Shown here: positions 1 to 64,000 of the stretch, in pieces
Numbering within the stretch: position 1 is the stretch's first letter
How the letters are laid out: each line of letters begins with the position of its first letter
NCBI GenBank assembly: GCA_001899635.1
Contig: MKVQ01000001.1
Coordinates: 62,001 to 126,000, forward strand
Direction: 5' to 3'
DNA: 64,000 nt
Source of the DNA: Myxococcales bacterium 68-20
GTDB taxonomy: Bacteria; Myxococcota_A; Polyangia; Polyangiales; Polyangiaceae
The notes under the pieces: generated by a model
The model's input: only the letters and a program-made list of their open reading frames with translations
Databases searched by the model: none
What the model was told of the DNA's origin: nothing
Program-made: the position numbers and the translations under genes

Positions 1-2
1 TC

Positions 3-713
3 GTGAGGCAGAACAACGGACAGTCGGCGGTCCATCGATTGCGTGACGCCGCCGGTGGCGAGCTCACGCGCGAAGATACGGGCATTCCGCTCTGGTCTGG
101 AGACGGCGGTTCTTATCGCTGGTCGAGTATCTGGGGATTCGGCTCGTCGGATGTCTACGTCGGCGGCGAACATTGTCTGGTGAACGACTGTACGTGGGCT
201 GCCTGGGCGCTCCGCGGGGCCATTGCGCACTACGACGGTACGAGCTGGTCGGTCACGCTTCTCGACGAGAGGCAACCCATTCATGCGATGTTCGGGACGC
301 CGGGGCAGACCGAGCCTCGGAGGCTCTGGCTCTGGACTGGATATCGCCCTCTCTACAACCCATCGACGACGTCCATTCGACTCGTTTCGATTGCGAGCGA
401 TGGCAGTCTCGGTGATCCAGTCATGACGAAAGACATGCCCATGCCTCCGGCCGATCCATCGGTGAACGCTCCGTGCTCCCATGTCGTGGGATCGATGCAG
501 TCGGCCAACGCGGCTTGGCTTTCGAACGGCTGCCTGGTCTACCGTTGGAACGGAACGACCCTCGATGTGGTCCCCACCGCTGTCAACGGTGTGCCCGTCG
601 GACGCGTGAGCTCGCTCTGGGGGGACGCCGCGGGTCGAGCGTGGATCGCGGGCCAAGGTCTCGAGTCGGGCGTGGGCTTCGCCGCTCTCCACACGGGAGG
701 GAGCAATCCATGA
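3..713 (+). CDS. C-terminal part of a beta-propeller-like secreted protein (5' truncated)
   Basis: The reading frame is open to the left edge, so the true start lies outside the window; about 236 codons are visible. The protein contains short repeats of the form WSSIWGFGSSDVYVGG and SSLWGDAAGRAWIAG, which resemble the W-x-SDVYxVG blades found in many exported myxobacterial proteins, and no catalytic motif is visible. The stop codon overlaps the start of the next gene (ATGA at 710-713), so the two are probably co-transcribed and translationally coupled. A surface or secreted role is inferred only from the neighbours, which are lipoproteins. Exact family unknown. Confidence 0.6.
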   Translation: MRQNNGQSAVHRLRDAAGGELTREDTGIPLWSGDGGSYRWSSIWGFGSSDVYVGGEHCLVNDCTWAAWALRGAIAHYDGTSWSVTLLDERQPIHAMFGTPGQTEPRRLWLWTGYRPLYNPSTTSIRLVSIASDGSLGDPVMTKDMPMPPADPSVNAPCSHVVGSMQSANAAWLSNGCLVYRWNGTTLDVVPTAVNGVPVGRVSSLWGDAAGRAWIAGQGLESGVGFAALHTGGSNP

Positions 714-2065
714 AGCGTTGGGCTGCAATTCTCGCGGGAGGAGCCGCCTGCGTTCTCGCCCTGTCCTGTGCGTCATCCGAAGAGGACGGGGCGCGTGAGG
801 AGGGTGATGCCGGTGCGAATTCGAGCACCGAGGCGTCGAGCCCGTCTCCGGGAGACGCCTCGACGGATGCCGACCTGCCGGACGTGGACGCTGGGAGCCC
901 GAAGCCGCGCGACGTGAAGTGCGAGGCCGAACCTTGCTACGTCGCCGTCAGCGGCAACGGCGGGCACCATATGTGTGGTTTGCTTTCCGACGGAACGGTG
1001 CGTTGCTGGGGCCGTGACACGCTCGAGCCTCCGGCCACGGCGGGAGCTCGCGGAGACGGCGCGCTCGGTCGCAATGCTGCCGTGTCCGTGATCGACGGTG
1101 CTACGCCGGCGCCGGTAGCGGGGCTCTCCTCTGTCGTGCAGATCAGCGTTGGCCCGAATCTCGGCGCCTGCGCGCGCACGGCGGACGGCGCCGTCTACTG
1201 CTGGGGACGCAACGACGCGGGGCAGCTCGGGCGACCGCTCACGGAGCAGCGCCTCGCCGTTCCGACGCGCGTCGAAGGGATCCCGGCGGTGAAGGACGTG
1301 CAGCTCGGCTACCGATTGGCTTGCGCCATCGCGGTGGAGGGCGGCGGGCTCTATTGTTGGGGCATCTTCGCGCCCGACTTCGCGTTCGAGTGGGACGCCT
1401 ACGGTATCGACGCCGCGCCGCTCACGCCGTTCCCGCCTCTGGCCGTGACGACGATCCCGGGGCCCCTCACGTCGCTCGCGATCGGGACCGCTGGATTCCC
1501 GGCCATGGATACGGTCATCGGTTTGCGCGAAGACAGGGTGCTCGTCAACATCGGCCCGCACGCCACGGGGCAGACGTCGGTGAATCCCCCGTGGTCGGGG
1601 CCGCTCGAGCGGTCTTCCGTCGTCCGTGCGTGGCCGTTCGCGTACCTCTCTGCCGACACTCAGCTGTGGCAATGGTTGCCGCGCAACGGCGGTAGGCCGT
1701 CTCGGAAGGTCTTTCTTCCGTCGACGCATCTCGTCGTCGACGCGAAGGTCTCCGCGTACTCCGCGAGCTCGTCGCAACAGGTCGAGCAGGGTGGGGCTCT
1801 TCTTGCGACAGGACGACTTTACCGATGGGGCGCGAACACGGCGGGCGCGCTCGGCGTCGATCCGAACGAAAAGCCTTCGGCGGAGTTTCCGATGGAGGTG
1901 GCCCAGCTCGGTGATCAGGTCGTCTCGTTCGCGACGACCCTCGAAGCGGCATGCGCGTCCCTGGTGAACGGTAGCGTCAAGTGTTGGGGGGCGAACTCCT
2001 ACGGCGAGCTCGGTCGCGGTGTGGTCGATCTCGCGGCTCATCCGGATCCGGAGCCGATTCGATGA
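710..2065 (+). CDS. RCC1-repeat lipoprotein
   Basis: Protein of 451 residues. The start is a short basic hydrophobic signal peptide ending in LALSC, giving a lipidated Cys near residue 20, followed by an Asp/Ser-rich low-complexity linker to about residue 65. The rest holds RCC1-like blades recognised by CWGxNxxGQLG variants: CGLLSDGTVRCWGRD, CARTADGAVYCWGRN, YRWGANTAGALG and CWGANSYGELG. Paired cysteines in most blades suggest disulfide stabilisation outside the cytoplasm. The repeats form a seven-bladed propeller in known RCC1 proteins and serve binding, not catalysis; the ligand here is unknown. The ATG overlaps the previous stop and its own stop overlaps the next ATG, which points to one operon. 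Confidence 0.85.
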   Translation: MKRWAAILAGGAACVLALSCASSEEDGAREEGDAGANSSTEASSPSPGDASTDADLPDVDAGSPKPRDVKCEAEPCYVAVSGNGGHHMCGLLSDGTVRCWGRDTLEPPATAGARGDGALGRNAAVSVIDGATPAPVAGLSSVVQISVGPNLGACARTADGAVYCWGRNDAGQLGRPLTEQRLAVPTRVEGIPAVKDVQLGYRLACAIAVEGGGLYCWGIFAPDFAFEWDAYGIDAAPLTPFPPLAVTTIPGPLTSLAIGTAGFPAMDTVIGLREDRVLVNIGPHATGQTSVNPPWSGPLERSSVVRAWPFAYLSADTQLWQWLPRNGGRPSRKVFLPSTHLVVDAKVSAYSASSSQQVEQGGALLATGRLYRWGANTAGALGVDPNEKPSAEFPMEVAQLGDQVVSFATTLEAACASLVNGSVKCWGANSYGELGRGVVDLAAHPDPEPIR

Positions 2066-3834
2066 AGCGCACGGCGTACGCGCTCGTCGCGGGCGGTATT
2101 GCGGTCGCCGCGACCATCGCGTGCGGAAAAGAAGATCGAAACCCGTTCCGCGAAGAGCCCCGCGACTTCGACACCACCGCGGATGCGGCTGCTCCCGGTT
2201 GCATCCCCGCGGAGGTCTGCTCACGCGACCTTCGCGCCGTCGTCGATCGGTGCGACGAGTCGCGCATCATCAAGGAATGCCCACCGGACCAAGGTTGTGC
2301 CGACGGCAGCTGCGTGCCTGCGTGCGATGCGACGGTGGTCAATACCTCCTCGGCAGGATGCGAGTTCGCCGCGCTGCCGCCGAGCCTCTATATGGAGAGT
2401 GGGGGCTCGTGCTTCGCCGCGATCGTCACGAACACGTGGGCCACGCCCACACGAATCGAGGCCGAATATGCGGGCGCAAAGGTGGACCTCGCCACGTCGG
2501 CGCGGGTCCTTCGTGCGGGCGGTGACGGTACGACGTACGAGCCCTTCACGGGAGAGCTGCAGCCGCGCGACGTTGCCGTTCTCTTCCTGAGCCACTCGCC
2601 CTCGCGCCCGGCGGGAAACGATCTCTGGGTCTCGTGCCCGGCCGGTGTCACGCCTGCGGTGCTCACCGAGACGGGTGTGGAGGGGACGAAACGAGCCAAG
2701 TCGTTCCGAATCAAGACCTCGGCTCCCGTCAATACGTACACGATGTATCCTTTCGGGGGCGCCAAGTCGTTCGCGCCTTCGGCAACATTGGTACTTCCGA
2801 TATCAGCCTGGAAGTCCGATTACATCGTGACCAGTCCGTGGGAGCGGTCGATCTCCTTTCCGGCGTCGCCGACGACCCAGCTCGTCGCCGCCGAAGACGA
2901 TACGGAGGTCACGCTGATCCCGAGCACGACCGTCGCGGGCGGCCCCGGCGTCGACGGAGCGGACAAGGGCGTTGCGCAGAAGTACCGCCTGAGTCGCGGT
3001 GAAGTAATTCAATTCCAGCAGGGGACGGAGCTGTCAGGTAGTCGCATCTCGTCGACGAAGCGGGTCGCGGTGTTCGGTGGCCACCAGTGCATGTTCATTC
3101 CGGCTGGCCAATACGCATGTGATACGACCCAGCTTCAGCTCTTTCCCGTCCACTCGTGGGGGCACGAGTATGCCGCCGTTCCGCACATGTCGCGTCGCGC
3201 GGATGGAGCCCCCGAGGAGTACTTCTACCGTATCGTCGCAGCCGCCGACGATACGATTCTCACCTACGAGCCGGCTCCGCCGGAAGACGCGCCGACGAAG
3301 CTGTCGAGCACAGGCTCGGGACTCTTCACCACGACGGAGCCATTCGTCGTCCGGAGCCAGGATGCGGCTCACCCAATCGCGGTCTACGCGTACATGTCCG
3401 GACTCGAGTTCGCCGGAGCTGCGAAGGACGACGGTGATCCGGAGATCACGTACGTCATCCCGACGGAGCAGTACCTCAGCAACTACGTCTTCTTCGCAGA
3501 CCGGAGCTTTCGGAACACCCATCTCGTCGTCGTTCGCTCGCGTCCCGAGGGGCGAGACTTTCAGCCGGTCTCGTTGGATTGTGCAGGGCCGCTCGACGGC
3601 TGGAAACCAGTCGGTACCGATGGCAAGCACGAGTTCGTTCGTGTCAGCCTGAAGAAGGACGGTGCCGACCAACGCGTGGGCACCGGAACGTGCACCGCGG
3701 GTCGCCGCGAGATGGAGAGCTCTGGTCCGTTCACCGTGACCGTGTGGGGAACGGACGCCGCCGCGAGCTACGCGTATCCGGGCGGCGCTGCTCTCCGCAA
3801 GCTGAACGACGTCAGGCCTTCCACGGTCAACTGA
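2062..3834 (+). CDS. IgGFc-binding-type lipoprotein
   Basis: Protein of 590 residues beginning MKRTAYAL with a lipobox ATIAC (Cys near 21). A Cys-rich segment follows (about 45-95, motifs such as CPPDQGCADGSC). The large C-terminal region carries the pattern of the IgGFc-binding N-terminal domain (PF17517 as I recall it): TYTMYPFGG, an LPISAWKSDYIVTSPW block, tests of display values such as EDDTEVTLIPS, and FGGHQCMFIP. In bacteria this domain occurs in large exported adhesion-like proteins, and antibody binding is only an inherited name. The start codon overlaps the RCC1 gene stop (ATGA), so I took this ATG and not the longer upstream frame. Lipidated surface protein of unknown ligand. Confidence 0.8.
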   Translation: MKRTAYALVAGGIAVAATIACGKEDRNPFREEPRDFDTTADAAAPGCIPAEVCSRDLRAVVDRCDESRIIKECPPDQGCADGSCVPACDATVVNTSSAGCEFAALPPSLYMESGGSCFAAIVTNTWATPTRIEAEYAGAKVDLATSARVLRAGGDGTTYEPFTGELQPRDVAVLFLSHSPSRPAGNDLWVSCPAGVTPAVLTETGVEGTKRAKSFRIKTSAPVNTYTMYPFGGAKSFAPSATLVLPISAWKSDYIVTSPWERSISFPASPTTQLVAAEDDTEVTLIPSTTVAGGPGVDGADKGVAQKYRLSRGEVIQFQQGTELSGSRISSTKRVAVFGGHQCMFIPAGQYACDTTQLQLFPVHSWGHEYAAVPHMSRRADGAPEEYFYRIVAAADDTILTYEPAPPEDAPTKLSSTGSGLFTTTEPFVVRSQDAAHPIAVYAYMSGLEFAGAAKDDGDPEITYVIPTEQYLSNYVFFADRSFRNTHLVVVRSRPEGRDFQPVSLDCAGPLDGWKPVGTDGKHEFVRVSLKKDGADQRVGTGTCTAGRREMESSGPFTVTVWGTDAAASYAYPGGAALRKLNDVRPSTVN

Positions 3835-3906
3835 AGACTCTTTGCATCGTCGACACGGGCCTTCGAGCGCGACGCGCGACGCGACGCTCTCGAGGGCGAG
3901 GACATC

Positions 3907-4968
3907 ATGGGAACAATGAATCGTGCGTGGGGCGTACTCTTCTCTTTCGGGGTGCTCGCCGCCTGCAGCAGTAGCAGCGAGTCCGGCGATTCGACGGGAA
4001 CGGACTCGGATCCGACCAAAGAAGCCACGGCCGATGGTGCTTGCCAGCACCTTTTCCGCGTCGCGGAAGAGCGCTGTGCCAAGGAGACCTCTCTTCAAGA
4101 GATCGGCTCCACGCGAACACGCTATGTCGCGAACTGCGTCGCGGAGCTCGCGCTGACGGGAACGTCGCGCACGGTGGCGGACGTCGAGTCGTGCGCGAAC
4201 GCTCTCGAGAAGCTCCCGTGCGGAACCGTCTCCGAGTTCGTTCCCGAATGCACGACCAAGGCGGGCGCCATCGCGGACGGCTCTGGTTGCAACGCGGGCG
4301 CGCAGTGCAAGGGCGGTGTTTGCGACTACGGTGATCCCGACGCCGCAAAGACGTGCGGAGTATGCACGGCTCCGCTCGAAGAAGGAGCGTCGTGCTCGCA
4401 GAAGACCTCGACCTGTACGCCGGGCACGATCTGCGTCGGCTCGCTCGAGGCTGTGACCATCACGACGTGCAAACGCGTGAAGTACGCGGAGCCGAAGGCC
4501 CCGTGTGGTGCGAACATCCTCTGCCAGCCCGGATATCTCTGTATCCGATCGAATTCCGGCGACCCCACCCCGTCGTGCAATCCCCGCTTCGAGCCGGGGG
4601 TGTACTGCGGTGACGACGACGACGTCTGCGAGGAAGCTTCGTTCTGCGAGAAAGCGACGAACAAGTGCGCAAAGCGTCCGAAGGAAGGGGAGTCTTGCGA
4701 CTTCCAGCACCCGTGTCCGAAGGGGCTCGGCTGCAGCAAGGCGACGGGCAAATGCGCGCCGCTCACGTTCGTGGCTCCGGGCGAGGCCTGCGGCGGCGAC
4801 GTTGCGTGCGCGCAAGGAGTCTGCGGGCAAGGGACAGGCACCCGAACGTGCCCGCAGGTCGTCGAGGACGGAGATGGCTGCCTCGAGGACGCTCATATGA
4901 CCTGTCGCGCGCCCGCGCAATGCGTGAGCGGAAAGTGCGTGATGCCGACGACCGGGGATTGTCGGTAG
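3907..4968 (+). CDS. Cysteine-rich lipoprotein with Dickkopf-like modules
   Basis: Protein of 353 residues with a signal peptide and lipobox GVLAAC (Cys near 20), then a Ser/Thr/Asp linker. From about residue 105 to the end there are tandem modules of the G-x-x-C-x(5)-C-x-G-x-C type (for example GSGCNAGAQCKGGVC and GESCDFQHPCPKGLGC), the arrangement usually matched by Dickkopf N-terminal Cys-rich models in myxobacterial exported proteins. About thirty cysteines imply many disulfides. ATG codons at 3907 and 3916 are both possible; a GCGAGG stretch precedes the first. It follows the IgGFc-binding gene by 72 bp on the same strand and may belong to the same unit. Ligand unknown. Confidence 0.75.
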   Translation: MGTMNRAWGVLFSFGVLAACSSSSESGDSTGTDSDPTKEATADGACQHLFRVAEERCAKETSLQEIGSTRTRYVANCVAELALTGTSRTVADVESCANALEKLPCGTVSEFVPECTTKAGAIADGSGCNAGAQCKGGVCDYGDPDAAKTCGVCTAPLEEGASCSQKTSTCTPGTICVGSLEAVTITTCKRVKYAEPKAPCGANILCQPGYLCIRSNSGDPTPSCNPRFEPGVYCGDDDDVCEEASFCEKATNKCAKRPKEGESCDFQHPCPKGLGCSKATGKCAPLTFVAPGEACGGDVACAQGVCGQGTGTRTCPQVVEDGDGCLEDAHMTCRAPAQCVSGKCVMPTTGDCR

Positions 4969-4990
4969 AACGGCCGCGGCGTCGTTCTAC
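4965..4990 (+). terminator. Hairpin at the end of the Cys-rich lipoprotein gene
   Basis: GTAGAACG (4965-4972) pairs perfectly with CGTTCTAC (4983-4990) around a 10-nt loop. The left arm includes the TAG stop of the preceding gene. There is no T tract, so this is a probable but not classical terminator. Confidence 0.4.
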
Positions 4991-5189
4991 GCCCTGAACG
5001 ACGCCGATGCGCTCGCTGCGGCCGGACGATGAGACGCCGGCGCAGCGGTCGCGTGGAGGACGGCTCGGGCAGTTCCTCGTCGGGGGCCCGAAGAAGGCTC
5101 GCCGCGCTACGGCCGCGCCGAGCTGCAAGGAGGACCGTTCCGGCGACCGCGAGCGCCACTGGCGCTCGATTCACGTACGCGCTAACTGG

Positions 5190-5960
5190 ATGGGCCGCAT
5201 GGTCCTCGAAGAGAAGACGACGCTCGCCGGCTGGCTCGCACGAGCTCCCTTTGCGCTCACGATGTCATCGGGCTTCTTCTCGTTCTATGCGCACACCGGG
5301 TTCCTCACGGCGCTCGAGGATGCGGGCCTCCTTCCGACGCGCGTCTCCGGCTCGAGCGCGGGGGCGCTGGTCGGCGCAGCGTGGGCGGCCGGGGTCGACG
5401 CCCCGCGCCTCGCGGACGAGCTCGAGCGGCTCGAGCGACGCGACTTCTGGGATCCGGGGATTGGCGCCGGCCTCTTGCGCGGGCGTCTCTTCCGCGAGCG
5501 GATGGAGGGGCTCATCTCGGCACGCACCTTCGAGGCGTGCCGCGTGCCCGCCGCCGTCTCCGTGTTCGACGTGGTGACCCGGAAGACGCGGGTGCTCGAC
5601 GGCGGTGAGGTGGCCCCGGCGATCTGCGCGTCGTGCGCGGTGCCGGTCCTCTTCCAGCCCGTGCGCATCGGCGGACGGTCGTATCTCGACGGCGGTATCC
5701 TCGATCGACCGGGCCTCGCCGGGATGCCCGCGAGCGAGCCGCGCGTCCTCTACCATCACATCGCCTCGCGCTCGCCCTGGCGGACGAAGCTCGAGATGCC
5801 GTCGCGGCCGGGGATGCTCACGCTCGCCATCGACGGGCTCCCGCGCTCGGGCCCCTTCCGCCTCCACGAAGGTCGCCGCGCCTACCGCGCCGCGCGTGAC
5901 GCAACGAAGCGAGCGCTCGAGCGTCCGGTGACGGACAGCGTGGTCGGCGTTTCCGCGTAG
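5190..5960 (+). CDS. Patatin-like phospholipase
   Basis: Protein of 256 residues from the ATG at 5190. Upstream in-frame sequence is Arg-rich and unlike protein, so I rejected a start at 5007. The nucleophile elbow is GSSAG (in VSGSSAGALVG, about residue 50) and the catalytic Asp lies in YLDGGILDR, the usual Ser-Asp dyad of patatin lipases, which hydrolyse acyl ester bonds in phospholipids. The Gly-rich oxyanion loop normally written DGGGxRG is replaced by SSGFFSFYAH, so activity or specificity may differ. No signal peptide or membrane segment is evident. Its 3' end converges on the aldehyde dehydrogenase gene with one base between the two stops. Confidence 0.85.
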   Translation: MGRMVLEEKTTLAGWLARAPFALTMSSGFFSFYAHTGFLTALEDAGLLPTRVSGSSAGALVGAAWAAGVDAPRLADELERLERRDFWDPGIGAGLLRGRLFRERMEGLISARTFEACRVPAAVSVFDVVTRKTRVLDGGEVAPAICASCAVPVLFQPVRIGGRSYLDGGILDRPGLAGMPASEPRVLYHHIASRSPWRTKLEMPSRPGMLTLAIDGLPRSGPFRLHEGRRAYRAARDATKRALERPVTDSVVGVSA

Positions 5961-5961
5961 A

Positions 5962-7695
5962 TCAGCCCTTGAACGCTGCGAGCGCGACCTTCGCGAAGCG
6001 GCCCCACGACGGCGCGGCCTCGAAGTCGACGAGTCGCCGGCCGAGCTCGAGCAGGTTCTTGTGATCGCTGAACCACGCCGGGGTCGGTCGGATGCGGAAC
6101 GGCGCGCTCACGACCGATTTCTCCGGATGGTCGAAGAGCCACGTATTGTGGACGACGCCGGTGCCGGACTGGATGTCCTCCGCGACATGCCCCGGGTAGG
6201 CGCCCCACGTGGGTGAGACGAGCCCGTAGACCACGCCGGGCCACACGTTGACGCCGACCGCTCCGTAGCGGAGCGCGTCGATCGCGTTTGCGAGCTCCGC
6301 AGTGTGCGCCTCCTCGATGGCGGGATGCACGAGCAGACAGCACGAGAGCGTGCCCCAGCACGACTCGTTCGCGAGCTTCACCGCGGCCTCGAGGAACCTC
6401 GGCACCGATGCGCCGGCGGCGTCGGCGGCGCCGAGCTCGACTTCGGCGACGATCCCGCAGAACGCCTCGTTGCGGAGCGCGTAGGTCTCGTCGTCGGTCC
6501 CCACCTTGACGTCGGGGATGACCGTCCACGGCACGACGTCCTCGGACGCGTCGGCGGGCGTCTTGCCGACCACGCGCGCGCGCGGATAGTGCTCGAGGAA
6601 GGCCGCGTAGCGCTCCTTCGCGCCGGGATAGTAGGCCTTCCGCGGGGGCGTCTTCGCGAGCTCCTCATGGAGCGCCTCGAGGAAGGCGTCCTTCTGCAGC
6701 CACTGCTTCGCGACGACGACGACCTTGCCCGCGTTGCAGTTGAAGCTCGCGTTCTGCGTCACCATCGCCGCGACGTGGCGCGCTTGATAGCGGATGTCGG
6801 TGTGCGACCAAGGGCCGGGCACCACGATGACCGGCGTGACGCATCCGAGCTCCGCGCTGAAGGGCTTGTCGTTCGCGCGCTCGTGCTTGGCCTTCCTCGC
6901 CGCGCGCTCGTCGACCGAGGTGCCTCCCCACACGATCGCATCGTACGTGCGGTCCGAGCCCGTGACGTGGAGCGAGCCGACCTTCGGGTGCGCGGCCGCG
7001 TGCGCGCCGACCTCGGCGCCACCATAGACGATTGCGAGCCAGCCACCGTCGACGAGCGGAGCGAGCGCCGCGGACAAGACGGGCCCGAGCGCTTCGTTCA
7101 CCGGATTCATCTTGAGGAGGACGACCTCGTTCTCGACGAAGAGCTTGTAGAGCGCATCCATCGCCGGGATCGAGGAGACGTTGCCTCCTCCGAGTACGAG
7201 ACACACGCGGCCGTCCTGTGGGCCACTCGAAGGCTCGCGGTAGATCGCGCCCTGCGAGGCCGGCTTGCCCTTCTCGATCCACACGTCGGCGTGGATGCCG
7301 GCGAACATCAGCCGCTCCATGAGCGTCGACGGAAAGACCCTCGCGATCGTGCGACCGTCGGGGCCGGTCCGCGTCGCGACGGGGCGAGGGCGGCCACCGC
7401 TGCGCAGCGCTCGCGCGAGGAGGCGAGCGTTGCGGATCGTGGGCATGACCCCCGCGACCCACTCCTCACCCGCGAGGACCTCGGACGGGGCGATCCCCTT
7501 GATGCTCGCCCCAATCGCGGCCCATTTCTCCGCGACCTCCGCCGTCGCGGCGACGCAGCGATCGAGCAGAGCCGCGCGCTCCTCGAGCGATACGGCGCGC
7601 CAGGCGTCCCGTTTCTCGTGCAGCGCATCAATCGCGGCGTCGACGTCGGCGAGCGAGGTGGGCGGCATCGGCGCCGGCGGAGCTGCGAAGGACAT
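5962..7695 (-). CDS. NAD(P)-dependent aldehyde dehydrogenase family protein
   Basis: Protein of 577 residues read from ATG at 7695. Family marks include a Rossmann segment (VCLVLGGGNVSSIPAMD), the general-base Glu in AELGCVTPVIVV and the nucleophilic Cys in ASFNCNAGKVVVV, followed by a long catalytic domain with NEAFCGIV. It oxidises an aldehyde to the acid with NAD(P)+; the substrate cannot be told. It is longer than the usual 480-500 residues, with an extra N-terminal helical region (ALHEKRDAWRAVSLEERAALLD) typical of a myxobacterial subgroup. The start lies 23 bp from the divergent methyltransferase start, so the promoters must overlap or one lies inside a coding region. Confidence 0.85.
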   Translation of the reverse strand: MSFAAPPAPMPPTSLADVDAAIDALHEKRDAWRAVSLEERAALLDRCVAATAEVAEKWAAIGASIKGIAPSEVLAGEEWVAGVMPTIRNARLLARALRSGGRPRPVATRTGPDGRTIARVFPSTLMERLMFAGIHADVWIEKGKPASQGAIYREPSSGPQDGRVCLVLGGGNVSSIPAMDALYKLFVENEVVLLKMNPVNEALGPVLSAALAPLVDGGWLAIVYGGAEVGAHAAAHPKVGSLHVTGSDRTYDAIVWGGTSVDERAARKAKHERANDKPFSAELGCVTPVIVVPGPWSHTDIRYQARHVAAMVTQNASFNCNAGKVVVVAKQWLQKDAFLEALHEELAKTPPRKAYYPGAKERYAAFLEHYPRARVVGKTPADASEDVVPWTVIPDVKVGTDDETYALRNEAFCGIVAEVELGAADAAGASVPRFLEAAVKLANESCWGTLSCCLLVHPAIEEAHTAELANAIDALRYGAVGVNVWPGVVYGLVSPTWGAYPGHVAEDIQSGTGVVHNTWLFDHPEKSVVSAPFRIRPTPAWFSDHKNLLELGRRLVDFEAAPSWGRFAKVALAAFKG

Positions 7696-7718
7696 GAGAG
7701 GAGATATACCCTGAGATC

Positions 7719-8564
7719 GTGATCCTGCTCGACGCTGCGATGGGAACGGAGCTCGCGGCCCGTGGCGTCGCCACCCCGGAACCCGGCTGGAGCGCGCACG
7801 CGCTCGAGTCCGCTCCCGACGTGGTGCGCGCGATTCACCTCGACCACGTCCGCGCAGGGTCGCTCGTGTTCCGGACGAACACGTTCCGGACGCAGCCGCG
7901 GCTCTTCCCCGATCGATGGCGCGGGCTCGTCGCGCTCGCGGTGCGTATCGCGCGCGAGGCGTCACGAGAGGCCGAGCCGCCGGTGCGACGGGTCGCCGGG
8001 AGCATCGCGCCGGTCTTCGACTGCTATCGTCCTGATCTGTCACCGCCGAGGGACGAGGCCCGCGCGGCCCACGCGGCACTCGCGGGCGCGCTCGCCGCCG
8101 AAGGCGCCGACCTGCTCGTCTGCGAGACGTTCCCGCATCGCGGCGAGGCGTGCATCGCGGTCGAAGAGGCGGCGAAGACGGGGCTCGAGACCTGGGCGGC
8201 GTTCACCGCGGGGCCCGATGGCGTGCTGATGTCACCGGAGGCGATGGAGCGAGCCGCCCGCGATGCCGTCAGCGCGGGAGCTCGCGCGGTGCTCGTGTGC
8301 TGCACGGACGCGCGTCTGACCTTGCCCTACGTGGATCGACTCGAGCGTGTCGGCGTCCCGTTCGGAGCCTACGCGAACGCCGGCGATCTCGAAGGCGGGC
8401 TCGGCTGGGGAGCGCCCGGCGCCGCCGACCGCTACGTCGCGCTCGCCGAGCAATGGCGGAAGACCGGCGCGACGATCCTCGGGGGCTGCTGCGGGACGAG
8501 CCCGGAGCACATCGCTGCGCTCGCGCGCGGATGCCGAGGCCCAGAGGACGCTTCGGGGGCGTGA
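7719..8564 (+). CDS. Homocysteine S-methyltransferase family protein
   Basis: Protein of 281 residues with a GTG start at 7719, preceded by AGGAGA about 15 bases upstream. It begins with the barrel signature ILLDAAMGTELAARG and has the three zinc-ligand cysteines of the family: one in AVLVCCTD and the GGCC pair in ILGGCCGTSPEHI. Such enzymes transfer a methyl group from S-methylmethionine, betaine or methylfolate to homocysteine through a zinc thiolate. It has a single domain, without the folate or cobalamin modules of MetH, so an S-methylmethionine-type (MmuM-like) or other alkylthiol donor reaction is most likely. Cytoplasmic. Divergent from the aldehyde dehydrogenase gene. Confidence 0.85.
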   Translation: MILLDAAMGTELAARGVATPEPGWSAHALESAPDVVRAIHLDHVRAGSLVFRTNTFRTQPRLFPDRWRGLVALAVRIAREASREAEPPVRRVAGSIAPVFDCYRPDLSPPRDEARAAHAALAGALAAEGADLLVCETFPHRGEACIAVEEAAKTGLETWAAFTAGPDGVLMSPEAMERAARDAVSAGARAVLVCCTDARLTLPYVDRLERVGVPFGAYANAGDLEGGLGWGAPGAADRYVALAEQWRKTGATILGGCCGTSPEHIAALARGCRGPEDASGA

Positions 8565-8646
8565 AGGCAGCGGCTGCTTCGGCCTCGAGTGATGGAGTGC
8601 CGGGGCCTGGATGGGGCACCCGGCTGCGCGCAGCAGCCAATAGTTG

Positions 8647-8675
8647 TTGACTGCATGAATAGGCATCGGCATACA
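8647..8675 (+). promoter_or_regulatory. Possible sigma-70-like promoter for the recombinase gene
   Basis: TTGACT (8647-8652) and CATACA (8670-8675) are separated by 17 bp in an unusually AT-rich patch just before the GTG/ATG start at 8681/8684. The -35 is good and the -10 is weak (three of six consensus bases). Confidence 0.35.
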
Positions 8676-8680
8676 CGGGG

Positions 8681-9442
8681 GTGATGAGCGGCGCAGACGG
8701 CGCGCGGCGTGCGGTTGCCTACATTCGCATTGCGAAGGACGAGTGCGGTGACGCTGCGGCTCCGGCCGATGTATCGCGGGCGCAGCGCGCGGCGATCGAG
8801 GCCTGGGCGGGACGCCAGCAGGTCGACATCCAGTCGTGGCAGCTCGATCTCGACGTGAGCGGGGCCACCCCGATCGCCGAGCGCCCCGGTCTCGTCGCGG
8901 CCTATGCGGCCATTCGCGAGCACCGCGCCGGCATCCTGGTCGCCGCCAACGCGGAGCGCTTCTCGCACGACGAGCTGGTCAGCTGGCTCATCGAGCGCGC
9001 GGCGCTGACCGAAGGCGCGACGCTCCACACTGCCGACGGGTCCAAGACGCGCGCGAGCGCGGACGACGCCCAGGAGAACGTCGGCTACACGCGCGGCGCC
9101 CTCGATCTTGCTCGCGCCTACGAGCGTGTCGTCGTTCGCTCGCGGATCCGCGCCGCTCTCGCCGAGAAGAAGTCCCGCGGTGAGCGTATCGGCGCGGTCC
9201 CGTACGGCTATCGCCTCGCAGCCGACGGCATCCACCTCGAGCGGAACGAGGCCGAGCAGACGGTCGTCGCCAGCGTGCGCCGGCTTGCTTCCGAAGGGCT
9301 CTCGCAGCGCGCGATCGTGGCGCACCTCGCGTCTAGCGGCGTGACCGGTCGAACGGGGGCTCCGCTCAAGCAGACGCAGGTCGCGCGAATCCTCCGCTCC
9401 ACTGACGCTGCTCGGTCCGAGCTCGACCGTATGACCGGATGA
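8681..9442 (+). CDS. Serine recombinase-like protein, catalytic serine missing
   Basis: Protein of 253 residues (GTG at 8681; ATG at 8684 also possible). The N-terminal third follows the resolvase fold: AYIRIAKDE stands where active enzymes have YxRxSxxxQ, so the nucleophilic Ser is an Ala. The downstream LDRLSRD-like motif is AERFSHDE, which keeps one Arg and loses the other. The middle holds a clear recombinase domain motif, GERIGAVPYGYRLAADG, followed by a helix-turn-helix-like tail (LSQRAIVAHLASSGVTGR). It can probably still bind DNA but not cleave by the usual chemistry. No other mobile gene flanks it. A regulatory role or a decayed element are both possible. Confidence 0.7.
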   Translation: MMSGADGARRAVAYIRIAKDECGDAAAPADVSRAQRAAIEAWAGRQQVDIQSWQLDLDVSGATPIAERPGLVAAYAAIREHRAGILVAANAERFSHDELVSWLIERAALTEGATLHTADGSKTRASADDAQENVGYTRGALDLARAYERVVVRSRIRAALAEKKSRGERIGAVPYGYRLAADGIHLERNEAEQTVVASVRRLASEGLSQRAIVAHLASSGVTGRTGAPLKQTQVARILRSTDAARSELDRMTG

Positions 9443-9448
9443 GCTCGT

Positions 9449-9462
9449 AGCGCTCGAGCGCT
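9449..9462. repeat. 14-bp perfect palindrome after the recombinase gene
   Basis: AGCGCTCGAGCGCT reads the same on both strands and begins 7 bp after the recombinase stop codon. It could be a binding or crossover site for a recombinase or a fortuitous GC-rich palindrome. Confidence 0.4.
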
Positions 9463-9576
9463 CGGGCGCTCGATGTGGAACACTGCGGTAAGCCGCATGT
9501 CCACCGGGGGCCCCTCTGACCGTACGATTTCGGCGGGATACGCGGTCGCGCGGAGCGCGGTCGATTCCTCGATCGA

Positions 9577-9950
9577 TTCGGCTTCCTCTACGCGACCGCC
9601 ATGAACATCGCTGCCCGCCACAAGCGGAAGTCCTTCCGCCTCGGTGAGGTCGCGTACGAAGACGAGGCGGACGAAGCCCTCGCCAGCGACGAGACGCTGT
9701 CGATCGACGAGCTGCTCGACCAGCGGCGCGCCCGCGAGCTCCTCGACGAGGTCCTGTCGGACATGCCGGACAGCTTCGCGACGTGTTCGTGCTCAGCGAG
9801 GTCGAAGAGCTCACCAACCCCGAGGTCGCCGCGTGCCTCGACATTCCGCTCGGCACGGTGGCTTCACGCCTGCTCCGGGCGCGCGAAGTGTTCGACCAGG
9901 CGCTCTCTCGCGTCCGCGCTCGCCGCGCCTTCCGGAAGGGGATGCGATGA
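9577..9950 (+). pseudogene. Truncated, frameshifted ECF sigma factor
   Basis: The frame reads FLYATAMNIAARHKR, the end of sigma region 2, then a linker and LLDEVLSDMPD up to 9771. The match then continues one frame over from 9774 as LRDVFVLSEVEELT, TNPEVAACLDIPLGTVASRLLRAR and FRKGMR, a good sigma region 4 helix-turn-helix, to the TGA at 9948-9950. One missing G between 9771 and 9772 would explain the shift (DELRDVF is the family norm). Most of region 2 is absent: only about 130 bp separate this from the recombinase gene, too little to encode it. The stop overlaps the ATG of the next gene, as expected for a sigma/anti-sigma pair. A sequencing error could explain the shift but not the missing region 2. 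Confidence 0.75.
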
Positions 9951-10774
9951 TCGACGATTCCAAGGGAGCTCGACGCGCCCGGCTGCGCCACACGCTCGTG
10001 AAGGCGGGCCGCGAAGAGCGCGCGCCGGACGCGCTTCGCTCGCGTTTGCTCGAGATCGCAGCGGCCTCGAGCGTGACGACGGCCGCGGCGGCGTCGTCGG
10101 CCGCCCAGCCCCCGGCGAATGGCGGCGCCGTCACGGCAGCGAAGATGACGGCAAGCTGGAAGATGCTCGGTGCGGTCGTCGCTCTCGGCGCCCTCGCCGC
10201 GACCTCCATCGTCGTGCGAACCGTGACTGAGACGCCGCCCCCGCCCGAGCCCGTCGCAACGGCGCCCCAATCGGTCAGCGCAGGGCCGCCCGTCATCGAG
10301 CCCACGACGCCGCCCGAGCCGGAGCCTGCGCCGATTGCGAAGGTCGAAGCGCTTCCGTCGCCGCCCCGTCCGACGCCGAGCGCGAAGGCCGAGGCCGTCC
10401 GCGCACCCGTGGTGGCAGCGGCTGCGCCGGCCGCGCCGAGCGCTCGCGAAGAGCCGCCCAGCACGAGCCCGCCGCTGAATGCGACGCGGCTCGGAGACGA
10501 GATGAAGCGGGTCGAGGCGATCCGGTCCGCGGCGAGCGCTGGGCGCCCGGGCGAGGCGCTTCGCCTCCTCGAGGAGTATCGGACGGAGTTCCCCTCGGGC
10601 GTGCTCTCCGAGGAGACGGAGGTGCTCCGCGTCGAGTCGCTCGCTCGGCTCGGTCGGACTCGCGCGGCGGCCCAGCTCGCGCGGCGTTTCCTCGCGGAGC
10701 GACCGAGGAGCCCGTATGCGTCGCGCATCCAGGCGACGCTCGCGACGCTGCCCGAGGTCACTCCGGAGGAGTAG
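9947..10774 (+). CDS. Putative anti-sigma factor-like membrane protein with TPR tail
   Basis: Protein of 275 residues starting at the ATG that overlaps the sigma remnant's stop. The N-terminus is charged (to about 65), followed by one membrane segment (MLGAVVALGALAATSIVV, about 68-86), a long Pro/Ala/Glu-rich spacer, and a C-terminal helical pair (AIRSAASAGRPGEALRLLEEY ... AAQLARRFLAERPRSPYASRI) resembling a TPR or tol-pal-like unit. Position and topology match the transmembrane partners encoded after myxobacterial ECF sigma genes, which hold sigma at the membrane. No zinc anti-sigma HxxxCxxC motif is visible. With its sigma gene broken, its target is uncertain. Confidence 0.6.
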   Translation: MIDDSKGARRARLRHTLVKAGREERAPDALRSRLLEIAAASSVTTAAAASSAAQPPANGGAVTAAKMTASWKMLGAVVALGALAATSIVVRTVTETPPPPEPVATAPQSVSAGPPVIEPTTPPEPEPAPIAKVEALPSPPRPTPSAKAEAVRAPVVAAAAPAAPSAREEPPSTSPPLNATRLGDEMKRVEAIRSAASAGRPGEALRLLEEYRTEFPSGVLSEETEVLRVESLARLGRTRAAAQLARRFLAERPRSPYASRIQATLATLPEVTPEE

Positions 10775-10808
10775 GGCACGCCCCAGCGTCGTAAGCTGAG
10801 CGGGCCCC

Positions 10809-13800
10809 ATGCCCCTCGACAGCAGCGTCGCTGAAGTCTGCCGTACTCTGGATGAAGGATACCCGTCCGCCGAAGCAATGACGGCACTGCTTCGGTCAGA
10901 GGACGAAGCGGTCGTCCACGCCGTCGTACTGCACCTCGATCGGCGCTTGCGAGAGGGAGACCAGCTCGACGGATGGTCACGAATGCTCCCCGACGAGGTC
11001 TTCGCGATGCCGCCGGAGAGCCAAATCGTTCTTGCGAAGCTGTCGGTTGACGGGTTCTCCATGAACGCTCTCGAGGCACCGGAGACGCTACCGACGTTCG
11101 TTCGGTTGGCCTGGCTTCGCGCCGGACTTCTCGAGCGCCCCGAGAGCCTCCCGCGATACGAAGACACGCCGCTCGGGTGGGCCGCGGTCAGCGACCTTCC
11201 CTGCGAGCGTGTGATCGCCAAAGGACTGCTCGAGCGCATGCTCGAGAGTGGAAGCGCGAACGTTCGGGAGCTCACGCTTTCGTACCTACGAACCGGTGTC
11301 GAACGGGGACTCCTCCACCGGATGCAGGCTCACGAACACCTGCTCCGCCTCGCTCACGACTCGAGTGCGTCGATCGCGATCGAGGCGCTCCGCCTCTTGA
11401 AGGAGGCTTGGACCTTTGCGATTCCGCTTTCACCGCTTCGACTTTCCCTTGGCGACGACATCGATCTTTCTCGCGAGGTCGCTCACGTCTTCGCAGCGAG
11501 GCGCGAAGTGCATCCGATTCGCCGATGGTTGGCGGGCGATGTGTTGCCGTCGTTGGTCCCCGAGCTCCTCACGGCATTGGGCGAGAGCGGTGACGCGAAC
11601 GACATCGCGTCGATCCTCGAGCACATTCACCTCGATCCGTTCCGCTGTGGGCAGCCCGGTCTGAAGGCCCTCGTCGCGCTCAAGCGGCGGGGCGTCTCGC
11701 CCAACGACGACGAAGCCCGAGCGCTTCTGGCGCTCCTCCTCGAGCATGCAGGCTTGGATGCCGAGGCGGCGGCAGAAGTGATGAGCAGCCGGGCGGACAT
11801 CGTCGTCGACGCGCTCGACGTCGTGGCGCCTGCCGATCCACATTGGCCATCCATCGTCTCTCTCCTCGAATCCTTTGGGACTCGTCGTGCGATTGAGAGG
11901 CTCAGAAGCATCGTCGCGCGGGCGGAGGAGCGGGCCGGCTGGTGGTACGCGGTTCGTGCGCTTGGCCGCCTGGGAGCTCGCGACGCCGAAGCGGACATTC
12001 TCGCCCGGCTCGACGATGAGCCAGACGCCTGCCTCGATGCGCTTCGGTATGTCGGGGGTGAGCAAACCGTTCGTACGCTTTGCGAGCGCGTGTCGAAGGA
12101 CCCGCCTCCGGTGTGGCTTCAACCGGCAGTCAAGCTCGCATTCCAGCTCGATCCGTCCAACTCGCTCTTCGAGCAGTTGGCGCGGCGTGGGCTACTCTCG
12201 AGCGACATCCTCGATTCTCTTCCCGGCCATGGCTCGCTGGCGCAGTCCGACGCCATGCGAACGATCGTCACGCAGCACGGGGACCCCCTTCGCGTATCGG
12301 CCATCCGTGCGTCGGGCCGGACCGGCGGACCGCTCTCCGTAGACATGCTCGGGGAAGTCGTCGCCGATCCCGAGGATGAGGTGCGCAACGAAGCTCTCGC
12401 AGCCCTGCGAACTCTCGGGCCACGCCTGCAGAAGCAGGGAGCGGTACGACCAGCCTGTCTCGAGTCGTCTGCAGATGCGGCGGGGACCCTGGTGGCCGAC
12501 GTCATTCTTCAGCGCCTCCGCGCTCGTTCCCTCGAGCCCGACGTCGTCGTGCGCCTCCTCGACTCGCTCATCGGTCTCGGACATCCGCACCTCGTGTCCG
12601 TGGTGAGACCCTATCTTCGACACAAGGCACCGGAGGTCCGAAAAAAGGTCATTGCATGCCTGGGGTCGGCAGGCCCGGAGGCCTCCGCATGGATCTTTCC
12701 CTGGGTGTCGGATGAGGACGTTACGGTCGCGCGTCAGGCTCTCCAGGCACTCACTCATGTACAGGCCTCCGGATTCGCGGAGTCGGTCGCGAGGGGCTTG
12801 GATGCGAAGAACATGAACGTGAAGAAGACGGCGGCCGAGGCGCTCGCTCGGATCGGCGATCGAACCGTCGTTCCCAACCTGCTCCATTGGCTCGGCTCTC
12901 ACGACAATCCTGGTTTTCGACAGCTCCTCGTGAGCGCACTCAAGGCGATTCTCGGTTCGTGGTTCGTGACCGCGCTCGTTGATCGCTTGAGCGCCGCGGA
13001 GGACGAGCGCATGCAAGAGCTGTTGCTGGATGGCCTGCAGGGGGAGCTGTCCGCTTCGGACGTCGCATCGCTCGTTCGCCTCCGGGGCCCGTCCGCGCCC
13101 GCTCGGGACGGAGAATGGACAGGACTGCTTCTTCGCCGGATCTACGAGGGCGAGTGGACGCTCTCGGCGGGAACGGTGGCGAGCCTCGACCAAGAGCTGG
13201 AGCGCCGCGGACTCTCCGACCGGATCCCCAAGGATGCACGCGGCACCCGCGCGGACAGCGCTTGGCGAGTGAAGGCCCTACAATCCGGGGTGGAGCTGCG
13301 CCGAGCGCTGCACGAGTCGTCGTCGGGGCAACACGAGATCCTCGGGCTCGTCACCCAGCTCGACAAGGCCAATGTGCGTGGACAGATGATCGTGCCTCGA
13401 TTGTCGCGATCGGAAGTGCACGCGCTTCTCGACGTCTACGACCGTTTGAATGACGAGGGGAAAGCAGGCGCGCTGCAGGTCCTCGCGGTCACGGACCTGG
13501 ACCCCGTAGCTCGGTTGCGAGCGGGGAGGTTCTTGCGCGAGCGGTCGCACGACAAAGTTCCGGCGACGCTCATGCGTTGCGCGATGGGGACCACGACCGC
13601 GAGTCATGCGCGAAGGATGATGGAGTGGCCCGATAGCGCGGTGCAGGAATCCGCGATGGAGGCACTCGTCCTCGATGATGAGGTCGATGTCGAGCTGTGG
13701 CCCACGACGGATGCACCGCTCCTCCTGACGCATCTCGTCCGAAGGGGCTCACTGGACCTTTGCTTCACCTGGAGTCGAGAGAAAGGACATCTGCCGGACC

Positions 13801-15434
13801 TCGTTCGGACACTGCACCGGTTGCGGGGCGCGGCCTTCGCGGTCGCACGGATTCGACGCTGGATCGACGCGGACCCCACTCTATTGGCCACGATACTCCC
13901 CGAGATCTTGCGACTTGGCCCTTCAGCGGACCTCGAACTCGAGCGACTCGCGAGATCTTCCGCCGTCGAGCTCCGACTTCGCGAACAGATCGTGACCGCG
14001 CTCGGAGGGCGTGTTCCGAGCGTCTCCCGGCGTGCGCTCTTCCGCGAACTACTCGGTTGTCCTCACGCCACACTCAGGGAGCGGGCAGCTCGAGACTTGT
14101 GGCGCCTCGCGCACCGAAGTGACCGTAAGGAGATTGTCGAAGCCTTCCTCGCGGGGGCGTTTCGCGAACATTTTTCGATTCGCCTCGAGCATGTGGACCT
14201 CCCTCTGGTCGAGCGCGCTGTTCGCGACGCCCAGGGGCCTGCGCGTCTTCGCTTGGTACGGCTCGTCGCGACTCTGGAGGACCCGCTGCCGATCGCGCTT
14301 CTCGTGGACCTGTGGCAGACGAGTGAGGAGGAGGCGAAGGCACTTTGTCGGGATGCGCTCCGCGCCATCGACCCAGCCCGAGTCCTCCCGTTCATTCAGA
14401 AGAACATCGATGCTGGCGACGCATCGATTCTCGATGTGCTCGGCCCGCTGCGAAACATCCCGCAGCGACTCGTCGGCGCGTACGAGCGAAGCTCCGACAG
14501 CTCGGTATGGGCGCGCTTCTTCGAAAGGATGTCGGGAGGGCATACACTTCACGCACCGGGTCTGTCCGAGGTCCTCGCACGCCGCTTCCGCGAGGACACG
14601 GGAGACCGGGCCGCGATTCGGCTCTTCGCGCATCTCGACGACTGGTCCGATGCCACGAAAGTCCACGCCCTGGCAGGCGCGATTCAGCCTGCGCTCGAGG
14701 GGGACGATAGAGAAGAGTTGCTGCGCAGCATCGTGGAAGCAACCGCCGCGGTCGGTGTCGCGCTCCGTGTACGCGTCCTGACGAGCATCGGGCGGATCAC
14801 GGATGAGCCCATCGTTCTCGCTCTCATGGATACGGTTCTCGAGAACGCTCTCGTGCGGGATGCGCTCCCCGCACCGATGAGGGGCGCCATCGAACGGAGG
14901 ATGAGCCGCGAGCTGGACGGCGCGGCGGAGAGGGGGCGTCGGATCCTCAGCTACCTGGCGACCCACGCCAAAACCGAAGCTGAGCGCGCAGAATTGATTC
15001 TCGTGTTGGAGCGCAGCCTGCGGCACCGTTCGCCGCGTGTCCGATTGCACGCGCATCGCCTGCTCCGGAATCATGCGGACCGTTCGCGATATCTCGCTGC
15101 GACACGTGTCTTGCTCGACGATGCCGATCCGACGACCGTTCGGAGCGCCATCCGCGTCATTGCATTTGGAGGCCACGTGGAGGCGGTCTCCGAGCTCGCG
15201 GAGCTCCTCTTTCATTCGCACGCATCCGTACGAGGCGCTGTCCGCGCGGGCTTGGTTCACCTCGGCAAGGACGCGGTGCCGACGCTCGTGCGGGCGCTCG
15301 GTCGAGCGCGTCCGGATCGACGACCCGCCTTGACCGAGGTTCTCGACGAGATTGAGCGGGGAGGGGGCAAGGACGACGAGGATTGCTCCGACATGGGCGA
15401 GCACGAAGAGCGAGACAGCCAAGCGCGCGACTAG
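10809..15434 (+). CDS. Giant HEAT-repeat protein
   Basis: Protein of 1541 residues, no signal peptide and no transmembrane segment. The whole length is built of paired amphipathic helices of HEAT/PBS-lyase type, for example APEVRKKVIACLGSAG, NVKKTAAEALARIGDRTVV, DPEDEVRNEALAALRTLG and ASVRGAVRAGLVHLGKDA. Such solenoids are scaffolds that bind proteins or nucleic acids; no enzymatic motif is seen. It ends in an acidic tail (GGGKDDEDCSDMGEHEERDSQ). It stands alone: 34 bp after the anti-sigma-like gene and about 150 bp before the phosphatase gene, both on the same strand. Partner and function unknown. I judge it intact because the frame stays open with family-like composition throughout. Confidence 0.8.
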   Translation: MPLDSSVAEVCRTLDEGYPSAEAMTALLRSEDEAVVHAVVLHLDRRLREGDQLDGWSRMLPDEVFAMPPESQIVLAKLSVDGFSMNALEAPETLPTFVRLAWLRAGLLERPESLPRYEDTPLGWAAVSDLPCERVIAKGLLERMLESGSANVRELTLSYLRTGVERGLLHRMQAHEHLLRLAHDSSASIAIEALRLLKEAWTFAIPLSPLRLSLGDDIDLSREVAHVFAARREVHPIRRWLAGDVLPSLVPELLTALGESGDANDIASILEHIHLDPFRCGQPGLKALVALKRRGVSPNDDEARALLALLLEHAGLDAEAAAEVMSSRADIVVDALDVVAPADPHWPSIVSLLESFGTRRAIERLRSIVARAEERAGWWYAVRALGRLGARDAEADILARLDDEPDACLDALRYVGGEQTVRTLCERVSKDPPPVWLQPAVKLAFQLDPSNSLFEQLARRGLLSSDILDSLPGHGSLAQSDAMRTIVTQHGDPLRVSAIRASGRTGGPLSVDMLGEVVADPEDEVRNEALAALRTLGPRLQKQGAVRPACLESSADAAGTLVADVILQRLRARSLEPDVVVRLLDSLIGLGHPHLVSVVRPYLRHKAPEVRKKVIACLGSAGPEASAWIFPWVSDEDVTVARQALQALTHVQASGFAESVARGLDAKNMNVKKTAAEALARIGDRTVVPNLLHWLGSHDNPGFRQLLVSALKAILGSWFVTALVDRLSAAEDERMQELLLDGLQGELSASDVASLVRLRGPSAPARDGEWTGLLLRRIYEGEWTLSAGTVASLDQELERRGLSDRIPKDARGTRADSAWRVKALQSGVELRRALHESSSGQHEILGLVTQLDKANVRGQMIVPRLSRSEVHALLDVYDRLNDEGKAGALQVLAVTDLDPVARLRAGRFLRERSHDKVPATLMRCAMGTTTASHARRMMEWPDSAVQESAMEALVLDDEVDVELWPTTDAPLLLTHLVRRGSLDLCFTWSREKGHLPDLVRTLHRLRGAAFAVARIRRWIDADPTLLATILPEILRLGPSADLELERLARSSAVELRLREQIVTALGGRVPSVSRRALFRELLGCPHATLRERAARDLWRLAHRSDRKEIVEAFLAGAFREHFSIRLEHVDLPLVERAVRDAQGPARLRLVRLVATLEDPLPIALLVDLWQTSEEEAKALCRDALRAIDPARVLPFIQKNIDAGDASILDVLGPLRNIPQRLVGAYERSSDSSVWARFFERMSGGHTLHAPGLSEVLARRFREDTGDRAAIRLFAHLDDWSDATKVHALAGAIQPALEGDDREELLRSIVEATAAVGVALRVRVLTSIGRITDEPIVLALMDTVLENALVRDALPAPMRGAIERRMSRELDGAAERGRRILSYLATHAKTEAERAELILVLERSLRHRSPRVRLHAHRLLRNHADRSRYLAATRVLLDDADPTTVRSAIRVIAFGGHVEAVSELAELLFHSHASVRGAVRAGLVHLGKDAVPTLVRALGRARPDRRPALTEVLDEIERGGGKDDEDCSDMGEHEERDSQARD

Positions 15435-15583
15435 GCTGAGCGGTCCCGCGAGCCGCAGTCCGCACGGTGCAGGCCGTGACGGGCAATATCGCGAGCCCGT
15501 CGCTCCGTGTGTCGCGCGATCGTCACCTGATCGTCGAGGCGATATCGGTGTGGCGGCATCGAACGTGCGATACTCCGGTGCCG

Positions 15584-17173
15584 ATGAGCTCTCGAAGGAA
15601 CCTCCTTCTCTCTCGGCGCGATCTGCTGCGGGGGGCGGGAGCGGCGGTCCTCGTCGGCCCCGTTGCCGGCTCGCTCTCGGCGTGTGCCGATGACACACCG
15701 CCGTCGGAGTCTTTCGTCCACGGCGTCGCGAGCGGCGATCCTCTTCCGGACTCGGTCATCCTGTGGACGCGCGTGACGACGGACGGTGCCGGGCCTGTCG
15801 ATGTCGTCTGGGAGGTCGCCGACGATCCTGCGATGAGCAAGCGCGTCGCCTCGGGCTCGACGACGACCGACGCGGAGCGCGACTTCACCGTGAAGGTGGA
15901 CGTCAGCGGGCTGGCGGCAGGACGCACGTACTACTATCGCTTCCGCGCGCTCGGAGCGACCTCGCCCATCGGCCGCACGCGGACGGCGCCGAGCGGATCG
16001 ACGAGCCGCCTCCGATTCGGCGTCGCCTCGTGCGCCAGCTACGCCCACGGCTACTTCCACGGCTATCGCGCGCTCTCGGAGCAGCGCGATCTCGACGCTG
16101 TGATCCACCTGGGAGACTACATCTACGAGTACGGGTCGTCCGACTACGGCGATGTCCGCGCCTACGAGCCGCCGCACGAGATCGTGACGCTCGCCGACTA
16201 TCGGACGCGACATGCGCAGTACAAGCGCGACGCCGATCTCCAGGAGGTCCACCGGCAGCACGTCTTCATCAACGTCTGGGACGACCACGAGATCGCCAAC
16301 GACGGCTACGCCGACGGTGCGGAAAGCCACACGCCTGGTGTGGAGGGCAGCTGGGCCGACCGCAAGGCGGCGGCGCAGCGCGCCTACCGTGAATGGATGC
16401 CGATCCGCGAGCAGGCAGACGGGCGCATCTACCGCAAGCTCGCCTTTGGAGACCTCGTCGATCTGGTGATGCTCGACACCCGCTATCAAGCGCGCACGAA
16501 GCAAGCTGTCGGGCTCACGGGGGCACCGCCGGCGGCGGATCCGAAGCGGTCGCTGCTCGGTGACGAGCAGGCCGCGTGGCTCGAGGACCAGCTGAAGACG
16601 TCGACGGCCAAGTGGAAGCTACTCGGCCAGCAGGTGATGGTCGGGCAGCTCCTGATCGAGAAGGGCACGAAGCTCGTGAACGGCGATCAGTGGCACGGGT
16701 ATCCCGAGTCGCGCGAGCGCCTCCTCACGTTCTTCCGTGACTCCGGCGTGAAGGACATCGTCGTCTTGACCGGCGACATCCACAGCTCGTGGGCGCATGA
16801 TCTGGTCTTCGATCCGAACGACCCGACGGAGTACGACCCTGCGACGGGGCGAGGCTCCGTCGCCGTCGAGATCGTCACTCCCGGGATCACGTCTCCGGGC
16901 GTGCCCGAGGCTTTTGCCGGGCTCGTGGACGGTGCTCGACCGTTCAACCGACACATCCAGTGGCTCGAGCTGACGAAGCGCGGCTTCGTCGTGCTCGACG
17001 TGACGCCCGAGCGATTGCAGGGCTCGTGGTACCATCTCCCTGACGTCGTGGAGGCGGCGCCGACCGCCCCTGCGTTCGCTGCGGCGCTGTCGGTCAAGGC
17101 CGGCGAGAAGCGCCTCGTCCCCGATGCGGCCGCGGCACCTTCGCGCGACGACGCGCCGGTCGCCGCTCCTTGA
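15584..17173 (+). CDS. Tat-exported PhoD-type alkaline phosphatase (first copy)
   Basis: Protein of 529 residues. The ATG at 15584 puts a twin-arginine signal (SRRDLLRGAGAAVLVG) at the N-terminus, followed by LSAC, a possible lipobox. The PhoD N-terminal domain follows (VASGDPLPDSVILWTRV, then TYYYRFRALG), then the metallophosphatase core: GDYIYEYG, VWDDHEIANDGY, LDTRYQAR, LTGDIHSSW. PhoD enzymes are Ca/Fe phosphomono- or diesterases acting in the periplasm or outside. The 3' neighbour is a second, divergent-sequence PhoD gene in the opposite direction. A Pho box was not identified. Substrate (phosphate ester, teichoic-like polymer, phospholipid) unknown. Confidence 0.9.
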   Translation: MSSRRNLLLSRRDLLRGAGAAVLVGPVAGSLSACADDTPPSESFVHGVASGDPLPDSVILWTRVTTDGAGPVDVVWEVADDPAMSKRVASGSTTTDAERDFTVKVDVSGLAAGRTYYYRFRALGATSPIGRTRTAPSGSTSRLRFGVASCASYAHGYFHGYRALSEQRDLDAVIHLGDYIYEYGSSDYGDVRAYEPPHEIVTLADYRTRHAQYKRDADLQEVHRQHVFINVWDDHEIANDGYADGAESHTPGVEGSWADRKAAAQRAYREWMPIREQADGRIYRKLAFGDLVDLVMLDTRYQARTKQAVGLTGAPPAADPKRSLLGDEQAAWLEDQLKTSTAKWKLLGQQVMVGQLLIEKGTKLVNGDQWHGYPESRERLLTFFRDSGVKDIVVLTGDIHSSWAHDLVFDPNDPTEYDPATGRGSVAVEIVTPGITSPGVPEAFAGLVDGARPFNRHIQWLELTKRGFVVLDVTPERLQGSWYHLPDVVEAAPTAPAFAAALSVKAGEKRLVPDAAAAPSRDDAPVAAP

Positions 17174-17203
17174 CCGGACGGCGGCGCGCTCCGCTCCCTG
17201 CGG

Positions 17204-17226
17204 GCTGCCCTATTGAAATGGGCAGC
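17204..17226. terminator. Hairpin between two convergent phosphatase genes
   Basis: GCTGCCC (17204-17210) and GGGCAGC (17220-17226) form a perfect 7-bp stem with the AT-rich loop TATTGAAAT. It lies between the two convergent PhoD genes. There is no T tract on either side, so it is only a candidate bidirectional terminator. Confidence 0.45.
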
Positions 17227-17323
17227 GAAGGGGGCGCGGCCGGAACCGCTCGAGGTCCGCGATCAGCCAGTTCGTGATGACCGATCACTTCCCGTCGGAG
17301 CCCTGAGAATTGGACACCGCAGG

Positions 17324-19183
17324 CTAGCCGGCCTCGATCGTGTTCTTGCCGCGCTTGGTGACGAGCTTCTTCCGGCTCACGACGCCCGCCGACGTCTTCT
17401 CTCGCGGGTCGCCCAGCTTCACGAAGGTGACCTCGACGCGTGAAGCGTCGACGTCGACGAGGGCAAAGCCGTAAGCGTCCGTGTCCGCGTAGCGAAGGTG
17501 CGGATTGGAGGCTCCGAGCGCGGCGTCGGCGCCTGCGATGAAGTAGTCCGCGATGAAACGAAGTGCCGATCCCGACGGGACCTGCTTGTCGACGAGCGCC
17601 GGGAGAGAGGCCGAGGAGATGCCCGCGGTGACGAACTCGACCCCGACGGGCCTCGGGTTCGGGTTGTCGAAGTCGACGTGGAGCTCCGATGCGAAGAACG
17701 CGTGGATGTCGCCCGTGCACACGACGAGGTTCTCGACGCCGGCCTTCGCCAGCGTATCGAGGATCTCGGCCCGCTCGCTCCGATATCCGTCCCACTGATC
17801 GCAATTCACGTAGGCGGTATACGAGAAGAGCGGCGGGACGCTCGGCAGATCGCTGAGCCGCAGCGCCATCTGCCACATCTGCACTTCATTGCCCCAGACC
17901 TTCCACGTCGCCGAGGACTTCTTGACCGCGTCGAGGAACCAGGCCTTCTGGGGAGCGCCGAGGAGAGTCGGCTTGGCCTTCGCTTCGCGTGGATCGAAGA
18001 CCGACTTGCGAACGAAGTAGCGCGAGCCGATCGAGCTGTTCTTCGACGGCTTGCCGACCGCGAGGTCAACCGGACCTTCGGGAATGAGATGGTTGGCGCG
18101 GTAGAGTCGCTGATCGGTCATGAAGATGTCGACGTTCTTCCCGTATCCGAGCTTGCGATAGATCGTGATGTCGTTGGGGAACGACTTCTCTTCGTATGTG
18201 ATGTCCGCTGGCTGGTATTCGAAGAACGCGCGATTGGCCGCTTGCCGTCGCGGAGTGTTCTTCTCGTCGGTGAATCCCTTGGTGAAGGGATCGAGCTCGT
18301 TGAACGAGGTGGAGTGATCCTGCCAGCAGTCGTCGGCGAATTCGTGGTCGTCCCACGTGAGGATGAATGGATAGAGGCGGTGCACCTCGCGAAGCAGCGG
18401 CTCGGAGCGGTAGGCCTTGTAGAGCGCGCGATAGTCCTCGAGCGTCGCGGCCGCCATGCGCGTCCCGTCCTGTGCGGGAGACGTATCCATCCCGTCGGGG
18501 ATCTCGATCGTGCGATCCGGCGTCGACGACTGGAAGCGCGGATCGTTGACCGACTCGTAGATGTAGTCGCCCAGCCAGAGGACGAAGTCGAGGTCGGCCT
18601 TCTCGTCGAGGAGAGCCTTCCAGGAGTGCCAATAGCGGCCGACGTAATCCTGGCAGGAGCAGAAGGCGAACTTGATCCGTGCGTCGGCAGTCGCGTCGGG
18701 GGCCGTCTTCGTGCGTGCGACGCGGGTGGTCGTCCCGCCGCTCTCGAACCGATAATAGTAGAAGCGGCCCGCCTTCAGGCCAGTCGGAACCACGCGAACG
18801 GTGTGATCATCGTCTGCCTTCGCCTGGAGGGTGCCCTGGCCGATGATCTGCGTGAGCGCTTCATCTTCGGCGATGACGAAGCCGACGTCGATCGAATCGG
18901 TGCTCGCCTTGTCCGCGCCCTTGGGGTCGATGCGCGTCCAGAGGAGCACGCGATCGGGGCGTGGGTCGCCCGACGCGAGGCCCTGAGGGAAGAAGGCGTC
19001 GCTCGCCTCGGGCGCCGAGGTGGGCGTCAGCAGGCGGGCAGCATCGACCGTCGGGGCACCGGGCTCTTTGATTCCGGGGGCGTCGGGGCTCGCGGGGTCG
19101 GATCCGAGGGGCGTCTCATCGCTCCCGCAAGCGACGTAGACGACCGACGCCAGAGAGCCGAGGAGGAATTCGCGACGCTTCAT
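17324..19183 (-). CDS. Tat-exported PhoD-type alkaline phosphatase (second copy)
   Basis: Protein of 619 residues from the ATG at 19183 (a GTG four codons upstream is possible). The signal is MKRREFLLGSLASVVYVAC, a twin-arginine motif with a lipobox-like Cys. Core motifs match the first copy: LASGDPRPDRVLLWTRI, FYYYRFES, WLGDYIYESV, LTWDDHEFADD, TDQRLYRANH, VCTGDIHAFF. It is about 90 residues longer, with a Pro/Ala-rich linker after the signal and an insertion after DHEFADD. Sequence similarity to its neighbour is at motif level only, so they are old paralogs or independent recruits, not a recent tandem duplication. Predicted phosphoesterase outside the cytoplasm. Confidence 0.9.
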   Translation of the reverse strand: MKRREFLLGSLASVVYVACGSDETPLGSDPASPDAPGIKEPGAPTVDAARLLTPTSAPEASDAFFPQGLASGDPRPDRVLLWTRIDPKGADKASTDSIDVGFVIAEDEALTQIIGQGTLQAKADDDHTVRVVPTGLKAGRFYYYRFESGGTTTRVARTKTAPDATADARIKFAFCSCQDYVGRYWHSWKALLDEKADLDFVLWLGDYIYESVNDPRFQSSTPDRTIEIPDGMDTSPAQDGTRMAAATLEDYRALYKAYRSEPLLREVHRLYPFILTWDDHEFADDCWQDHSTSFNELDPFTKGFTDEKNTPRRQAANRAFFEYQPADITYEEKSFPNDITIYRKLGYGKNVDIFMTDQRLYRANHLIPEGPVDLAVGKPSKNSSIGSRYFVRKSVFDPREAKAKPTLLGAPQKAWFLDAVKKSSATWKVWGNEVQMWQMALRLSDLPSVPPLFSYTAYVNCDQWDGYRSERAEILDTLAKAGVENLVVCTGDIHAFFASELHVDFDNPNPRPVGVEFVTAGISSASLPALVDKQVPSGSALRFIADYFIAGADAALGASNPHLRYADTDAYGFALVDVDASRVEVTFVKLGDPREKTSAGVVSRKKLVTKRGKNTIEAG

Positions 19184-19662
19184 AGGCGGGCTCACGATGA
19201 CACCCGAACCGCTGCGACATCTCGATTTTCTCGCGACGTGGAGGTGACATCATCGCCGCCCCGTGTCGCGGCCGTCGCGTGTGGAGCGAACCCCCGGGGC
19301 CAGCTCGCACGCGATCGTGATGCGCGGAGCGTGAACGGGCGGCGGTCGCTGAGCGCGAGGCGGATCGCGACCACGTGAAGCATGCGCGTCAAGCGGCCCC
19401 GGAAGAGATCGATCCAGCGGCCGCACCGTCCGGGCCTCTCGCTCGACGTGAACGCGGAGCGTGCCGCTTCGGAGATTCGATGGGGTGGGGGGAACAAAAG
19501 TGCGAGAGGCCGCTGCGCGTCGCGCATCGACGGGGCGGTCGCGCGAGCGAAGAATGCAGCACCCTTCCCGCTCGCGCTCGATCCGCCGGTCGAAGGTCGC
19601 GCGGTGCTGCTTGATCGTGGACTCCCCGGTGCAGAGGCGGGCCCGTCAGGAGGTCACTTCAC
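19184..19662. other. Intergenic region upstream of the GPIGFSS lipoprotein gene
   Basis: About 480 bp between the divergent PhoD and repeat-lipoprotein genes. Open frames are present on both strands but their translations are Arg/Pro-rich and resemble no family. A good ribosome-binding site, AGGAGGT (19648-19654), precedes the ATG at 19663. No clear promoter hexamers or hairpin found. Confidence 0.5.
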
Positions 19663-20253
19663 ATGTTCCGCTGCATCACATCCAGACGCGTCTCGTCGCT
19701 CCTCATCGGCTTCGGTCTCGCTCTCGCGCTTGGCGCTTGCGCCGTCGAGCCGGGAGAAGGCTCTGCTGCGAGCGAGGCGCAGGTCAATCAGGTGAGCTCG
19801 GCCCTGCCGCTCGAGGCTGTCTCGGTGACCGGCGCGAACTTCGGGACGCTCCAGCTCGGCGAAGGCGTCGGCGCGGGGACGCTCGGCACGACCGCCGCGC
19901 TCGGAAGCGGGGCTGTCATCGATACGGGCACGGTGGGGACGACCATCACTTCCGGTTCGTCCACGGGTCCGATCGGCTTCAGCTCGACGTCGTCCTCGTC
20001 CTCATCCGGCGCGCCGATCGGTTTCAGCTCGTCGACGTCGACGGGTCCGATCGGCTTCAGCTCGTCGACGGGGCCGATCGGCTTCAGCTCGTCGTCGTCG
20101 TCGTCGTCCGGCACGGGTCCGATCGGCTTCAGCCGGTCGTTCGACACGGGGCCAGTCGTCTTCAGCTCGGGCTCGGGCGGGAGCACGTCGATCAGCTCGG
20201 CGTCCGGAGGCCCGGCGGTGATGCAGTCGTGCCTCGGGCCCGAGTGCCTGTAG
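19663..20253 (+). CDS. Ser-rich lipoprotein with GPIGFSS repeats
   Basis: Protein of 196 residues. The signal peptide ends in ALGAC (lipidated Cys near 25). The N-terminal 75 residues after that are Gly/Thr/Val-rich. Residues about 100-170 carry six copies of an (T/A)GP-I-G-F-S-S unit separated by Ser runs of variable length (units TGPIGFSS, GAPIGFSS, TGPIGFSS, TGPIGFSS, TGPIGFSR, TGPVVFSS). The tail has two cysteines (QSCLGPECL). No known domain. The start is supported by AGGAGGT eight bases upstream. The protein is probably a short surface-anchored, flexible coat component. The DNA repeats could change copy number by slippage. Confidence 0.75.
   Translation: MFRCITSRRVSSLLIGFGLALALGACAVEPGEGSAASEAQVNQVSSALPLEAVSVTGANFGTLQLGEGVGAGTLGTTAALGSGAVIDTGTVGTTITSGSSTGPIGFSSTSSSSSSGAPIGFSSSTSTGPIGFSSSTGPIGFSSSSSSSSGTGPIGFSRSFDTGPVVFSSGSGGSTSISSASGGPAVMQSCLGPECL
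19960..20172 (+). repeat. Imperfect tandem DNA repeats encoding GPIGFSS units
   Basis: The segment GGTCCGATCGGCTTCAGC and near copies recur six times at irregular spacing, separated by TCG/TCC-rich Ser codons. The antisense strand is also open here and reads LKPIGP repeats, which is a by-product of the composition. Confidence 0.7.
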
Positions 20254-20285
20254 CCGCCGCCCTCGCGATCAATCGCGATTCGAAC

Positions 20286-20325
20286 GCGCGGCGTGTGCCC
20301 GGAGTGCTCCGGGCGCACGCCGCGT
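20286..20325. terminator. Strong 18-bp hairpin between convergent genes
   Basis: Bases 20286-20303 pair with 20308-20325 (only G-U wobbles break perfection) around the tetraloop GTGC. It sits 33 bp after the lipoprotein stop and 16 bp from the stop of the convergent glycosyltransferase gene. It is probably a bidirectional terminator, without a T tract. Confidence 0.7.
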
Positions 20326-20340
20326 CGCTTGATGGTGCGC

Positions 20341-21417
<1,077 letters not shown>

Positions 21418-21483
21418 CGCTGGGCTCCTTCGCTTCGGTGCGAGCATACGCCCGGCAGCCGCTATCATGTAGCCGAACGACCG

Positions 21484-22527
21484 ATGGAGACTCTCCGCGT
21501 CTACAGCGAGACGCTCCCCTACGCCGATCTCGTCCGTCCGCGGACGATCGAGCTGCTCTCGCGCTATGGTCTCGAGCTCGTGCTCGCCGTGCGACCGTGG
21601 GACGAGCCCGAGCTCCCGCGCGTCGCGCAGACGCTTCGTGACGCCGGCGTGCCGCTCTCGATCTGGCCGATGCTCTCGGACGAGGAGGGGCGCTGGGCGA
21701 GCATGCACAATGCGCCTGCCTTCGGGAGGCTCACGCGCTCGGTGTGTGATGCCCTCGAGGCAGCGGGCGCGCCTCCGTGTGACGTCCTCTTCGATCTCGA
21801 GCCGCCGTTCGCTGCCGTGCGCTCGCTCGCATCGCTCGGTGCGGCGGGCTCGCGCAGCCCGGACGGCCTCGTCCGCTTCGCCTCGGGCTTCGCGCGCGCG
21901 AAGCCCGCGGCGTTCGAGGCGGCATCCCAGGCGTTGGCGCGTACGGTCGCCGAGATCCACGAGCGTGGCATCACGACGTCGATGGCGGTGTGGCCGCTCG
22001 TTGCGCTCGATCCGCCGGGCGAGGAGGCATGGCAGTCGCTCCTCGGCACGCCGGTCGACGCGCTCGGCACGAGGCACGTGAGCGTGATGGTGTACACGTC
22101 GATCCTCGAGGGCTGGTCGCGGCGCGCGCTTCGACGTCGCGACACCACCGAGCTCCTCGCGGCAGCGACGGTCCGCACGATGCGCCGCTGGGGGCCCTCG
22201 GCCGGGATCTCGCTCGGCTGCGTGGGCACAGGCGCCCTGGCGGATGAGCCGACGTACCGGGATCCGTCCGAGCTCGCGGAGGACGTCGCCATCGCGCGCG
22301 CGTCGGGCTGCGAGAAGTTGACCCTCTTCGATCTCGGCGGGGTGCTGTCGCGCGAGCCCGCGGAGGCGTGGCTCGATGCGTTCGTCTCCGGCGGCGAGGC
22401 GAGGGGAGGCCCGACGAGCAAGCGCGTGCGCGCGGCACGTACGCTCGCACGGGCCGCGTACACGCTCGTGCGAGCACTGTCTCCGAGCGCGCGCGCACCA
22501 AGGCACGACTGGGAGGCCGTGAAGTAG
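21484..22527 (+). CDS. Hypothetical protein, barrel-like
   Basis: Protein of 347 residues that I do not recognise. Alternating strand-helix patterns (ELVLAVRPWDEPELPRVAQ, GVPLSIWPMLSDEEGRWAS, CDVLFDLEPP, ITTSMAVWPLVAL, HVSVMVYTSILEG, EKLTLFDLGGVLSREP) look like a TIM barrel, with acidic residues at strand ends as in glycoside hydrolases, but no family motif is clear. No signal peptide, so probably cytoplasmic. The C-terminus is basic and Ala-rich (SKRVRAARTLARAAYTLVRAL), perhaps a membrane-associated helix. Divergent from the glycosyltransferase gene; a shared polysaccharide role is only a guess. Confidence 0.6.
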   Translation: METLRVYSETLPYADLVRPRTIELLSRYGLELVLAVRPWDEPELPRVAQTLRDAGVPLSIWPMLSDEEGRWASMHNAPAFGRLTRSVCDALEAAGAPPCDVLFDLEPPFAAVRSLASLGAAGSRSPDGLVRFASGFARAKPAAFEAASQALARTVAEIHERGITTSMAVWPLVALDPPGEEAWQSLLGTPVDALGTRHVSVMVYTSILEGWSRRALRRRDTTELLAAATVRTMRRWGPSAGISLGCVGTGALADEPTYRDPSELAEDVAIARASGCEKLTLFDLGGVLSREPAEAWLDAFVSGGEARGGPTSKRVRAARTLARAAYTLVRALSPSARAPRHDWEAVK

Positions 22528-22625
22528 CAACCCGTAGGCGAGGGCGCTCAGGTGACGGCATGAGCAATGCTCCCGCAGCCGTGGGCCGGAGGCGCGACGA
22601 AGGCCCTGTCGGCAAGGGGCGACGC

Positions 22626-22655
22626 GTGCGCGCACGCGCTGGCACGTGCGCGCAC
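22626..22655. promoter_or_regulatory. Pair of GTGCGCGCAC palindromes upstream of exported protein A
   Basis: Perfect 10-bp palindromes GTGCGCGCAC occur at 22626-22635 and 22646-22655, exactly 20 bp apart, on the same face of the helix. The pair ends 88 bp before the ATG at 22744. The same arrangement precedes the gene at 24395, suggesting a shared operator. Confidence 0.45.
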
Positions 22656-22743
22656 GCGGTTGGCGCATCGCAAGCCCCCGACATCACTAACCCCGTTGCC
22701 TAGCATGCATCCTGCGGAGTGCCTGACCGGAGGTCCTTCGGAC

Positions 22744-23934
22744 ATGTTCAGCGCTCGTGGTCGTGCAGGTTGCTCTCTCTCGCTCGTTGCCCTCGGTGCT
22801 CTCGTCGCAGGCTCGTCCTCGAGCACGGCCGAGGCGGCGCCCCCGCCGTCGCCGAACGCGCTCGTCGGGGTCTCGCCCGACCAGTGGGCCGCGCGTCAGG
22901 GAACGTCCCTCGGCCTGCTCGTGAAGCGAGCGAGCGCCGGTACATGCGAGCGGCTACGCATTTCGGTCGACGGCAAGTCGCGTGTCGTCTCCAATCCGAG
23001 CTTCCCATTCACATTCGAGATCGCCCCAAGCGATCCGCTCTACCCGACGCGCAGTGGCAAGATCGACGTCGCCATCGAGGGGCTCTCTGCGGCGTGCACG
23101 GGGCGGGTGACCACGGCGTTCATGTTCGACACGACCCCGCGGCCGACGCGGCCGGCGCCGACTGCGCCGAGCGGTCCTGGCGCCTCTGGAGGAGGCGCCG
23201 CGGCGGGCGGCGGCGGCGCGGCGGGGAATCTTCCCTCGAACACGCCCAAGGCGACCGGAAAGCTCGCGAGCATGCTCGTTCCGGACGGTAGCTTCGCGGA
23301 GGATGATCCGCAGAAGCTCCGCGTGCATGGCGCGGGCGCATGCCGCCTCGACCTCGCGATCACACGTGTCGACGCCGGCGCGCCCGGGCGGAAGACGTGG
23401 TCCGTCGGCCCCCTCGTCCTCGACGGAGGCGCGCACCTCTTCAACGGTACGCATTTCGACACGCTCGCGGAGGGGTCCTACAGCGCGGAGGCGGTCGGCA
23501 AGGATGGCTGCGCCGGAACGGCGACGATCGACTTCAAGGTCACGGCGAAGAACACGGCGAAGCTCGTGAAGGGCCAGCCCAAGATCGCGCTCGAGAAGAA
23601 GCCGATCTCCGGTCCGGCCTTCCTCCGGACGAAGGACAGCAACATCCTCTTCTCGGTGACGCTCCCACAGTCGGTGCTCGATGAGCCGAGCGCGGGATGC
23701 TGCGAGCTCGAGTACGGGTACAAGAACGTGTACGGCGTCTGGGAGGTTTACGGTGGTGGCCCGGTGCAGGACTCGTCGTTCGGCGGAGCCATCAAGACGG
23801 GCAATGCCGTCGTGTACAAGAGCGTCTCCGGCTTCCGCGAAGGGGCCGAGTGGCGCGTCCGCGTCCGCGCCTTCAAGTACAAGACCGGCTTCGAGTGGAG
23901 CGACTGGCTCGAGTTCAAGGTCGATCAGAACTGA
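22744..23934 (+). CDS. Exported hypothetical protein (A)
   Basis: Protein of 396 residues. I chose the ATG at 22744 because GGAGG (22729-22733) precedes it; an ATG at 22705 is less well placed. The signal peptide (SLSLVALGALVAGSSSSTAEA) is followed by a domain with three cysteines, a Gly/Ala/Pro linker (PSGPGASGGGAAAGGGGAAG, about 150-170) and a C-terminal half of beta-type strands, including ACRLDLAITRVD and GCAGTATIDFKV. These resemble the repeats of the neighbouring PKD protein, in which short Cys-containing strands end each domain. No enzyme motif. Likely a periplasmic or surface structural protein; function unknown. Confidence 0.65.
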   Translation: MFSARGRAGCSLSLVALGALVAGSSSSTAEAAPPPSPNALVGVSPDQWAARQGTSLGLLVKRASAGTCERLRISVDGKSRVVSNPSFPFTFEIAPSDPLYPTRSGKIDVAIEGLSAACTGRVTTAFMFDTTPRPTRPAPTAPSGPGASGGGAAAGGGGAAGNLPSNTPKATGKLASMLVPDGSFAEDDPQKLRVHGAGACRLDLAITRVDAGAPGRKTWSVGPLVLDGGAHLFNGTHFDTLAEGSYSAEAVGKDGCAGTATIDFKVTAKNTAKLVKGQPKIALEKKPISGPAFLRTKDSNILFSVTLPQSVLDEPSAGCCELEYGYKNVYGVWEVYGGGPVQDSSFGGAIKTGNAVVYKSVSGFREGAEWRVRVRAFKYKTGFEWSDWLEFKVDQN

Positions 23935-24394
23935 CGATCGACAACAAGATGCCGCGTGCTGCGCCGCCACCGGCGAAGCCGCGTCAGCAGCGCACGACGA
24001 CCGCAGGGCCGAGGGCCACGACCATGCGCGACGCGATCCTCGGCAGCTCGGACTGCTTCGGGCGCGGGACGACCGGGGCGTCCTTCTCCGGATCGGTCTT
24101 CTTCGCCCTGATCGTGTCGGAGGTCGACGATGGCGCGCTCGCCAGGACGTTGGTCCGTGGCTGCATCGCCATCGTAGTGCAGGCGGCGGCGAGCTCCTGG
24201 GCGCGGTCGTCGGTGCGCGAATCACGACCGCGTCCTTCAGCACGATGCGCTCGCCGTCGCGGACCTAGAGGGTCGTGTCCAGGGCGTGCGCGAACGGGCC
24301 GAGTACGTGCGCGCACGCCGGCCGGCCACGCAGGACTCGTGGTTTTTCGCGGAGGTCCGCCGTGGCACGGTCGCTGCTCGAGGGAGGTACTGCC
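23935..24394. other. Intergenic region with a coding-like minus-strand fragment
   Basis: On the minus strand, codons from about 24268 to the TGA at 23984 show G/C-ending bias. They read VRDGERIVLKDAVVI and, after a one-base shift, RTDDRAQELAAACTT and EKDAPVVPRPKQSELPRIA. No full gene fits because the upstream part would lie inside the next gene's 5' end, so this may be a frameshifted remnant. The plus strand carries the second palindrome pair (24286-24316). Confidence 0.4.
24286..24316. promoter_or_regulatory. GTGCGCG palindrome pair upstream of PKD protein
   Basis: GTGCGCGAAC (24286-24295, one half intact) and the perfect palindrome GTGCGCGCAC (24307-24316) are spaced 21 bp apart and end 78 bp before the ATG at 24395. 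This mirrors the 20-bp-spaced pair before the gene at 22744. Confidence 0.45.
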
Positions 24395-25726
24395 ATGAAG
24401 ACCTCTCACGTGATTCTCCCGTTCCTGCTCGCTCTCGGTGCCGCCCCGCTCGCGCACGGCGCCCCGTTCATCGGCTCGTACACCCCCCCCGCGGCGCGAC
24501 CGCCGAAGGTCGCACCGGCGACCGAGTGCACGGTTGCCCCCTACGGCGCGTTCGCCGACAAGGGCGACGAGCAGATCGACTCGTACGTGCTCTCCGGCCA
24601 CTGCAACATCAACCTGGCGCCCGCGAACAAGAAGCCGATCGTCCAAAAGGTGAAGGTCCGGGTCGAGGGTGAGTGGTCGCCGAAGCTGAAGCGCGCCTCG
24701 GAGCGGATGACGATCATCCATCCCGACAAGTCGTTCAGCTTCTCCACGTGGGCCACGTGCTCGACCGATCCGTTCATCGCCGGCGCGCAAGCGACGTGCA
24801 AGGACCAGGGCATGGGCGGCGACGACTTCTCGCTCTTCCTCCGGAAGGAGGATGCGCCGTTCGCGAAAAATCGCGTGTCGTCTGCGACGATTCCGTCGCT
24901 CACCGCACGCGTCACCTCGCGCGCCCAGGTCCGCGAGATGGGTGTCATCCGCTCGATCGAGGTCCCCTCGGAGGGCATCGTGGGCCAGAAGGTCATCGCG
25001 AAGACGACCTTCGCGGGCGGTCCGGGCGCCTGCCCGATGGAGGTCGACTTCGGCGACGGTCACGTCATCTCGACCGTGAGCTCGGACCAGCCGACCTACG
25101 ACCTCATGGACCACGTCTACGCGAAGAGCGGCTCATACACCGTCAAGGCTCGCGCGCTCCCCGGCTGCTACGGAGAGGCGACGAGCGCCAGGATCAACGT
25201 GAAGGGAGCGAGCCTCGAGTCGGTGGCGATGGCGACGGTCGATCGTCCGGGCAAGACCTCGAGCATCGCGATCACCGGTCGCTACGGCGCCTGCAAGCTC
25301 AACGTCGACTTCGGCGACGGCAAGAAGGAGTCGCTCGATGCGACGTTCGCGGCCGCGGGCAGCAAGACGATCGTCGAGCACACGTACTGGTCTCCCGGCC
25401 GCAAGAGCGTGACGGTGTCGGGTGACGCCGGCTGCTCGGGCACCGTCACCGGCGCCGTCGACGTTCCCGTGGCGACCATCAAGAAGCTCACGCGCATGGG
25501 GCGGCTCGACCAGTTCGAGGTCGTCACTGCGCACAGCGACGGGAACAGCTGCCCGCTCCGCATCGACTGGGGTGACGGCACCGTCGAGGACATGCCGTCG
25601 CTCGTGTTCATGAGCGGCGCGGTGAACCTGAACCACGTCTACAAGAAGAAGGGGAAGATGCTCGTCTCGGCGCGCGGGATCGACGGCTGCGTCGGTGTCG
25701 CGGGTGAGTGGGTCGTCGTCAACTGA
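24395..25726 (+). CDS. Exported protein with three PKD-like domains
   Basis: Protein of 443 residues with a signal peptide (MKTSHVILPFLLALGAAPLAHG) and a strong ribosome-binding site AGGGAGG (24381-24387). After an N-terminal Cys-containing domain, three PKD-like repeats follow, each with the hallmark (V/I)D(F/W)GDG, then H(V/T)Y and a closing Gly-Cys: DFGDGHVIST ... HVYAKSGSYTV, DFGDGKKESL ... HTYWSPGRKSV, DWGDGTVEDM ... HVYKKKGKMLV. PKD domains are Ig-like binding modules in extracellular proteins. There is no attached hydrolase, which is unusual. Together with the preceding gene it forms a pair of related exported proteins under similar upstream palindromes. Ligand unknown. Confidence 0.8.
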   Translation: MKTSHVILPFLLALGAAPLAHGAPFIGSYTPPAARPPKVAPATECTVAPYGAFADKGDEQIDSYVLSGHCNINLAPANKKPIVQKVKVRVEGEWSPKLKRASERMTIIHPDKSFSFSTWATCSTDPFIAGAQATCKDQGMGGDDFSLFLRKEDAPFAKNRVSSATIPSLTARVTSRAQVREMGVIRSIEVPSEGIVGQKVIAKTTFAGGPGACPMEVDFGDGHVISTVSSDQPTYDLMDHVYAKSGSYTVKARALPGCYGEATSARINVKGASLESVAMATVDRPGKTSSIAITGRYGACKLNVDFGDGKKESLDATFAAAGSKTIVEHTYWSPGRKSVTVSGDAGCSGTVTGAVDVPVATIKKLTRMGRLDQFEVVTAHSDGNSCPLRIDWGDGTVEDMPSLVFMSGAVNLNHVYKKKGKMLVSARGIDGCVGVAGEWVVVN

Positions 25727-25752
25727 TCGAGAACGGCGGCGAGGAGGGCACG

Positions 25753-27294
25753 ATGCGGCTGCTGCTGACGACCGATTCGACGACGCGACGCGTGCTCCTC
25801 ACGGTCGGTGCGGCCCTGCTCGTCGTTCTCTCGTCTCCGCCATTCGGCCTGTGGCCGCTCGCGTTCGTCGCGCTCGTCCCGCTTCACGCTGCGCTTCGCA
25901 ACGCTGGTCGTAGAACGCGCGTGCGCGAGGCGGCGGCGATCGGCTTCGGCTTCGGCGTGCTGGTCCACCTGACCTTCTTCCACTGGCTCCTCGCCGTCCC
26001 GTTCGTGTCGGCGCACCACCTGGCCGTCCTCGCCGCGTACCTCGCGGTCTTCAGCGCCGTGTTCGTGGTGATCTGGAGCAGGCTCTCGGGACGCTTCGCG
26101 CTGCCGCTCGTCCCTGCCGCCCTGGTGGCTCTCGACTGGATCCGGGGGCACGCCGGCTTCCTCGCATGCCCCTGGGGGACGATTGGGCAGACCCAGTCGG
26201 AGAACCTGCCGCTCCTTCAATGGGCGAGCGTCGGCGGCGAGCCTCTGATCACGTTCGCCGTCGTCTCGGTGAACGTCGCCGTCGCCGAGCTCCTCGAGCG
26301 GGGGCGCTCGCTTCGCCCCATCGTCACGCTCGGGCTCGTCGCACTGGGCCACGTGGCGGGCGCCGCGATGATGCCGGCGACGGAGGGCAGGCCCCTCCGC
26401 GTGGCCGCGGTGCAACCGAACATCGATCCCCGAGCCCCACGCTCCGACTCGGATGCGCTCCGCGAGCTCACCGAAAGAGCGGCCGCAACGAGGCCAGACC
26501 TCGTCGTGTGGCCGGAGTCGACCGCTGGCGATACGGAGCACGACTTCCTCGCGCTCTTCCGCACGCGGGCGATCATCGACAGCGTGGGCGTTCCGGTGCT
26601 CTTCGGGTCATCCTCGGGGAGCACGTCCGAGCGCGGCTACAACTCGCTCTTCTTCATGACGCCCGGCAAGCCAATGCCGCAGCCCTACCGGAAGGTGCGG
26701 CTCGTTCCGTTCGCGGAGTACGCGCCGATCGGGCCCGCGATCGGACCACGGATGTTCGATACGATCCCGGGCGACACGCGCTTCACCTTCGACCTCGACG
26801 GCGTGGACGTCGAGCCGCTGCTCTGCTTCGAGAGCCTCTTCGCCGACGACGTACGCGTGACGGCCTCCGCACGCCCGTCCGTCATCGCCCTCGCGGTGAA
26901 CGACGCCTGGTTCGGCAAGAGCGTTGCGCCCGAGCTGCACAACTTGGTGAGCGCGTTCCGCGCCGTCGAGAATCGCCGTCCCGTCGTGATCGCGTCGAAC
27001 GGTGGTCCATCGACGATCTTCGATGCGAGCGGTCGGGTCGTCGCTCGCGCCCGCTCCTTCGAGCCCGACGTGATCGTGGCCGCGGTGAGGGTCGATGTCC
27101 CCGCGGGACCGTATCGACGATGGGGCGATGCCGTTCCCCTCGGCCTGATCGTCACCACGGTCCTCCTATCGTTCGTCGGCCCCTTCGCAGAACGACGGCG
27201 TTCGGCCGCGAGTACCGTGCTTCGAGCTAAGGCGCAACTCAGTTGCGCCGATCATGAAAGGTCGAAGCGGTCGGCTCACACGAGCTCGTCTTGA
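25753..27294 (+). CDS. lnt: Apolipoprotein N-acyltransferase
   Basis: Protein of 513 residues (ATG at 25753, five bases after GAGGAGG). The first 205 residues have about six membrane helices with the Lnt signature FLACPWGTIGQTQ. The C-terminal nitrilase domain, on the periplasmic face, has the catalytic triad Glu255 (VWPEST), Lys314 (YRKVRLVPFAEYAP) and Cys358 (LLCFESLF). It N-acylates the lipidated Cys of mature lipoproteins, the final step in their maturation, which fits the lipoprotein-rich surroundings. It begins 26 bp after the PKD gene stop on the same strand and may be co-transcribed. The tail beyond about residue 490 is poorly conserved and overlaps a small palindrome. Confidence 0.95.
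   Translation: MRLLLTTDSTTRRVLLTVGAALLVVLSSPPFGLWPLAFVALVPLHAALRNAGRRTRVREAAAIGFGFGVLVHLTFFHWLLAVPFVSAHHLAVLAAYLAVFSAVFVVIWSRLSGRFALPLVPAALVALDWIRGHAGFLACPWGTIGQTQSENLPLLQWASVGGEPLITFAVVSVNVAVAELLERGRSLRPIVTLGLVALGHVAGAAMMPATEGRPLRVAAVQPNIDPRAPRSDSDALRELTERAAATRPDLVVWPESTAGDTEHDFLALFRTRAIIDSVGVPVLFGSSSGSTSERGYNSLFFMTPGKPMPQPYRKVRLVPFAEYAPIGPAIGPRMFDTIPGDTRFTFDLDGVDVEPLLCFESLFADDVRVTASARPSVIALAVNDAWFGKSVAPELHNLVSAFRAVENRRPVVIASNGGPSTIFDASGRVVARARSFEPDVIVAAVRVDVPAGPYRRWGDAVPLGLIVTTVLLSFVGPFAERRRSAASTVLRAKAQLSCADHERSKRSAHTSSS
27231..27249. repeat. Small palindromic repeat, copy 1
   Basis: GGCGCAACT and AGTTGCGCC flank a single C, inside the 3' end of lnt. The same core AAGGCGCAACTC followed by a GCGCC arm recurs at 47405-47425. 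Confidence 0.4.
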
Positions 27295-27299
27295 CCGGA

Positions 27300-27336
27300 G
27301 ATTCACGCCCGCTCGTTCAACGGGCGGGCGCGAATC
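27300..27336 (+). terminator. Hairpin after lnt
   Basis: Bases 27300-27317 pair with 27319-27336 over about 16 positions with one mismatch and one wobble, starting 6 bp after the lnt stop. No T run follows. It is a probable terminator for the PKD-lnt unit. Confidence 0.55.
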
Positions 27337-27608
27337 GGAGGTCAATGCAAGTGAGTCCCGCTTCAGCCGGCGTCGCCCTCGGCAAATCGCGGCGGGCTCC
27401 GATGTACCGAGAGCGTGCCCGTGATGCCCGTGCTCTCGAGGTGCGCGCGGGCGGAAGTATGGCATCGCGAGGCGCGACTCGTCGCGCCCCGGGATGCCAT
27501 CAATTCGTAGCGCCCGTGCTCATCGGCGCCGGTGCGATGCGCCGGCTCCAGGGACGACGCCGCGCGCGCAGCCGACGCGATGCCGCCGCCCGATGAGGCG
27601 GCGTTGGG
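27337..27608. other. Non-coding spacer between lnt and GST genes
   Basis: No credible gene. A compound hairpin is present: GGCATC (27461-27466) pairs with GATGCC (27493-27498), and inside it GGCGCGAC (27471-27478) with GTCGCGCC (27481-27488). It may help termination between the two convergent genes. Confidence 0.45.
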
Positions 27609-28226
27609 CTACTGCGAGGCCGTCATCGTCGCGTAGGCCTTCTGGATCGCTTCGTTGCCCTTGAGCCCATCGCAGTAGGCTTGCGCCGCGGGCGGCAGCG
27701 TGATGCCGAGAGGGACGCTCCAGGACAGCACGATGTACGCGTACAGATCGGGGGCGCTGAGGGACTTGCCATTGAGGAAGCTCCGCTTGCCCCCTTCGAG
27801 CAGGGTCACCAGCTTGTCCACGCGTCGCAGTACGTTGGCCACCGCGGCGGCACGGGCCTCGCCGGTCAACTGCGGGTTGAAGAGCGGACCGAACGCCGGG
27901 TGCAGCTCGCTCGCCACGAATCCCATGTCGTTCAGATAACTGTAGCGCTCCGGCGTGCCTTCCTTGGGCGAGAGCCCCGCGTTACCGGCGTCGGCCAAGT
28001 AGGTGAGCGTCGCCACGTTCTCGTTGAGGATGGTGCCGTCCGAGAACGCGACCGTCGGAACGTTCCCCTTGGGGTTGATGGAGTAGAAGTCGACCCCGGA
28101 CTTGGTCTTGTGCGTCGCCAAGTCGACCGTCTCGGAGTCGAAGGTGAGCCCTCCGATCTGCGCCGCGAGGAAGTTCGCTGCTCCGCAGCTTGTCGGTGTA
28201 TAATACAGCTTGAAGTTCGTTCCCAT
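27609..28226 (-). CDS. Glutathione S-transferase family protein
   Basis: Protein of 205 residues read from the ATG at 28226. The N-terminal thioredoxin-like domain contains LYYTPTSCGAANFLAAQI and the cis-Pro/glutathione segment NPKGNVPTVAFSDGTILNE, close to bacterial beta-class GSTs in the GstA style, where a Cys in this first loop (Cys about 13) contacts glutathione. The C-terminal helical domain has SAPDLYAYIVLSWS. It conjugates or reduces substrates with glutathione in the cytoplasm; natural substrate unknown. No clear ribosome-binding site. Convergent with lnt across a non-coding spacer. Confidence 0.85.
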   Translation of the reverse strand: MGTNFKLYYTPTSCGAANFLAAQIGGLTFDSETVDLATHKTKSGVDFYSINPKGNVPTVAFSDGTILNENVATLTYLADAGNAGLSPKEGTPERYSYLNDMGFVASELHPAFGPLFNPQLTGEARAAAVANVLRRVDKLVTLLEGGKRSFLNGKSLSAPDLYAYIVLSWSVPLGITLPPAAQAYCDGLKGNEAIQKAYATMTASQ

Positions 28227-28562
28227 ACGCGCGGACGGTACCGAATCCGAACGACGTTCGGGGGCTCTTTCGATTCGGGCTCGCCGTCGCTGCGAAGTAG
28301 CTCGAGCATGGCGCGCTCCTCGACGGGGACCTGACCCACTTGCGCGCAAGCCGGAACGGATGAGCGCGATGATCGACTCTCTCCCTGAGACCGCGCTCGT
28401 TGCCGTGCACGCGGATACCGTCGCTGCGGGCGCGCTCCAGACGAGGGACGCGAGGGGATGTCGGCCGATCAGCTGCGAGCGATGGTGATCGAGCGGGCGA
28501 AGTGGAAACCGAAAGGCTCTTGGCTGCCGCGCCCGAGCGTGCTCGGGGGTCGACAGAATGTC

Positions 28563-28574
28563 ATTTTCGAAAAT
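28563..28574. promoter_or_regulatory. AT-rich 12-bp palindrome
   Basis: ATTTTCGAAAAT is a perfect palindrome in one of the most AT-rich patches of the window, about 460 bp before the trypsin start. It is a possible protein-binding site; no hexamers are aligned with it. Confidence 0.3.
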
Positions 28575-28655
28575 TTTCTCCCTCAGCGGAACAGTCGACT
28601 CGTTGAGCCTCCAACGGGCGCATGGGCCCGGTCGAGCTCGCCGGGGGCCGGCTCG

Positions 28656-28835
28656 CTACGAGGCGTCGGGCTTGGCGCCGTGAAGGGAGGTCGGATCGCG
28701 GGCGCGGGCTTGTTGCGGCGCGTCGACCGGGACGCCGAGGCCCTCCAAGATCCGGCGCGCCGCGTTCGTCTCGACGACCGTCTCGACGACCCGAATCGGC
28801 CGCGGCCGAACGCCCCGAACGCAACGCGATCGTCT
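28656..28835 (-). pseudogene. Remnant of a Y2 (IS91-type) transposase C-terminus
   Basis: The minus strand reads IRVVETVVETNAARRILEGL followed by GVPVDAPQQARARDPT and a TAG stop at 28656-28658. This matches my recollection of the C-terminal tail of IS91-like Y2 transposases (a CPRCGG-RMRV motif, a short linker, then RRILEHLGLP and an Ala/Pro/Arg tail). The zinc-binding and catalytic parts are absent and the frame upstream is lost. The assignment rests on pattern memory only. Confidence 0.4.
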
Positions 28836-29034
28836 TCTTCAGGAGGGACTATGGCAGCCATACGCCCGCCACGGAAGGCGGGCGCTTCCTTCTCGGAGCT
28901 TGCTGGCGCACAGCGCGTCCGCGTTCCGTCTCGTCTGCAGATTCCACCTTGTCACACGCGGCTACCGGCGGTTTGTTTCACCGGTCCTCTCGGCGTCTGC
29001 TTCGATGCCTGCTGTCCCCCATGAAAAGGAACGC

Positions 29035-30261
29035 ATGATCGCCAACCGAGCGATTCCGGCCCTCACGCTCAGTCTTCTCTCGTGTCTCGCTGCTTGCTCG
29101 TCGACCTCGGGGGACCAGGAGATCGACGAGCGTACGGGAACGACGAAGAGCGCCATCATCGACGGCAAGTCGTCCGATTCGTCGCAGGACGCGGTCGTGC
29201 TCCTCGTCCACTACGATCCCTCGAACAACGGCTTCGGACAGTGCACCGGAACGCTGCTCGCGCCGCGGCTCGTCCTGACGGCGCGCCACTGCGTGGGCGA
29301 CACCGATCTGTATGCCGCTTGCAAGGCGGACGGCACGCCGATCGCGGCGGGCGCGATCCGCAAGAACCACAAGGCGAACACGATGTACGTGTTCACGGGC
29401 AAGGATCGCCCGGACTTCGGCCGCGGGGAGGTCAAGCCCGCCGGGCGAGGAAAGAAGATCATCGACGACGGAGGAAAGAACCTCTGCAACCACGACATCG
29501 CGCTCATCCTCCTCGAGGAGCCCGTCACCGACGCCCCGATCGCTCCGATCCGACTCGACGCTGATGTCGAGGTGGGCGAGCTGATCACCGCGATCGGCTG
29601 GGGCGTCACCGAGGACACGCCGTCGCCCAAGCAGCGCCAGCAGCGCAAGAACATCGAGATCACGAACGTCGGTCCGGACAAGGCGGGGGCCGGCGTTCCT
29701 CCGAACGAGTTCCAGGTCGGGGAATCGATCTGTTCGGGCGACAGCGGCGGCCCGGCGATCGCGCAGGAAACGAGCGCCGTCGTCGGCGTCGTCTCGCGTG
29801 GCGGCAATGCCCAGGGCGGAGACAGCAACGACCCCGCGGCCAACTGCATCGACGGCAAGAACCTCTACACGAAGATCTCGCCGTTCAAGGATCTCATCCT
29901 GGAAGCGTACGCGCTCGCCGAGGCGGAGCCCTGGATCGAGGGCGGTCCCGACCCGCGTAAGCTGAAGCCGAAGGCGGCGTGCGAGACCGGCGAAGAGTGC
30001 CGCTCGGGGCTCTGTCTGCCCGATCCCGACGCGGGCGATGCGCTGACGTGCGCCGAGGATTGCTCGACGACCGAGACCTGCAGCGTCGAAGGCGAGGTGT
30101 GCACCGCCGAAGGCGAGGCGAAGGTATGCCGCGCGCCGAAGAAGGCGCCGGCCGAGAGCGCCGGGATGTGCTCGAGCACGCCAGGACGGTCCGGCTTCGG
30201 CGGCGCATCGCTCGTGCTCGGGCTGCTCGCGCTCGCGAGCCTCCGCCGCAAGCGGAGCTGA
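29035..30261 (+). CDS. Trypsin-like serine protease with C-terminal anchor
   Basis: Protein of 408 residues, ATG at 29035 after AAAAGGA. The signal peptide ends in CLAAC, a lipobox. The S1 triad is visible: His in LTARHCVGD, Asp in NHDIALILLEE, Ser in GDSGGPAI. A Cys-rich module (CETGEECRSGLCLPD ... CSVEGEVC) follows, and the protein ends with Gly-rich, hydrophobic and Arg/Lys segments (GFGGASLVLGLLALASLRRKR). That tripartite tail is the MYXO-CTERM or GlyGly-CTERM style of sorting signal. The combination of a lipid anchor at one end and a sorting tail at the other is odd; one may be inactive. It is likely a surface protease acting on extracellular proteins. Confidence 0.85.
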   Translation: MIANRAIPALTLSLLSCLAACSSTSGDQEIDERTGTTKSAIIDGKSSDSSQDAVVLLVHYDPSNNGFGQCTGTLLAPRLVLTARHCVGDTDLYAACKADGTPIAAGAIRKNHKANTMYVFTGKDRPDFGRGEVKPAGRGKKIIDDGGKNLCNHDIALILLEEPVTDAPIAPIRLDADVEVGELITAIGWGVTEDTPSPKQRQQRKNIEITNVGPDKAGAGVPPNEFQVGESICSGDSGGPAIAQETSAVVGVVSRGGNAQGGDSNDPAANCIDGKNLYTKISPFKDLILEAYALAEAEPWIEGGPDPRKLKPKAACETGEECRSGLCLPDPDAGDALTCAEDCSTTETCSVEGEVCTAEGEAKVCRAPKKAPAESAGMCSSTPGRSGFGGASLVLGLLALASLRRKRS

Positions 30262-30269
30262 ACCTCGCT

Positions 30270-30950
30270 CTAGCGACGGAAGCGGAGCGCCATCGTTTCG
30301 GCGGCGCCGCGGAGGACGTCGAAGAGCGAAAGTCCTTCCTTCGCGCGTTCGACGCCGATCGCGAGATCGTAGGCGAGCGTTCCCTCGCCGGACTCGGCGA
30401 GCACCTTCCTGGCGCCGGAGCGCTCCAGGATCGCGCGCATCGTATCGTTGTCGGCGAGGACGTCGGCGCGGAGCGTGTGGATGCCCCGGAGCCTCGCCGC
30501 GCGGAGGAGCTCGTGGAGGAGCACGGTGGCGACGCCTCGACGATGCATGTCGTCGACGACCGTGATGGCTGCCTCGGCCGTGTCGGGGGAGCCTTCCAGA
30601 CGGACGAAGCGCGCGATGCCGATGCCCCGTTCCGTCTTGAGATCGGGGGACTCCATCGATGCTCCGATCGCGACATGGTCCTTCTGATCGACCGACGTGA
30701 GGTAGGTCAGGAGGTCGTCGGTGGGCTCGGGGCCGATGTTGAGGAAGCGGAAGTAACGCGACTCCGGGGAGAGCTCGCGGAAGGCGCTTCGTAGCTCCTC
30801 GCGATCCTCCGGCGTGACCGGTCTCACGGTCACGATCGTCCCGTCGCGGAGCGAGCGGGTCACGCGCCAGCCAGGGGCACCGTCGAACGCCGGATCTGGC
30901 GATGAGCCGGACGAGGAGTCAGACGGATCTGCGGGCGAATCGACGGACAC
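30270..30950 (-). CDS. GNAT-family N-acetyltransferase
   Basis: Protein of 226 residues. After a Ser/Pro/Asp-rich N-terminus (about 30 residues) comes the GNAT fold: TVRPVTPEDREELRSAF (strand 1, helix 1), SRYFRFLNIGPEPTDDLL, AEAAITVVDDMHRRGVATVLLHEL (CoA-binding R-R-G-V-A motif) and ADNDTMRAILERSGARKV. It resembles the acetyltransferase module of protein lysine acetyltransferases of the Pat type, here without the acyl-CoA synthetase part. It transfers acetyl from acetyl-CoA to an amine; the substrate is unknown. Convergent with the trypsin gene, 8 bp between stops. Confidence 0.85.
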   Translation of the reverse strand: MSVDSPADPSDSSSGSSPDPAFDGAPGWRVTRSLRDGTIVTVRPVTPEDREELRSAFRELSPESRYFRFLNIGPEPTDDLLTYLTSVDQKDHVAIGASMESPDLKTERGIGIARFVRLEGSPDTAEAAITVVDDMHRRGVATVLLHELLRAARLRGIHTLRADVLADNDTMRAILERSGARKVLAESGEGTLAYDLAIGVERAKEGLSLFDVLRGAAETMALRFRR

Positions 30951-31039
30951 GGCGGGCTATCCTAGCAGCCGAGGCCGCGTCTATCCTGTCGCCGATCGCT
31001 CGATACTCGAGTCGAGCTTGCGGCAGGAGGACACGAACG

Positions 31040-32509
31040 ATGACGATCCGCGTTGATCTGTGCGTGCTCGGCGCTGGGCCAGCCGGCTATGCCGCCGCGA
31101 TGCGCGCGCATGACCTCGGAAAGCGCGTGCTGCTCGTCGAGCGCGATCGCATCGGGGGCGCGGGGATCCACTCGGGGGCGCTGTCGTCGAAGACGATGTG
31201 GCACCTCTCGAACGACTACTCGATCGCGAAGCTCACCGATCGAGGCTACCGCGCTCCCGGCGGCCTCGACGTCAGCTACGGATCCGTGATCGAGTGCGTC
31301 CGCACGGCGGTCGCCGAACGGCGGGCCCTACTCGATCGCCAGCTCGAGGTCCTCTCGAAGCCGTCCCGGAGCGGAGGTGTCGTCACGCTCCTCCGCGGTG
31401 CGGCGCGCTTCGTCTCCCCGACCATGCTCGAGGTGAAGAGGAACGACGGGAAGGTCGAGGCGGTCGAGGCCTCGAATTTCCTCATCGCCACCGGCTCGCG
31501 CCCGCGAATCCCGGACGGTATCCCGGTCGACGGCGACGTCGTGGTCACGAGCGACCACATCGAGTCGTGGTCGAGCTTTCCCGAGAGCATGGTCATCGTC
31601 GGCGCGGGCGTCATCGGGTGCGAGTACGCGACGATCTTCGCCAACTTCGGGCGGACGAAGGTCAACATCATCGATCGGCAGCCGCGGATCCTCCCGTTCG
31701 AGGACGAGGACGTCGCCGAGGAGGTCGCGTCGAGCTTCGAGTCGTTCGGCGTCACGATCCATCGCTCCTCGAAGCTCGAGAAGCTCGAGATCGTGAACGG
31801 TCGCGTCGAGTACGTGGTCACCAGCGCCGATGGCAAGAGCGAGACGATCCGCGTCGCCAAGGCGCTCGTCTCGGTCGGGCGCGTGCCGAACGTCCAGGAC
31901 CTCGGGCTCGAGGCGGCGGGCGTGAAGGTCGAGAAGAACGGGAGCATCGTCGCGAAGGACACCCGGACGACGGCGCCGCACATCTGGGCGGCGGGCGACG
32001 TCACGATGGACATCGCCCTCGTCAACGTGGCGGAGCTCGAGGGCCGCTACGCCGTCGAGAAGATGTTCGGCCTCGAGCCGGCTCCGATCCCCTACGAGGC
32101 GCTCAGCGCGATCATGTTCCTCCGTCCGGAGGTCGCGAGCGTCGGCCTCAACGAGATGAAGGCTCGCGAGCTCGAGATCCCATACCGCGTCGGCGTCGTC
32201 GACAATCGCCTGGTGAGCCGGAACGTCGCGATGCGGTCCACGAGAGGCTTCGTGAAGCTGCTCGTCGCGAAGGAGTCCTCGAAGGTGCTTGGTCTGCGCG
32301 TCGTGGGACCGCAGGCATCGAGCACGATCCAGGGCATCGCCTTTCTCATCCAGATGGGCGCGACGCTCGCGGACATCGATCACTGCGTGCACCCGCATCC
32401 GGCGATCCCGGAGGGGGTCCAGGAGTGTGCCAGGATGCTGCTCGGGCGGTCGGTCCTGAAGGCCGAGGTCTTCGGTCCGGAGGGGTTGCTCCGCTGCGGC
32501 GAAGGCTGA
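31040..32509 (+). CDS. FAD-dependent pyridine nucleotide oxidoreductase lacking the redox disulfide
   Basis: Protein of 489 residues; start set by CAGGAGG nine bases upstream. It has the FAD-binding GAGPAGYAAA motif, the NAD(P) motif VIVGAGVIGCEYATIF, the second FAD motif HIWAAGDVTMDIALVNVA and a C-terminal dimer domain with HPHPAIPEG. Where lipoamide dehydrogenases and glutathione reductases carry CxxxxC, this one reads GGAGIHSGALSSK, with Gly42 and Ala47 in place of the cysteines. This resembles soluble transhydrogenases (SthA), which also lack the disulfide, so NADH/NADP+ hydride exchange is the best guess. Cytoplasmic flavoprotein. Divergent from the GNAT gene. Confidence 0.8.
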   Translation: MTIRVDLCVLGAGPAGYAAAMRAHDLGKRVLLVERDRIGGAGIHSGALSSKTMWHLSNDYSIAKLTDRGYRAPGGLDVSYGSVIECVRTAVAERRALLDRQLEVLSKPSRSGGVVTLLRGAARFVSPTMLEVKRNDGKVEAVEASNFLIATGSRPRIPDGIPVDGDVVVTSDHIESWSSFPESMVIVGAGVIGCEYATIFANFGRTKVNIIDRQPRILPFEDEDVAEEVASSFESFGVTIHRSSKLEKLEIVNGRVEYVVTSADGKSETIRVAKALVSVGRVPNVQDLGLEAAGVKVEKNGSIVAKDTRTTAPHIWAAGDVTMDIALVNVAELEGRYAVEKMFGLEPAPIPYEALSAIMFLRPEVASVGLNEMKARELEIPYRVGVVDNRLVSRNVAMRSTRGFVKLLVAKESSKVLGLRVVGPQASSTIQGIAFLIQMGATLADIDHCVHPHPAIPEGVQECARMLLGRSVLKAEVFGPEGLLRCGEG

Positions 32510-32610
32510 GGTCGAGCGAGCGACGCGCGCGGCCTATAGGACATCTCATCCACTCATCCAGAGTGTGATCGCCGTTCCGTCGCTCGCTGGTCCAAAGGTC
32601 ATCCCGTCCC

Positions 32611-34557
32611 GTGCACCCGCCGCTCCTCACCCGCTCCACCGATCCTCCGAAGCAGCCGCTCGGCGTCGCGCTTCGCGAGAGCGTGCGCTTCATGCGGCGT
32701 GCGCTCGGGCTCGTGTGGAAGACCTCGGCGCCGCTCACCGCCGCGTTCGGAGGGCTCGCGATCTTCGGAGCGGTCCTGGGCCCGGCGATCGCGCTTGCGG
32801 GCAAGCGCATCGTCGACTCGGTCGTCGCGGGGTCGGAGGTGGAGACGCTGAAGTGGGTGGCCGTCGAGCTCGGGCTCGTCGTCGCCCAGGCGACCATGAA
32901 CCGGACGAGCGCGCTGGTCCGCAGCGTGCTTGGCTCGCGCCTCGGCAACGACATCAACGTCGCGATCCTCGAGCGAGCGCAGCGGCTCGAGCTCCGGCAT
33001 TTCGAAGACCCCGAGTTCTACGACCGACTCACGCGCGCACGCCGCGAGGCCTCCTCGCGGCCGCTCGCGCTCGTCTCGGAGAGCTTCGCGCTCGGCCAGT
33101 CCGTTCTCACCCTCGCGGGCTACGCCGTGCTGCTCGTTCGCTTCAACGCGTGGGTGGTGCTCCTGCTGATGGTGGCGACGGTCCCGGCGACGATCGCGGA
33201 GATGAAGTACTCGAAGCAGGGGTTCCGCATCCGCAACTGGCGCTCGCCGGACGCACGCCGCCTGACGTACCTCGAGTACATCCTCGCGAACGACAAGCAC
33301 GCGAAGGAGATGAAGCTGTTCGGCCTCGGCCCGCTGTTCCTCGGCCGCTACAAGGAGCTCGCGGAGCGCTTCCACCGCGAGGACTCGAGGCTCATGGTGC
33401 GCCGTACGATCGTCACGTACGGCCTCTCGCTGCTCGCGACGCTCGCGTTCTACGGCGCGTACGCGTCGATGGCGGTCCTCGCGGCGGTCGGCCGGCTCAC
33501 GCTCGGCAACATGACGATGTACGTGCTCGCCTTCCGGAGCGGCCAGCAGTCGTTCCAGTCGATCCTCGGCGGCATCGGCAACATCTACGAGCACAACCTC
33601 TACATGTCGAACCTGTTCGCGTATCTCGACGCCGACCTCGACGCCGTGGCGCCGGCGGTCGACGCGAAGCTGGAGAGCGACGGGGCGGCGACGAACGGAG
33701 CGGCGCGACCGTCGCCGACACGCGCCGGAGAAGACGGAGAAGGGGAGCCGCCGAGGCTGCCTGCCGTTGCGTCGCACGCGCTTCCGGCACTGGCCGCGTC
33801 CGAGCGCGGCATCCGGCTCGCCGACGTGAGCTTCCGCTACCCGGGCCAGAAGAAGTGGGTCCTCCGCCACGTGGACCTGTTCATCCCGGAGGGGCAGAGC
33901 GTGGCGATCGTCGGGCAGAACGGCGCCGGCAAGACGACGCTCATCAAGCTCGTGAGCCGGCTGTACGAACCGACCGAGGGACGGATCCTCCTCGATGGGA
34001 AGGACCTCCGTGACTGGGACCGCGACGCGCTCCTCGCGCGCTTCGGCGTGGTCTTCCAGGACTTCAACCAGTACCAGCTCAAGTTCCGCGAGAACGTCGG
34101 CGTCGGCTCCGTCGAGCACCTCGAAGACGAGCCCCGCATCGTCCGCGCCGCGAGCCAGGGCGGCGCGGACCCCGTGCTCGCCGGGCTCGCCAGCGGTCTC
34201 GATACGCCGCTCGGCCGCTGGTTCCAGGACGGCGCGGAGCTCTCGGGCGGGCAATGGCAGAAGATCGCGCTCGCGCGCGGCTTCATGCGTGAGGAGGCCG
34301 ACATCCTCGTCCTCGACGAGCCCACCGCGGCGCTCGACGCGGAGGCCGAGCATGCCGTCTTCGAGCGGTTCCAGGAGCTCACGAAGGGCCGGACCACGAT
34401 CATCATCTCGCATCGCTTCCCCACGGTCCGCATGGCGGATCGCATCCTCGTCGTGGAGAACGGCGCGATCGCGGAGGACGGGACGCACGCCGACCTCGTC
34501 GCCGCCGCCCGGACCTACGCGAGGCTCTACGAGCTCCAGGCGAGAGGCTACGTCTGA
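32611..34557 (+). CDS. ABC exporter, fused membrane and ATPase domains
   Basis: Protein of 648 residues (GTG start at 32611, no strong ribosome-binding site). The N-terminal half has about five or six transmembrane helices; a short charged linker (about 345-390) leads to the ATPase domain with Walker A GQNGAGKTTLIK (about 435), signature LSGGQWQKIALARG (about 543), Walker B DILVLDEPTAALD (about 563) and switch His in IIISHRF. As a half-transporter it should homodimerise and export a lipid, peptide or drug. No substrate-specific domain or partner gene is present, so the cargo is unknown. Confidence 0.9.
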   Translation: MHPPLLTRSTDPPKQPLGVALRESVRFMRRALGLVWKTSAPLTAAFGGLAIFGAVLGPAIALAGKRIVDSVVAGSEVETLKWVAVELGLVVAQATMNRTSALVRSVLGSRLGNDINVAILERAQRLELRHFEDPEFYDRLTRARREASSRPLALVSESFALGQSVLTLAGYAVLLVRFNAWVVLLLMVATVPATIAEMKYSKQGFRIRNWRSPDARRLTYLEYILANDKHAKEMKLFGLGPLFLGRYKELAERFHREDSRLMVRRTIVTYGLSLLATLAFYGAYASMAVLAAVGRLTLGNMTMYVLAFRSGQQSFQSILGGIGNIYEHNLYMSNLFAYLDADLDAVAPAVDAKLESDGAATNGAARPSPTRAGEDGEGEPPRLPAVASHALPALAASERGIRLADVSFRYPGQKKWVLRHVDLFIPEGQSVAIVGQNGAGKTTLIKLVSRLYEPTEGRILLDGKDLRDWDRDALLARFGVVFQDFNQYQLKFRENVGVGSVEHLEDEPRIVRAASQGGADPVLAGLASGLDTPLGRWFQDGAELSGGQWQKIALARGFMREEADILVLDEPTAALDAEAEHAVFERFQELTKGRTTIIISHRFPTVRMADRILVVENGAIAEDGTHADLVAAARTYARLYELQARGYV

Positions 34558-34716
34558 GCGTCGCTCCAGCGCCGGCGTCGAAGGTCCGAGCGCGCTCGTC
34601 GCCATCGGTGCTGGCGCGGTGCCGGCCCGCTCTGGCCCGGGCCAGGGGGGCGCCTTGCGATCTGCGCGAGATCGCTTGCGGGGGGCGTTGGCCCGAGCCG
34701 TGCTGAACGGAGCGGC

Positions 34717-35121
34717 ATGAGCGATGGACTCAATCTGGTCACGTTGTTTGGGAACCTCGGCGCCGATCCGGAGCTGAAGACGAGTGCGCGGGGGCCGGTG
34801 CTCAAGATGCGCCTGGCGACCGATTACTCGTGGATGAACAAGGAGAAGAACGAGAGGGAGAAGCGGACGGAGTGGCACAACCTCACGATGTTCGGCCCTC
34901 GCGCAGAGGCGCTCGCGAAGCACCTCCGCAAGGGGTCGCGCGTGATGATCACGGGCCATCTGCAGACGAACAGCTACGAGAAGGAGGGGCAGAAGCACCT
35001 CCGGACGGAGGTGATCATCGACGACCTCTGCTTCGGCGGTGGCGGCGGTGCCTCCGCGAACGGGGCGTTCACGCCTGCGCCGCGCGAGGCGTCGCTCGCG
35101 TCGACGAGCATTCCGTTCTGA
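34717..35121 (+). CDS. ssb: Single-stranded DNA-binding protein
   Basis: Protein of 134 residues. The OB-fold runs from NLVTLFGNLGADPELK through WHNLTMFGPRAEALAKHLRKGSRV to TEVIIDDLCF, as in bacterial Ssb. A short Gly/Ala-rich linker leads to a C-terminal tip STSIPF, the usual partner-binding tail (consensus DDDIPF), here missing the acidic residues. It coats single-stranded DNA in replication, repair and recombination. It is shorter than E. coli Ssb and could be one of two copies in the genome. It is followed immediately by an array of perfect hairpins. Confidence 0.9.
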   Translation: MSDGLNLVTLFGNLGADPELKTSARGPVLKMRLATDYSWMNKEKNEREKRTEWHNLTMFGPRAEALAKHLRKGSRVMITGHLQTNSYEKEGQKHLRTEVIIDDLCFGGGGGASANGAFTPAPREASLASTSIPF

Positions 35122-35131
35122 CGAGGAGCCC

Positions 35132-35311
35132 GCGCTCCCCGCGTGCGATCGCACCCTTCGCACGCGGGGAGCGCCGCTCTGCGCATGGAGCTCGCGCTCC
35201 CCGCGTGCGATCGCACCCTTCGCACGCGGGGAGCGCGCTCTGCGCGGGGAGCGCCACTCGACGCACGGAGCCCGCTCGGTCGCGGCGCTTCGGCGCGAGC
35301 TCGCGGGCTCC
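35132..35311. repeat. Tandem perfect hairpin repeats after ssb
   Basis: Two near-identical 62-bp units each form a perfect 17-bp stem with a 9-nt loop TCGCACCCT: arms 35132-35148/35158-35174 and 35194-35210/35220-35236. A partial third unit (GGGGAGCGC) follows. A third, different stem pairs GGAGCCCGC (35267-35275) with GCGGGCTCC (35303-35311). The segment begins 10 bp after the ssb stop. It could act as a terminator array or a REP-like mobile palindrome. Confidence 0.75.
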
Positions 35312-35407
35312 GCGCCGCTCATCGGCCGAGCAGAGTCGAACCTCGCTTGCGGCGTGGGTGGGGTGACGGAAGGCTGGGGCGATGGCCGGCGGCCGTCGCG
35401 TGGCGGG

Positions 35408-36034
35408 TCAGAAAGACGAGCCGGGCTGCTTCAGGAACTCGAGCTCCTCGTGCGTCGACGTACGGTCGAGGATCTGGTTCCGATGCGGGAAGTGCCCGAA
35501 GCGCTCGACGATCACGGCGTGGCGCTTTGCGTAGTCGAGGCCGTTCGCGGCGAACTTCACGAGGTCGGCGGGAGCGGACGCATGGAGGCGCTCGAACGCA
35601 GCAACGCACTCGTTCTGGAGAGCGACGTCTTCGGCGTGCATCAGCGGCATGTAGAGGAAGGAGCGTTCCACCGTCGTGAGCGCCGCTTCATCACCGGCTG
35701 CGATCGCCTCACGGGCGAGAGCGCACGCTCTCGCGTCCTGTGCGAACGCGCGCGGTGTCCCGCGGAAGACGTTGCGGGAGAACTGATCGAGCACGATCAC
35801 GAGTGCGAGGCGTCCGCGCGGCGTCGTCTTCCAGAGGTCGAGGGCTCCGCGGGCGGCGAGCTCGATGGTGTTACCGAAGCGTGCCTCGATCTCGCGATCG
35901 AACGCGTCGTCCTTCGCGTACCACTTCGCCGCGTTGCTGATCTGGCTCGAGCCTTCCGGCCCAATCCAGAACTGGAGCACGTCGGTCGGCCCGACGTCGT
36001 TCGTGTGGTCCAAGCGGCTCTCGTGGTCCGGCAT
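35408..36034 (-). CDS. DUF924 family protein
   Basis: Protein of 208 residues matching the DUF924 pattern: a helical protein with DVLQFWIG near the start, AKWYAKDDAFDREIEARFG, LALVIVLDQFSRNVFRGTPRAFAQD and LERLHASA-type helices. Its superfold is TPR-like; biochemical role unknown. No signal peptide. It lies 47 bp downstream of the large TPR gene on the same strand, possibly in one unit with it. Confidence 0.85.
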   Translation of the reverse strand: MPDHESRLDHTNDVGPTDVLQFWIGPEGSSQISNAAKWYAKDDAFDREIEARFGNTIELAARGALDLWKTTPRGRLALVIVLDQFSRNVFRGTPRAFAQDARACALAREAIAAGDEAALTTVERSFLYMPLMHAEDVALQNECVAAFERLHASAPADLVKFAANGLDYAKRHAVIVERFGHFPHRNQILDRTSTHEELEFLKQPGSSF

Positions 36035-36081
36035 TCGAGCTCCTGATCGATCGTGGGGCGGGAAGCGCTGATGCGCGCCGC

Positions 36082-39069
36082 TCAGGCCTTGCTGAGGAGA
36101 TCGTCGAACGCGCGGTCGAACTCGTCGTCGGCACCGACGGCGGCCTGCCGCACATTCTGCTTCGGCTCTGCCTTCGAGAGGCGGCGCACGCGCTCCTGGA
36201 CGTCACGGTAGTTCGGATCGCGCCGCATCGCCTTCTGGTAGTAGGAGAGCGCGTCCTTGTTCATCTTCTTCGCTTCGTAGGCGGCGCCGATCTCGAAGCA
36301 GAGCATCGTCTCCTGCGAAGGATCCTTGATCGAGGCGTTGAGCCCCTGGAGGAAGGACTCGATCGCCTCGTTGATGTTGCCGCGCTCGAGCTGGATCATG
36401 CCGATCATCGAGCGGCACACGCACTCGTGCTTCGGGTCCCTCGCAGCGACGTCGAACTCGCGGATCGCGTCGTCGAGCAGGAGCATCTCCTTGTAGGCGA
36501 TGCCCAGGTTGTAGTGCGAGTCGGAGTCCTCGACGCTGATCTGCTTCGCGACGCCTTCCTTGAACTTCGCGAAGACCTCCTCGACGTCGATCTGCTCGTC
36601 TTCGTTCGCATGGCCCTCCGCGGGCTGCATGTTCGCGTAGTCGAGGGCCTCGAGCGCATCGAGCGAGGAACCGATGTCGAAGGCGCGCCCCTCTTCCTCG
36701 CGCGGCTTCTGACGAGCGCCGCTGCCACGCTGGGCCTCCTGCGAGTCGATCTCGACGAGGCGTTCGCGGAGGAGCGGGTTGTGCGGATGTTTGCCGAGCT
36801 GTTCGTTGAGGATGGCGCGCGCGTCGTCGAAGAGGCCACGCGAGCAGAAGAACTCCGCCTCGTCGAGGGCCTCTTCCAGCTCGCGTCCTGCGCCTGGTCC
36901 GAGCGACGGCGGCTTCGCGGAGATGCGGTCCGGGCGGTGCGACGAATGGCCGACCGCGGGGATGTGCGCGTCGGCCTCGGCGTACGGGTCGGGCTCGTCG
37001 AGCGGGAAGCTCGGGAGCGAGTCGCCGCCCACGGCCTCCGCGTCGTCATAGCCCTGCGGTGCCTGCGATGGGCTGCGGCCGACGTGGATCTGCCGATCGT
37101 CGGCGTATTGCGACGAGACGTCCGCCGGTCCCATCTCCTCGAGGTCATAGGAGGGGAGGCGGGCATCGTGCGCGGGCTCTTCGCCGTAGCCGCCGGCCTC
37201 GAGCTGCTCCGCTTCGCCGGCTTCTTCGTTCTCGTCGACGATCTCGTAGCCGAGCTCCTGGAGCATCTCGATCGCGCGAGCGTTCGACGGATCGAAGGCG
37301 AGGACGTCCTGGAGCGCACGCGCAGCGGAGTCGCCGTCGAGCGCGTCGACGTAGAGGCCGGCGATGACGAGCATCGCGTGCACGGCCTCTTCGGTCTGAC
37401 CGGATTCGATGAGGACGTCGCGATAGGCCTCGTGGAGATCCATCGAGCGCGGATCGACCTCGAGCCCCTCGCGCAGCGTCTCGATCGCCTTCGCGTAGAG
37501 GCGTACGCGCCGGAACGCGTTCGCGTCGGCGAGCGTCTTCGCGACGACCTCGCTGGTGTCGACCTCCGACTGCGGTGCCGCTTCTTCTGCGAAGTGCGCG
37601 TGCCCGTGCATGCCGGCGTCTCCGCCGTCGGCATCGACGCTGGCGTACTCCTGCCCGGCGTCGGCGTAGCCGCCCTGCTCGGCGTAGCCGCCCTGCTGGT
37701 GCTGGTAGGCGTCGCCGTAGCCTTGCTGCTGCTCGCCGTAGGCATTCGCGTCGCCGTCGGCGTATTCGCTGCCGTCCGCGTCGACGTACGCCTCGCTCTC
37801 GCCGTAGCTGACCTCGGCGTAGGAGTCGGCGTCTGCGGTCTCCTCGACGATCTCCGCGTCCTCGACGATCTCCTCGACCTCGCCGTCGTACGAGAGCTCT
37901 TCGACCTCGTCCTCGATCGGAGGCTGCGGGGGCGGCGGAGGCTGCGGGAACGCGTCGGTGCGCGGACGCTGGAGCGGCTGCGTGTTCGGCCGCGCGCCGT
38001 ACGGCGACGGCGCGGCTTGCTGGCCCCACACCGCCGGCGGCTGCTCGGGGTAGGCTTGCTGCTGTCGGGGCAGCTCTTCACGCGGCGGCGGCGCTTCTGG
38101 CTCGAGGGCGGTCCCGTACGCGGGCGGCGCTGCTCCCATCGCGCCGCTCTGCTGCGCGAGACGGCGTACGCCCTCGTCGTGCGGAGCAACGCGCAGGAGG
38201 CGCTCGAGGATCTCGCGGAAGAGATCCACCTTGCCCGTGTCGCGAGCGACGCGAGCCATCTCCTTCTGGACCTCGATCGCCTTGGCGCCCTGGCCGATCG
38301 CATTGAACGCGCGCGCGAGGAGCGAGAGCGTGTCGAAGTCGCGCGGGTTGGCCTGGAAGCAGATCTGGAGCTTCGCGAGCGCCTGCATGCCGTCTTGCGG
38401 CTGGTTTCGCGAGAGATAGAGCTCGGCGCAGATCCGGGCCTGTTCCGGATCGGGCTTGTGATGGAGCAGGCGCTCGAGCACCTTCAGCGCGTCGTCGCGC
38501 CGGCCGATCCCCGAGAGCTGCGAGGCGGCGGTCTTGAACTCGTAGACGGCGCCCTCGACGTCCTTCACACGCGAGAGCGCTTCGGCGAGGCGCAGGTGCG
38601 GGAGCGGGTTCGTCGGATCGAGCTCGACAATCTTCCGGAAGACGTCGATCGCTTCCTGATCCTTCTGCTGCCGCTGCAGGCGCGTCGCGACCTCGTCGAG
38701 GGCGGCGAGCGCGTCGCTCGTTAGCCCGAGCTGCTGATAAAGCTCGGCGAGCTTCGGGGCGATGTGTCCGTAGCGCTCCTCGAGCTGCGGGACATGCTTC
38801 GCGATGATCTCGCGGATCTGCTTGTAGACGGCGATCGCCTTGAGCGCGAAGCCCTGGTGTGAATAGAGCTTCCCTACCGACTCGTAGGTGTTGATCGCGT
38901 CGGCGTAGACCCCCTGCTTTGCCTGCAGGTCACCGATCTTGAGCAGGGTCCGAGCATCGTTCGGATCCGCCTCGACCAACTTCCTGAGCTCTGCGACCGC
39001 CTTGTCGTATTTCTTCTTCTCGACGTACTTCTGGGCGGCCTCGAGCACCTTGTCGCGATTAATCGCCAC
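36082..39069 (-). CDS. Large tetratricopeptide-repeat protein
   Basis: Protein of 995 residues with TPRs at both ends. The N-terminal half starts AINRDKVLEAAQKYVEKKKY and holds about six TPR-like helix pairs (to residue 320). A Pro/Gln/acidic region (about 330-500) separates them from further repeats ending with SHYNLGIAYKEMLLLDDAI and ALSYYQKAMRRDPNYRDV. I prefer the GTG at 39069, preceded by AGGAG, over the GTG at 39090. TPR proteins of this type scaffold multiprotein complexes; no enzyme domain is present. The acidic, Tyr/Gln/Gly-rich middle is likely disordered. It is probably cytoplasmic, perhaps in motility or polar organisation in myxobacteria, but that is a guess. Confidence 0.8.
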   Translation of the reverse strand: MAINRDKVLEAAQKYVEKKKYDKAVAELRKLVEADPNDARTLLKIGDLQAKQGVYADAINTYESVGKLYSHQGFALKAIAVYKQIREIIAKHVPQLEERYGHIAPKLAELYQQLGLTSDALAALDEVATRLQRQQKDQEAIDVFRKIVELDPTNPLPHLRLAEALSRVKDVEGAVYEFKTAASQLSGIGRRDDALKVLERLLHHKPDPEQARICAELYLSRNQPQDGMQALAKLQICFQANPRDFDTLSLLARAFNAIGQGAKAIEVQKEMARVARDTGKVDLFREILERLLRVAPHDEGVRRLAQQSGAMGAAPPAYGTALEPEAPPPREELPRQQQAYPEQPPAVWGQQAAPSPYGARPNTQPLQRPRTDAFPQPPPPPQPPIEDEVEELSYDGEVEEIVEDAEIVEETADADSYAEVSYGESEAYVDADGSEYADGDANAYGEQQQGYGDAYQHQQGGYAEQGGYADAGQEYASVDADGGDAGMHGHAHFAEEAAPQSEVDTSEVVAKTLADANAFRRVRLYAKAIETLREGLEVDPRSMDLHEAYRDVLIESGQTEEAVHAMLVIAGLYVDALDGDSAARALQDVLAFDPSNARAIEMLQELGYEIVDENEEAGEAEQLEAGGYGEEPAHDARLPSYDLEEMGPADVSSQYADDRQIHVGRSPSQAPQGYDDAEAVGGDSLPSFPLDEPDPYAEADAHIPAVGHSSHRPDRISAKPPSLGPGAGRELEEALDEAEFFCSRGLFDDARAILNEQLGKHPHNPLLRERLVEIDSQEAQRGSGARQKPREEEGRAFDIGSSLDALEALDYANMQPAEGHANEDEQIDVEEVFAKFKEGVAKQISVEDSDSHYNLGIAYKEMLLLDDAIREFDVAARDPKHECVCRSMIGMIQLERGNINEAIESFLQGLNASIKDPSQETMLCFEIGAAYEAKKMNKDALSYYQKAMRRDPNYRDVQERVRRLSKAEPKQNVRQAAVGADDEFDRAFDDLLSKA

Positions 39070-39371
39070 GTCGACGAGGGCTCCTCGCACGGAGCGACCG
39101 AGCGAGTCGGCCGTCCGGGTGTTGCAGTTTGCAATCCAAGAGTGTGGTTGGGAGAGTCAAGGGCGCGCGCGGGAGCGTCGAGATTCGGGACGCATCCTGT
39201 GGAGGTCTGAGAATAGCGTTACTTCTGACAGGTTGCCTACTTGCGCGTGAAGGAACGCTGCTCGCACGGACGTCTGGCCGCCGCGTGGCGACGAGGCCCA
39301 CGGGGCGGGAGGCACACCGCTCCGAGCTCGTCTCGGTGAGAAGTCCGCTTCGCACCACCGGTGGTCATCAG

Positions 39372-39397
39372 GAAACCCGCCCGGCCGCGCGGGTTTC
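39372..39397. terminator. Terminator-like hairpin in the tldD upstream region
   Basis: GAAACCCGC (39372-39380) pairs perfectly with GCGGGTTTC (39389-39397), loop CCGGCCGC, followed on the plus strand by TTCAGG. It resembles an intrinsic terminator or attenuator although no protein gene ends nearby, so it might end a short RNA. Confidence 0.45.
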
Positions 39398-39655
39398 TTC
39401 AGGCGAGTGGTTGAACCAATAGACCACGGGGCGGGCGGCTCGACGCATCGCCGAGGTCGAGCCGTCCCCGCTCGGGCGCGGCGGGTGGGTCCTCCTGCCC
39501 GCGCCTCGAATCCGTCTCAGGGCGTGGAGGGCGCCGCTCTCGATCGGATCGCGCACCCGGTTGCCAGTCGCCGCGGATGAAAACGATGGAATCGGGACGC
39601 GCCTGGCTGCGAGCGACGAGCGCGGTCGCGCGCCTTCGTTCGCGCTCGGAGCACG

Positions 39656-39703
39656 CCAAAGAACGAGCCGGAGTGCGAGCCAAAGAACGAGCCAAAGAAC
39701 GAG
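39656..39703 (+). repeat. Three 12-bp direct repeats
   Basis: CCAAAGAACGAG occurs at 39656-39667, 39680-39691 and 39692-39703; the last two are adjacent and the first is 24 bp away. The array is about 80-125 bp before the tldD ATG, where an activator or repressor could bind. Confidence 0.5.
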
Positions 39704-39781
39704 GCGGAGTCGAGCGAACGCATGCGACCGGCACGCACGGCCCCGCTGGAAGCCTGCTCCGTTCGCGGGTACGGTGGCGCG

Positions 39782-41227
39782 ATGGCCACGCACTCGGCAC
39801 TCTACAAAGCTCCCTTTGGTCCTGGCGGCGCGAGCGAAGTGGACGTGCAGCTCGCCGAGAAGCTCCTTGCGGTCGCGCTTTCGCGCGGTGCCGACTACGC
39901 CGACATTTTCTTCGAGTACCGGGCCGCCGGCGGCTTCGTCTACGACGAGAACATCCTCAAGAGCGCGTCGCGCGGCGTCTCGATGGGGCTCGGCGTGCGA
40001 GCTCAGCAGGGCGATGCCACCGGGTACGCGTACACGGAGCGCCTCGACTGGGACGCGATGAAGCGGGCCGCGGAGACGGCCGCCTCGATCGCATCCGGCG
40101 GCGGGTCGCCCAAGCCCGAGCCGATCACGCTTCGCCCGCTCCCGAGCCGCTACGAGCTCGACAAGGTGACGCTCGACGTCCCCGGGATGGACAAGCGGAA
40201 GCTCCTCGAGCGTGCGGCCGCCGCGGCTCATGCATACGACAAGCGCGTCCTCAAGGTGGAGTGCTCGTTCGCGGAAGAGATCCGCGAAATCCTCGTCGTC
40301 ACGAGCGACGGGCGGCTCGCGCGTGACGTGCAGCCGCTCATGCGCTTCGGCATCCGTGTGATCGTCGAGCAGGACGGGAAGCGCCAGGAAGGCTCCTCCG
40401 GCGGTGGAGGTCGCACGACCATCGGCTACTTCGATGGCAAGTCGCCCGAGTGGCACGCCAAGCAGGCGGCTCAGCAGGCGCTCACCATGCTCGACGCGCA
40501 GGAGGCCCCGGCGGGTCAGATGGAGGTCGTGCTCGCGCCCGGCGACAGCGGCATCCTCCTCCACGAGGCCGTGGGCCACGGGCTCGAGGCGGACTTCAAC
40601 CGCAAGGGCACGAGCAACTATGCCGGGCAGGTCGGCAACCTCGTCGCGAGCGAGCTCTGCACCGTCGTCGACGACGCCACGCTCCTCATGTCGCGTGGCT
40701 CGATCAACGTCGACGACGAAGGCTACGAGCCCCGTTCGAGCACGCTCATCGAGAATGGGAGGCTGGTCGGCTACATGCACGACCGGCTCAGCGCGAAGCA
40801 CTACAAGCTCGGGCCGAGCGGCAACGGCCGCCGCGAGAGCTTTGCCTGCGCGCCGATGCCCCGAATGACGAACACGATCCTCGTTGCCGGTCCCCACGAC
40901 CCCGACGAGATCCTGAAGAGCGTAAAGCGCGGGATCTTCGCGAAGAAGTTCGGCGGAGGTCAGGTCGACATCTCGAACGGGGACTTCGTCTTCTCGCTCA
41001 CCGAGAGCTATCTCGTCGAGGACGGCAAGATCACGACGCCGCTCAAGGGCGTGAATCTCATCGGCAATGGTCCCGACGTCCTCCGGAAGGTCTCGATGCT
41101 CGGGAACGACGTCGAGACCTCCGACGGCATCTGGACCTGCGGTAAGGACGGCCAGAGCGTGCCGGTCGGCGTCGGCTGTCCGACCATCAAGATCAGCTCG
41201 ATTACCGTCGGCGGCACGAAGGTCTGA
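39782..41227 (+). CDS. tldD: TldD-type metalloprotease
   Basis: Protein of 481 residues beginning at the ATG at 39782. It has the TldD hallmark HEAVGHGLEAD (His261 and His266 bind zinc) and the C-terminal metal-binding region ending in GVGCPTIKISSITVGGT. In E. coli TldD pairs with TldE (PmbA) to form a protease that degrades unfolded peptides and processes microcin B17 and CcdA. No TldE gene is visible in this window, so the partner must be elsewhere. Cytoplasmic. It is followed about 140 bp later by the response regulator gene. Confidence 0.95.
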   Translation: MATHSALYKAPFGPGGASEVDVQLAEKLLAVALSRGADYADIFFEYRAAGGFVYDENILKSASRGVSMGLGVRAQQGDATGYAYTERLDWDAMKRAAETAASIASGGGSPKPEPITLRPLPSRYELDKVTLDVPGMDKRKLLERAAAAAHAYDKRVLKVECSFAEEIREILVVTSDGRLARDVQPLMRFGIRVIVEQDGKRQEGSSGGGGRTTIGYFDGKSPEWHAKQAAQQALTMLDAQEAPAGQMEVVLAPGDSGILLHEAVGHGLEADFNRKGTSNYAGQVGNLVASELCTVVDDATLLMSRGSINVDDEGYEPRSSTLIENGRLVGYMHDRLSAKHYKLGPSGNGRRESFACAPMPRMTNTILVAGPHDPDEILKSVKRGIFAKKFGGGQVDISNGDFVFSLTESYLVEDGKITTPLKGVNLIGNGPDVLRKVSMLGNDVETSDGIWTCGKDGQSVPVGVGCPTIKISSITVGGTKV

Positions 41228-41368
41228 GCCCTCGTGCTCGCCGCGCTCCCCCGACGGGGAGCGACGAGTCGCGGGCGGCTCGTCCGGCGAGCCCTGGCGT
41301 GCGGCCCCCACCCCACTTCGTTCTCAGCTGGACTGACCGGGCGCGGCGGTTCGTGATAATCCGGGCTC

Positions 41369-42061
41369 GTGGCGGCATTCGTCGTCGTGATTGGTCACGG
41401 CCCGGACCTCGAGGCCGAGGAGGGAGCAGCGACGCTTCTCCGGACGCTCGGTGCAGAGGTACGCACGCTCGATCTCTGGGAGGAGGGGGCTGGCCTCTTC
41501 GAAGAGGAGGGGGCCCGCGCTCGTGCGATCGTGATCGAAGCGGGCGAGCGACCCGACCTCGCCGTCGCGGCGCTCCGGGCGGTGCGCAAGACCGAGCAGC
41601 TCGCGAGCACGCCGGCGATCATCGCCGTACCGCAGCGCCAGATCGCCCGCGTCGACCCGGCGAGCGGCTTCGACGACTTCATCGTGACGCCGTGCACGCC
41701 CGTCGAGCTCTACGCACGCATCCGCCAGCTCGAGTGGCAGCGGAGCGAGTTCTCGACGGAGGAGCGCGTCAAGGTCGGTCAGCTCATCATCGACCGCGCG
41801 GCTCACGAGGTGGTGGTCGATGGCCGTAGCATCGTCCTCACGGCGAAGGAGTTCGCACTCCTCTCGTTTCTCGCGCAGAATCGAGGGCGCGTCTTTTCAC
41901 GCGAGACTCTTCTCGCTCGTGTTTGGGGAGCACGATACGAAGGCGGTCCACGCACGGTCGACATTCACGTACGACGCTTGCGGATGAAGCTCGGCGATGC
42001 GCTGCCGCTCGAGACTTTGCGCGGCGCCGGGTACAAGCTGCGCACACCGGGGGAACGATGA
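41369..42061 (+). CDS. OmpR-family response regulator with degenerate receiver
   Basis: Protein of 230 residues (GTG start). The C-terminal winged helix is intact (QLIIDRAAHEVVVDGRSI, LTAKEFALLSFLAQNRGRVF, VDIHVRRLRMKLG, LETLRGAGYKL). The receiver domain has lost its active site: the acidic pair is replaced by HG (VVVIGHGPD), the phospho-Asp by Glu57 (AIVIEAGE), and the conserved Lys is missing in FIVTPCTP. It should therefore act without aspartyl phosphorylation. The stop overlaps the pdxA start (ATGA at 42058-42061), and no histidine kinase is next to it. Confidence 0.85.
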   Translation: MAAFVVVIGHGPDLEAEEGAATLLRTLGAEVRTLDLWEEGAGLFEEEGARARAIVIEAGERPDLAVAALRAVRKTEQLASTPAIIAVPQRQIARVDPASGFDDFIVTPCTPVELYARIRQLEWQRSEFSTEERVKVGQLIIDRAAHEVVVDGRSIVLTAKEFALLSFLAQNRGRVFSRETLLARVWGARYEGGPRTVDIHVRRLRMKLGDALPLETLRGAGYKLRTPGER

Positions 42062-43182
42062 AATGGCTGAAGAACCATCATAGGGTCGCGTTCAGAGTGG
42101 CAGAGGCGAAGAGACGAGCAGCGGAGCCCAGGCCGGCACGGCTCGCGGTGAGCATTGGATGTCCGAGCGGCGTCGGGCCCGAGGTCTCCGTCGCGGCCGC
42201 AGCGCAGTCACGCGCGCGGGTCTTGCTCGTCGGCGACCTCGGGGCGCTGAAGGCCGCCGCGCGTGTCCGGGAGGTCGATCCGCGCCGACTCGCGCGTGTC
42301 GAGGATCCTCGCGAGGCCTTTGACAGTGCGGATGAGGAGGCGATCTTCGTCTACGAACCGCCCGGGATCGCGCTCGGCGCCGCCGACCGCATTCCAGGAC
42401 GACCGAGCCGCGCCGCGGGGGCTGCGCAGCTCGCATGGATCGACGCTGCCACCGATCTCGTGACGACGGGCGTCGCCGACGCGCTCGTCACGGGCCCGGT
42501 CTCCAAGGACGCGATCGCCCGATCGGGCGCGAAGGGGGCGCGCGCGTTCCGCGGTCACACCGAGCACCTCGCCGAGCGCCTCGATGCTCCCGAGGTGACG
42601 ATGGCGTTCTGGACCGACCGCCTCACGACGTCGCTCGTCACGACGCACCTCGCGCTCGCCGACGTCCCGGCCGCGATCACCCCGGACGAGGTCGCGCGCG
42701 CCGTCTACTGGACGGGGCGCTTCGTCGCCCAGCTCGGAGCAAGGGGACGCCTCGCCGTGGCCGCGCTCAACCCGCACGCGGGGGAAGGGGGCCTCATCGG
42801 GACCGAGGAGCAACGCGCGATCGAGCCCGGCATCGTACGGGCGCGTAAGCGCCTCGAGCGCGCCGGTGTCGAGGTCCTCGTCGAGGGCCCCGTTCCTGCC
42901 GAGACCGCCTTCCGTCTCGCGGCGACGGGGACCTACGTCGCCGTGGTCGCGATGTACCACGACCAGGCCACGATCCCGATGAAGCTCCTCGGCTTCGGCG
43001 AGGCGGTGAACGTCTCGCTCGGCTTGCCCATCGTCCGCACGAGCGTCGATCACGGCACGGCTTACGACCGCGCAGGCAAGGGGACGGCGGACGCTCGAGG
43101 GATGATCGAGGCGCTCTCGCTCGCCCAGATCCTCGTCCGCTCGTCCGTCGACTCGCGCGTCGCGCTCAGCGGTGCGGGATGA
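42058..43182 (+). CDS. pdxA: 4-hydroxythreonine-4-phosphate dehydrogenase
   Basis: Protein of 374 residues, about 40 longer than usual because of a basic N-terminal extension (KWLKNHHRVAFRVAEAKRRA). The family is marked by SIGCPSGVGPEV, LVTGPVSKDAI, the metal ligands in RGHTEHLAE and AMYHDQ, and the tail LPIVRTSVDHGTAYDRAGKGTAD. It oxidises 4-phosphohydroxy-L-threonine with NAD(P) in DXP-dependent pyridoxal 5'-phosphate synthesis. The ATG overlaps the response regulator stop, so the two genes are coupled. Its 3' end overlaps the convergent membrane-protein gene by 17 bp. Confidence 0.93.
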   Translation: MKWLKNHHRVAFRVAEAKRRAAEPRPARLAVSIGCPSGVGPEVSVAAAAQSRARVLLVGDLGALKAAARVREVDPRRLARVEDPREAFDSADEEAIFVYEPPGIALGAADRIPGRPSRAAGAAQLAWIDAATDLVTTGVADALVTGPVSKDAIARSGAKGARAFRGHTEHLAERLDAPEVTMAFWTDRLTTSLVTTHLALADVPAAITPDEVARAVYWTGRFVAQLGARGRLAVAALNPHAGEGGLIGTEEQRAIEPGIVRARKRLERAGVEVLVEGPVPAETAFRLAATGTYVAVVAMYHDQATIPMKLLGFGEAVNVSLGLPIVRTSVDHGTAYDRAGKGTADARGMIEALSLAQILVRSSVDSRVALSGAG

Positions 43183-43603
43183 AGAGCTGGTAGACGAGCC
43201 ACGCGCACACGATCGCGAACATCAGCGCCGCCGCCGCCGACCACTGCCAGGGTGTCTTCGTGCGCGGCGGCGTCTTCGTGGCCATCAGCATCTGCGTCGC
43301 CGCGATGACGATGCCGTCGATCTTCTTCTTCGCGCGGGGGGCCTTCTCCGGGTCACGCTCGAAGGCGCGATAGCGTCCGGCGAGCTGCGGGAGCTGCTCG
43401 CTCTTGAGCGCGTGCTCGAGCAGTGCGGCGTGTGGCTTGTCGTCGTCCCAGGCCTCGAGGGCTCGCTTCCACAATGCCTCGAAGACGGCGTCCTTGTCGC
43501 CGATGGACGCGAGGTCGCTCTCCGCGTCCACAGGAGCATCGGCGGCGCTCGCATCCGGAGCCTCGGCCTTTGTCTCGTCCTTCGGCGCGTCTTCCTCGGT
43601 CAC
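43166..43603 (-). CDS. Hypothetical C-terminally anchored protein
   Basis: Protein of 145 residues (GTG at 43603). The N-terminal 35 residues are acidic and Ala-rich; the middle forms helices (FEALWKRALEAWDDDKPHAALLEHALK, LAGRYRAFERD) resembling one TPR-like unit; the C-terminus has one transmembrane helix (WSAAAALMFAIVCAWLVYQLF) and a basic end. It is probably a tail-anchored membrane protein facing the cytoplasm. Function unknown. It lies 13 bp after dtd and is likely co-transcribed with it. Its end overlaps pdxA. Confidence 0.7.
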   Translation of the reverse strand: MTEEDAPKDETKAEAPDASAADAPVDAESDLASIGDKDAVFEALWKRALEAWDDDKPHAALLEHALKSEQLPQLAGRYRAFERDPEKAPRAKKKIDGIVIAATQMLMATKTPPRTKTPWQWSAAAALMFAIVCAWLVYQLFIPHR

Positions 43604-43616
43604 GGCCTGGTCCTCC

Positions 43617-44069
43617 TCACTTCGATCTCGCGCTGTCGATCCAGATCGTCACCGGTCCGTCGTTCAAGCTCGACACCTTCATGTCCGCGCGGAAGCGGCC
43701 CGTCTCGACGCGAATGCCCGTTGCCCGCGCGTCGCGGACGAAGGCCTCGTAGGCGCGCTCGGCCTCTTCCGGCGGCATCGCCGCATCGAAGCTCGGCCGC
43801 CGGCCCTTCGTCACGTCGCCGTAGAGCGTGAACTGGCTGACGACGAGGAGCGAACCGCCCACGTCGACGACGCTCCGATCCATCTTGCCGCTCGCTTCGT
43901 CCTCGAAGATGCGCAGGCCGAGCACCTTCGAGAGCACCCACGCGCGCTCGGCGTCGCCGTCGCCCTTGCCCGCGCCGAGGTAGACGAGCAGGCCACGTTC
44001 GATCGCGCCGGTGACCTCACCGTCGACTTCGACCTTTGCCCAGGAGACTCGCTGAACGACGGCGCGCAT
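43617..44069 (-). CDS. dtd: D-aminoacyl-tRNA deacylase
   Basis: Protein of 150 residues, the family's normal length, starting MRAVVQRVSWAKVEVDG. The two active-site motifs are SQFTLYGD and NDGPVTIWID (cis Gly-Pro). It hydrolyses D-amino acids (and some glycine) from tRNA, proofreading translation in the cytoplasm. It sits between the Cys-rich gene (3 bp before its start) and the anchored protein, all on the minus strand, so the three likely form one operon. Confidence 0.95.
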   Translation of the reverse strand: MRAVVQRVSWAKVEVDGEVTGAIERGLLVYLGAGKGDGDAERAWVLSKVLGLRIFEDEASGKMDRSVVDVGGSLLVVSQFTLYGDVTKGRRPSFDAAMPPEEAERAYEAFVRDARATGIRVETGRFRADMKVSSLNDGPVTIWIDSARSK

Positions 44070-44072
44070 GGC

Positions 44073-44486
44073 TCAGATCCGGAGGGCGCGCCGAAGCTCG
44101 GCGACCATCGCGAAATACTCCTGCCGCTCGTACGGCTCGTTGAGGATGTGGAAGTCCTTCTTCGACAGCCCCACGCAGCCGAAGCAGTAGGTGCACCCGC
44201 TGCAGTCGACGCAGCGGACGAGGTAGGCGCTCCCGACGCAGCGCTCGCAACGCTCGCAGTGCGAGCAGGAGATGCAACCGACGAGCTCCGTCGACTGCGT
44301 GCAGTCGGTGCAGTCGACACAGCTCGAGCAGTAGTGCGAGCGCGCGACGTTCTGGCAGTCCTTCAGGAAGGTGGAGTCGGTGCACCGCTCGCAGCGCTCG
44401 CACGCGAGGCAGCCGACGTTCGCGGTGGTGGCCGCGTGCCGCTGGACGAGCTCGCGTAGGCGCTCTTCGAACTCGCTCGGGGTCAT
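44073..44486 (-). CDS. Cysteine-rich repeat protein (19 Cys in 137 residues)
   Basis: Protein of 137 residues. After a helical start (SEFEERLRELVQRHAATTANV) it is dominated by C-x-x-C pairs (CLACERCERC, CSSCVDCTDC, CISCSHCERCERC, CVDCSGCTYCFGC). It ends with CFGCVGLSKKDFHILNEPY, a motif I have met in Cys-rich proteins of other bacteria (GCVGL, a K-(D/E)-(F/Y)-x-I-L-N core and an E-Y/F-x helix). The regular spacing of about 8 or 18 residues suggests a stacked-loop fold binding metal, perhaps iron-sulfur or zinc. No signal peptide, so probably cytoplasmic and reduced. Function unknown. First gene of the dtd operon. Confidence 0.75.
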   Translation of the reverse strand: MTPSEFEERLRELVQRHAATTANVGCLACERCERCTDSTFLKDCQNVARSHYCSSCVDCTDCTQSTELVGCISCSHCERCERCVGSAYLVRCVDCSGCTYCFGCVGLSKKDFHILNEPYERQEYFAMVAELRRALRI

Positions 44487-44549
44487 GGATCTCGCCTTGT
44501 GTACGCGGTCTTGGCGGGCGTCGAAGAAAGAATCGTCGTTTGTTTGGCC

Positions 44550-44572
44550 AAGGTCGCAGATTGTACGACCTT
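44550..44572. promoter_or_regulatory. Inverted repeat between divergent genes
   Basis: AAGGTCG (44550-44556) and CGACCTT (44566-44572) flank a 9-base spacer in the region between the Cys-rich gene and the peptidase gene. A TTGTTT hexamer (44540-44545) lies just upstream. It could be an operator or a small hairpin. Confidence 0.4.
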
Positions 44573-44639
44573 ATCCTTCACGCGCATACCAGCGCCGGCG
44601 CGGGCGGTTCCTCAGCCGCCTGGCCCGAGGAGGATTCTC

Positions 44640-46073
44640 ATGAAGCCCGTCGTTTCTTCTCTCGTTGCACTCGCGATCGCGATTGCCCCGCTCAGCGTCA
44701 TGGCCAAGCCGGCGCCTCAGGAGAAGGCGTCGCATGCGAAGGTCGTCAAGCAGAAGGCCGAGAAGACCGGCAAGACCGTCAAGGTCGCGAAGGCCGACAA
44801 GGCGGAGAAGATCGACAAGACGCCGATGGTCCGCGTGAAGGCGGGCAAGAAGGACGGCGCCGCGATCAAGCCGGTCGTCCACCACGCGCACAACGTCGAT
44901 CTCGGAGGCGCCGGTCATCGGGAGCCGAAGGTCGAGAACGGCGTCCTCGTCGCCGCGTCGATGAAGTCGCCGGCCTCGTCAGCTTCGCCCGCCGCGCCCG
45001 TGAAGACGCACGCGAAGAGCGGCGTTCTCGTCAGTGCGAAGGCGAGCAGCCGCGTCGCGAGCGCGAGCAAGGCGGAGGAGATGCCGCGGCTCCCGAACCC
45101 GAACGCCGTGAAGCTCAACAAGGGCGGCGCGGAGAAGGGCGCACGCAAGTCCGTCGAGAAGAAGGCCGAGCCCAGCGACGACGGCGAACGCGCGCGCGAC
45201 GAGGAGAACGCCGAGCTCGTCGCGCGTATTCGTGGCCGCCAGCCCGCCTCATCGGAGAACGAGCAGGGGACCTCCGGCGGAGCGCGTGATGCGAAGGCGG
45301 CCAAGAACGTCTCGCAGAGCACGCCGAAGGCCTCCTGCACGAAGGACCCGGTCGAGATCGTCCGCGGTCCCGAGATCGAGCGGTTCGAGCTGACGAAATG
45401 TGACGGCACGCTCGCTCCCCTCGCGCAGGAGCGGCTCTCGATCCTGATCCGGCCCGGCGGGGCTGCCCGTCCGACCGCGCCGATCGCGGAGCTCGCGAAG
45501 AAGCCGGGCCCCGAGCTCGCTCAGGGCATCCGTCGCGTCGATCCGCGCCTCATTGGGCGCATCCAGGCGGTGGTCGATCACTTCAGCAAGGCGGGCGCGC
45601 CCGCGAAGCTGTCCGTGATCTCCGGCTACCGCCCCGCGTCGGTGGGAAGCATGCACTCGAGTGGACGCGCGATCGACTTCCGCGTCGAGGGCGTGCGCAA
45701 CGAGGAGGTGGTCACGTTCTGCAAGACCCTCCCCGACACCGGCTGCGGCTTCTATCCGAACAGCTCCTTCGTGCACATCGACGTCCGCGACTCCGGCGCC
45801 GGCCACGTGAGCTGGATCGACGCGAGCGGGCCCGGCGAGACGCCGCGCTACGTCCCGGTGTGGCCGCCGCCCGCGGCGCCGACACCGCCCGCGGAGCGTC
45901 ACCTCCACCGCGCGAGCGCGACCACCGCGACTAGCCGCTCGTTCGAGGAGCTCGCCGAGGAAGGCGCGAGCCTCCTTCGCGCGCGGCGCCCCTACGACGG
46001 CGCCGGCCGCTGGGCCGAGGGTGACGGCCTGCCGGACTCCGCCGACGAGCATCCGGCCGAAGCAGAGAAGTAG
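44640..46073 (+). CDS. Exported D-Ala-D-Ala/murein peptidase-like protein (M15/DUF882)
   Basis: Protein of 477 residues (ATG at 44640 after GAGGAGG). The signal peptide ends near SVMA; then comes a long Lys/Ala-rich low-complexity region (to about 220). The C-terminal zinc peptidase domain has SVISGYRP, H-(6)-D in HSSGRAIDF and the H-x-D motif in FVHIDVRD, as in the YcbK/MepM-type M15 peptidases that act on peptidoglycan cross-links. The basic N-terminal part could bind cell wall or nucleic acid. It probably works in the periplasm in cell-wall turnover. An intrinsic terminator follows 87 bp downstream. Confidence 0.85.
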   Translation: MKPVVSSLVALAIAIAPLSVMAKPAPQEKASHAKVVKQKAEKTGKTVKVAKADKAEKIDKTPMVRVKAGKKDGAAIKPVVHHAHNVDLGGAGHREPKVENGVLVAASMKSPASSASPAAPVKTHAKSGVLVSAKASSRVASASKAEEMPRLPNPNAVKLNKGGAEKGARKSVEKKAEPSDDGERARDEENAELVARIRGRQPASSENEQGTSGGARDAKAAKNVSQSTPKASCTKDPVEIVRGPEIERFELTKCDGTLAPLAQERLSILIRPGGAARPTAPIAELAKKPGPELAQGIRRVDPRLIGRIQAVVDHFSKAGAPAKLSVISGYRPASVGSMHSSGRAIDFRVEGVRNEEVVTFCKTLPDTGCGFYPNSSFVHIDVRDSGAGHVSWIDASGPGETPRYVPVWPPPAAPTPPAERHLHRASATTATSRSFEELAEEGASLLRARRPYDGAGRWAEGDGLPDSADEHPAEAEK

Positions 46074-46160
46074 CCGCCGAGCGTGCCGCCAGTGGCGACT
46101 GCGGGCTCCTGATCCGCGCGTCATGGTCTGGCACGTGGAGCGACACGACGATCATCCCCC

Positions 46161-46203
46161 GTGCGCGCGCTTTCCCCTCGAGGAAGCGCGCGCACGTGTT
46201 TTT
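46161..46203 (+). terminator. Intrinsic terminator after the murein peptidase gene
   Basis: GTGCGCGCGCTT (46161-46172) pairs perfectly with AAGCGCGCGCAC (46184-46195) and is followed by GTGTTTTTC with five T residues. This is the clearest Rho-independent terminator in the window. Confidence 0.8.
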
Positions 46204-46268
46204 CAGGCCGTCCCTCGACTGGGCACGCCCTTCGCAAAGGGCTCCTCGTCCCGGCGGGAGGAGATGCG

Positions 46269-47381
46269 ATGAAGCGGATTTGGATGGCCTCGGTGGTGCT
46301 CGGAGTGGTGGCGCTCGGCGGTTGTTCGGCGTCGGAAGACGCTTCGTCCTTCGACAGCGCGCGCAGCGGCGGCGAGGCCAACGCGGGGGCGGCGCCCGGG
46401 GACGGGTTCTCGGGCTCGAGCTCGGGAGGCACAGGGGGCGCGGACGAGAGCGAGAGCGCGGACCCGAGCGGATCGACGGGCGCTCCGGGCTCGCAGCCTC
46501 AGAAGGGGCTCCTCACCGCGGGAGTCTGGGACGACAACCTGAACTTCGACTTCTTCACGAAGTACGTCTCGCTCAGCGAGCCGACGCTCGGCGGGCTGCC
46601 GTCCTTCCTTCCGGCGGAGCGCGAAGCGGCAAAGCAGAAGTGGGCGCAGCGCACCGGCTCGAACGAGCTCGACATCACGTTCCTGATCGACACCACCGGC
46701 AGCATGGGGGACGAGCTCTCGTATCTGCAGAACGAGATCGACGGCATCGCGCAGACGATCAAGACCAAGTTCCCGCAGACGACGCCGCGCTACGGCCTCG
46801 TGCTCTACAAGGATCAGGCGGACGCGTACCTCACGCGCTGGTTCGACTTCAAAGGTCTCGACGAGTTCCGCACCAACCTCGCCGCGCAGACGGTCGGCGG
46901 CGGCGGTGACTACCCCGAGGCGGTGGCTGCGGGGCTCGATCAGGTGATGAAGCTGTCGTGGCGAACCGGTGGCGTGTCGCGCATGACGTTCTGGGTCGCG
47001 GACGCTCCGCATCACATCGGCGAAGAGGCCTCGGTGAAGGCGTCGATCGCCGCCGCGGTGGCGAAGGACGTCCACATCTATCCCGTCGCCGCGAGCGGAG
47101 CGGACGAGCGCACCGAGTTCACGATGCGCACGGCCGCGCAGCTGACCGGCGGCCGTTACGTCTTCCTCACGGACGACTCGGGTATCGGCAACCCGCATGC
47201 GGAGCCGAGCATCCCCTGCTACCACGTGACCAAGTTCGACGGCGCGCTCGTTCGCATGGTCGAGAGCGAGATGTCCGGCACACACGTGCAGCCGAAGCCC
47301 GAGGAGATCATCCGCTCCGTCGGCAAACCGCAGAACGGCCAGTGCTCGACGAAGGACCGAGGCAACGTCACGATCTACTGA
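46269..47381 (+). CDS. VWA-domain lipoprotein
   Basis: Protein of 370 residues (ATG at 46269 after GGGAGGAG). The signal peptide ends in ALGGC, a lipobox, and a Gly/Ser/Asp-rich linker follows. The VWA domain has the metal-site motif LIDTTGSMGDEL (DxTxS form), then VGGGGDYPEAVAAGLDQVM and TFWVADAPHH, as in the vWA of alpha-integrin-like proteins and hemicentin-type bacterial proteins. VWA domains bind protein ligands through a divalent cation. Surface-exposed, ligand unknown. A short palindrome (47405-47425) follows the stop. Confidence 0.85.
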   Translation: MKRIWMASVVLGVVALGGCSASEDASSFDSARSGGEANAGAAPGDGFSGSSSGGTGGADESESADPSGSTGAPGSQPQKGLLTAGVWDDNLNFDFFTKYVSLSEPTLGGLPSFLPAEREAAKQKWAQRTGSNELDITFLIDTTGSMGDELSYLQNEIDGIAQTIKTKFPQTTPRYGLVLYKDQADAYLTRWFDFKGLDEFRTNLAAQTVGGGGDYPEAVAAGLDQVMKLSWRTGGVSRMTFWVADAPHHIGEEASVKASIAAAVAKDVHIYPVAASGADERTEFTMRTAAQLTGGRYVFLTDDSGIGNPHAEPSIPCYHVTKFDGALVRMVESEMSGTHVQPKPEEIIRSVGKPQNGQCSTKDRGNVTIY

Positions 47382-47865
47382 CGACGGACCGGCGATCGGC
47401 GCGCAAGGCGCAACTCGGTCGCGCCGACCTCGAACGAGTCGTGGCGGCCGTCCGTGACGACGGCGGCGGGACGGTCGTCGCGACGGCGCTCGACGGCTCG
47501 ATGGCCGCGCGCGCCGCCGAGAACCTATCTGCAGCACGTGTGGAGCTCGCCGTTGCTCGTCTCCACGCACGTCGTTGTGGGAGATGGCCTCGAGATCTGC
47601 GTCGTCGTCGCTCCACGAGGAGCTCCGGCGCCTCGCAATGACGGGCGCGTGAGGTCACGCGCCACGCGGTCACGGCTTCGCGAACGCGCGGCCTCAGCGA
47701 CCTGCTCGCGGCGAAGCGCAGAAGAGCGGCGCGGGCGGGGCGTGCGGACGCCCGCGTCCGCGACCTCAGGTCGTATTCGGCACCAGGACGCGGGCAGCAG
47801 GTTCACCTGCTGCGGTTGGTTGGAGCGCGAGCGCCAACTTCGAATGCGTAGGCGTGACGGTGCTT
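47382..47865. other. Intergenic region before a hypothetical lipoprotein
   Basis: About 480 bp. It contains a copy of the AAGGCGCAACTC palindrome (47405-47425). Other open frames have Arg-rich translations without family character. No promoter hexamers are convincing. It may hold regulatory sequence for the lipoprotein at 47866. Confidence 0.45.
47405..47425. repeat. Small palindromic repeat, copy 2
   Basis: AAGGCGCAACTC followed by GGTCGCGCC, arms GGCGC and GCGCC with partly paired inner bases. The core equals that at 27229-27249 inside lnt's 3' end. It lies 24 bp after the VWA gene stop. Confidence 0.4.
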
Positions 47866-48951
47866 ATGTTCGACAATGTGAGACGCGATTCAAAATCAGT
47901 TTGGGTTCTCGTCGTCATCGCGCTTTCTTCCGTTCTCGCATGTCGGAAGAAGACGAACGTCGGCCCTCCGGAGCAGGTGTCGGTGCGTGTTGACAGCTTC
48001 GACGGGCAGGACTTCGTCGGGCGGTTGACGCTCCAGAATGCGCGCGGCGGCGAGGTGTCTGCGGACGGAACGCTCACGCTGACGCTCGTCGCTGGTCATG
48101 AGTTGTGCTCGGGCTCGATGGACGTCCAGAAGAGTCAATTCGTGACGGACAAGGACAATCCCGTATACACGACGCTACCAATCGCCCTTTCGGCCTCGGC
48201 GCGGTGCGAGTCCCCGGAGCCGGGCGGACCGCCGATGAGCATGCGGGTGGTGTTCGAGACGCCCGACGGAGTCAGGATCGAGCGAGCACAAAAGCCGATG
48301 GCGGCGGCGGACTGGGCGACCGACCTCCAGGCCAGATACAACGAGGCTCTCGTCCGCGCCCGGATCCCTCACGAGACGCAGCGTCTCGTGAGTGTGGTGG
48401 ACGTCGTTGCGCCGAAGGAATCCGCGGCCCAGGTCTTCTGCCCGCGTGAGGTGAGGAGGGGGGATGTCACGCGCGTGGTGCAGGACCACCTTCTCCAGAT
48501 CGCCGGTCGCGCGTCTGGCGTGAACGATGACCCGTATTATGGATGGGCGAGCGATCCGCAATACCAGTGGCTTGCGGGGTGGTCGACGAAGCGCCTGACT
48601 CTCGACGAGAAGGTGGTGGCGCTTTCGCTCGGCGCGCCGAGGCGCTATCTCGAAATCGTGCGCGTGGACTCCTTCACCGCGCCCGCGACCACCGAACAGT
48701 CACGCGTCGTGAACGGCGGCAAAGCGAAGCCGCCGCACATAGCGAACTTCAAACCGGGCTCGATCGCAGCGACGGTATCCATCGTCGACGTCGCGAACAG
48801 GGCCGTCGCGTGTCGTGGCAGGATCACGGCTCGGAGCTCGTCCGAGGTCGTGCCCTCGGCGGGTGATCCGCTCGCGATCGATCTCCGTAGAAACTTCGAG
48901 AAGGCGGTCGCCGATCTCGAGAGCTCGATCGCGAAGGCACCGCTGCGCTGA
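47866..48951 (+). CDS. Hypothetical lipoprotein
   Basis: Protein of 361 residues with a signal peptide SVWVLVVIALSSVLAC (lipobox Cys about residue 26). I prefer the ATG at 47866 to a GTG four codons earlier; neither has a strong ribosome-binding site. The body shows no recognised domain: beta-rich stretches (VSVRVDSFDGQDFVGRLTL, GTLTLTLVAGHELC), then a part with QWLAGWSTKRLTLDEKVVALSLG, and five cysteines in all. Codon use is a little less GC-biased than its neighbours. Convergent with the haem-lipoprotein gene. Function unknown. Confidence 0.65.
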   Translation: MFDNVRRDSKSVWVLVVIALSSVLACRKKTNVGPPEQVSVRVDSFDGQDFVGRLTLQNARGGEVSADGTLTLTLVAGHELCSGSMDVQKSQFVTDKDNPVYTTLPIALSASARCESPEPGGPPMSMRVVFETPDGVRIERAQKPMAAADWATDLQARYNEALVRARIPHETQRLVSVVDVVAPKESAAQVFCPREVRRGDVTRVVQDHLLQIAGRASGVNDDPYYGWASDPQYQWLAGWSTKRLTLDEKVVALSLGAPRRYLEIVRVDSFTAPATTEQSRVVNGGKAKPPHIANFKPGSIAATVSIVDVANRAVACRGRITARSSSEVVPSAGDPLAIDLRRNFEKAVADLESSIAKAPLR

Positions 48952-49021
48952 GGTCGTGCTCGCGTGCAATGAGGCGCGATCGGATCACGGCCTTCGTCCT
49001 CGGCACCGTGGGAAATGAGAG

Positions 49022-49050
49022 GCGCCGTCGCGCGGACCGTGCGACGGCGC
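49022..49050. terminator. Hairpin between convergent lipoprotein genes
   Basis: GCGCCGTCGC (49022-49031) pairs perfectly with GCGACGGCGC (49041-49050), loop GCGGACCGT, followed by TTTCGC on the plus strand. It probably ends transcription from both sides. Confidence 0.6.
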
Positions 49051-49061
49051 TTTCGCTCGGG

Positions 49062-51371
49062 CTACTTCGGGCCGGACACGCGGCAGAAGCCGCCGATGCA
49101 CTGCACGCCCGACTGGCAGCAGTCAGCGCTGGTCGTGCATTTGTCGCCGATGTCGGCGCAAGCGGGAGCCTTGTTCGTGCACACGAGCGCGCCCGATGCG
49201 TTCGGCTTGCAGAACCCGCCGCAGCACTCGTCGCCCGATTCGCAGCCCGCGTTCTCCTGCTTGCACGGGTCGAGCACCCAGAAGCCGCGGGTGTTGCCCG
49301 CGAGGAGCTCCTGGGCGGGCAGGTAGAAGGCCGGGTGGCTCGCGTCGGCGCCCGGCTTTGCCGAGAGGTCGATCGCCGCGACCCAGAGCTTTTTCGTCGT
49401 GATGTTCGTGACGAGGTTGACGCCGCGAGGATCGCTGCAGAACGGAGGAATCGTCGCGAGGTTTCCGTAGAGACGGCGGCTCGTGAAGACGACCCACGCG
49501 TAGCCGCCGGACGGCGCCGGGTTCACGGTCGGCTCGTAGTTGTACTGGTGGTCGTTTGCGTGGAGCGGGTCGATGCCGCCGACCGCGTTGCCATCGGCAG
49601 TGCAGGTCATCGCCGCGGCGCTGCTCAGCACGGGCAGGTAGCCCTTGCCGTTCAGCCGATCGAGGGCGGTCACCTTCGTGGTGTCGGTCGTGTTCGTCCA
49701 CGCGATGTACGCCTGCGCGCCACGGCGCGTGCGTAGATCGTAGAGGTTGGCCTCGCCTACGCCTTCGGCCACCTGCTGATGGAAGACGAGCGATTGGCTG
49801 TCGGGGAGGAACGCGGGCCAGCCGGGGCGATTGGCCGATGCCGCGCCCGTGTTGTCGGCGACGAGCGTGTGCGCTCCGAACGCGCGCGTCGCCGCATCGA
49901 ACGGAGCGACGAAGAGCTTCTGCTTCGGGTTCGTGATCGACTCGCTGGCGTACGGATTGAACGCGACGAGCTTCCCGTCCGGTGAGAAGGCCGGCGTACC
50001 GAGGTGCGTGGCCTGGAGTCCGGTCGTCGCCTGCGCGGTGGCCGCGTTGGGCAGATCGACGATCTTGCCGTCGGACGTGAGCGCGGTGGCTCCGTCGGGC
50101 GCCACCGCCGGGAAGTGGGCGTTGACGGTCATCGCGCGCTCGGTCGCGCCCGTGGGCGCGAGCTCGTATGCGACGCTGTGATCGCTGTCGCTCCGCACGG
50201 TGACCAGGCTCGCGCCGGTGGCCGCGACGGAGTGGCAAACGCGGCACTGTTCGGAGCCGCCGTTGCCGCCCGCGACGAGGCTCGGTGCCGTCTCGCCGAC
50301 GCGAATGCTGAGCGTCGCGCCGCCGAAGCGGCCGTTGCCGCCGACGGCGCCGCCGAGGTTCTCGGCGTAGCGGGTGCCGTACGAATTGTAATAGACGATG
50401 CCGGAGAGGCGTGCCGGCGCGATGGTGTACGTCTGCGCGATGGGGCCGTAGGCAACGCCGTTGCGTGCGACGGTGATCGAGACCTTCAGCCTGTCGCGCG
50501 AGCCGTCGGGCGCGAGACCGCCGGCCGTGTCGGTCGCCGCCTTCCAGATGTCCTGCGGGATCGGATGCCGGACGAACTTGCCGCCGGTCGTCGTCAGGAT
50601 CGCGGGACGGCTGAAGGTGCCGCTCCACGAGAAGGAGCCGCTCGTGGTCTCGAGCGTGATGCGGACCGCGTCGGCGTCGCCGAGCGTCCAGTCCCACATG
50701 AGGAGCGGCGCGAGCAGCCCTCGCGGGAACACGGTGTCGGCGTACGGGTAGAGGAGCGAGAGCTTTTCGGTCGAGCCGTTCGAGGTCGGCGCACCGAGTG
50801 CCGCTTTCGTCGGCGCGTCGGTCACCGGCCCGCCGAGACCTTCGCCGCCGACGCCACCGATACCGCCGCCCGCCGTGAGCGACGCGGGGTCGTTCGCGAC
50901 CTGTCCGGATTGCGCCGGCGTCGGTCCGTCCTGCTCGCCGGCGATCTTGACGAGAACCTGGCGCTTGACCGAGCGATCGCCGACACGTGCAATGATCTCG
51001 ACGAGGCCGCCGGCGCGCCCGGTCGGCGTGAACGTCGTGGTCGTCGCGGGACCGCCGGCGACGGTGCCGACGTCGCCGCGATCGACGTCCCAGCCCACGC
51101 TGACGGGCGCGCCGTTGCTCGTGGCCGTGAACGTCACGGTCGGCGACTGCTGGCCGAACGGGACGGTGATCGTTTGCAGCCCGCTCGGCTGGACGTCGAG
51201 GAGCTCCACGTTGCCGGCGTCGGCCGAATCGTCCGGGAACGTCGGCGGCTCTCCGGTCGGGGCGGGCGCGGCGTTCGACGGAACGTTGTCGCTCCCGCAC
51301 GCTCCGAGAAGACCTGACAGCAGGCAGGAGAGTCCGAGCCCCAATCCCCATCCAAGGTGGCGCATGCGCAT
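49062..51371 (-). CDS. Propeller lipoprotein with a c-type haem motif and Cys-knot tail
   Basis: Protein of 769 residues (ATG at 51371; another at 51365). The lipobox is LLGAC. An Ig-like N-terminal part with Thr-rich sequence (VTFTATSNGAPVSVGWDVD) is followed by TolB/WD40-like blades such as HLGTPAFSPDGKLVAFNP. A CxxCH haem-attachment motif (EQCRVCHSVAATG, about residue 380) lies before the blades. The C-terminus holds two short disulfide modules (GCESGDECCGGFC and CADIGDKCTTSADCC). It is probably periplasmic or surface-exposed with covalent haem if cytochrome-c maturation acts here; electron transfer or sensing is inferred. Confidence 0.75.
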   Translation of the reverse strand: MRMRHLGWGLGLGLSCLLSGLLGACGSDNVPSNAAPAPTGEPPTFPDDSADAGNVELLDVQPSGLQTITVPFGQQSPTVTFTATSNGAPVSVGWDVDRGDVGTVAGGPATTTTFTPTGRAGGLVEIIARVGDRSVKRQVLVKIAGEQDGPTPAQSGQVANDPASLTAGGGIGGVGGEGLGGPVTDAPTKAALGAPTSNGSTEKLSLLYPYADTVFPRGLLAPLLMWDWTLGDADAVRITLETTSGSFSWSGTFSRPAILTTTGGKFVRHPIPQDIWKAATDTAGGLAPDGSRDRLKVSITVARNGVAYGPIAQTYTIAPARLSGIVYYNSYGTRYAENLGGAVGGNGRFGGATLSIRVGETAPSLVAGGNGGSEQCRVCHSVAATGASLVTVRSDSDHSVAYELAPTGATERAMTVNAHFPAVAPDGATALTSDGKIVDLPNAATAQATTGLQATHLGTPAFSPDGKLVAFNPYASESITNPKQKLFVAPFDAATRAFGAHTLVADNTGAASANRPGWPAFLPDSQSLVFHQQVAEGVGEANLYDLRTRRGAQAYIAWTNTTDTTKVTALDRLNGKGYLPVLSSAAAMTCTADGNAVGGIDPLHANDHQYNYEPTVNPAPSGGYAWVVFTSRRLYGNLATIPPFCSDPRGVNLVTNITTKKLWVAAIDLSAKPGADASHPAFYLPAQELLAGNTRGFWVLDPCKQENAGCESGDECCGGFCKPNASGALVCTNKAPACADIGDKCTTSADCCQSGVQCIGGFCRVSGPK

Positions 51372-51560
51372 CGTCGATCAGACTAGCTCGGCCGCTGGAG
51401 CGCCGATCGAGAATGTCGTCTGCTCAGCGGATTCGAGGCGTCGTCTCGGATGACCCGCGTACATCGGCACGCCGAGGGCGCGGAGGTAGGGCGTGATGTT
51501 CCTCGCTCTATCCTGGCCCTATCCCGTTGGGCCGCGTCGGGCCGCGCTCGAACAGGCCGA

Positions 51561-52514
51561 CTAAGTGCCGATCTTGTAGAAAGAGCGCGCCGTTTCGCCG
51601 AGCACGCTCGCGAGGGCAGCCTCGGGGAGGCGCCGCGCGGCGATCCGTTTCAGCTCCCGGTCCCACGCATACGGGATGTTCGGGAAGTCGGTTCCGTACA
51701 TGATGCGGTCGGGGCGAGCCTCGACGATGCGGAAGGCACGGGCGTCGTCCTCGAAGTAGCTCGCGAGCGCCATCGTCGTGTCGAGCCATAGGTTGTCGTG
51801 GCGCTCGAGCAGGCGCTGGTAGCCCTCGAATTCGTCGGCGCCGAGATGCGGGACTGCGAGGCGAAGCGTCGGATACGCGCGGAGCACCGCTTCGGTCCGA
51901 TCGACGTGGCAGAGCGTGTGGGGATCGCACTTGTACCCATTGCTCTTCGGCTCGCGACCCGCATGAATGACGAGCGGCATGTCATGGCGAATGCAGGTCT
52001 CGTAGATCTCGGCGAGCGCGGGGGCGTCGGGGGCGAAGCACTGCACGTGGCAATGGAGCTTCACACCGCGTAGACCGCTCGCAAAGGCATCCTCGAGGAT
52101 CCGGGGGGCATCGGGCTCGCCCGGCATCACCGTGGCCATGCCGGTGACGCGCGGGTTGGTCCTGACCACCTCGGCCATGTAAGCGTTCATGCCGCGCGCG
52201 ATGCCGGGCTTGTGCGCGTAGTGGAGCGCGACGATGTGGCCGACCCCTCGCGCGAGCGCGAAGGCGATGACGTCGGGCGTCTTCAGCTTGTAGCGGATCG
52301 GCCAGCCGTGGACGTCGAACCAGCGCCAGATCGCCTCGAAGAGGCGATCTGGAAACAGATGCACGTGCGCGTCGACCAGCGAGCCCCGCGCCACACCGAG
52401 CGACGGATCGACCTCGGTGCCTTCCTCTTCGTCGATGGGCGGCAGCGGCATCGTCCAGCCAGCCTCCCGCTCCGGGGGCGCGACACATGCGAGGCACGCG
52501 GGGAGGTCCGTCAT
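51561..52514 (-). CDS. Amidohydrolase 2 family metal-dependent hydrolase
   Basis: Protein of 317 residues. The start is the ATG that overlaps the upstream gene's stop (ATGA at 52511-52514). Metal ligands: HxH in DAHVHLFPD near residue 55, KLHCHVQCF, VIHAGREP, and the Asp in MYGTDFPNIPY, as in PF04909 enzymes (ACMSD, gamma-resorcylate decarboxylase and related). These cleave C-C or C-N bonds on carboxylated or cyclic substrates with a zinc or manganese ion. The exact substrate is unknown. The N-terminal 45 residues are an extra segment containing CLACVAPP. Confidence 0.85.
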   Translation of the reverse strand: MTDLPACLACVAPPEREAGWTMPLPPIDEEEGTEVDPSLGVARGSLVDAHVHLFPDRLFEAIWRWFDVHGWPIRYKLKTPDVIAFALARGVGHIVALHYAHKPGIARGMNAYMAEVVRTNPRVTGMATVMPGEPDAPRILEDAFASGLRGVKLHCHVQCFAPDAPALAEIYETCIRHDMPLVIHAGREPKSNGYKCDPHTLCHVDRTEAVLRAYPTLRLAVPHLGADEFEGYQRLLERHDNLWLDTTMALASYFEDDARAFRIVEARPDRIMYGTDFPNIPYAWDRELKRIAARRLPEAALASVLGETARSFYKIGT

Positions 52515-53329
52515 CCGTGCGCGTCGCGTGCTCGAGCCCGCTTCACCAGCGCGACCATCGCGCGTCGCACCTCGTCGGTGGTCGACACGGGCTCGTCGAA
52601 TGCGAGTCGCGCGCTCCGCGGCCCGCCGGGCGTCGTCGCGGTGAGCTCGAAGCCGTACCGATCGACCGCGGTCATGCTCGCCGTCGACGCCTCGGCGATA
52701 CCGGCGAGCGAGCGTGCGTACGCGAGGACGGCGTCCGCGTGGTCGTCGTTCATGTGCCTCAGGATCCCGCTCGATGCGGCCACGAGCGGATCGGCCTCTG
52801 CTGCGCGATAGTCCTCGGCGGTCACCCACGACATCCGACCGAAGCCGCCGACGTAGCGCAGCGCCGTCGGCTCGAGCCGGTAGAAGGCGAAGTCCGCGAA
52901 GTCGACGTAGCTCACGGCGGTCGGCTGCTGCGCGAGGAAGATCTCCCGAGCCGTCGCCCTCTCACTCTTGCTCTCGCTCTCGCGCACGGCCGTACACGAA
53001 CCCAGGATCGTCACGCGGCCGAGCGCGAGCGGCTGATCGTGGGAACCAGGCGCTTCCGCGATCAGAACGGAGGCCTCCGGTCGAGCCAGGAGGTTCCCGG
53101 TGTGCTCGGCCAGCGACGAGAGAAGGAAGAGCGGACGTCCGAGGTCGTCGATCGCGACGCTCACGAGCGAGCCATACGGATAGCCCGCCGGATCGCGCGC
53201 GATCGTGCAGAGCGTCGCCGCTCCCGCCTTGCGAACGAGCGTCCGGCAGCGCTCTGCGTGCGTGGGCGCGCGTGCGGCGCCGGCAGTGCGATCATCGAGC
53301 GAAGGTGGACGCTGATGCGGATCGGTCAC
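52511..53329 (-). CDS. HugZ-like pyridoxamine-5'-phosphate-oxidase-fold protein
   Basis: Protein of 272 residues (GTG at 53329). It has a split-barrel FMN/haem-binding fold: LVRKAGAATLCTIARDPAGYPYGSLV, PLFLLSSLAEHTGNLLARPEASVLI, DFADFAFYRLEPTALRYVGGFG, and a C-terminal DUF2470-like part with GILRHMNDDHADAVLAYA. HugZ proteins bind or degrade haem and related proteins bind FMN; the conserved C-terminal His residues fit haem binding. Its stop overlaps the amidohydrolase start, so the two are coupled. Cytoplasmic. Confidence 0.82.
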   Translation of the reverse strand: MTDPHQRPPSLDDRTAGAARAPTHAERCRTLVRKAGAATLCTIARDPAGYPYGSLVSVAIDDLGRPLFLLSSLAEHTGNLLARPEASVLIAEAPGSHDQPLALGRVTILGSCTAVRESESKSERATAREIFLAQQPTAVSYVDFADFAFYRLEPTALRYVGGFGRMSWVTAEDYRAAEADPLVAASSGILRHMNDDHADAVLAYARSLAGIAEASTASMTAVDRYGFELTATTPGGPRSARLAFDEPVSTTDEVRRAMVALVKRARARDAHG

Positions 53330-53507
53330 GCTCGCTCCTTACCACGGCGGCGCATTCTCCCTGCATTCGTCCTCGACTCGGGAGGGCGCGCCGTTCATCA
53401 CCTCGATGCCCTTTGCCGGAGAGCATGGCTGAGGTCGGCGTCGTCGGAGCGGGAGACCTCCGCGCCGCACCAGCAGCATGGCCTGGCGCAACGGCGCCAG
53501 TCTTGCG

Positions 53508-53954
53508 ATGCTGAGCGCCGTGCTGGTCGACGACATCAAGAAGCAGATCACCGAGGCGATGAAGTCCGGCGACGCCGTGGCGCGGGACGTCCTTCGCCTT
53601 GCGCTCTCCGAGATCCAGACGGCCGAGGCGCGGAAGAACGCGCCGGTCTCCGAGGAGGACGCGATCAACTCCGTTCGCAAGCTGATCAAGTCGAACGAGG
53701 AGACGCTCGTCCTCACGACGGACAACGAGCGCGCGGGGACGCTACGACAGGAGATCGGCGTCCTTTCGGCGCTCCTTCCGAAGCAGCTCTCGGTCGACGA
53801 CATCGTCCGCGCGCTCGAGCTGCAGCGCGACGCGATCAAGGCCGCCGCGAACGACGGTCAGGCGACCGGCATCGCGATGAAGCACCTGAAGTCGACCGGA
53901 GCCTCGGTCTCCGGCAACGACGTCGGCGCGGCGGTGAAGAAGATCCGCGCCTGA
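53508..53954 (+). CDS. GatB/YqeY domain-containing protein
   Basis: Protein of 148 residues, near the family's length, starting MLSAVLVDDIKKQITEAMKSGD; an upstream ATG at 53478 adds only ten residues without improving the match. Family marks: LRLALSEIQTAEARK, LRQEIGVLSALLPKQLSVDDI and TGIAMKHLKSTGASVSGNDVG. It resembles the tRNA-binding C-terminal domain of GatB in the Asn/Gln amidotransferase but stands alone, so it probably binds tRNA without transamidation. Cytoplasmic. Divergent from the HugZ-like gene. Confidence 0.9.
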   Translation: MLSAVLVDDIKKQITEAMKSGDAVARDVLRLALSEIQTAEARKNAPVSEEDAINSVRKLIKSNEETLVLTTDNERAGTLRQEIGVLSALLPKQLSVDDIVRALELQRDAIKAAANDGQATGIAMKHLKSTGASVSGNDVGAAVKKIRA

Positions 53955-54005
53955 TCATGTCCCGGTAGCGCACCTTCCGACCGCCGCGTTCGGAGAACGA
54001 GAGCC

Positions 54006-55868
54006 TCACTCGTCGGTCACGCCGAAGAGCCGCTCGAGGAGGTCCGTGACGGCATCGAGCGCGAGGAGCGGCTGGGCGAACAGCCGGCTCATCAACGGTG
54101 GGGGACACTTCACGACGGCCCGCTGGCGGGCGGCGGTGCCTTCCTCTCGTAGGATCGCGTTCGCCGCCTCGATCCCGGTGATCGCAGCGCGCTCCATGAA
54201 GAAGCCGCGATGCTCACGATCGTCCGTCTGCACCCAGTCGCCTGCGAACATCACGTTGGGGCGGCTCGGATCGCTCACCGCCGGCGCACGCTCGTGGTCG
54301 CCCGGAGCGAACAGCGAGAAGCCGTCGATGTGACGAAGAACGCGGCTCCGCTTCCGGTCGAGGCGGGCGCCGAGGTTCTCGTCCGGGAAATAGGCGTCGA
54401 GCACCCGGAGCGCTCGCTCGTAGATGTCGTCGTCGTCGAGCTCGACGAGGTGATCGCTGCTGCCGATGTGGCACTCCAGGAAGAGGTCGTCGAGCGCGGC
54501 GAATTCCTGCTGCATCGTGTGGAGGACGAAGAAGTTGTCGAGCTCGTCGTCGCTCGCAAAGACGCCGCTGTCGGGACCGCGCCACTTCGGCTGACCGGCG
54601 AGCGTGGAGAACCGCATGCGCAGGACGATGACGGCCGTCGTGCGAAGGAGCGGGACGCCCTCGGTCGACGCGTTCAGCGCGAGCTCGCGTGGGAACACCT
54701 CCTTCAGTGATGCGATGTCCATCGCGATGACGACGTAGTCGGCTCGCTCGAGCCCGTCTCCGCCGGCGTCTCCGGAGCCGCCGACGATCCAGGCACCGCT
54801 CCGAGGGTCGTGCTGCAGCGCCACGCCGTCGAGTGGGCGCTGAGGCGGGCCGCGGAGCACCTGCCCGTCGGCACCGAACTGGCCGCCGTGACAGGGGCAG
54901 TGGAAGACCGAGCCGCTCGCGTTCGTCTCGACCGACAGACGGCAGCCGCGGTGGGTGCACGTTCCTTCGAAGGCCTGGAGGCGGCGCTTGGCCGGCTCCC
55001 AGCTCATCGCGAGGTACTTGTCGCCGACTTGTCTCATGCTCAGCGCCGCCTCGTTCCCGAGCTCGTGCTCGGAGATGGCGGTCTTGGTCGAGACGGCGAC
55101 GAAGCGTCCCTTCTCGAAGAGGAAGGACCGTGCAGGTACACCGAGACGGAAGCGGACGCCGCGGGCCTCGAGCCACTTTCGCCATGGATCGAGGACGAGC
55201 GGGACCATCCCGCCGTCGATCCACTCGGCTTTGACGGCGTCGGCGTCCTCCGCGACGTAATAGGCGAGCGCGTCGAGCGCGACGCGCGCGCTGACCTCGT
55301 CGCCGCGGGCATAGGCGAGGTTTCTCAGGTACGGCATCAACAAGAGGCGCGACATGCGGGCCGAGACGCCATGGTCCTGGAGGAGCGCCGAGAACGTGTT
55401 CTCGTCGAAGGCCCGCTTCTTCATGCTCCCCGCCGCGTAGGTGCGCATGAGGAACGGCAGCGCGAACGCGTAGTCGCGAAGGCGAAGCACGCCGGGAGGG
55501 ACCATTCGCAGGAGGAACAACGGGGCGATGCCTCGCGCCTTGGCGAGCTCGGTGACCTTCATCGTTCGACCGGGCCCCGCCGCGCCGGTCGTCCGTGTCT
55601 TCACGAAGACCGAGGCGTCGATCTCGGCATCGGCCCACAGGCCCTTGAGGTTCGCGTAGCGAGGGAAGACTCCATGGATCCCGTGCTCGATCGTGTGACC
55701 GAGGTCCTGGTCGAAGTAGGACGAGCATCGCCCTCCCACCGAGCTCTCCTTCTCGAGAACGGTGACCTCGAGCCCTGCGTCTGCGAGCACGTGCGCCGCC
55801 GCCATCCCCGCGATGCCTGCGCCGACGACGAGCACGCGCTTCTTACCGACTCCAACGGCATCCGCCAT
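54006..55868 (-). CDS. FAD-dependent oxidoreductase with an internal Rieske domain
   Basis: Protein of 620 residues from the ATG at 55868 (GAGG upstream). It starts like a phytoene-desaturase/amine-oxidase flavoprotein: VLVVGAGIAGMAAAHVLADAG, a GG motif in SSVGGRCSSYF, and a substrate-domain middle. At about 300-340 sits a complete [2Fe-2S] Rieske site: Cys304-x-His306 and Cys324-x-x-His327, with the disulfide pair Cys309/Cys326 in CTHRGC and CPCHGG as in bc1 complexes. The FAD domain resumes after it and ends with VMFAGDWVQTDDREHRGFFMERA. An electron path from the cluster to the flavin is inferred. It follows an acetoacetate-decarboxylase-like gene by 24 bp. Confidence 0.85.
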   Translation of the reverse strand: MADAVGVGKKRVLVVGAGIAGMAAAHVLADAGLEVTVLEKESSVGGRCSSYFDQDLGHTIEHGIHGVFPRYANLKGLWADAEIDASVFVKTRTTGAAGPGRTMKVTELAKARGIAPLFLLRMVPPGVLRLRDYAFALPFLMRTYAAGSMKKRAFDENTFSALLQDHGVSARMSRLLLMPYLRNLAYARGDEVSARVALDALAYYVAEDADAVKAEWIDGGMVPLVLDPWRKWLEARGVRFRLGVPARSFLFEKGRFVAVSTKTAISEHELGNEAALSMRQVGDKYLAMSWEPAKRRLQAFEGTCTHRGCRLSVETNASGSVFHCPCHGGQFGADGQVLRGPPQRPLDGVALQHDPRSGAWIVGGSGDAGGDGLERADYVVIAMDIASLKEVFPRELALNASTEGVPLLRTTAVIVLRMRFSTLAGQPKWRGPDSGVFASDDELDNFFVLHTMQQEFAALDDLFLECHIGSSDHLVELDDDDIYERALRVLDAYFPDENLGARLDRKRSRVLRHIDGFSLFAPGDHERAPAVSDPSRPNVMFAGDWVQTDDREHRGFFMERAAITGIEAANAILREEGTAARQRAVVKCPPPLMSRLFAQPLLALDAVTDLLERLFGVTDE

Positions 55869-55886
55869 CCTCACCTCTGCTTCTTC

Positions 55887-55926
55887 TTCTGGTCACTTCT
55901 GGTCGCTTCTGGTCGCTTCTGGTCGC
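55887..55926 (-). repeat. Four 10-bp tandem repeats at the end of the decarboxylase-like gene
   Basis: TTCTGGTCAC (55887-55896) and three TTCTGGTCGC copies (55897-55926) lie at the 3' end of the gene on the minus strand. Ten is not a multiple of three, so copy-number changes would alter the C-terminal frame and stop position. Confidence 0.75.
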
Positions 55927-56711
55927 GATTGCTCCGAGTCCTCGTCGAGCTCGTGGGGGGCACCGAGGTGCGTCGAGACGAGCGTCCACGACTGACACCA
56001 CAGGCTCTGGAGCTCGCGGCCACCGACGGCGATCGAGACGTCTCGGAAGCTCGTGCCCACGCCGCTCGGTGTGAGCGCGATCCGCGCACGGCGTGCGGGG
56101 CCGTCCGCGGTCCCCAGGACCTCGATCCAGCGCGTCAGGAGGCGGACGCCGAGGCCGAAGGAGAGGCGAAGCGGGAGCGCGAAGAGGCTTGCGGCGACGC
56201 CATGGCATCGCGCGCGAATCGCCATGTCGGAAGCGCTGGCCGCGAGGTGCGCCGCATCCATATCGACGACCGTCGACGTGTCGAGGCGCTTCGGGAGCCC
56301 GTAGTGGAGCCTGCCGAGCTCGACGGGCGTGGGGTCGTCGAGCAGCATGTCGAACGGCAACGATCGGAGCGTGAGCCCGCGCCGGACCACGATGGCGGCG
56401 ATGACCTCCCGATACCGGATGGGCAGCTCGCGCGGTGGCCGTTCGAAGTCGCTCGCGATCAAGATCCCGAGCTGGCGCCCGAAGAGCCGCATCGGCGTGT
56501 AGCCGTCGGGAGGCCCGATCGGCGCGTCGGTCCTCCACGTGCCGACGGCGATGAACGCGCGACCGGCGAGCTCGTACGGCGGATCGAACTCGCCCCAAGC
56601 ACCCGCAGAGGTGCCCCGGCCACCCGCAGTGGAGTCGCTCGGCGCCGAAATTGGCCCGCTTCCGCTCTTGCTCTTGTTTTTGCCCAAATCCGCGGTTCTA
56701 TATTTTTCCAT
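55893..56711 (-). CDS. Acetoacetate-decarboxylase-like protein
   Basis: Protein of 272 residues from the ATG at 56711. It has the split pattern of the acetoacetate decarboxylase fold: FDPPYELAGRAFIAVGTW, YREVIAAIVVRRGLTLRS, GRLHYGLPKRLDTSTV (the family's G-x-P-K turn) and ALPLRLSFGLGV. The usual catalytic Lys in the EIWGFPKK motif may be the Lys of GLPKR, though the acidic partner is changed. The first 15 codons are unusually AT-rich (ATGGAAAAATATAGA). The C-terminus (RPEATRSDQK) is generated by the 10-bp repeats and is probably not structural. Cytoplasmic; substrate unknown. Confidence 0.65.
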   Translation of the reverse strand: MEKYRTADLGKNKSKSGSGPISAPSDSTAGGRGTSAGAWGEFDPPYELAGRAFIAVGTWRTDAPIGPPDGYTPMRLFGRQLGILIASDFERPPRELPIRYREVIAAIVVRRGLTLRSLPFDMLLDDPTPVELGRLHYGLPKRLDTSTVVDMDAAHLAASASDMAIRARCHGVAASLFALPLRLSFGLGVRLLTRWIEVLGTADGPARRARIALTPSGVGTSFRDVSIAVGGRELQSLWCQSWTLVSTHLGAPHELDEDSEQSRPEATRSDQK

Positions 56712-56731
56712 CCTGGCGGAAGTGCAACCCA

Positions 56732-57457
56732 ATGCCGCATGACGTTCGCTCGAATGTGGGTGTGTCGAACGATGAGTCCCACCACGAGGCGCGCTGGCCT
56801 CCTCGCGGGGGAGCGCTCGATCGGCTGGCGCGCTGGCTCGAGGGCGGAGGCGACGGCGTAGAGACCGACCGGCTCCTCGATCTCTCGACCGTGCTCGCCG
56901 CGCCGGCGCTCGATGCGATCCATCCGGAGGTCACGCGCTTCTACCTCGACCCCGGACGCTACCGAATGCGCGCGGGCGTCCACGCGTCGCGCTTCAGCGG
57001 AGCGCTCCTCGATCTCCTCGCGCTCGTCTCTCGGCAGGGGCGGTTACCCGATCGCGATCGCGGCGACGAGGGCGGCGACGGATTCGAGGGGTATCCGGTC
57101 CGCCAGGTGCTCTACCGCGACGCGCGCGGGCGGACCCACTGGGACCGGTACATCCTGATCGACCGCACGTGGCAGCGCTTCTTCATCGCGCGGCTCGAGG
57201 GCCAATCGAGCCACGTCGTCGAGACGTTCGTCGTCTATGGCATTCCGTTCGCGCTCACGTTCCGAGCGAGCGTCGAGGACGACGACCTCGTCCTGTCGCT
57301 CGTCCCGAAGTGGTCGTCACCGATGTCGTGGTTCGCTCGCGTCGTCTACCGCACCGGGATCTCGGAGCACGGCGTCCATACTCGGGGCGACTTTCGCGTG
57401 CCGATCGTGGGCTTCCGCGTTCGAACCGAGTTCAGAGCCTCGCGCACCGAGCCGTAG
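56732..57457 (+). CDS. Hypothetical protein (DUF4166-like?)
   Basis: Protein of 241 residues starting at the ATG at 56732, only 20 bp from the divergent decarboxylase-like gene's start. The body has strand-rich segments (GRTHWDRYILIDRTWQRFFI, VVETFVVYGIPFALTFRASV) and the tail GDFRVPIVGFRVRTEFRAS. The order of an aromatic-rich strand block, an Arg/Trp motif and a final beta pair is reminiscent of DUF4166 proteins, but I cannot confirm that. No signal peptide. It may share a promoter region with the redox pair on the other strand. Function unknown. Confidence 0.55.
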   Translation: MPHDVRSNVGVSNDESHHEARWPPRGGALDRLARWLEGGGDGVETDRLLDLSTVLAAPALDAIHPEVTRFYLDPGRYRMRAGVHASRFSGALLDLLALVSRQGRLPDRDRGDEGGDGFEGYPVRQVLYRDARGRTHWDRYILIDRTWQRFFIARLEGQSSHVVETFVVYGIPFALTFRASVEDDDLVLSLVPKWSSPMSWFARVVYRTGISEHGVHTRGDFRVPIVGFRVRTEFRASRTEP

Positions 57458-57473
57458 AGCTCCGCACGCCGTA

Positions 57474-59045
57474 TCAGTCCAAGCTCGAGCCGAGCTCGTT
57501 CGCGCCGCTGTCCTTCGGCGTGCGTGTCATCGTGCGAGTCCCTTCGTCGGCATCGTGGGAGTCGACCGGCGTGATGCCGGGCGGGGTGCAGGGAAGGTCG
57601 ACGCGGAAGGCGGTCCCCAGTCCACGCTCGCTCTCGCAGCTCAGCGTTCCTCCGTGCGCACGAGCGATCCCGTGGCTGATCGAGAGCCCGAGACCTGTCC
57701 CTTCGCCCACGGGCTTGGTGGTGAAGAACGGGTCGAAGACGCGGTCCGCGATCTCCGCCTCGAACCCGTCGCCGTTGTCGACCACCTCGAAACGCACCCA
57801 GCCGGCCTTCGAGGGCAGCCTCTTCACGCTGACGATGATCGTCTTCGCGTCCGTCCGCTCCGGAGAACGCCGATTGAGCGCATCTCGGGCGTTGGTGATG
57901 AGGTTCATGAGGATTTGCTGCAGCTGCTGGATCCGGGAGATGAGCTCGGGCAAGTCGTCTTCGACGTGGACGTCGAGCGTGATCATGTCCTTCCGGAGCG
58001 GACCGCGGAGCAGCACCAGTGTGTCGTTGACGATCTCGCGCACGTCCGCCGCGATCGCGTGTGACTCGTCCGCACGTCCGAAGCGGAGGAGGTTCCGGAC
58101 GATCTCCGCCACGCGCTTCGCCTCGCGCTCGATCTCCTCGGCGAACGTCCGCTCCGGCGTGTCCTGGGGGAGTCCGCGCTTCATGATCTGCGCGTAGTTG
58201 AGGATCCCGTGGATCGGGTTGTTGATCTCGTGGGCGACGCCCGCGGCGAGCGTCCCGAGCGAGTCGAGCTTCTGCTTGTGCATCACCGGCGCGGCGAGAA
58301 GGAGCTTCTGCCGCTGTTCCTCGAGCCGCACCACCGCTTCTTCCTGCGCGAGGATCGACCGCTCGAGCCGCCTCCCCAGGACGCGCCAGCAGCTGAGGAC
58401 CAGCGCGAAGAACCCCATGTGCTGGAAGAAGTAGCCGTCTCGCAACCCGACGAAGATCCCGAAATCGAGGACGGTGGCCGTGAAGTAGAGGCCGCAGCCC
58501 ACGGCGATCGGCGCAGACTCCCGGCGTGCCTGGGGATCGGTGAAGAGCTGGGCGGCGAAGCACGTGAAGGCGATCGCCACCCAGAGGAGATATGCGGTTC
58601 CGAGCGGCGTGAAGAGGAGTCGGTGGCGATGCTCGGTCGCGAGGTCGGTGAGCAAGAACGAACGCACCATGATCTCGCGCTGGAAGATCATGTCGAGGAC
58701 GACACCCCCGGCGAAGAGGGTCGTGAGCGCCAGGTTGAGCTTCTGGCCCATGACCAGCCACCGCGGGCGCCGTTCGGTGAGCGTGAACGTGAGCGCGCCG
58801 AAGACGTACGTGATGTACGGCGTGAAGGCGCTTATCGACTGGCCCCAGCGGAGCGCTCGCGCGGGCGAGGTCTCCGAGAGGTAGCGATAGGTGACCAGGC
58901 AGTACGCGCCCTCGAGCACGCTGAGGGCGAGGAGATGGACATAGCTACGGCCACGCGCCTGACACGCGAGGTCGAGCGCATGAAGCGCGAAGCCGAGGCA
59001 GACCCCGGCGGTCACGAGGAGGCTCGCGAAGTACCAGTCGCTCAT
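57474..59045 (-). CDS. Orphan membrane sensor histidine kinase
   Basis: Protein of 523 residues from the ATG at 59045. The N-terminal half has about seven transmembrane helices (to residue 225), a 7TM sensor type. The kinase core has the phospho-acceptor His272 in [17 protein letters not shown], the N box [14 protein letters not shown], and the ATP lid motifs VVDNGDGF and [12 protein letters not shown]. It senses an unknown membrane or periplasmic cue and would phosphorylate a response regulator encoded elsewhere, since none is adjacent. It is likely expressed alone. Convergent with the hypothetical gene (16 bp). Confidence 0.93.
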
Positions 59046-59383
59046 GATGGCCGCGTCGTCACCGGCTGGAAAGGATGGCAGGATCCTCCATTGCGCATGG
59101 TGACACGCCCGTGGAGCTGCCGTCATCGGTGAATTCGATGAAACGGCCTAATGCGGCGCCGATCGGGCCGAGGGCGGTCGGACCGCTGACCGCCCTCGCA
59201 TCGACCCGGCTGCCCTCGACGGCTGAGGTCGGTGTTTCAACGATGATTCGAGACGAGCATGGCGTCCGTGCGCTCCCGAACGACGCGCGGCCATCTGTCG
59301 CCGAAATGAGGCATGGGCGATGACGGGCCGCTCACCTCGAATCGCTTCTGGAGGCGCGACCGGTCCCGCGTCACCATGGGCGC
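59046..59383. other. Divergent intergenic region with a hairpin
   Basis: About 340 bp between the histidine kinase and FMN reductase starts. It holds a perfect 11-bp inverted repeat (59169-59198). No gene or convincing promoter was seen. Confidence 0.5.
59169..59198. promoter_or_regulatory. 11-bp inverted repeat
   Basis: CGAGGGCGGTC (59169-59179) pairs perfectly with GACCGCCCTCG (59188-59198) around GGACCGCT. It lies between two divergent promoters, so it is a candidate operator or a hairpin in one leader. Confidence 0.45.
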
Positions 59384-59935
59384 ATGACGACGATCCTGGG
59401 CCTCTCCGGCAGCCTCCGTCGAGGCTCGTACAACACCGCTCTTCTTCGCGCCGCTCGCGAGCTCGCTCCTGATGGAGTCGAGCTCGAGATCGGATCGATC
59501 GCGGGGATCCCCCTCTACGATGGTGACCTCGAAAGCGAGCAAGGCCTACCCGCGGCGGTGACGGAGCTGAAAGAGAAGATCGTCGCGGCCGACGGCCTTC
59601 TCCTCGTCACGCCCGAGTACAACAACTCGCTTCCAGGCGTGTTCAAGAACGCGATCGACTGGCTCTCGCGTCCACCGAAGGACATCCCCCGCGTCTTCGG
59701 CAACAAGCCCGTCGCCCTCATCGGCGCGACGCCGGGCGCCGGTGGGACGAGGTTCTCCCAGACCGCGTGGCTCCCCGTGCTCCGGACGCTCGGCGTCCAC
59801 GCCTGGTTCGGAAAACAACTCTACGTGGCGCATGCCGGTCAGGTGTTCGACGCCGAGGGCAAGCTCGTCGACGAGAAGGTGCGAAAGCACCTCGGTGATC
59901 TCGTCGCCGGCTTCGCGGCGTTCGTGCGTTCCTGA
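59384..59935 (+). CDS. NADPH-dependent FMN reductase family protein
   Basis: Protein of 183 residues with the flavodoxin-like signature LGLSGSLRRGSYNTALLRAA and the flavin-binding loop TPEYNNSLPGVFKNAIDWLSRP. Related proteins (chromate and quinone reductases, ArsH-like) reduce FMN, quinones or metal ions using NAD(P)H. The end VRKHLGDLVAGFAAFV is the usual C-terminal helix. Cytoplasmic. Substrate not inferable. It is divergent from the histidine kinase and convergent with the rhodanese-ThiF gene. Confidence 0.92.
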   Translation: MTTILGLSGSLRRGSYNTALLRAARELAPDGVELEIGSIAGIPLYDGDLESEQGLPAAVTELKEKIVAADGLLLVTPEYNNSLPGVFKNAIDWLSRPPKDIPRVFGNKPVALIGATPGAGGTRFSQTAWLPVLRTLGVHAWFGKQLYVAHAGQVFDAEGKLVDEKVRKHLGDLVAGFAAFVRS

Positions 59936-59990
59936 GCCGGCCGGTACGTCCAGTCGTGGTGAGCGCGGGGAGCGCGGGGCGTTTCCGTGG

Positions 59991-61184
59991 TCAGCCGGGG
60001 AGGGCGCAGAAGCCTTCGTAGTCGATGTAGCTCGTGATCGACGGGCTCGGACCGCACACCGGGCACTCGGGGGAGCGGCGGAGCTTGAGCTCGCGGAACT
60101 TCATCTTGAGGCTGTCGTACGTGAGGAGGCGTCCGACGAGCGCGTCGCCGCGGTTCAAGATCAGCTTGATCGCCTCGGTCGCCTGGAGGAGGCCGATGAC
60201 GCCCGGGAGGATCCCGAGGACGCCGGCCTCCTGGCAGCTCGGCGCGAGGTGCGGAGGCGGCGGCTCCGGATAGAGGCAGCGGTAGCAAGGCCCTGCCTCG
60301 ATGCCGAGCTGCTTCGCGGCCTTGTCGGGGACGAAGGTGGTGAGCTGGCCGTCGAAGCGGAAGATCGATCCGTGGACGACGGGCTTGCCGAGCCACACGC
60401 TGGCGTCGTTGACGAGGTAGCGGGTGGGGAAGTTGTCGGTGCCGTCGACGATGACGTCGTAGTCGGCGAAGAGACGCTCGACGTTCGAGCTGTTGACGCG
60501 CTCGCGATAGCCGACGACCTTCACGTCCGGGTTCAGATCCTTCAGCGCCTTCTCGGCGCTCTCCACCTTCGGCTGTCCGACGCGGCTCGTCGCGTGGAGG
60601 ACCTGGCGCTGGAGGTTCGACGCGTCGACGGTGTCGGCGTCGACGAGGCCGAGCGTGCCGACACCCGCCGCGGCGAGGTAGAGGCCGGCCGGTGATCCGA
60701 GGCCGCCGGCGCCGATCAAGAGGACCTTGCTCTTGAGGAGCTTCGCCTGACCTGCCTCGCCCACCTCGGGCAAGAGGAGGTGGCGCGAGTAGCGATCGCG
60801 CTGCGCGTCGTTCAGCTGCGGCGGGGTATCCATCGGGTACCCGAGGTCCTTCCAGCGGACGAAGCCCGGGTTCGCGGTCTCGACGTTCGTGTAGCCGAGC
60901 TCGGCGAGCGTCTTCGCTGCAAGCGCCGAGCGCGTGCCGCCTGCGCAGTAAGCGACGATCTTGGTCGACTTGTCGGGGATACGGCCCTCGACCTGGATCT
61001 CGAGGAAGCCTCGCGGGATCGAGATCGCGCCCGGGATGTAGCCCGCGCGGAACTCTTCCTTCTCGCGCACGTCGAGGAGCGTGTACGGCTCCTTCGCCTC
61101 GAGCCGGCGCTTCAGCTCGTCGAGCGACACTTCCTTGGTCTCGCGTCGAACGTTTGCGATGAGATCGGTATAGGTCGTCGGCAT
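59991..61184 (-). CDS. Rhodanese-ThiF/MoeB fusion protein
   Basis: Protein of 397 residues. A rhodanese domain comes first (about 20-125; active-site Cys80 in YCAGGTRSA), followed by an E1-like adenylyltransferase domain with GAGGLGSP (158-165), a catalytic-type Cys317 in APSCQEAGVLG, and zinc-binding CxxC pairs at 300/303 and 374/377. In MoeZ/MoeBR the order is the reverse (ThiF then rhodanese). It would adenylate the C-terminus of a ThiS or MoaD-like carrier and load sulfur onto it for thiamine, molybdopterin or cysteine synthesis. No carrier gene is in the window. Driven by a promoter at 61256-61284. Confidence 0.9.
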   Translation of the reverse strand: MPTTYTDLIANVRRETKEVSLDELKRRLEAKEPYTLLDVREKEEFRAGYIPGAISIPRGFLEIQVEGRIPDKSTKIVAYCAGGTRSALAAKTLAELGYTNVETANPGFVRWKDLGYPMDTPPQLNDAQRDRYSRHLLLPEVGEAGQAKLLKSKVLLIGAGGLGSPAGLYLAAAGVGTLGLVDADTVDASNLQRQVLHATSRVGQPKVESAEKALKDLNPDVKVVGYRERVNSSNVERLFADYDVIVDGTDNFPTRYLVNDASVWLGKPVVHGSIFRFDGQLTTFVPDKAAKQLGIEAGPCYRCLYPEPPPPHLAPSCQEAGVLGILPGVIGLLQATEAIKLILNRGDALVGRLLTYDSLKMKFRELKLRRSPECPVCGPSPSITSYIDYEGFCALPG

Positions 61185-61252
61185 CGGTCGAATCCGCAGT
61201 TTTCTCGGGCGTGGGCCCGCGGGGAGGGTGGCGAAGCGCCAGTGAACGCGTG

Positions 61253-61266
61253 TCCGTTATAACGGA
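61253..61266. promoter_or_regulatory. 14-bp palindrome covering the -10 of the sulfurtransferase gene
   Basis: TCCGTTATAACGGA is a perfect palindrome and contains the -10 TATAAC of the minus-strand promoter. A repressor bound here would block RNA polymerase, so I propose an operator. Confidence 0.5.
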
Positions 61267-61284
61267 TCCGTGGTTGCTGGTCGA
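61256..61284 (-). promoter_or_regulatory. Sigma-70-like promoter of the rhodanese-ThiF gene
   Basis: On the minus strand TCGACC (61279-61284) and TATAAC (61256-61261) are separated by exactly 17 bp, about 70 bp before the ATG at 61184. It is the best hexamer pair found in the window. Confidence 0.55.
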
Positions 61285-61377
61285 GCTGGGCTGATCGTTC
61301 GATGCCAGAACGTTGCACGAAGGGGCGCTCGAGCTCATGCGTGAACCCGTCGCGTCGCACGCGGATCGAGGCCGCGA

Positions 61378-62622
61378 TCAGGCGCCGAGCGGGGCGCGCA
61401 TGCGTTTGACGAGCGCGCGGCCGTCGGCGGGGCGATCGACGTCGGCCCCGGTGCATGTCGCGGCGAAGGGCCGGTAGCGGGCGACCACCTGTTCGTCACC
61501 GATCGCCTCGAGGACGTCCTCGAGGATCCGGCCGAAGCCGTAGACGTCGTCGCGAGGATCGCTCGCGCGACCCTTCATGCGCTCGGGCGAGACGTAGCCT
61601 AGGCTGCCGGGCGGGCTGGGCTCACCGATGCGCCGCGCGGTGCCGAAGTCGGTGAGGATGGCGGCGTTCGTCCGCGAGAGGAGCACGTTCGCCGGCTTGA
61701 CGTCGTGGTGCACCCAGCCCGCTTCGTGCACGCGTGCGAGCGCGGATGCGAGCGGCAAGGCCCAGCGGTCGAGAGGGAGGAGACGCCCGAGGTCGCGGGC
61801 GCGGATCTGTTCGCGGAGCGCGCCTGCAGGAGCCCACTCGAGCGCGATCCATCCGTGGTCGGGGTCGAGATCGAAGACCCGCACGATGCCGGCGCCTTCG
61901 AGCATCACGGCGACACGCGCCTCGTGCGCGAGCTGGGGCCGATCGCGTTCGGGCTGATGGTAGACCTTCAGCGCGACGTGTCGTCCGAGCTCGCGGTCGA
62001 CGGCCTGGTACACCGCCGCAGCGCCGCCTCGTCCGACCTCGCGCAGGAGATCGAAAGGGGCGTCGGGCTCGCGCGCGACCACCGTGGCGCCGGCGGCGAT
62101 CGGCTTGTGCTCGAGATCGAACCCGAGCTGAGCTCGCCATCGTCGATGGCGCTCGCGGGCGCCGGGATGATCGAGGTCCCGAAGGAGGACGCGCTCGATG
62201 AACGAGAGCGCGGTCGGGAGATCACCGCGACGTTCGGCGAGATCCGCGAGCAAGACGAGCGCGGGCGAGCACGACGCCGCCGAGAGCACCCGGGTCGCGC
62301 CCTCGGGCTCGCCGCGATCGAGCAGCGTCGCGCCGAGCGTGAGCAAGAGCTCATCGGGGAGCTTCCGCATCTGGGCGGAGCGAGCGAGCTCCTCGACGGC
62401 GCGCCCTTCGTCCGGCGTCCCGCGCAGTGCGCCGAACGCGGCGACGGCCTCGCCGTCGGTCGGGCCGCCCGGAAGCCCCACGCGGAGGAGGCGCTCGAGC
62501 TCCTTCGGCATCGGCGCCGGCTGAAGACCGGCGAGGTCGTGCGACGAGGGCATGCCGACGTCGCGCAGCGCGGACGTCCCGACATCGGGCTGCTTCTTCT
62601 TGAAGAGATCCCAGAACCCCAT
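61378..62622 (-). CDS. Ser/Thr protein kinase (Hanks type) with TPR-like N-terminus
   Basis: Protein of 414 residues from the ATG at 62622. The first 170 residues are helical repeats (ALSFIERVLLRDLDHPGARERH). The kinase domain begins with the Gly loop VGRGGAAAVYQAVD, Lys219 in VALKVY, the catalytic HHDVKPANVLL (Asp307, Asn312) and DFGTAR (Asp325), then GYVSPERMKG. It phosphorylates Ser/Thr residues of unknown proteins in the cytoplasm. No transmembrane helix follows. It lies downstream of the FHA-domain gene on the same strand, whose domain could read out phosphothreonine marks. Confidence 0.92.
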   Translation of the reverse strand: MGFWDLFKKKQPDVGTSALRDVGMPSSHDLAGLQPAPMPKELERLLRVGLPGGPTDGEAVAAFGALRGTPDEGRAVEELARSAQMRKLPDELLLTLGATLLDRGEPEGATRVLSAASCSPALVLLADLAERRGDLPTALSFIERVLLRDLDHPGARERHRRWRAQLGFDLEHKPIAAGATVVAREPDAPFDLLREVGRGGAAAVYQAVDRELGRHVALKVYHQPERDRPQLAHEARVAVMLEGAGIVRVFDLDPDHGWIALEWAPAGALREQIRARDLGRLLPLDRWALPLASALARVHEAGWVHHDVKPANVLLSRTNAAILTDFGTARRIGEPSPPGSLGYVSPERMKGRASDPRDDVYGFGRILEDVLEAIGDEQVVARYRPFAATCTGADVDRPADGRALVKRMRAPLGA

Positions 62623-62740
62623 GCGCACGACTCTCGGGCGAGACGCCCAGCAAGACTCTCGCACGCGGGCGAGCCGCTTGGTAGCCGACATGCGCGCGCC
62701 GGCGGGCGGAGGGGCCCAGCCCTCGGACGGAAGCGCTGCC

Positions 62741-62764
62741 GCTCCCCATGTACTCATGGGGAGC
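62741..62764 (-). terminator. Hairpin between FHA and kinase genes
   Basis: GCTCCCCATG (62741-62750) pairs perfectly with CATGGGGAGC (62755-62764), loop TACT, 30 bp past the stop of the FHA gene. It could terminate that gene or attenuate read-through to the kinase gene. No T tract. Confidence 0.5.
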
Positions 62765-62794
62765 GAGACAGGAGCTCGTGCGCGAGGCGCGGCG

Positions 62795-64000
62795 TCAGGT
62801 GCTCACGATGCGGAGGAGCGGCTCGCTCCCCCGCAGCGTCGTGATCGCGTCGCCGACGAGGAGCGTCGCGCGCGGCACGAGCTCGAGGTCGGTTGCGGTG
62901 AACGCTCGCGTGCCGCGCGACACGAGCTCGATCCAGCCATCGGGACCGGCGGCGAGGTCCAGCCCCGCCACCGGCGTGCGCGTCGGACCGAGGCACGCGT
63001 AGTACCTCTCGCCCGCGACCTCGATCTCGATCGCGCCGTCGAGGCGCTTGCTCGGCGCGATCCGGAGCGGGACCTCCTTGCCGAGCTTGAGCTCGATCCC
63101 GTCACCGACGGGGATCGGACCGGCGAGGTTGATCCCGCGAAGCTGGGTCCCGTTGCGGCTCTGGAGGTCGCGGACGACGATCGCCTCGCCCTCGCGGGCG
63201 ATGCGAAGGTGCTCGCGGCTCACGGCGTTCGAGGGGACCTTGATCGCGCCGTCCGTTCGACCGATGACGACCTCGTCTCCGGTGACGAGGACGTAGCGCT
63301 CGAGCTCGTCGCTCGCGGCTCCGCGCGCCTCGATCGCGACGATGGGCGCCAGGACACGCCGGGCGCGGAGACCGTTCGCGCGCTCGCGGACCGTGGCGTC
63401 GTCTTGGGGGCACCCCAACGGCCCCGATTGCAACGACTCCGATCGAGACGACCCCGAGCGAAGAAGCAGCTCGTCGAGCGCCTCGAGGGCCTCGCGGCGC
63501 CTGCCGCAACCGATCATCAGGTCGACGTCCTTGGTCCGCTCCTCGCGCGATCGCGAGATGCGCTCCTTGTACTGCTCCGTGGAGAGGAGGAACTCGAGTC
63601 GCTCGACGTCACCCGCGGCCTGGAGCGCACGCGCCTCGCCCTCCTTGTCGCCCGCACGCGCGAACGCCTCGGCGGCCTTGAGCGGCTCGCCGATCGCCTC
63701 GAGGTCCTTCGCGGCTTCGGTCACCTCATGACGCGCGACCGCGCTGACGGCGGTGTCGCCGGCGAGCGCGAGCAAGAGGTCGGCTCGTTTGAGGCGCGCG
63801 GCCTTGTTCGCCTCCGTGCCCTCGGGCGCGAGCTTGGCGGCCTGCGTGAAGAGCGGCAGCCGAGCGCGCGGATCGGCCTCCCCGTCGCCGCGAAGGAGCA
63901 GGATCCGTGCGACCTCCGCGAGATCTCCCGCTTCTCCGAACAGCTCGGTGGCCTTGATCAGGTCGCCGCGCAGCTCGGCGGCGCGGGCCTGGGCCGCCAG
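62795..64000 (-). CDS. FHA-domain protein with TPR-like repeats (5' truncated)
   Basis: 402 codons are visible; the gene continues past the right edge. The visible N-terminal part consists of alpha-helical repeats (ELRGDLIKATELFGEAGDLAEV, EPLKAAEAFARAGDKEGEA). The C-terminal region (about the last 180 residues) has an FHA pattern: VIGRTDGAIKVPSNAVSREHL (the R-x-S-H-like core), then VRDLQSRNGTQLRG (the NGT motif). FHA domains bind phosphothreonine peptides. With the adjacent kinase gene this suggests a Ser/Thr phospho-signalling module. The extent of the N-terminus is unknown. Confidence 0.85.
   Translation of the reverse strand: MAAQARAAELRGDLIKATELFGEAGDLAEVARILLLRGDGEADPRARLPLFTQAAKLAPEGTEANKAARLKRADLLLALAGDTAVSAVARHEVTEAAKDLEAIGEPLKAAEAFARAGDKEGEARALQAAGDVERLEFLLSTEQYKERISRSREERTKDVDLMIGCGRRREALEALDELLLRSGSSRSESLQSGPLGCPQDDATVRERANGLRARRVLAPIVAIEARGAASDELERYVLVTGDEVVIGRTDGAIKVPSNAVSREHLRIAREGEAIVVRDLQSRNGTQLRGINLAGPIPVGDGIELKLGKEVPLRIAPSKRLDGAIEIEVAGERYYACLGPTRTPVAGLDLAAGPDGWIELVSRGTRAFTATDLELVPRATLLVGDAITTLRGSEPLLRIVST

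Follow-up and report, generated by a model that had tools for sequence, protein, structure and literature searches.

Flavoproteins of the amine-oxidase fold with a Rieske domain inside them are known as desaturases for aromatic carotenoids, compounds that serve as geological biomarkers, and we know of no explanation of what the inserted Rieske cluster does in CrtU. In Candidatus Thiodictyon syntrophicum, a crtEC-cruSO-crtYU group is linked to okenone synthesis (PMC10604819), and we equate its crtU with the gene for the CrtU/CruE protein WP_172965417.1 on plasmid pTs485. Synechocystis sll0254 is annotated as a 'phytoene dehydrogenase Rieske iron-sulfur component' (PMC7296061), and Sll0254 has been reported as a lycopene cyclase/oxygenase, an assignment presented as disputed in PMC4470828, which cites Mohamed & Vermaas 2006 on this protein. 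A Streptomyces protein, WP_243279860.1, is named CrtU here from its gene context, its gene adjoining crtI and lycopene cyclase genes. Here we describe a further flavoprotein, encoded in a 64,000-nucleotide stretch of DNA (the window), whose sequence places it in the wider group of internal-Rieske amine-oxidase-fold flavoproteins that includes CrtU/CruE, and whose gene stands beside one resembling acetoacetate decarboxylase (ADC).

Results

The flavoprotein gene (54006..55868, minus strand; stop codon at 54006) encodes 620 amino acids from an ATG at 55868 that has a purine-rich, Shine-Dalgarno-like stretch ahead of it; an alternative GTG lies at 55874. Its FAD-binding Rossmann motif, VLVVGAGIAGMAAAHVLADAGLEVTVLEKE (55752..55838, minus strand; PF13450, E = 2.2e-16), retains its glycines in 21/21 alignment rows. 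The Pfam match to PF01593 (Amino_oxidase, E = 3e-30) is split into two pieces around a Rieske [2Fe-2S] domain (54831..55067, minus strand; PF00355, E = 2e-13, 50.5 bits), which occupies a hairpin just preceding the flavin domain's second half. An AlphaFold2 model built from the single sequence had a mean pLDDT of 38.4. A genome-contig scan with the window protein alone returned a Kosakonia FAD motif as its sole match, and a viral-contig scan gave four short matches confined to the FAD motif or the Rieske domain.

We compared 20 Rieske-bearing proteins, the window protein included, drawn from a search with the window protein (E <= 1e-40, best three candidates per genome), a profile of seven Rieske-bearing proteins run on 377 genomes (E <= 1e-60, best three per genome), the same profile run on 12 genomes of the genus (E <= 1e-40, all candidates scored) and two plasmid records. 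Rieske-bearing queries favour domain-bearing relatives, and the best-candidate searches may have passed over weaker loci; one genus match, the contig-edge fragment G445:C148:3-719, was excluded from the counts. The insertion point is identical in all 20. The sequence-only reading had described a full Rieske site within a flavoprotein, and its residue numbering proved exact from the ATG: Cys304-Thr-His306 (54951..54959, minus strand) and Cys324-Pro-Cys326-His327 (54888..54899, minus strand) supply the four ligands of the CxH...CxxH pattern, every one of them kept in 20/20 proteins, and Cys309 (54942-54944, minus strand) is present as claimed to form with Cys326 the disulfide pair that flanks the ligands in bc1/b6f-type domains. 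Because the ligands are kept throughout, a chance motif or chance open reading frame is ruled out. Both disulfide cysteines occur in 16 of the 20 proteins, among them three of the six ADC-paired flavoproteins, and neither occurs in the paralogue from the same genome or in the proteins of G443, G444 and G027. From work on bc1 mutants, the disulfide-less paralogue would be expected to have a lower redox potential.

This pattern bears on whether the Rieske domain is merely structural or regulatory, with the flavin alone catalytic. The Streptomyces CrtU, encoded in a carotenoid gene cluster, has no Rieske domain, and therefore one relative manages without it; the loss of the disulfide in 4/20 proteins points the same way. 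Against this stands the invariance of the four ligands, which extends to relatives sharing as little as about 23-27% identity with the window protein, and we consider a purely structural or regulatory domain unlikely. Homologues lacking the site had been named beforehand as evidence against the earlier reading: the Streptomyces protein is one such homologue, in that the whole domain is absent, and searches run with Rieske-bearing queries turned up no relative whose site had decayed. A firm dating of the gain or loss of the domain was dropped because the three non-Rieske rows join the tree with only 55/38 support.

Upstream of the flavoprotein gene lies the ADC-like gene (55893..56711, minus strand, ATG to TGA), separated from it by 24 bp counted from the ATG start or 18 bp from the GTG. 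The proposed coupling of the two genes is real: an ADC-like gene adjoins an internal-Rieske flavoprotein at 6/6 ADC loci found, in five species that all belong to one genus (genus searches scored all candidates; another search took the best 15 or fewer per genome), and the order of the two genes is swapped between loci. The window's own genome (11.9 Mb) contains two PF06314 matches at E <= 1, each beside a flavoprotein, and just two flavoproteins of the internal-Rieske kind at E <= 1e-40, both ADC-adjacent. A divergent gene for a 241-residue protein without a Pfam match (56732..57457, plus strand) is conserved in G449 (53% identity, tblastn), and the membrane histidine kinase gene beyond it (57474..59126, minus strand; PF00512, PF02518) also adjoins the pair in G347 (54%) and G449 (61%; both tblastn). 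Of 14 window genes tested against the 16 kb around the G347 locus, just three were shared, namely those for the flavoprotein, the ADC-like protein and the kinase. Among the papers searched, none links an FAD-dependent oxidoreductase and a Rieske domain to acetoacetate decarboxylase, and three that a looser search turned up look unrelated.

The family assignment of the window's ADC-like protein is putative and weak, with a PF06314 match of 12.3 bits (E = 0.12) against a gathering cut-off of 29.8. This protein is alignable with the partner of the paralogous flavoprotein in the same genome (contig C23), which scores 53.2 bits, above the cut-off. The lysine of the GRxxYGxPK motif (Lys141 in the window's ADC-like protein; 56289-56291, minus strand) and a YxE motif are unchanged in 6/6 ADC-like partners, and we take the lysine of the G-PK motif to be the Schiff-base residue of acetoacetate decarboxylases. 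This motif aligned with the PKK of 3bgt/3bh3 in a weak match (E = 0.077). An hhalign comparison with ordinary ADCs gave 14% probability, a PDB search with the paralogous ADC as a single sequence returned no ADC among nine weak matches, and a tblastn search of plasmids with the same protein gave no match.

The genomes that carry the pair seem to be without the usual carotenoid genes. Phytoene desaturase (TIGR02734, E <= 1e-60, up to 49 candidates scored per genome, 49 of 63 in G000) was found in none of the five ADC-paired genomes against 9 of the 12 others, and lycopene cyclase of the PF05834 type, as distinct from the CruA or CrtYcd type (below 1e-40, up to 63 candidates scored per genome, 63 of 68 in G000), in none of the five against six of the 12, the best PF05834 match in the five being no better than 3.3e-6; since such absences are firm only in near-complete genomes, they are firmer for the three that are 98, 96 and 96% complete than for the two at 83 and 72%. 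Therefore, the pair probably catalyses a different oxidation. In G347, which carries the pair, no match to phytoene/squalene synthase was found with all candidates scored.

These results weigh on the alternative that the window protein is an ordinary CrtU/CruE making aromatic carotenoid rings. The fold and the Rieske insertion site are identical, and PMC10576062 has CrtU/CruE annotated in Myxococcota with photosynthesis genes, possibly the window's phylum. However, in addition to the missing carotenoid genes, the window protein falls in a separate branch: in our trees the ADC-paired proteins separate from those resembling CrtU (support 100/99 in the first tree), and in the second tree, which excludes a third outgroup, L073, and has long branches and middling support at some joins, the window protein lies outside a CrtU-like side supported at 82/86. 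It also has no twin-arginine-like N-terminus, a feature judged by eye to be present in 12 of 20 proteins and missing from seven, the G307 protein being cut near a contig edge. An extra C-terminal tail (37 amino acids in the window protein; 54009..54119, minus strand) was identified in the alignment of relatives in 7 of the 20 Rieske-bearing proteins, namely the ADC-paired ones and that of G027, and is absent or shorter in the remaining 13. Taken with this, an ordinary CrtU/CruE appears quite improbable.

The flavoprotein might instead stand in for hydroxysqualene dehydroxylase (HpnE) or another oxidoreductase of the squalene pathway, given that HpnE (TIGR03467) is its top NCBIfam match (E = 2.5e-36), that true HpnE scores above the cut-off in none of the 12 genus genomes and that G000 has a squalene-synthase-like gene. 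The match is, however, unspecific because HpnE is also the best match for the Streptomyces CrtU and the Thiodictyon and Calothrix proteins, and its 125.9 bits fall well below the equivalog cut-off of 283.05; the pair persists in G347 despite the lack of a squalene/phytoene synthase match there, and the ADC partner would be left unexplained, so that we give this alternative very little credence. Least probable of all is a tetrapyrrole substrate, as for the same-fold protoporphyrinogen oxidase, for although the gene of the G307 relative is followed by HemE and HemH and a HugZ-like gene lies nearby in the window, TIGR00562 reaches 25.3 bits against an equivalog cut-off of 97.85 and the window's heme-related neighbour was not found in 16 kb around G347 or 15 kb around G449.

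Discussion

Genome content supports the view that this flavoprotein branch has left carotenoid synthesis. The reading we favour, which we hold tentatively and with slightly less than even confidence, is that the protein is a re-purposed internal-Rieske desaturase of the CrtU/CruE kind, which oxidises a probably lipid-like substrate other than a carotenoid and works in series with a Schiff-base partner of the ADC fold. Judging from the fold, the substrate would be hydrophobic, probably an isoprenoid or lipid-like compound, and would give up a hydride to the FAD; the inserted [2Fe-2S] cluster, with its conserved ligands, could accept the electrons of FADH2 singly and pass them to a one-electron carrier; and the ADC-fold partner, given the pairing and its motif, may perform Schiff-base chemistry at the conserved lysine on the oxidised product, for example the decarboxylation of a beta-keto acid. 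More speculatively, the adjacent histidine kinase might regulate the pair or act as a sensor of its product. It is conceivable, though improbable in this full form, that the genome holds two copies of an undescribed two-enzyme module for the oxidative decarboxylation of a lipid-like acid, with the adjacent kinase sensing the small molecule produced, and that this module arose when bacteria lacking the usual carotenoid pathway recruited a ring desaturase of the carotenoid type.

Genomes are scored for aromatic-carotenoid potential via CrtU/CruE annotation, for example in PMC10576062. A sister branch resides in genomes apparently devoid of the usual carotenoid genes, and therefore annotation from architecture alone can over-call an aromatic-carotenoid pathway. 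The tight pairing of the flavoprotein with an ADC-fold protein also offers a defined two-gene system for probing what the inserted cluster contributes.

The internal placement of the Rieske domain, which the sequence-only reading had taken to be exceptional, turns out to be shared. The Thiodictyon CrtU/CruE is likewise an amine-oxidase-fold flavoprotein with the domain at the same site, the same ligands and the disulfide cysteines, at 24% identity to the window protein; it differs in having a twin-arginine-like N-terminus and no C-terminal tail, and its gene adjoins crtY and two crtD genes with no ADC-like neighbour. Calothrix BAZ65011.1, a 'putative phytoene dehydrogenase Rieske iron-sulfur component' whose gene adjoins a carotenoid oxygenase gene, has the same architecture and Rieske site at 23% identity, whereas the Streptomyces CrtU shares the flavin fold alone. 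The ADC-like protein, for its part, has the GRxxYGxPK lysine and YxE motifs of the acetoacetate decarboxylase family PF06314, with arginine following the motif lysine where solved ADCs have lysine. Judged by sequence, the window gene is thus related to CrtU/CruE but is not a plain CrtU, being set apart by its separate branch, its N-terminus, its extra tail and its ADC-like neighbour.

Anatomy of the flavoprotein gene and its decarboxylase-like neighbour

The flavoprotein gene lies on the minus strand, running from an ATG at 55868 to the end of its stop codon at 54006, and encodes 620 residues. Pfam places an FAD motif at the N-terminus of the product and a Rieske domain between two Amino_oxidase pieces. 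Numbered from this ATG, the cluster ligands are Cys304, His306, Cys324 and His327 and the disulfide pair is Cys309 and Cys326, an anatomy that the sequence-only reading had correct to the residue. The spacing it gave is also confirmed from the ATG at 55868, with an acetoacetate-decarboxylase-like (ADC-like) gene (56711-55893, minus strand) ending 24 bp upstream. The structure model of the flavoprotein is of low confidence, with a mean pLDDT of 38.4. At the 3' end of the ADC-like gene, TTCTGGTC occurs four times at a spacing of 10 bases (55885-55935) and encodes a short C-terminal repeat.

Two genes downstream of the flavoprotein lies a HugZ/HutZ-like gene (52511-53329, minus strand), whose product combines a CREG barrel with DUF2470 and scores under the HugZ cut-off. 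As read by eye, a further minus-strand gene (59991-61184) codes for a rhodanese-like stretch ahead of a ThiF/MoeB-like domain; in MoeZ the domain order is the opposite.

The flavoprotein belongs to a branch separate from CrtU-like proteins

A profile of seven proteins (E <= 1e-60) matched 15 loci in 14 of the 377 genomes of the phylum, probably Myxococcota, among the candidates scored, and the four-ligand site is present at all 15. Three further loci of the genus and two plasmid proteins brought the set to 20. The two disulfide cysteines are present together in 16 of these and are both missing from the own-genome paralogue (locus C23), G443, G444 and G027. Some phylum relatives sit in carotenoid clusters: phytoene/squalene synthase, CrtI and the flavoprotein are consecutive on one strand in G295, and a CrtI-like gene (slightly below its cut-off), lycopene cyclase and the flavoprotein lie together in G108.

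Two ADC-paired clades, one of the window protein with G347 and G449 and the other of the C23 paralogue with G443 and G444, were each recovered at 100/100 in both trees. The first tree set both apart from CrtU-like proteins with support of 100/99; with two non-Rieske outgroups, the non-CrtU side received 86/99 and the CrtU-like side 82/86. The region of the tree that holds the two clades also includes G027 and the G307/G068/G174 group, and the program flags long branches. Two traits agree with this split. A twin-arginine-like N-terminus, judged by eye, occurs in 12 of the 20 proteins, including those of Thiodictyon and Calothrix, and is lacking in the six ADC-paired proteins and G027. These same seven carry a C-terminal tail of 36-41 extra residues, at a position where the other 13 have 0-15 residues, and in six of the seven LLGV or LFGV stands a few residues before its end; the tail may be an alternative way to meet the membrane. 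The trees place the window gene in a branch other than the CrtU-like one.

In the C23-type flavoproteins (754-759 aa; L012:5331-7610, L055:9799-12066, L056:6517-8805), the Rieske domain is preceded by an additional insert of >100 residues. A viral-collection contig (L067, IMGVR_UViG_3300029305_005708, 5001-5159) codes for a segment with 36% identity to the Rieske part, residues 298-342.

The ADC-like partner adjoins the flavoprotein in this sub-family and genus

Among the candidates scored, an ADC-like profile matched 2/377 genomes of the phylum (E <= 1e-12) and 5/183 of the order (E <= 1e-8), giving six loci: two in the window's own genome (G000) and one each in G347, G443, G444 and G449. An internal-Rieske flavoprotein adjoins the ADC-like gene at all six; conversely, the partner is present at six of the seven flavoprotein loci in the genus, and the remaining locus is a contig-edge fragment. 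In the own genome, the only PF06314 matches at E <= 1 are the two flavoprotein-adjoining ADC-like genes. Other ADC-family matches in the genus have no adjoining flavoprotein (for example G449:C44, G447:C652 and G036:C10), and in the phylum search the other flavoprotein-bearing genomes gave no partner match. The last two results speak against a wider link, and the association is supported for this sub-family and this genus.

Gene order varies. The ADC-like gene is upstream of the flavoprotein in the window and G449, and downstream in G347 and the three C23-type loci. G449 repeats the arrangement of the window (kinase, 241 aa gene, ADC, flavoprotein). When 14 window genes were tested against the 16 kb surrounding the G347 locus, matches were limited to the kinase, ADC and flavoprotein genes. 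At the C23 locus, the ADC gene is followed by a gene whose 205 aa product matches nothing in Pfam or NCBIfam (L012:3799-4416) and then by a PAS-domain histidine kinase (L012:1739-3643) that differs from the window kinase; genes similar to these neighbours, judged from sequence start, occur at the G443 and G444 loci.

All six partners share two invariant residues, a lysine with a putative Schiff-base role and the glutamate of a YxE motif. The direct sequence evidence for the window protein as an ADC is weak: it scores 12.3 bits against Pfam ADC, and its hhalign probability is 14% against three ordinary ADCs and 77% against the C23 type. The C23 type in turn gives no more than 35% against ordinary ADCs, though one of its members scores 53.2 bits with Pfam. 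Our literature search, with most subscription journals outside its scope, found no account of an ADC-like/internal-Rieske pair, and so only weakly suggests that none has been published.

Carotenoid-pathway genes in ADC-paired genomes

Carotenoid gene content was compared in 17 genomes, five ADC-paired and 12 others. Among the candidates scored, the phytoene desaturase family TIGR02734 (E <= 1e-60) was matched in 0/5 and 9/12, respectively, and lycopene cyclase PF05834 (below 1e-40) in 0/5 and 6/12. Weaker PF05834 matches, found in all 17 genomes and 10/14 controls including E. coli, look like generic FAD motifs. For squalene/phytoene synthase (PF00494), G347 gave no match and the other four ADC-paired genomes a divergent match above cut-off; the nearest model for the G000 copy is squalene synthase TIGR01559 (66.8 versus 286.75 bits). 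Apart from this synthase-type match in four genomes, the ADC-paired genomes show no sign of a carotenoid pathway by these three families. Since their completeness is 98, 96, 96, 83 and 72%, the absence can be taken as firm in no more than the first three, among candidates scored. G213 has a CrtU-like protein yet no match to any of the three families, so missing matches by themselves do not prove a new function.

Proposed mechanism

From the fold, the FAD motif and the kinship with CrtU, we infer that the flavoprotein would dehydrogenate a hydrophobic substrate. As the Rieske ligands are invariant, the cluster would relay single electrons from FADH2 to an acceptor. Work on bc1 mutants ties the Rieske disulfide to redox potential, and its loss in one sub-branch suggests that the potential is not tightly fixed. 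The partner's lysine points to a beta-keto acid or another carbonyl compound as its putative substrate. Of this picture, the data directly show the anatomy, the pairing and the genomic context.

In G307, the internal-Rieske flavoprotein is closely followed on the same strand by HemE and HemH (L041:33-3665), which score 392.7 bits (cut-off 302.95) and 264.2 bits (cut-off 124.6); this flavoprotein is a candidate heme-pathway oxidase with a Rieske domain.

Comparison with known internal-Rieske proteins

A plasmid tblastn with the window protein returned 10 records, including Candidatus Thiodictyon syntrophicum pTs485 and Calothrix sp. NIES-4105. The Thiodictyon gene adjoins crtY and two crtD-annotated genes. 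For this organism, PMC10604819 gives crtIB and crtEC-cruSO-crtYU as okenone genes with assigned functions, and it uses the new name CruE for the ring desaturase; by our own positional match, the pTs485 gene would be the crtU of this group. The Calothrix gene, followed by a carotenoid oxygenase gene, is annotated as 'putative phytoene dehydrogenase Rieske iron-sulfur component', as is Synechocystis sll0254 in PMC7296061; PMC7880944 pairs sll0254 with a crtU as its counterpart. Unlike the window protein, Streptomyces CrtU, so named from its carotenoid gene context, lacks a Rieske domain. Aligned with it, all 20 Rieske-bearing proteins have the insert at one identical internal site, the hairpin ahead of the window protein's ADYVVIAMD strand. 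The architecture is thus a known one, and the view that such fusions usually carry the Rieske domain at an end is not supported here; as judged from the alignment, internal placement is the rule within the group compared.
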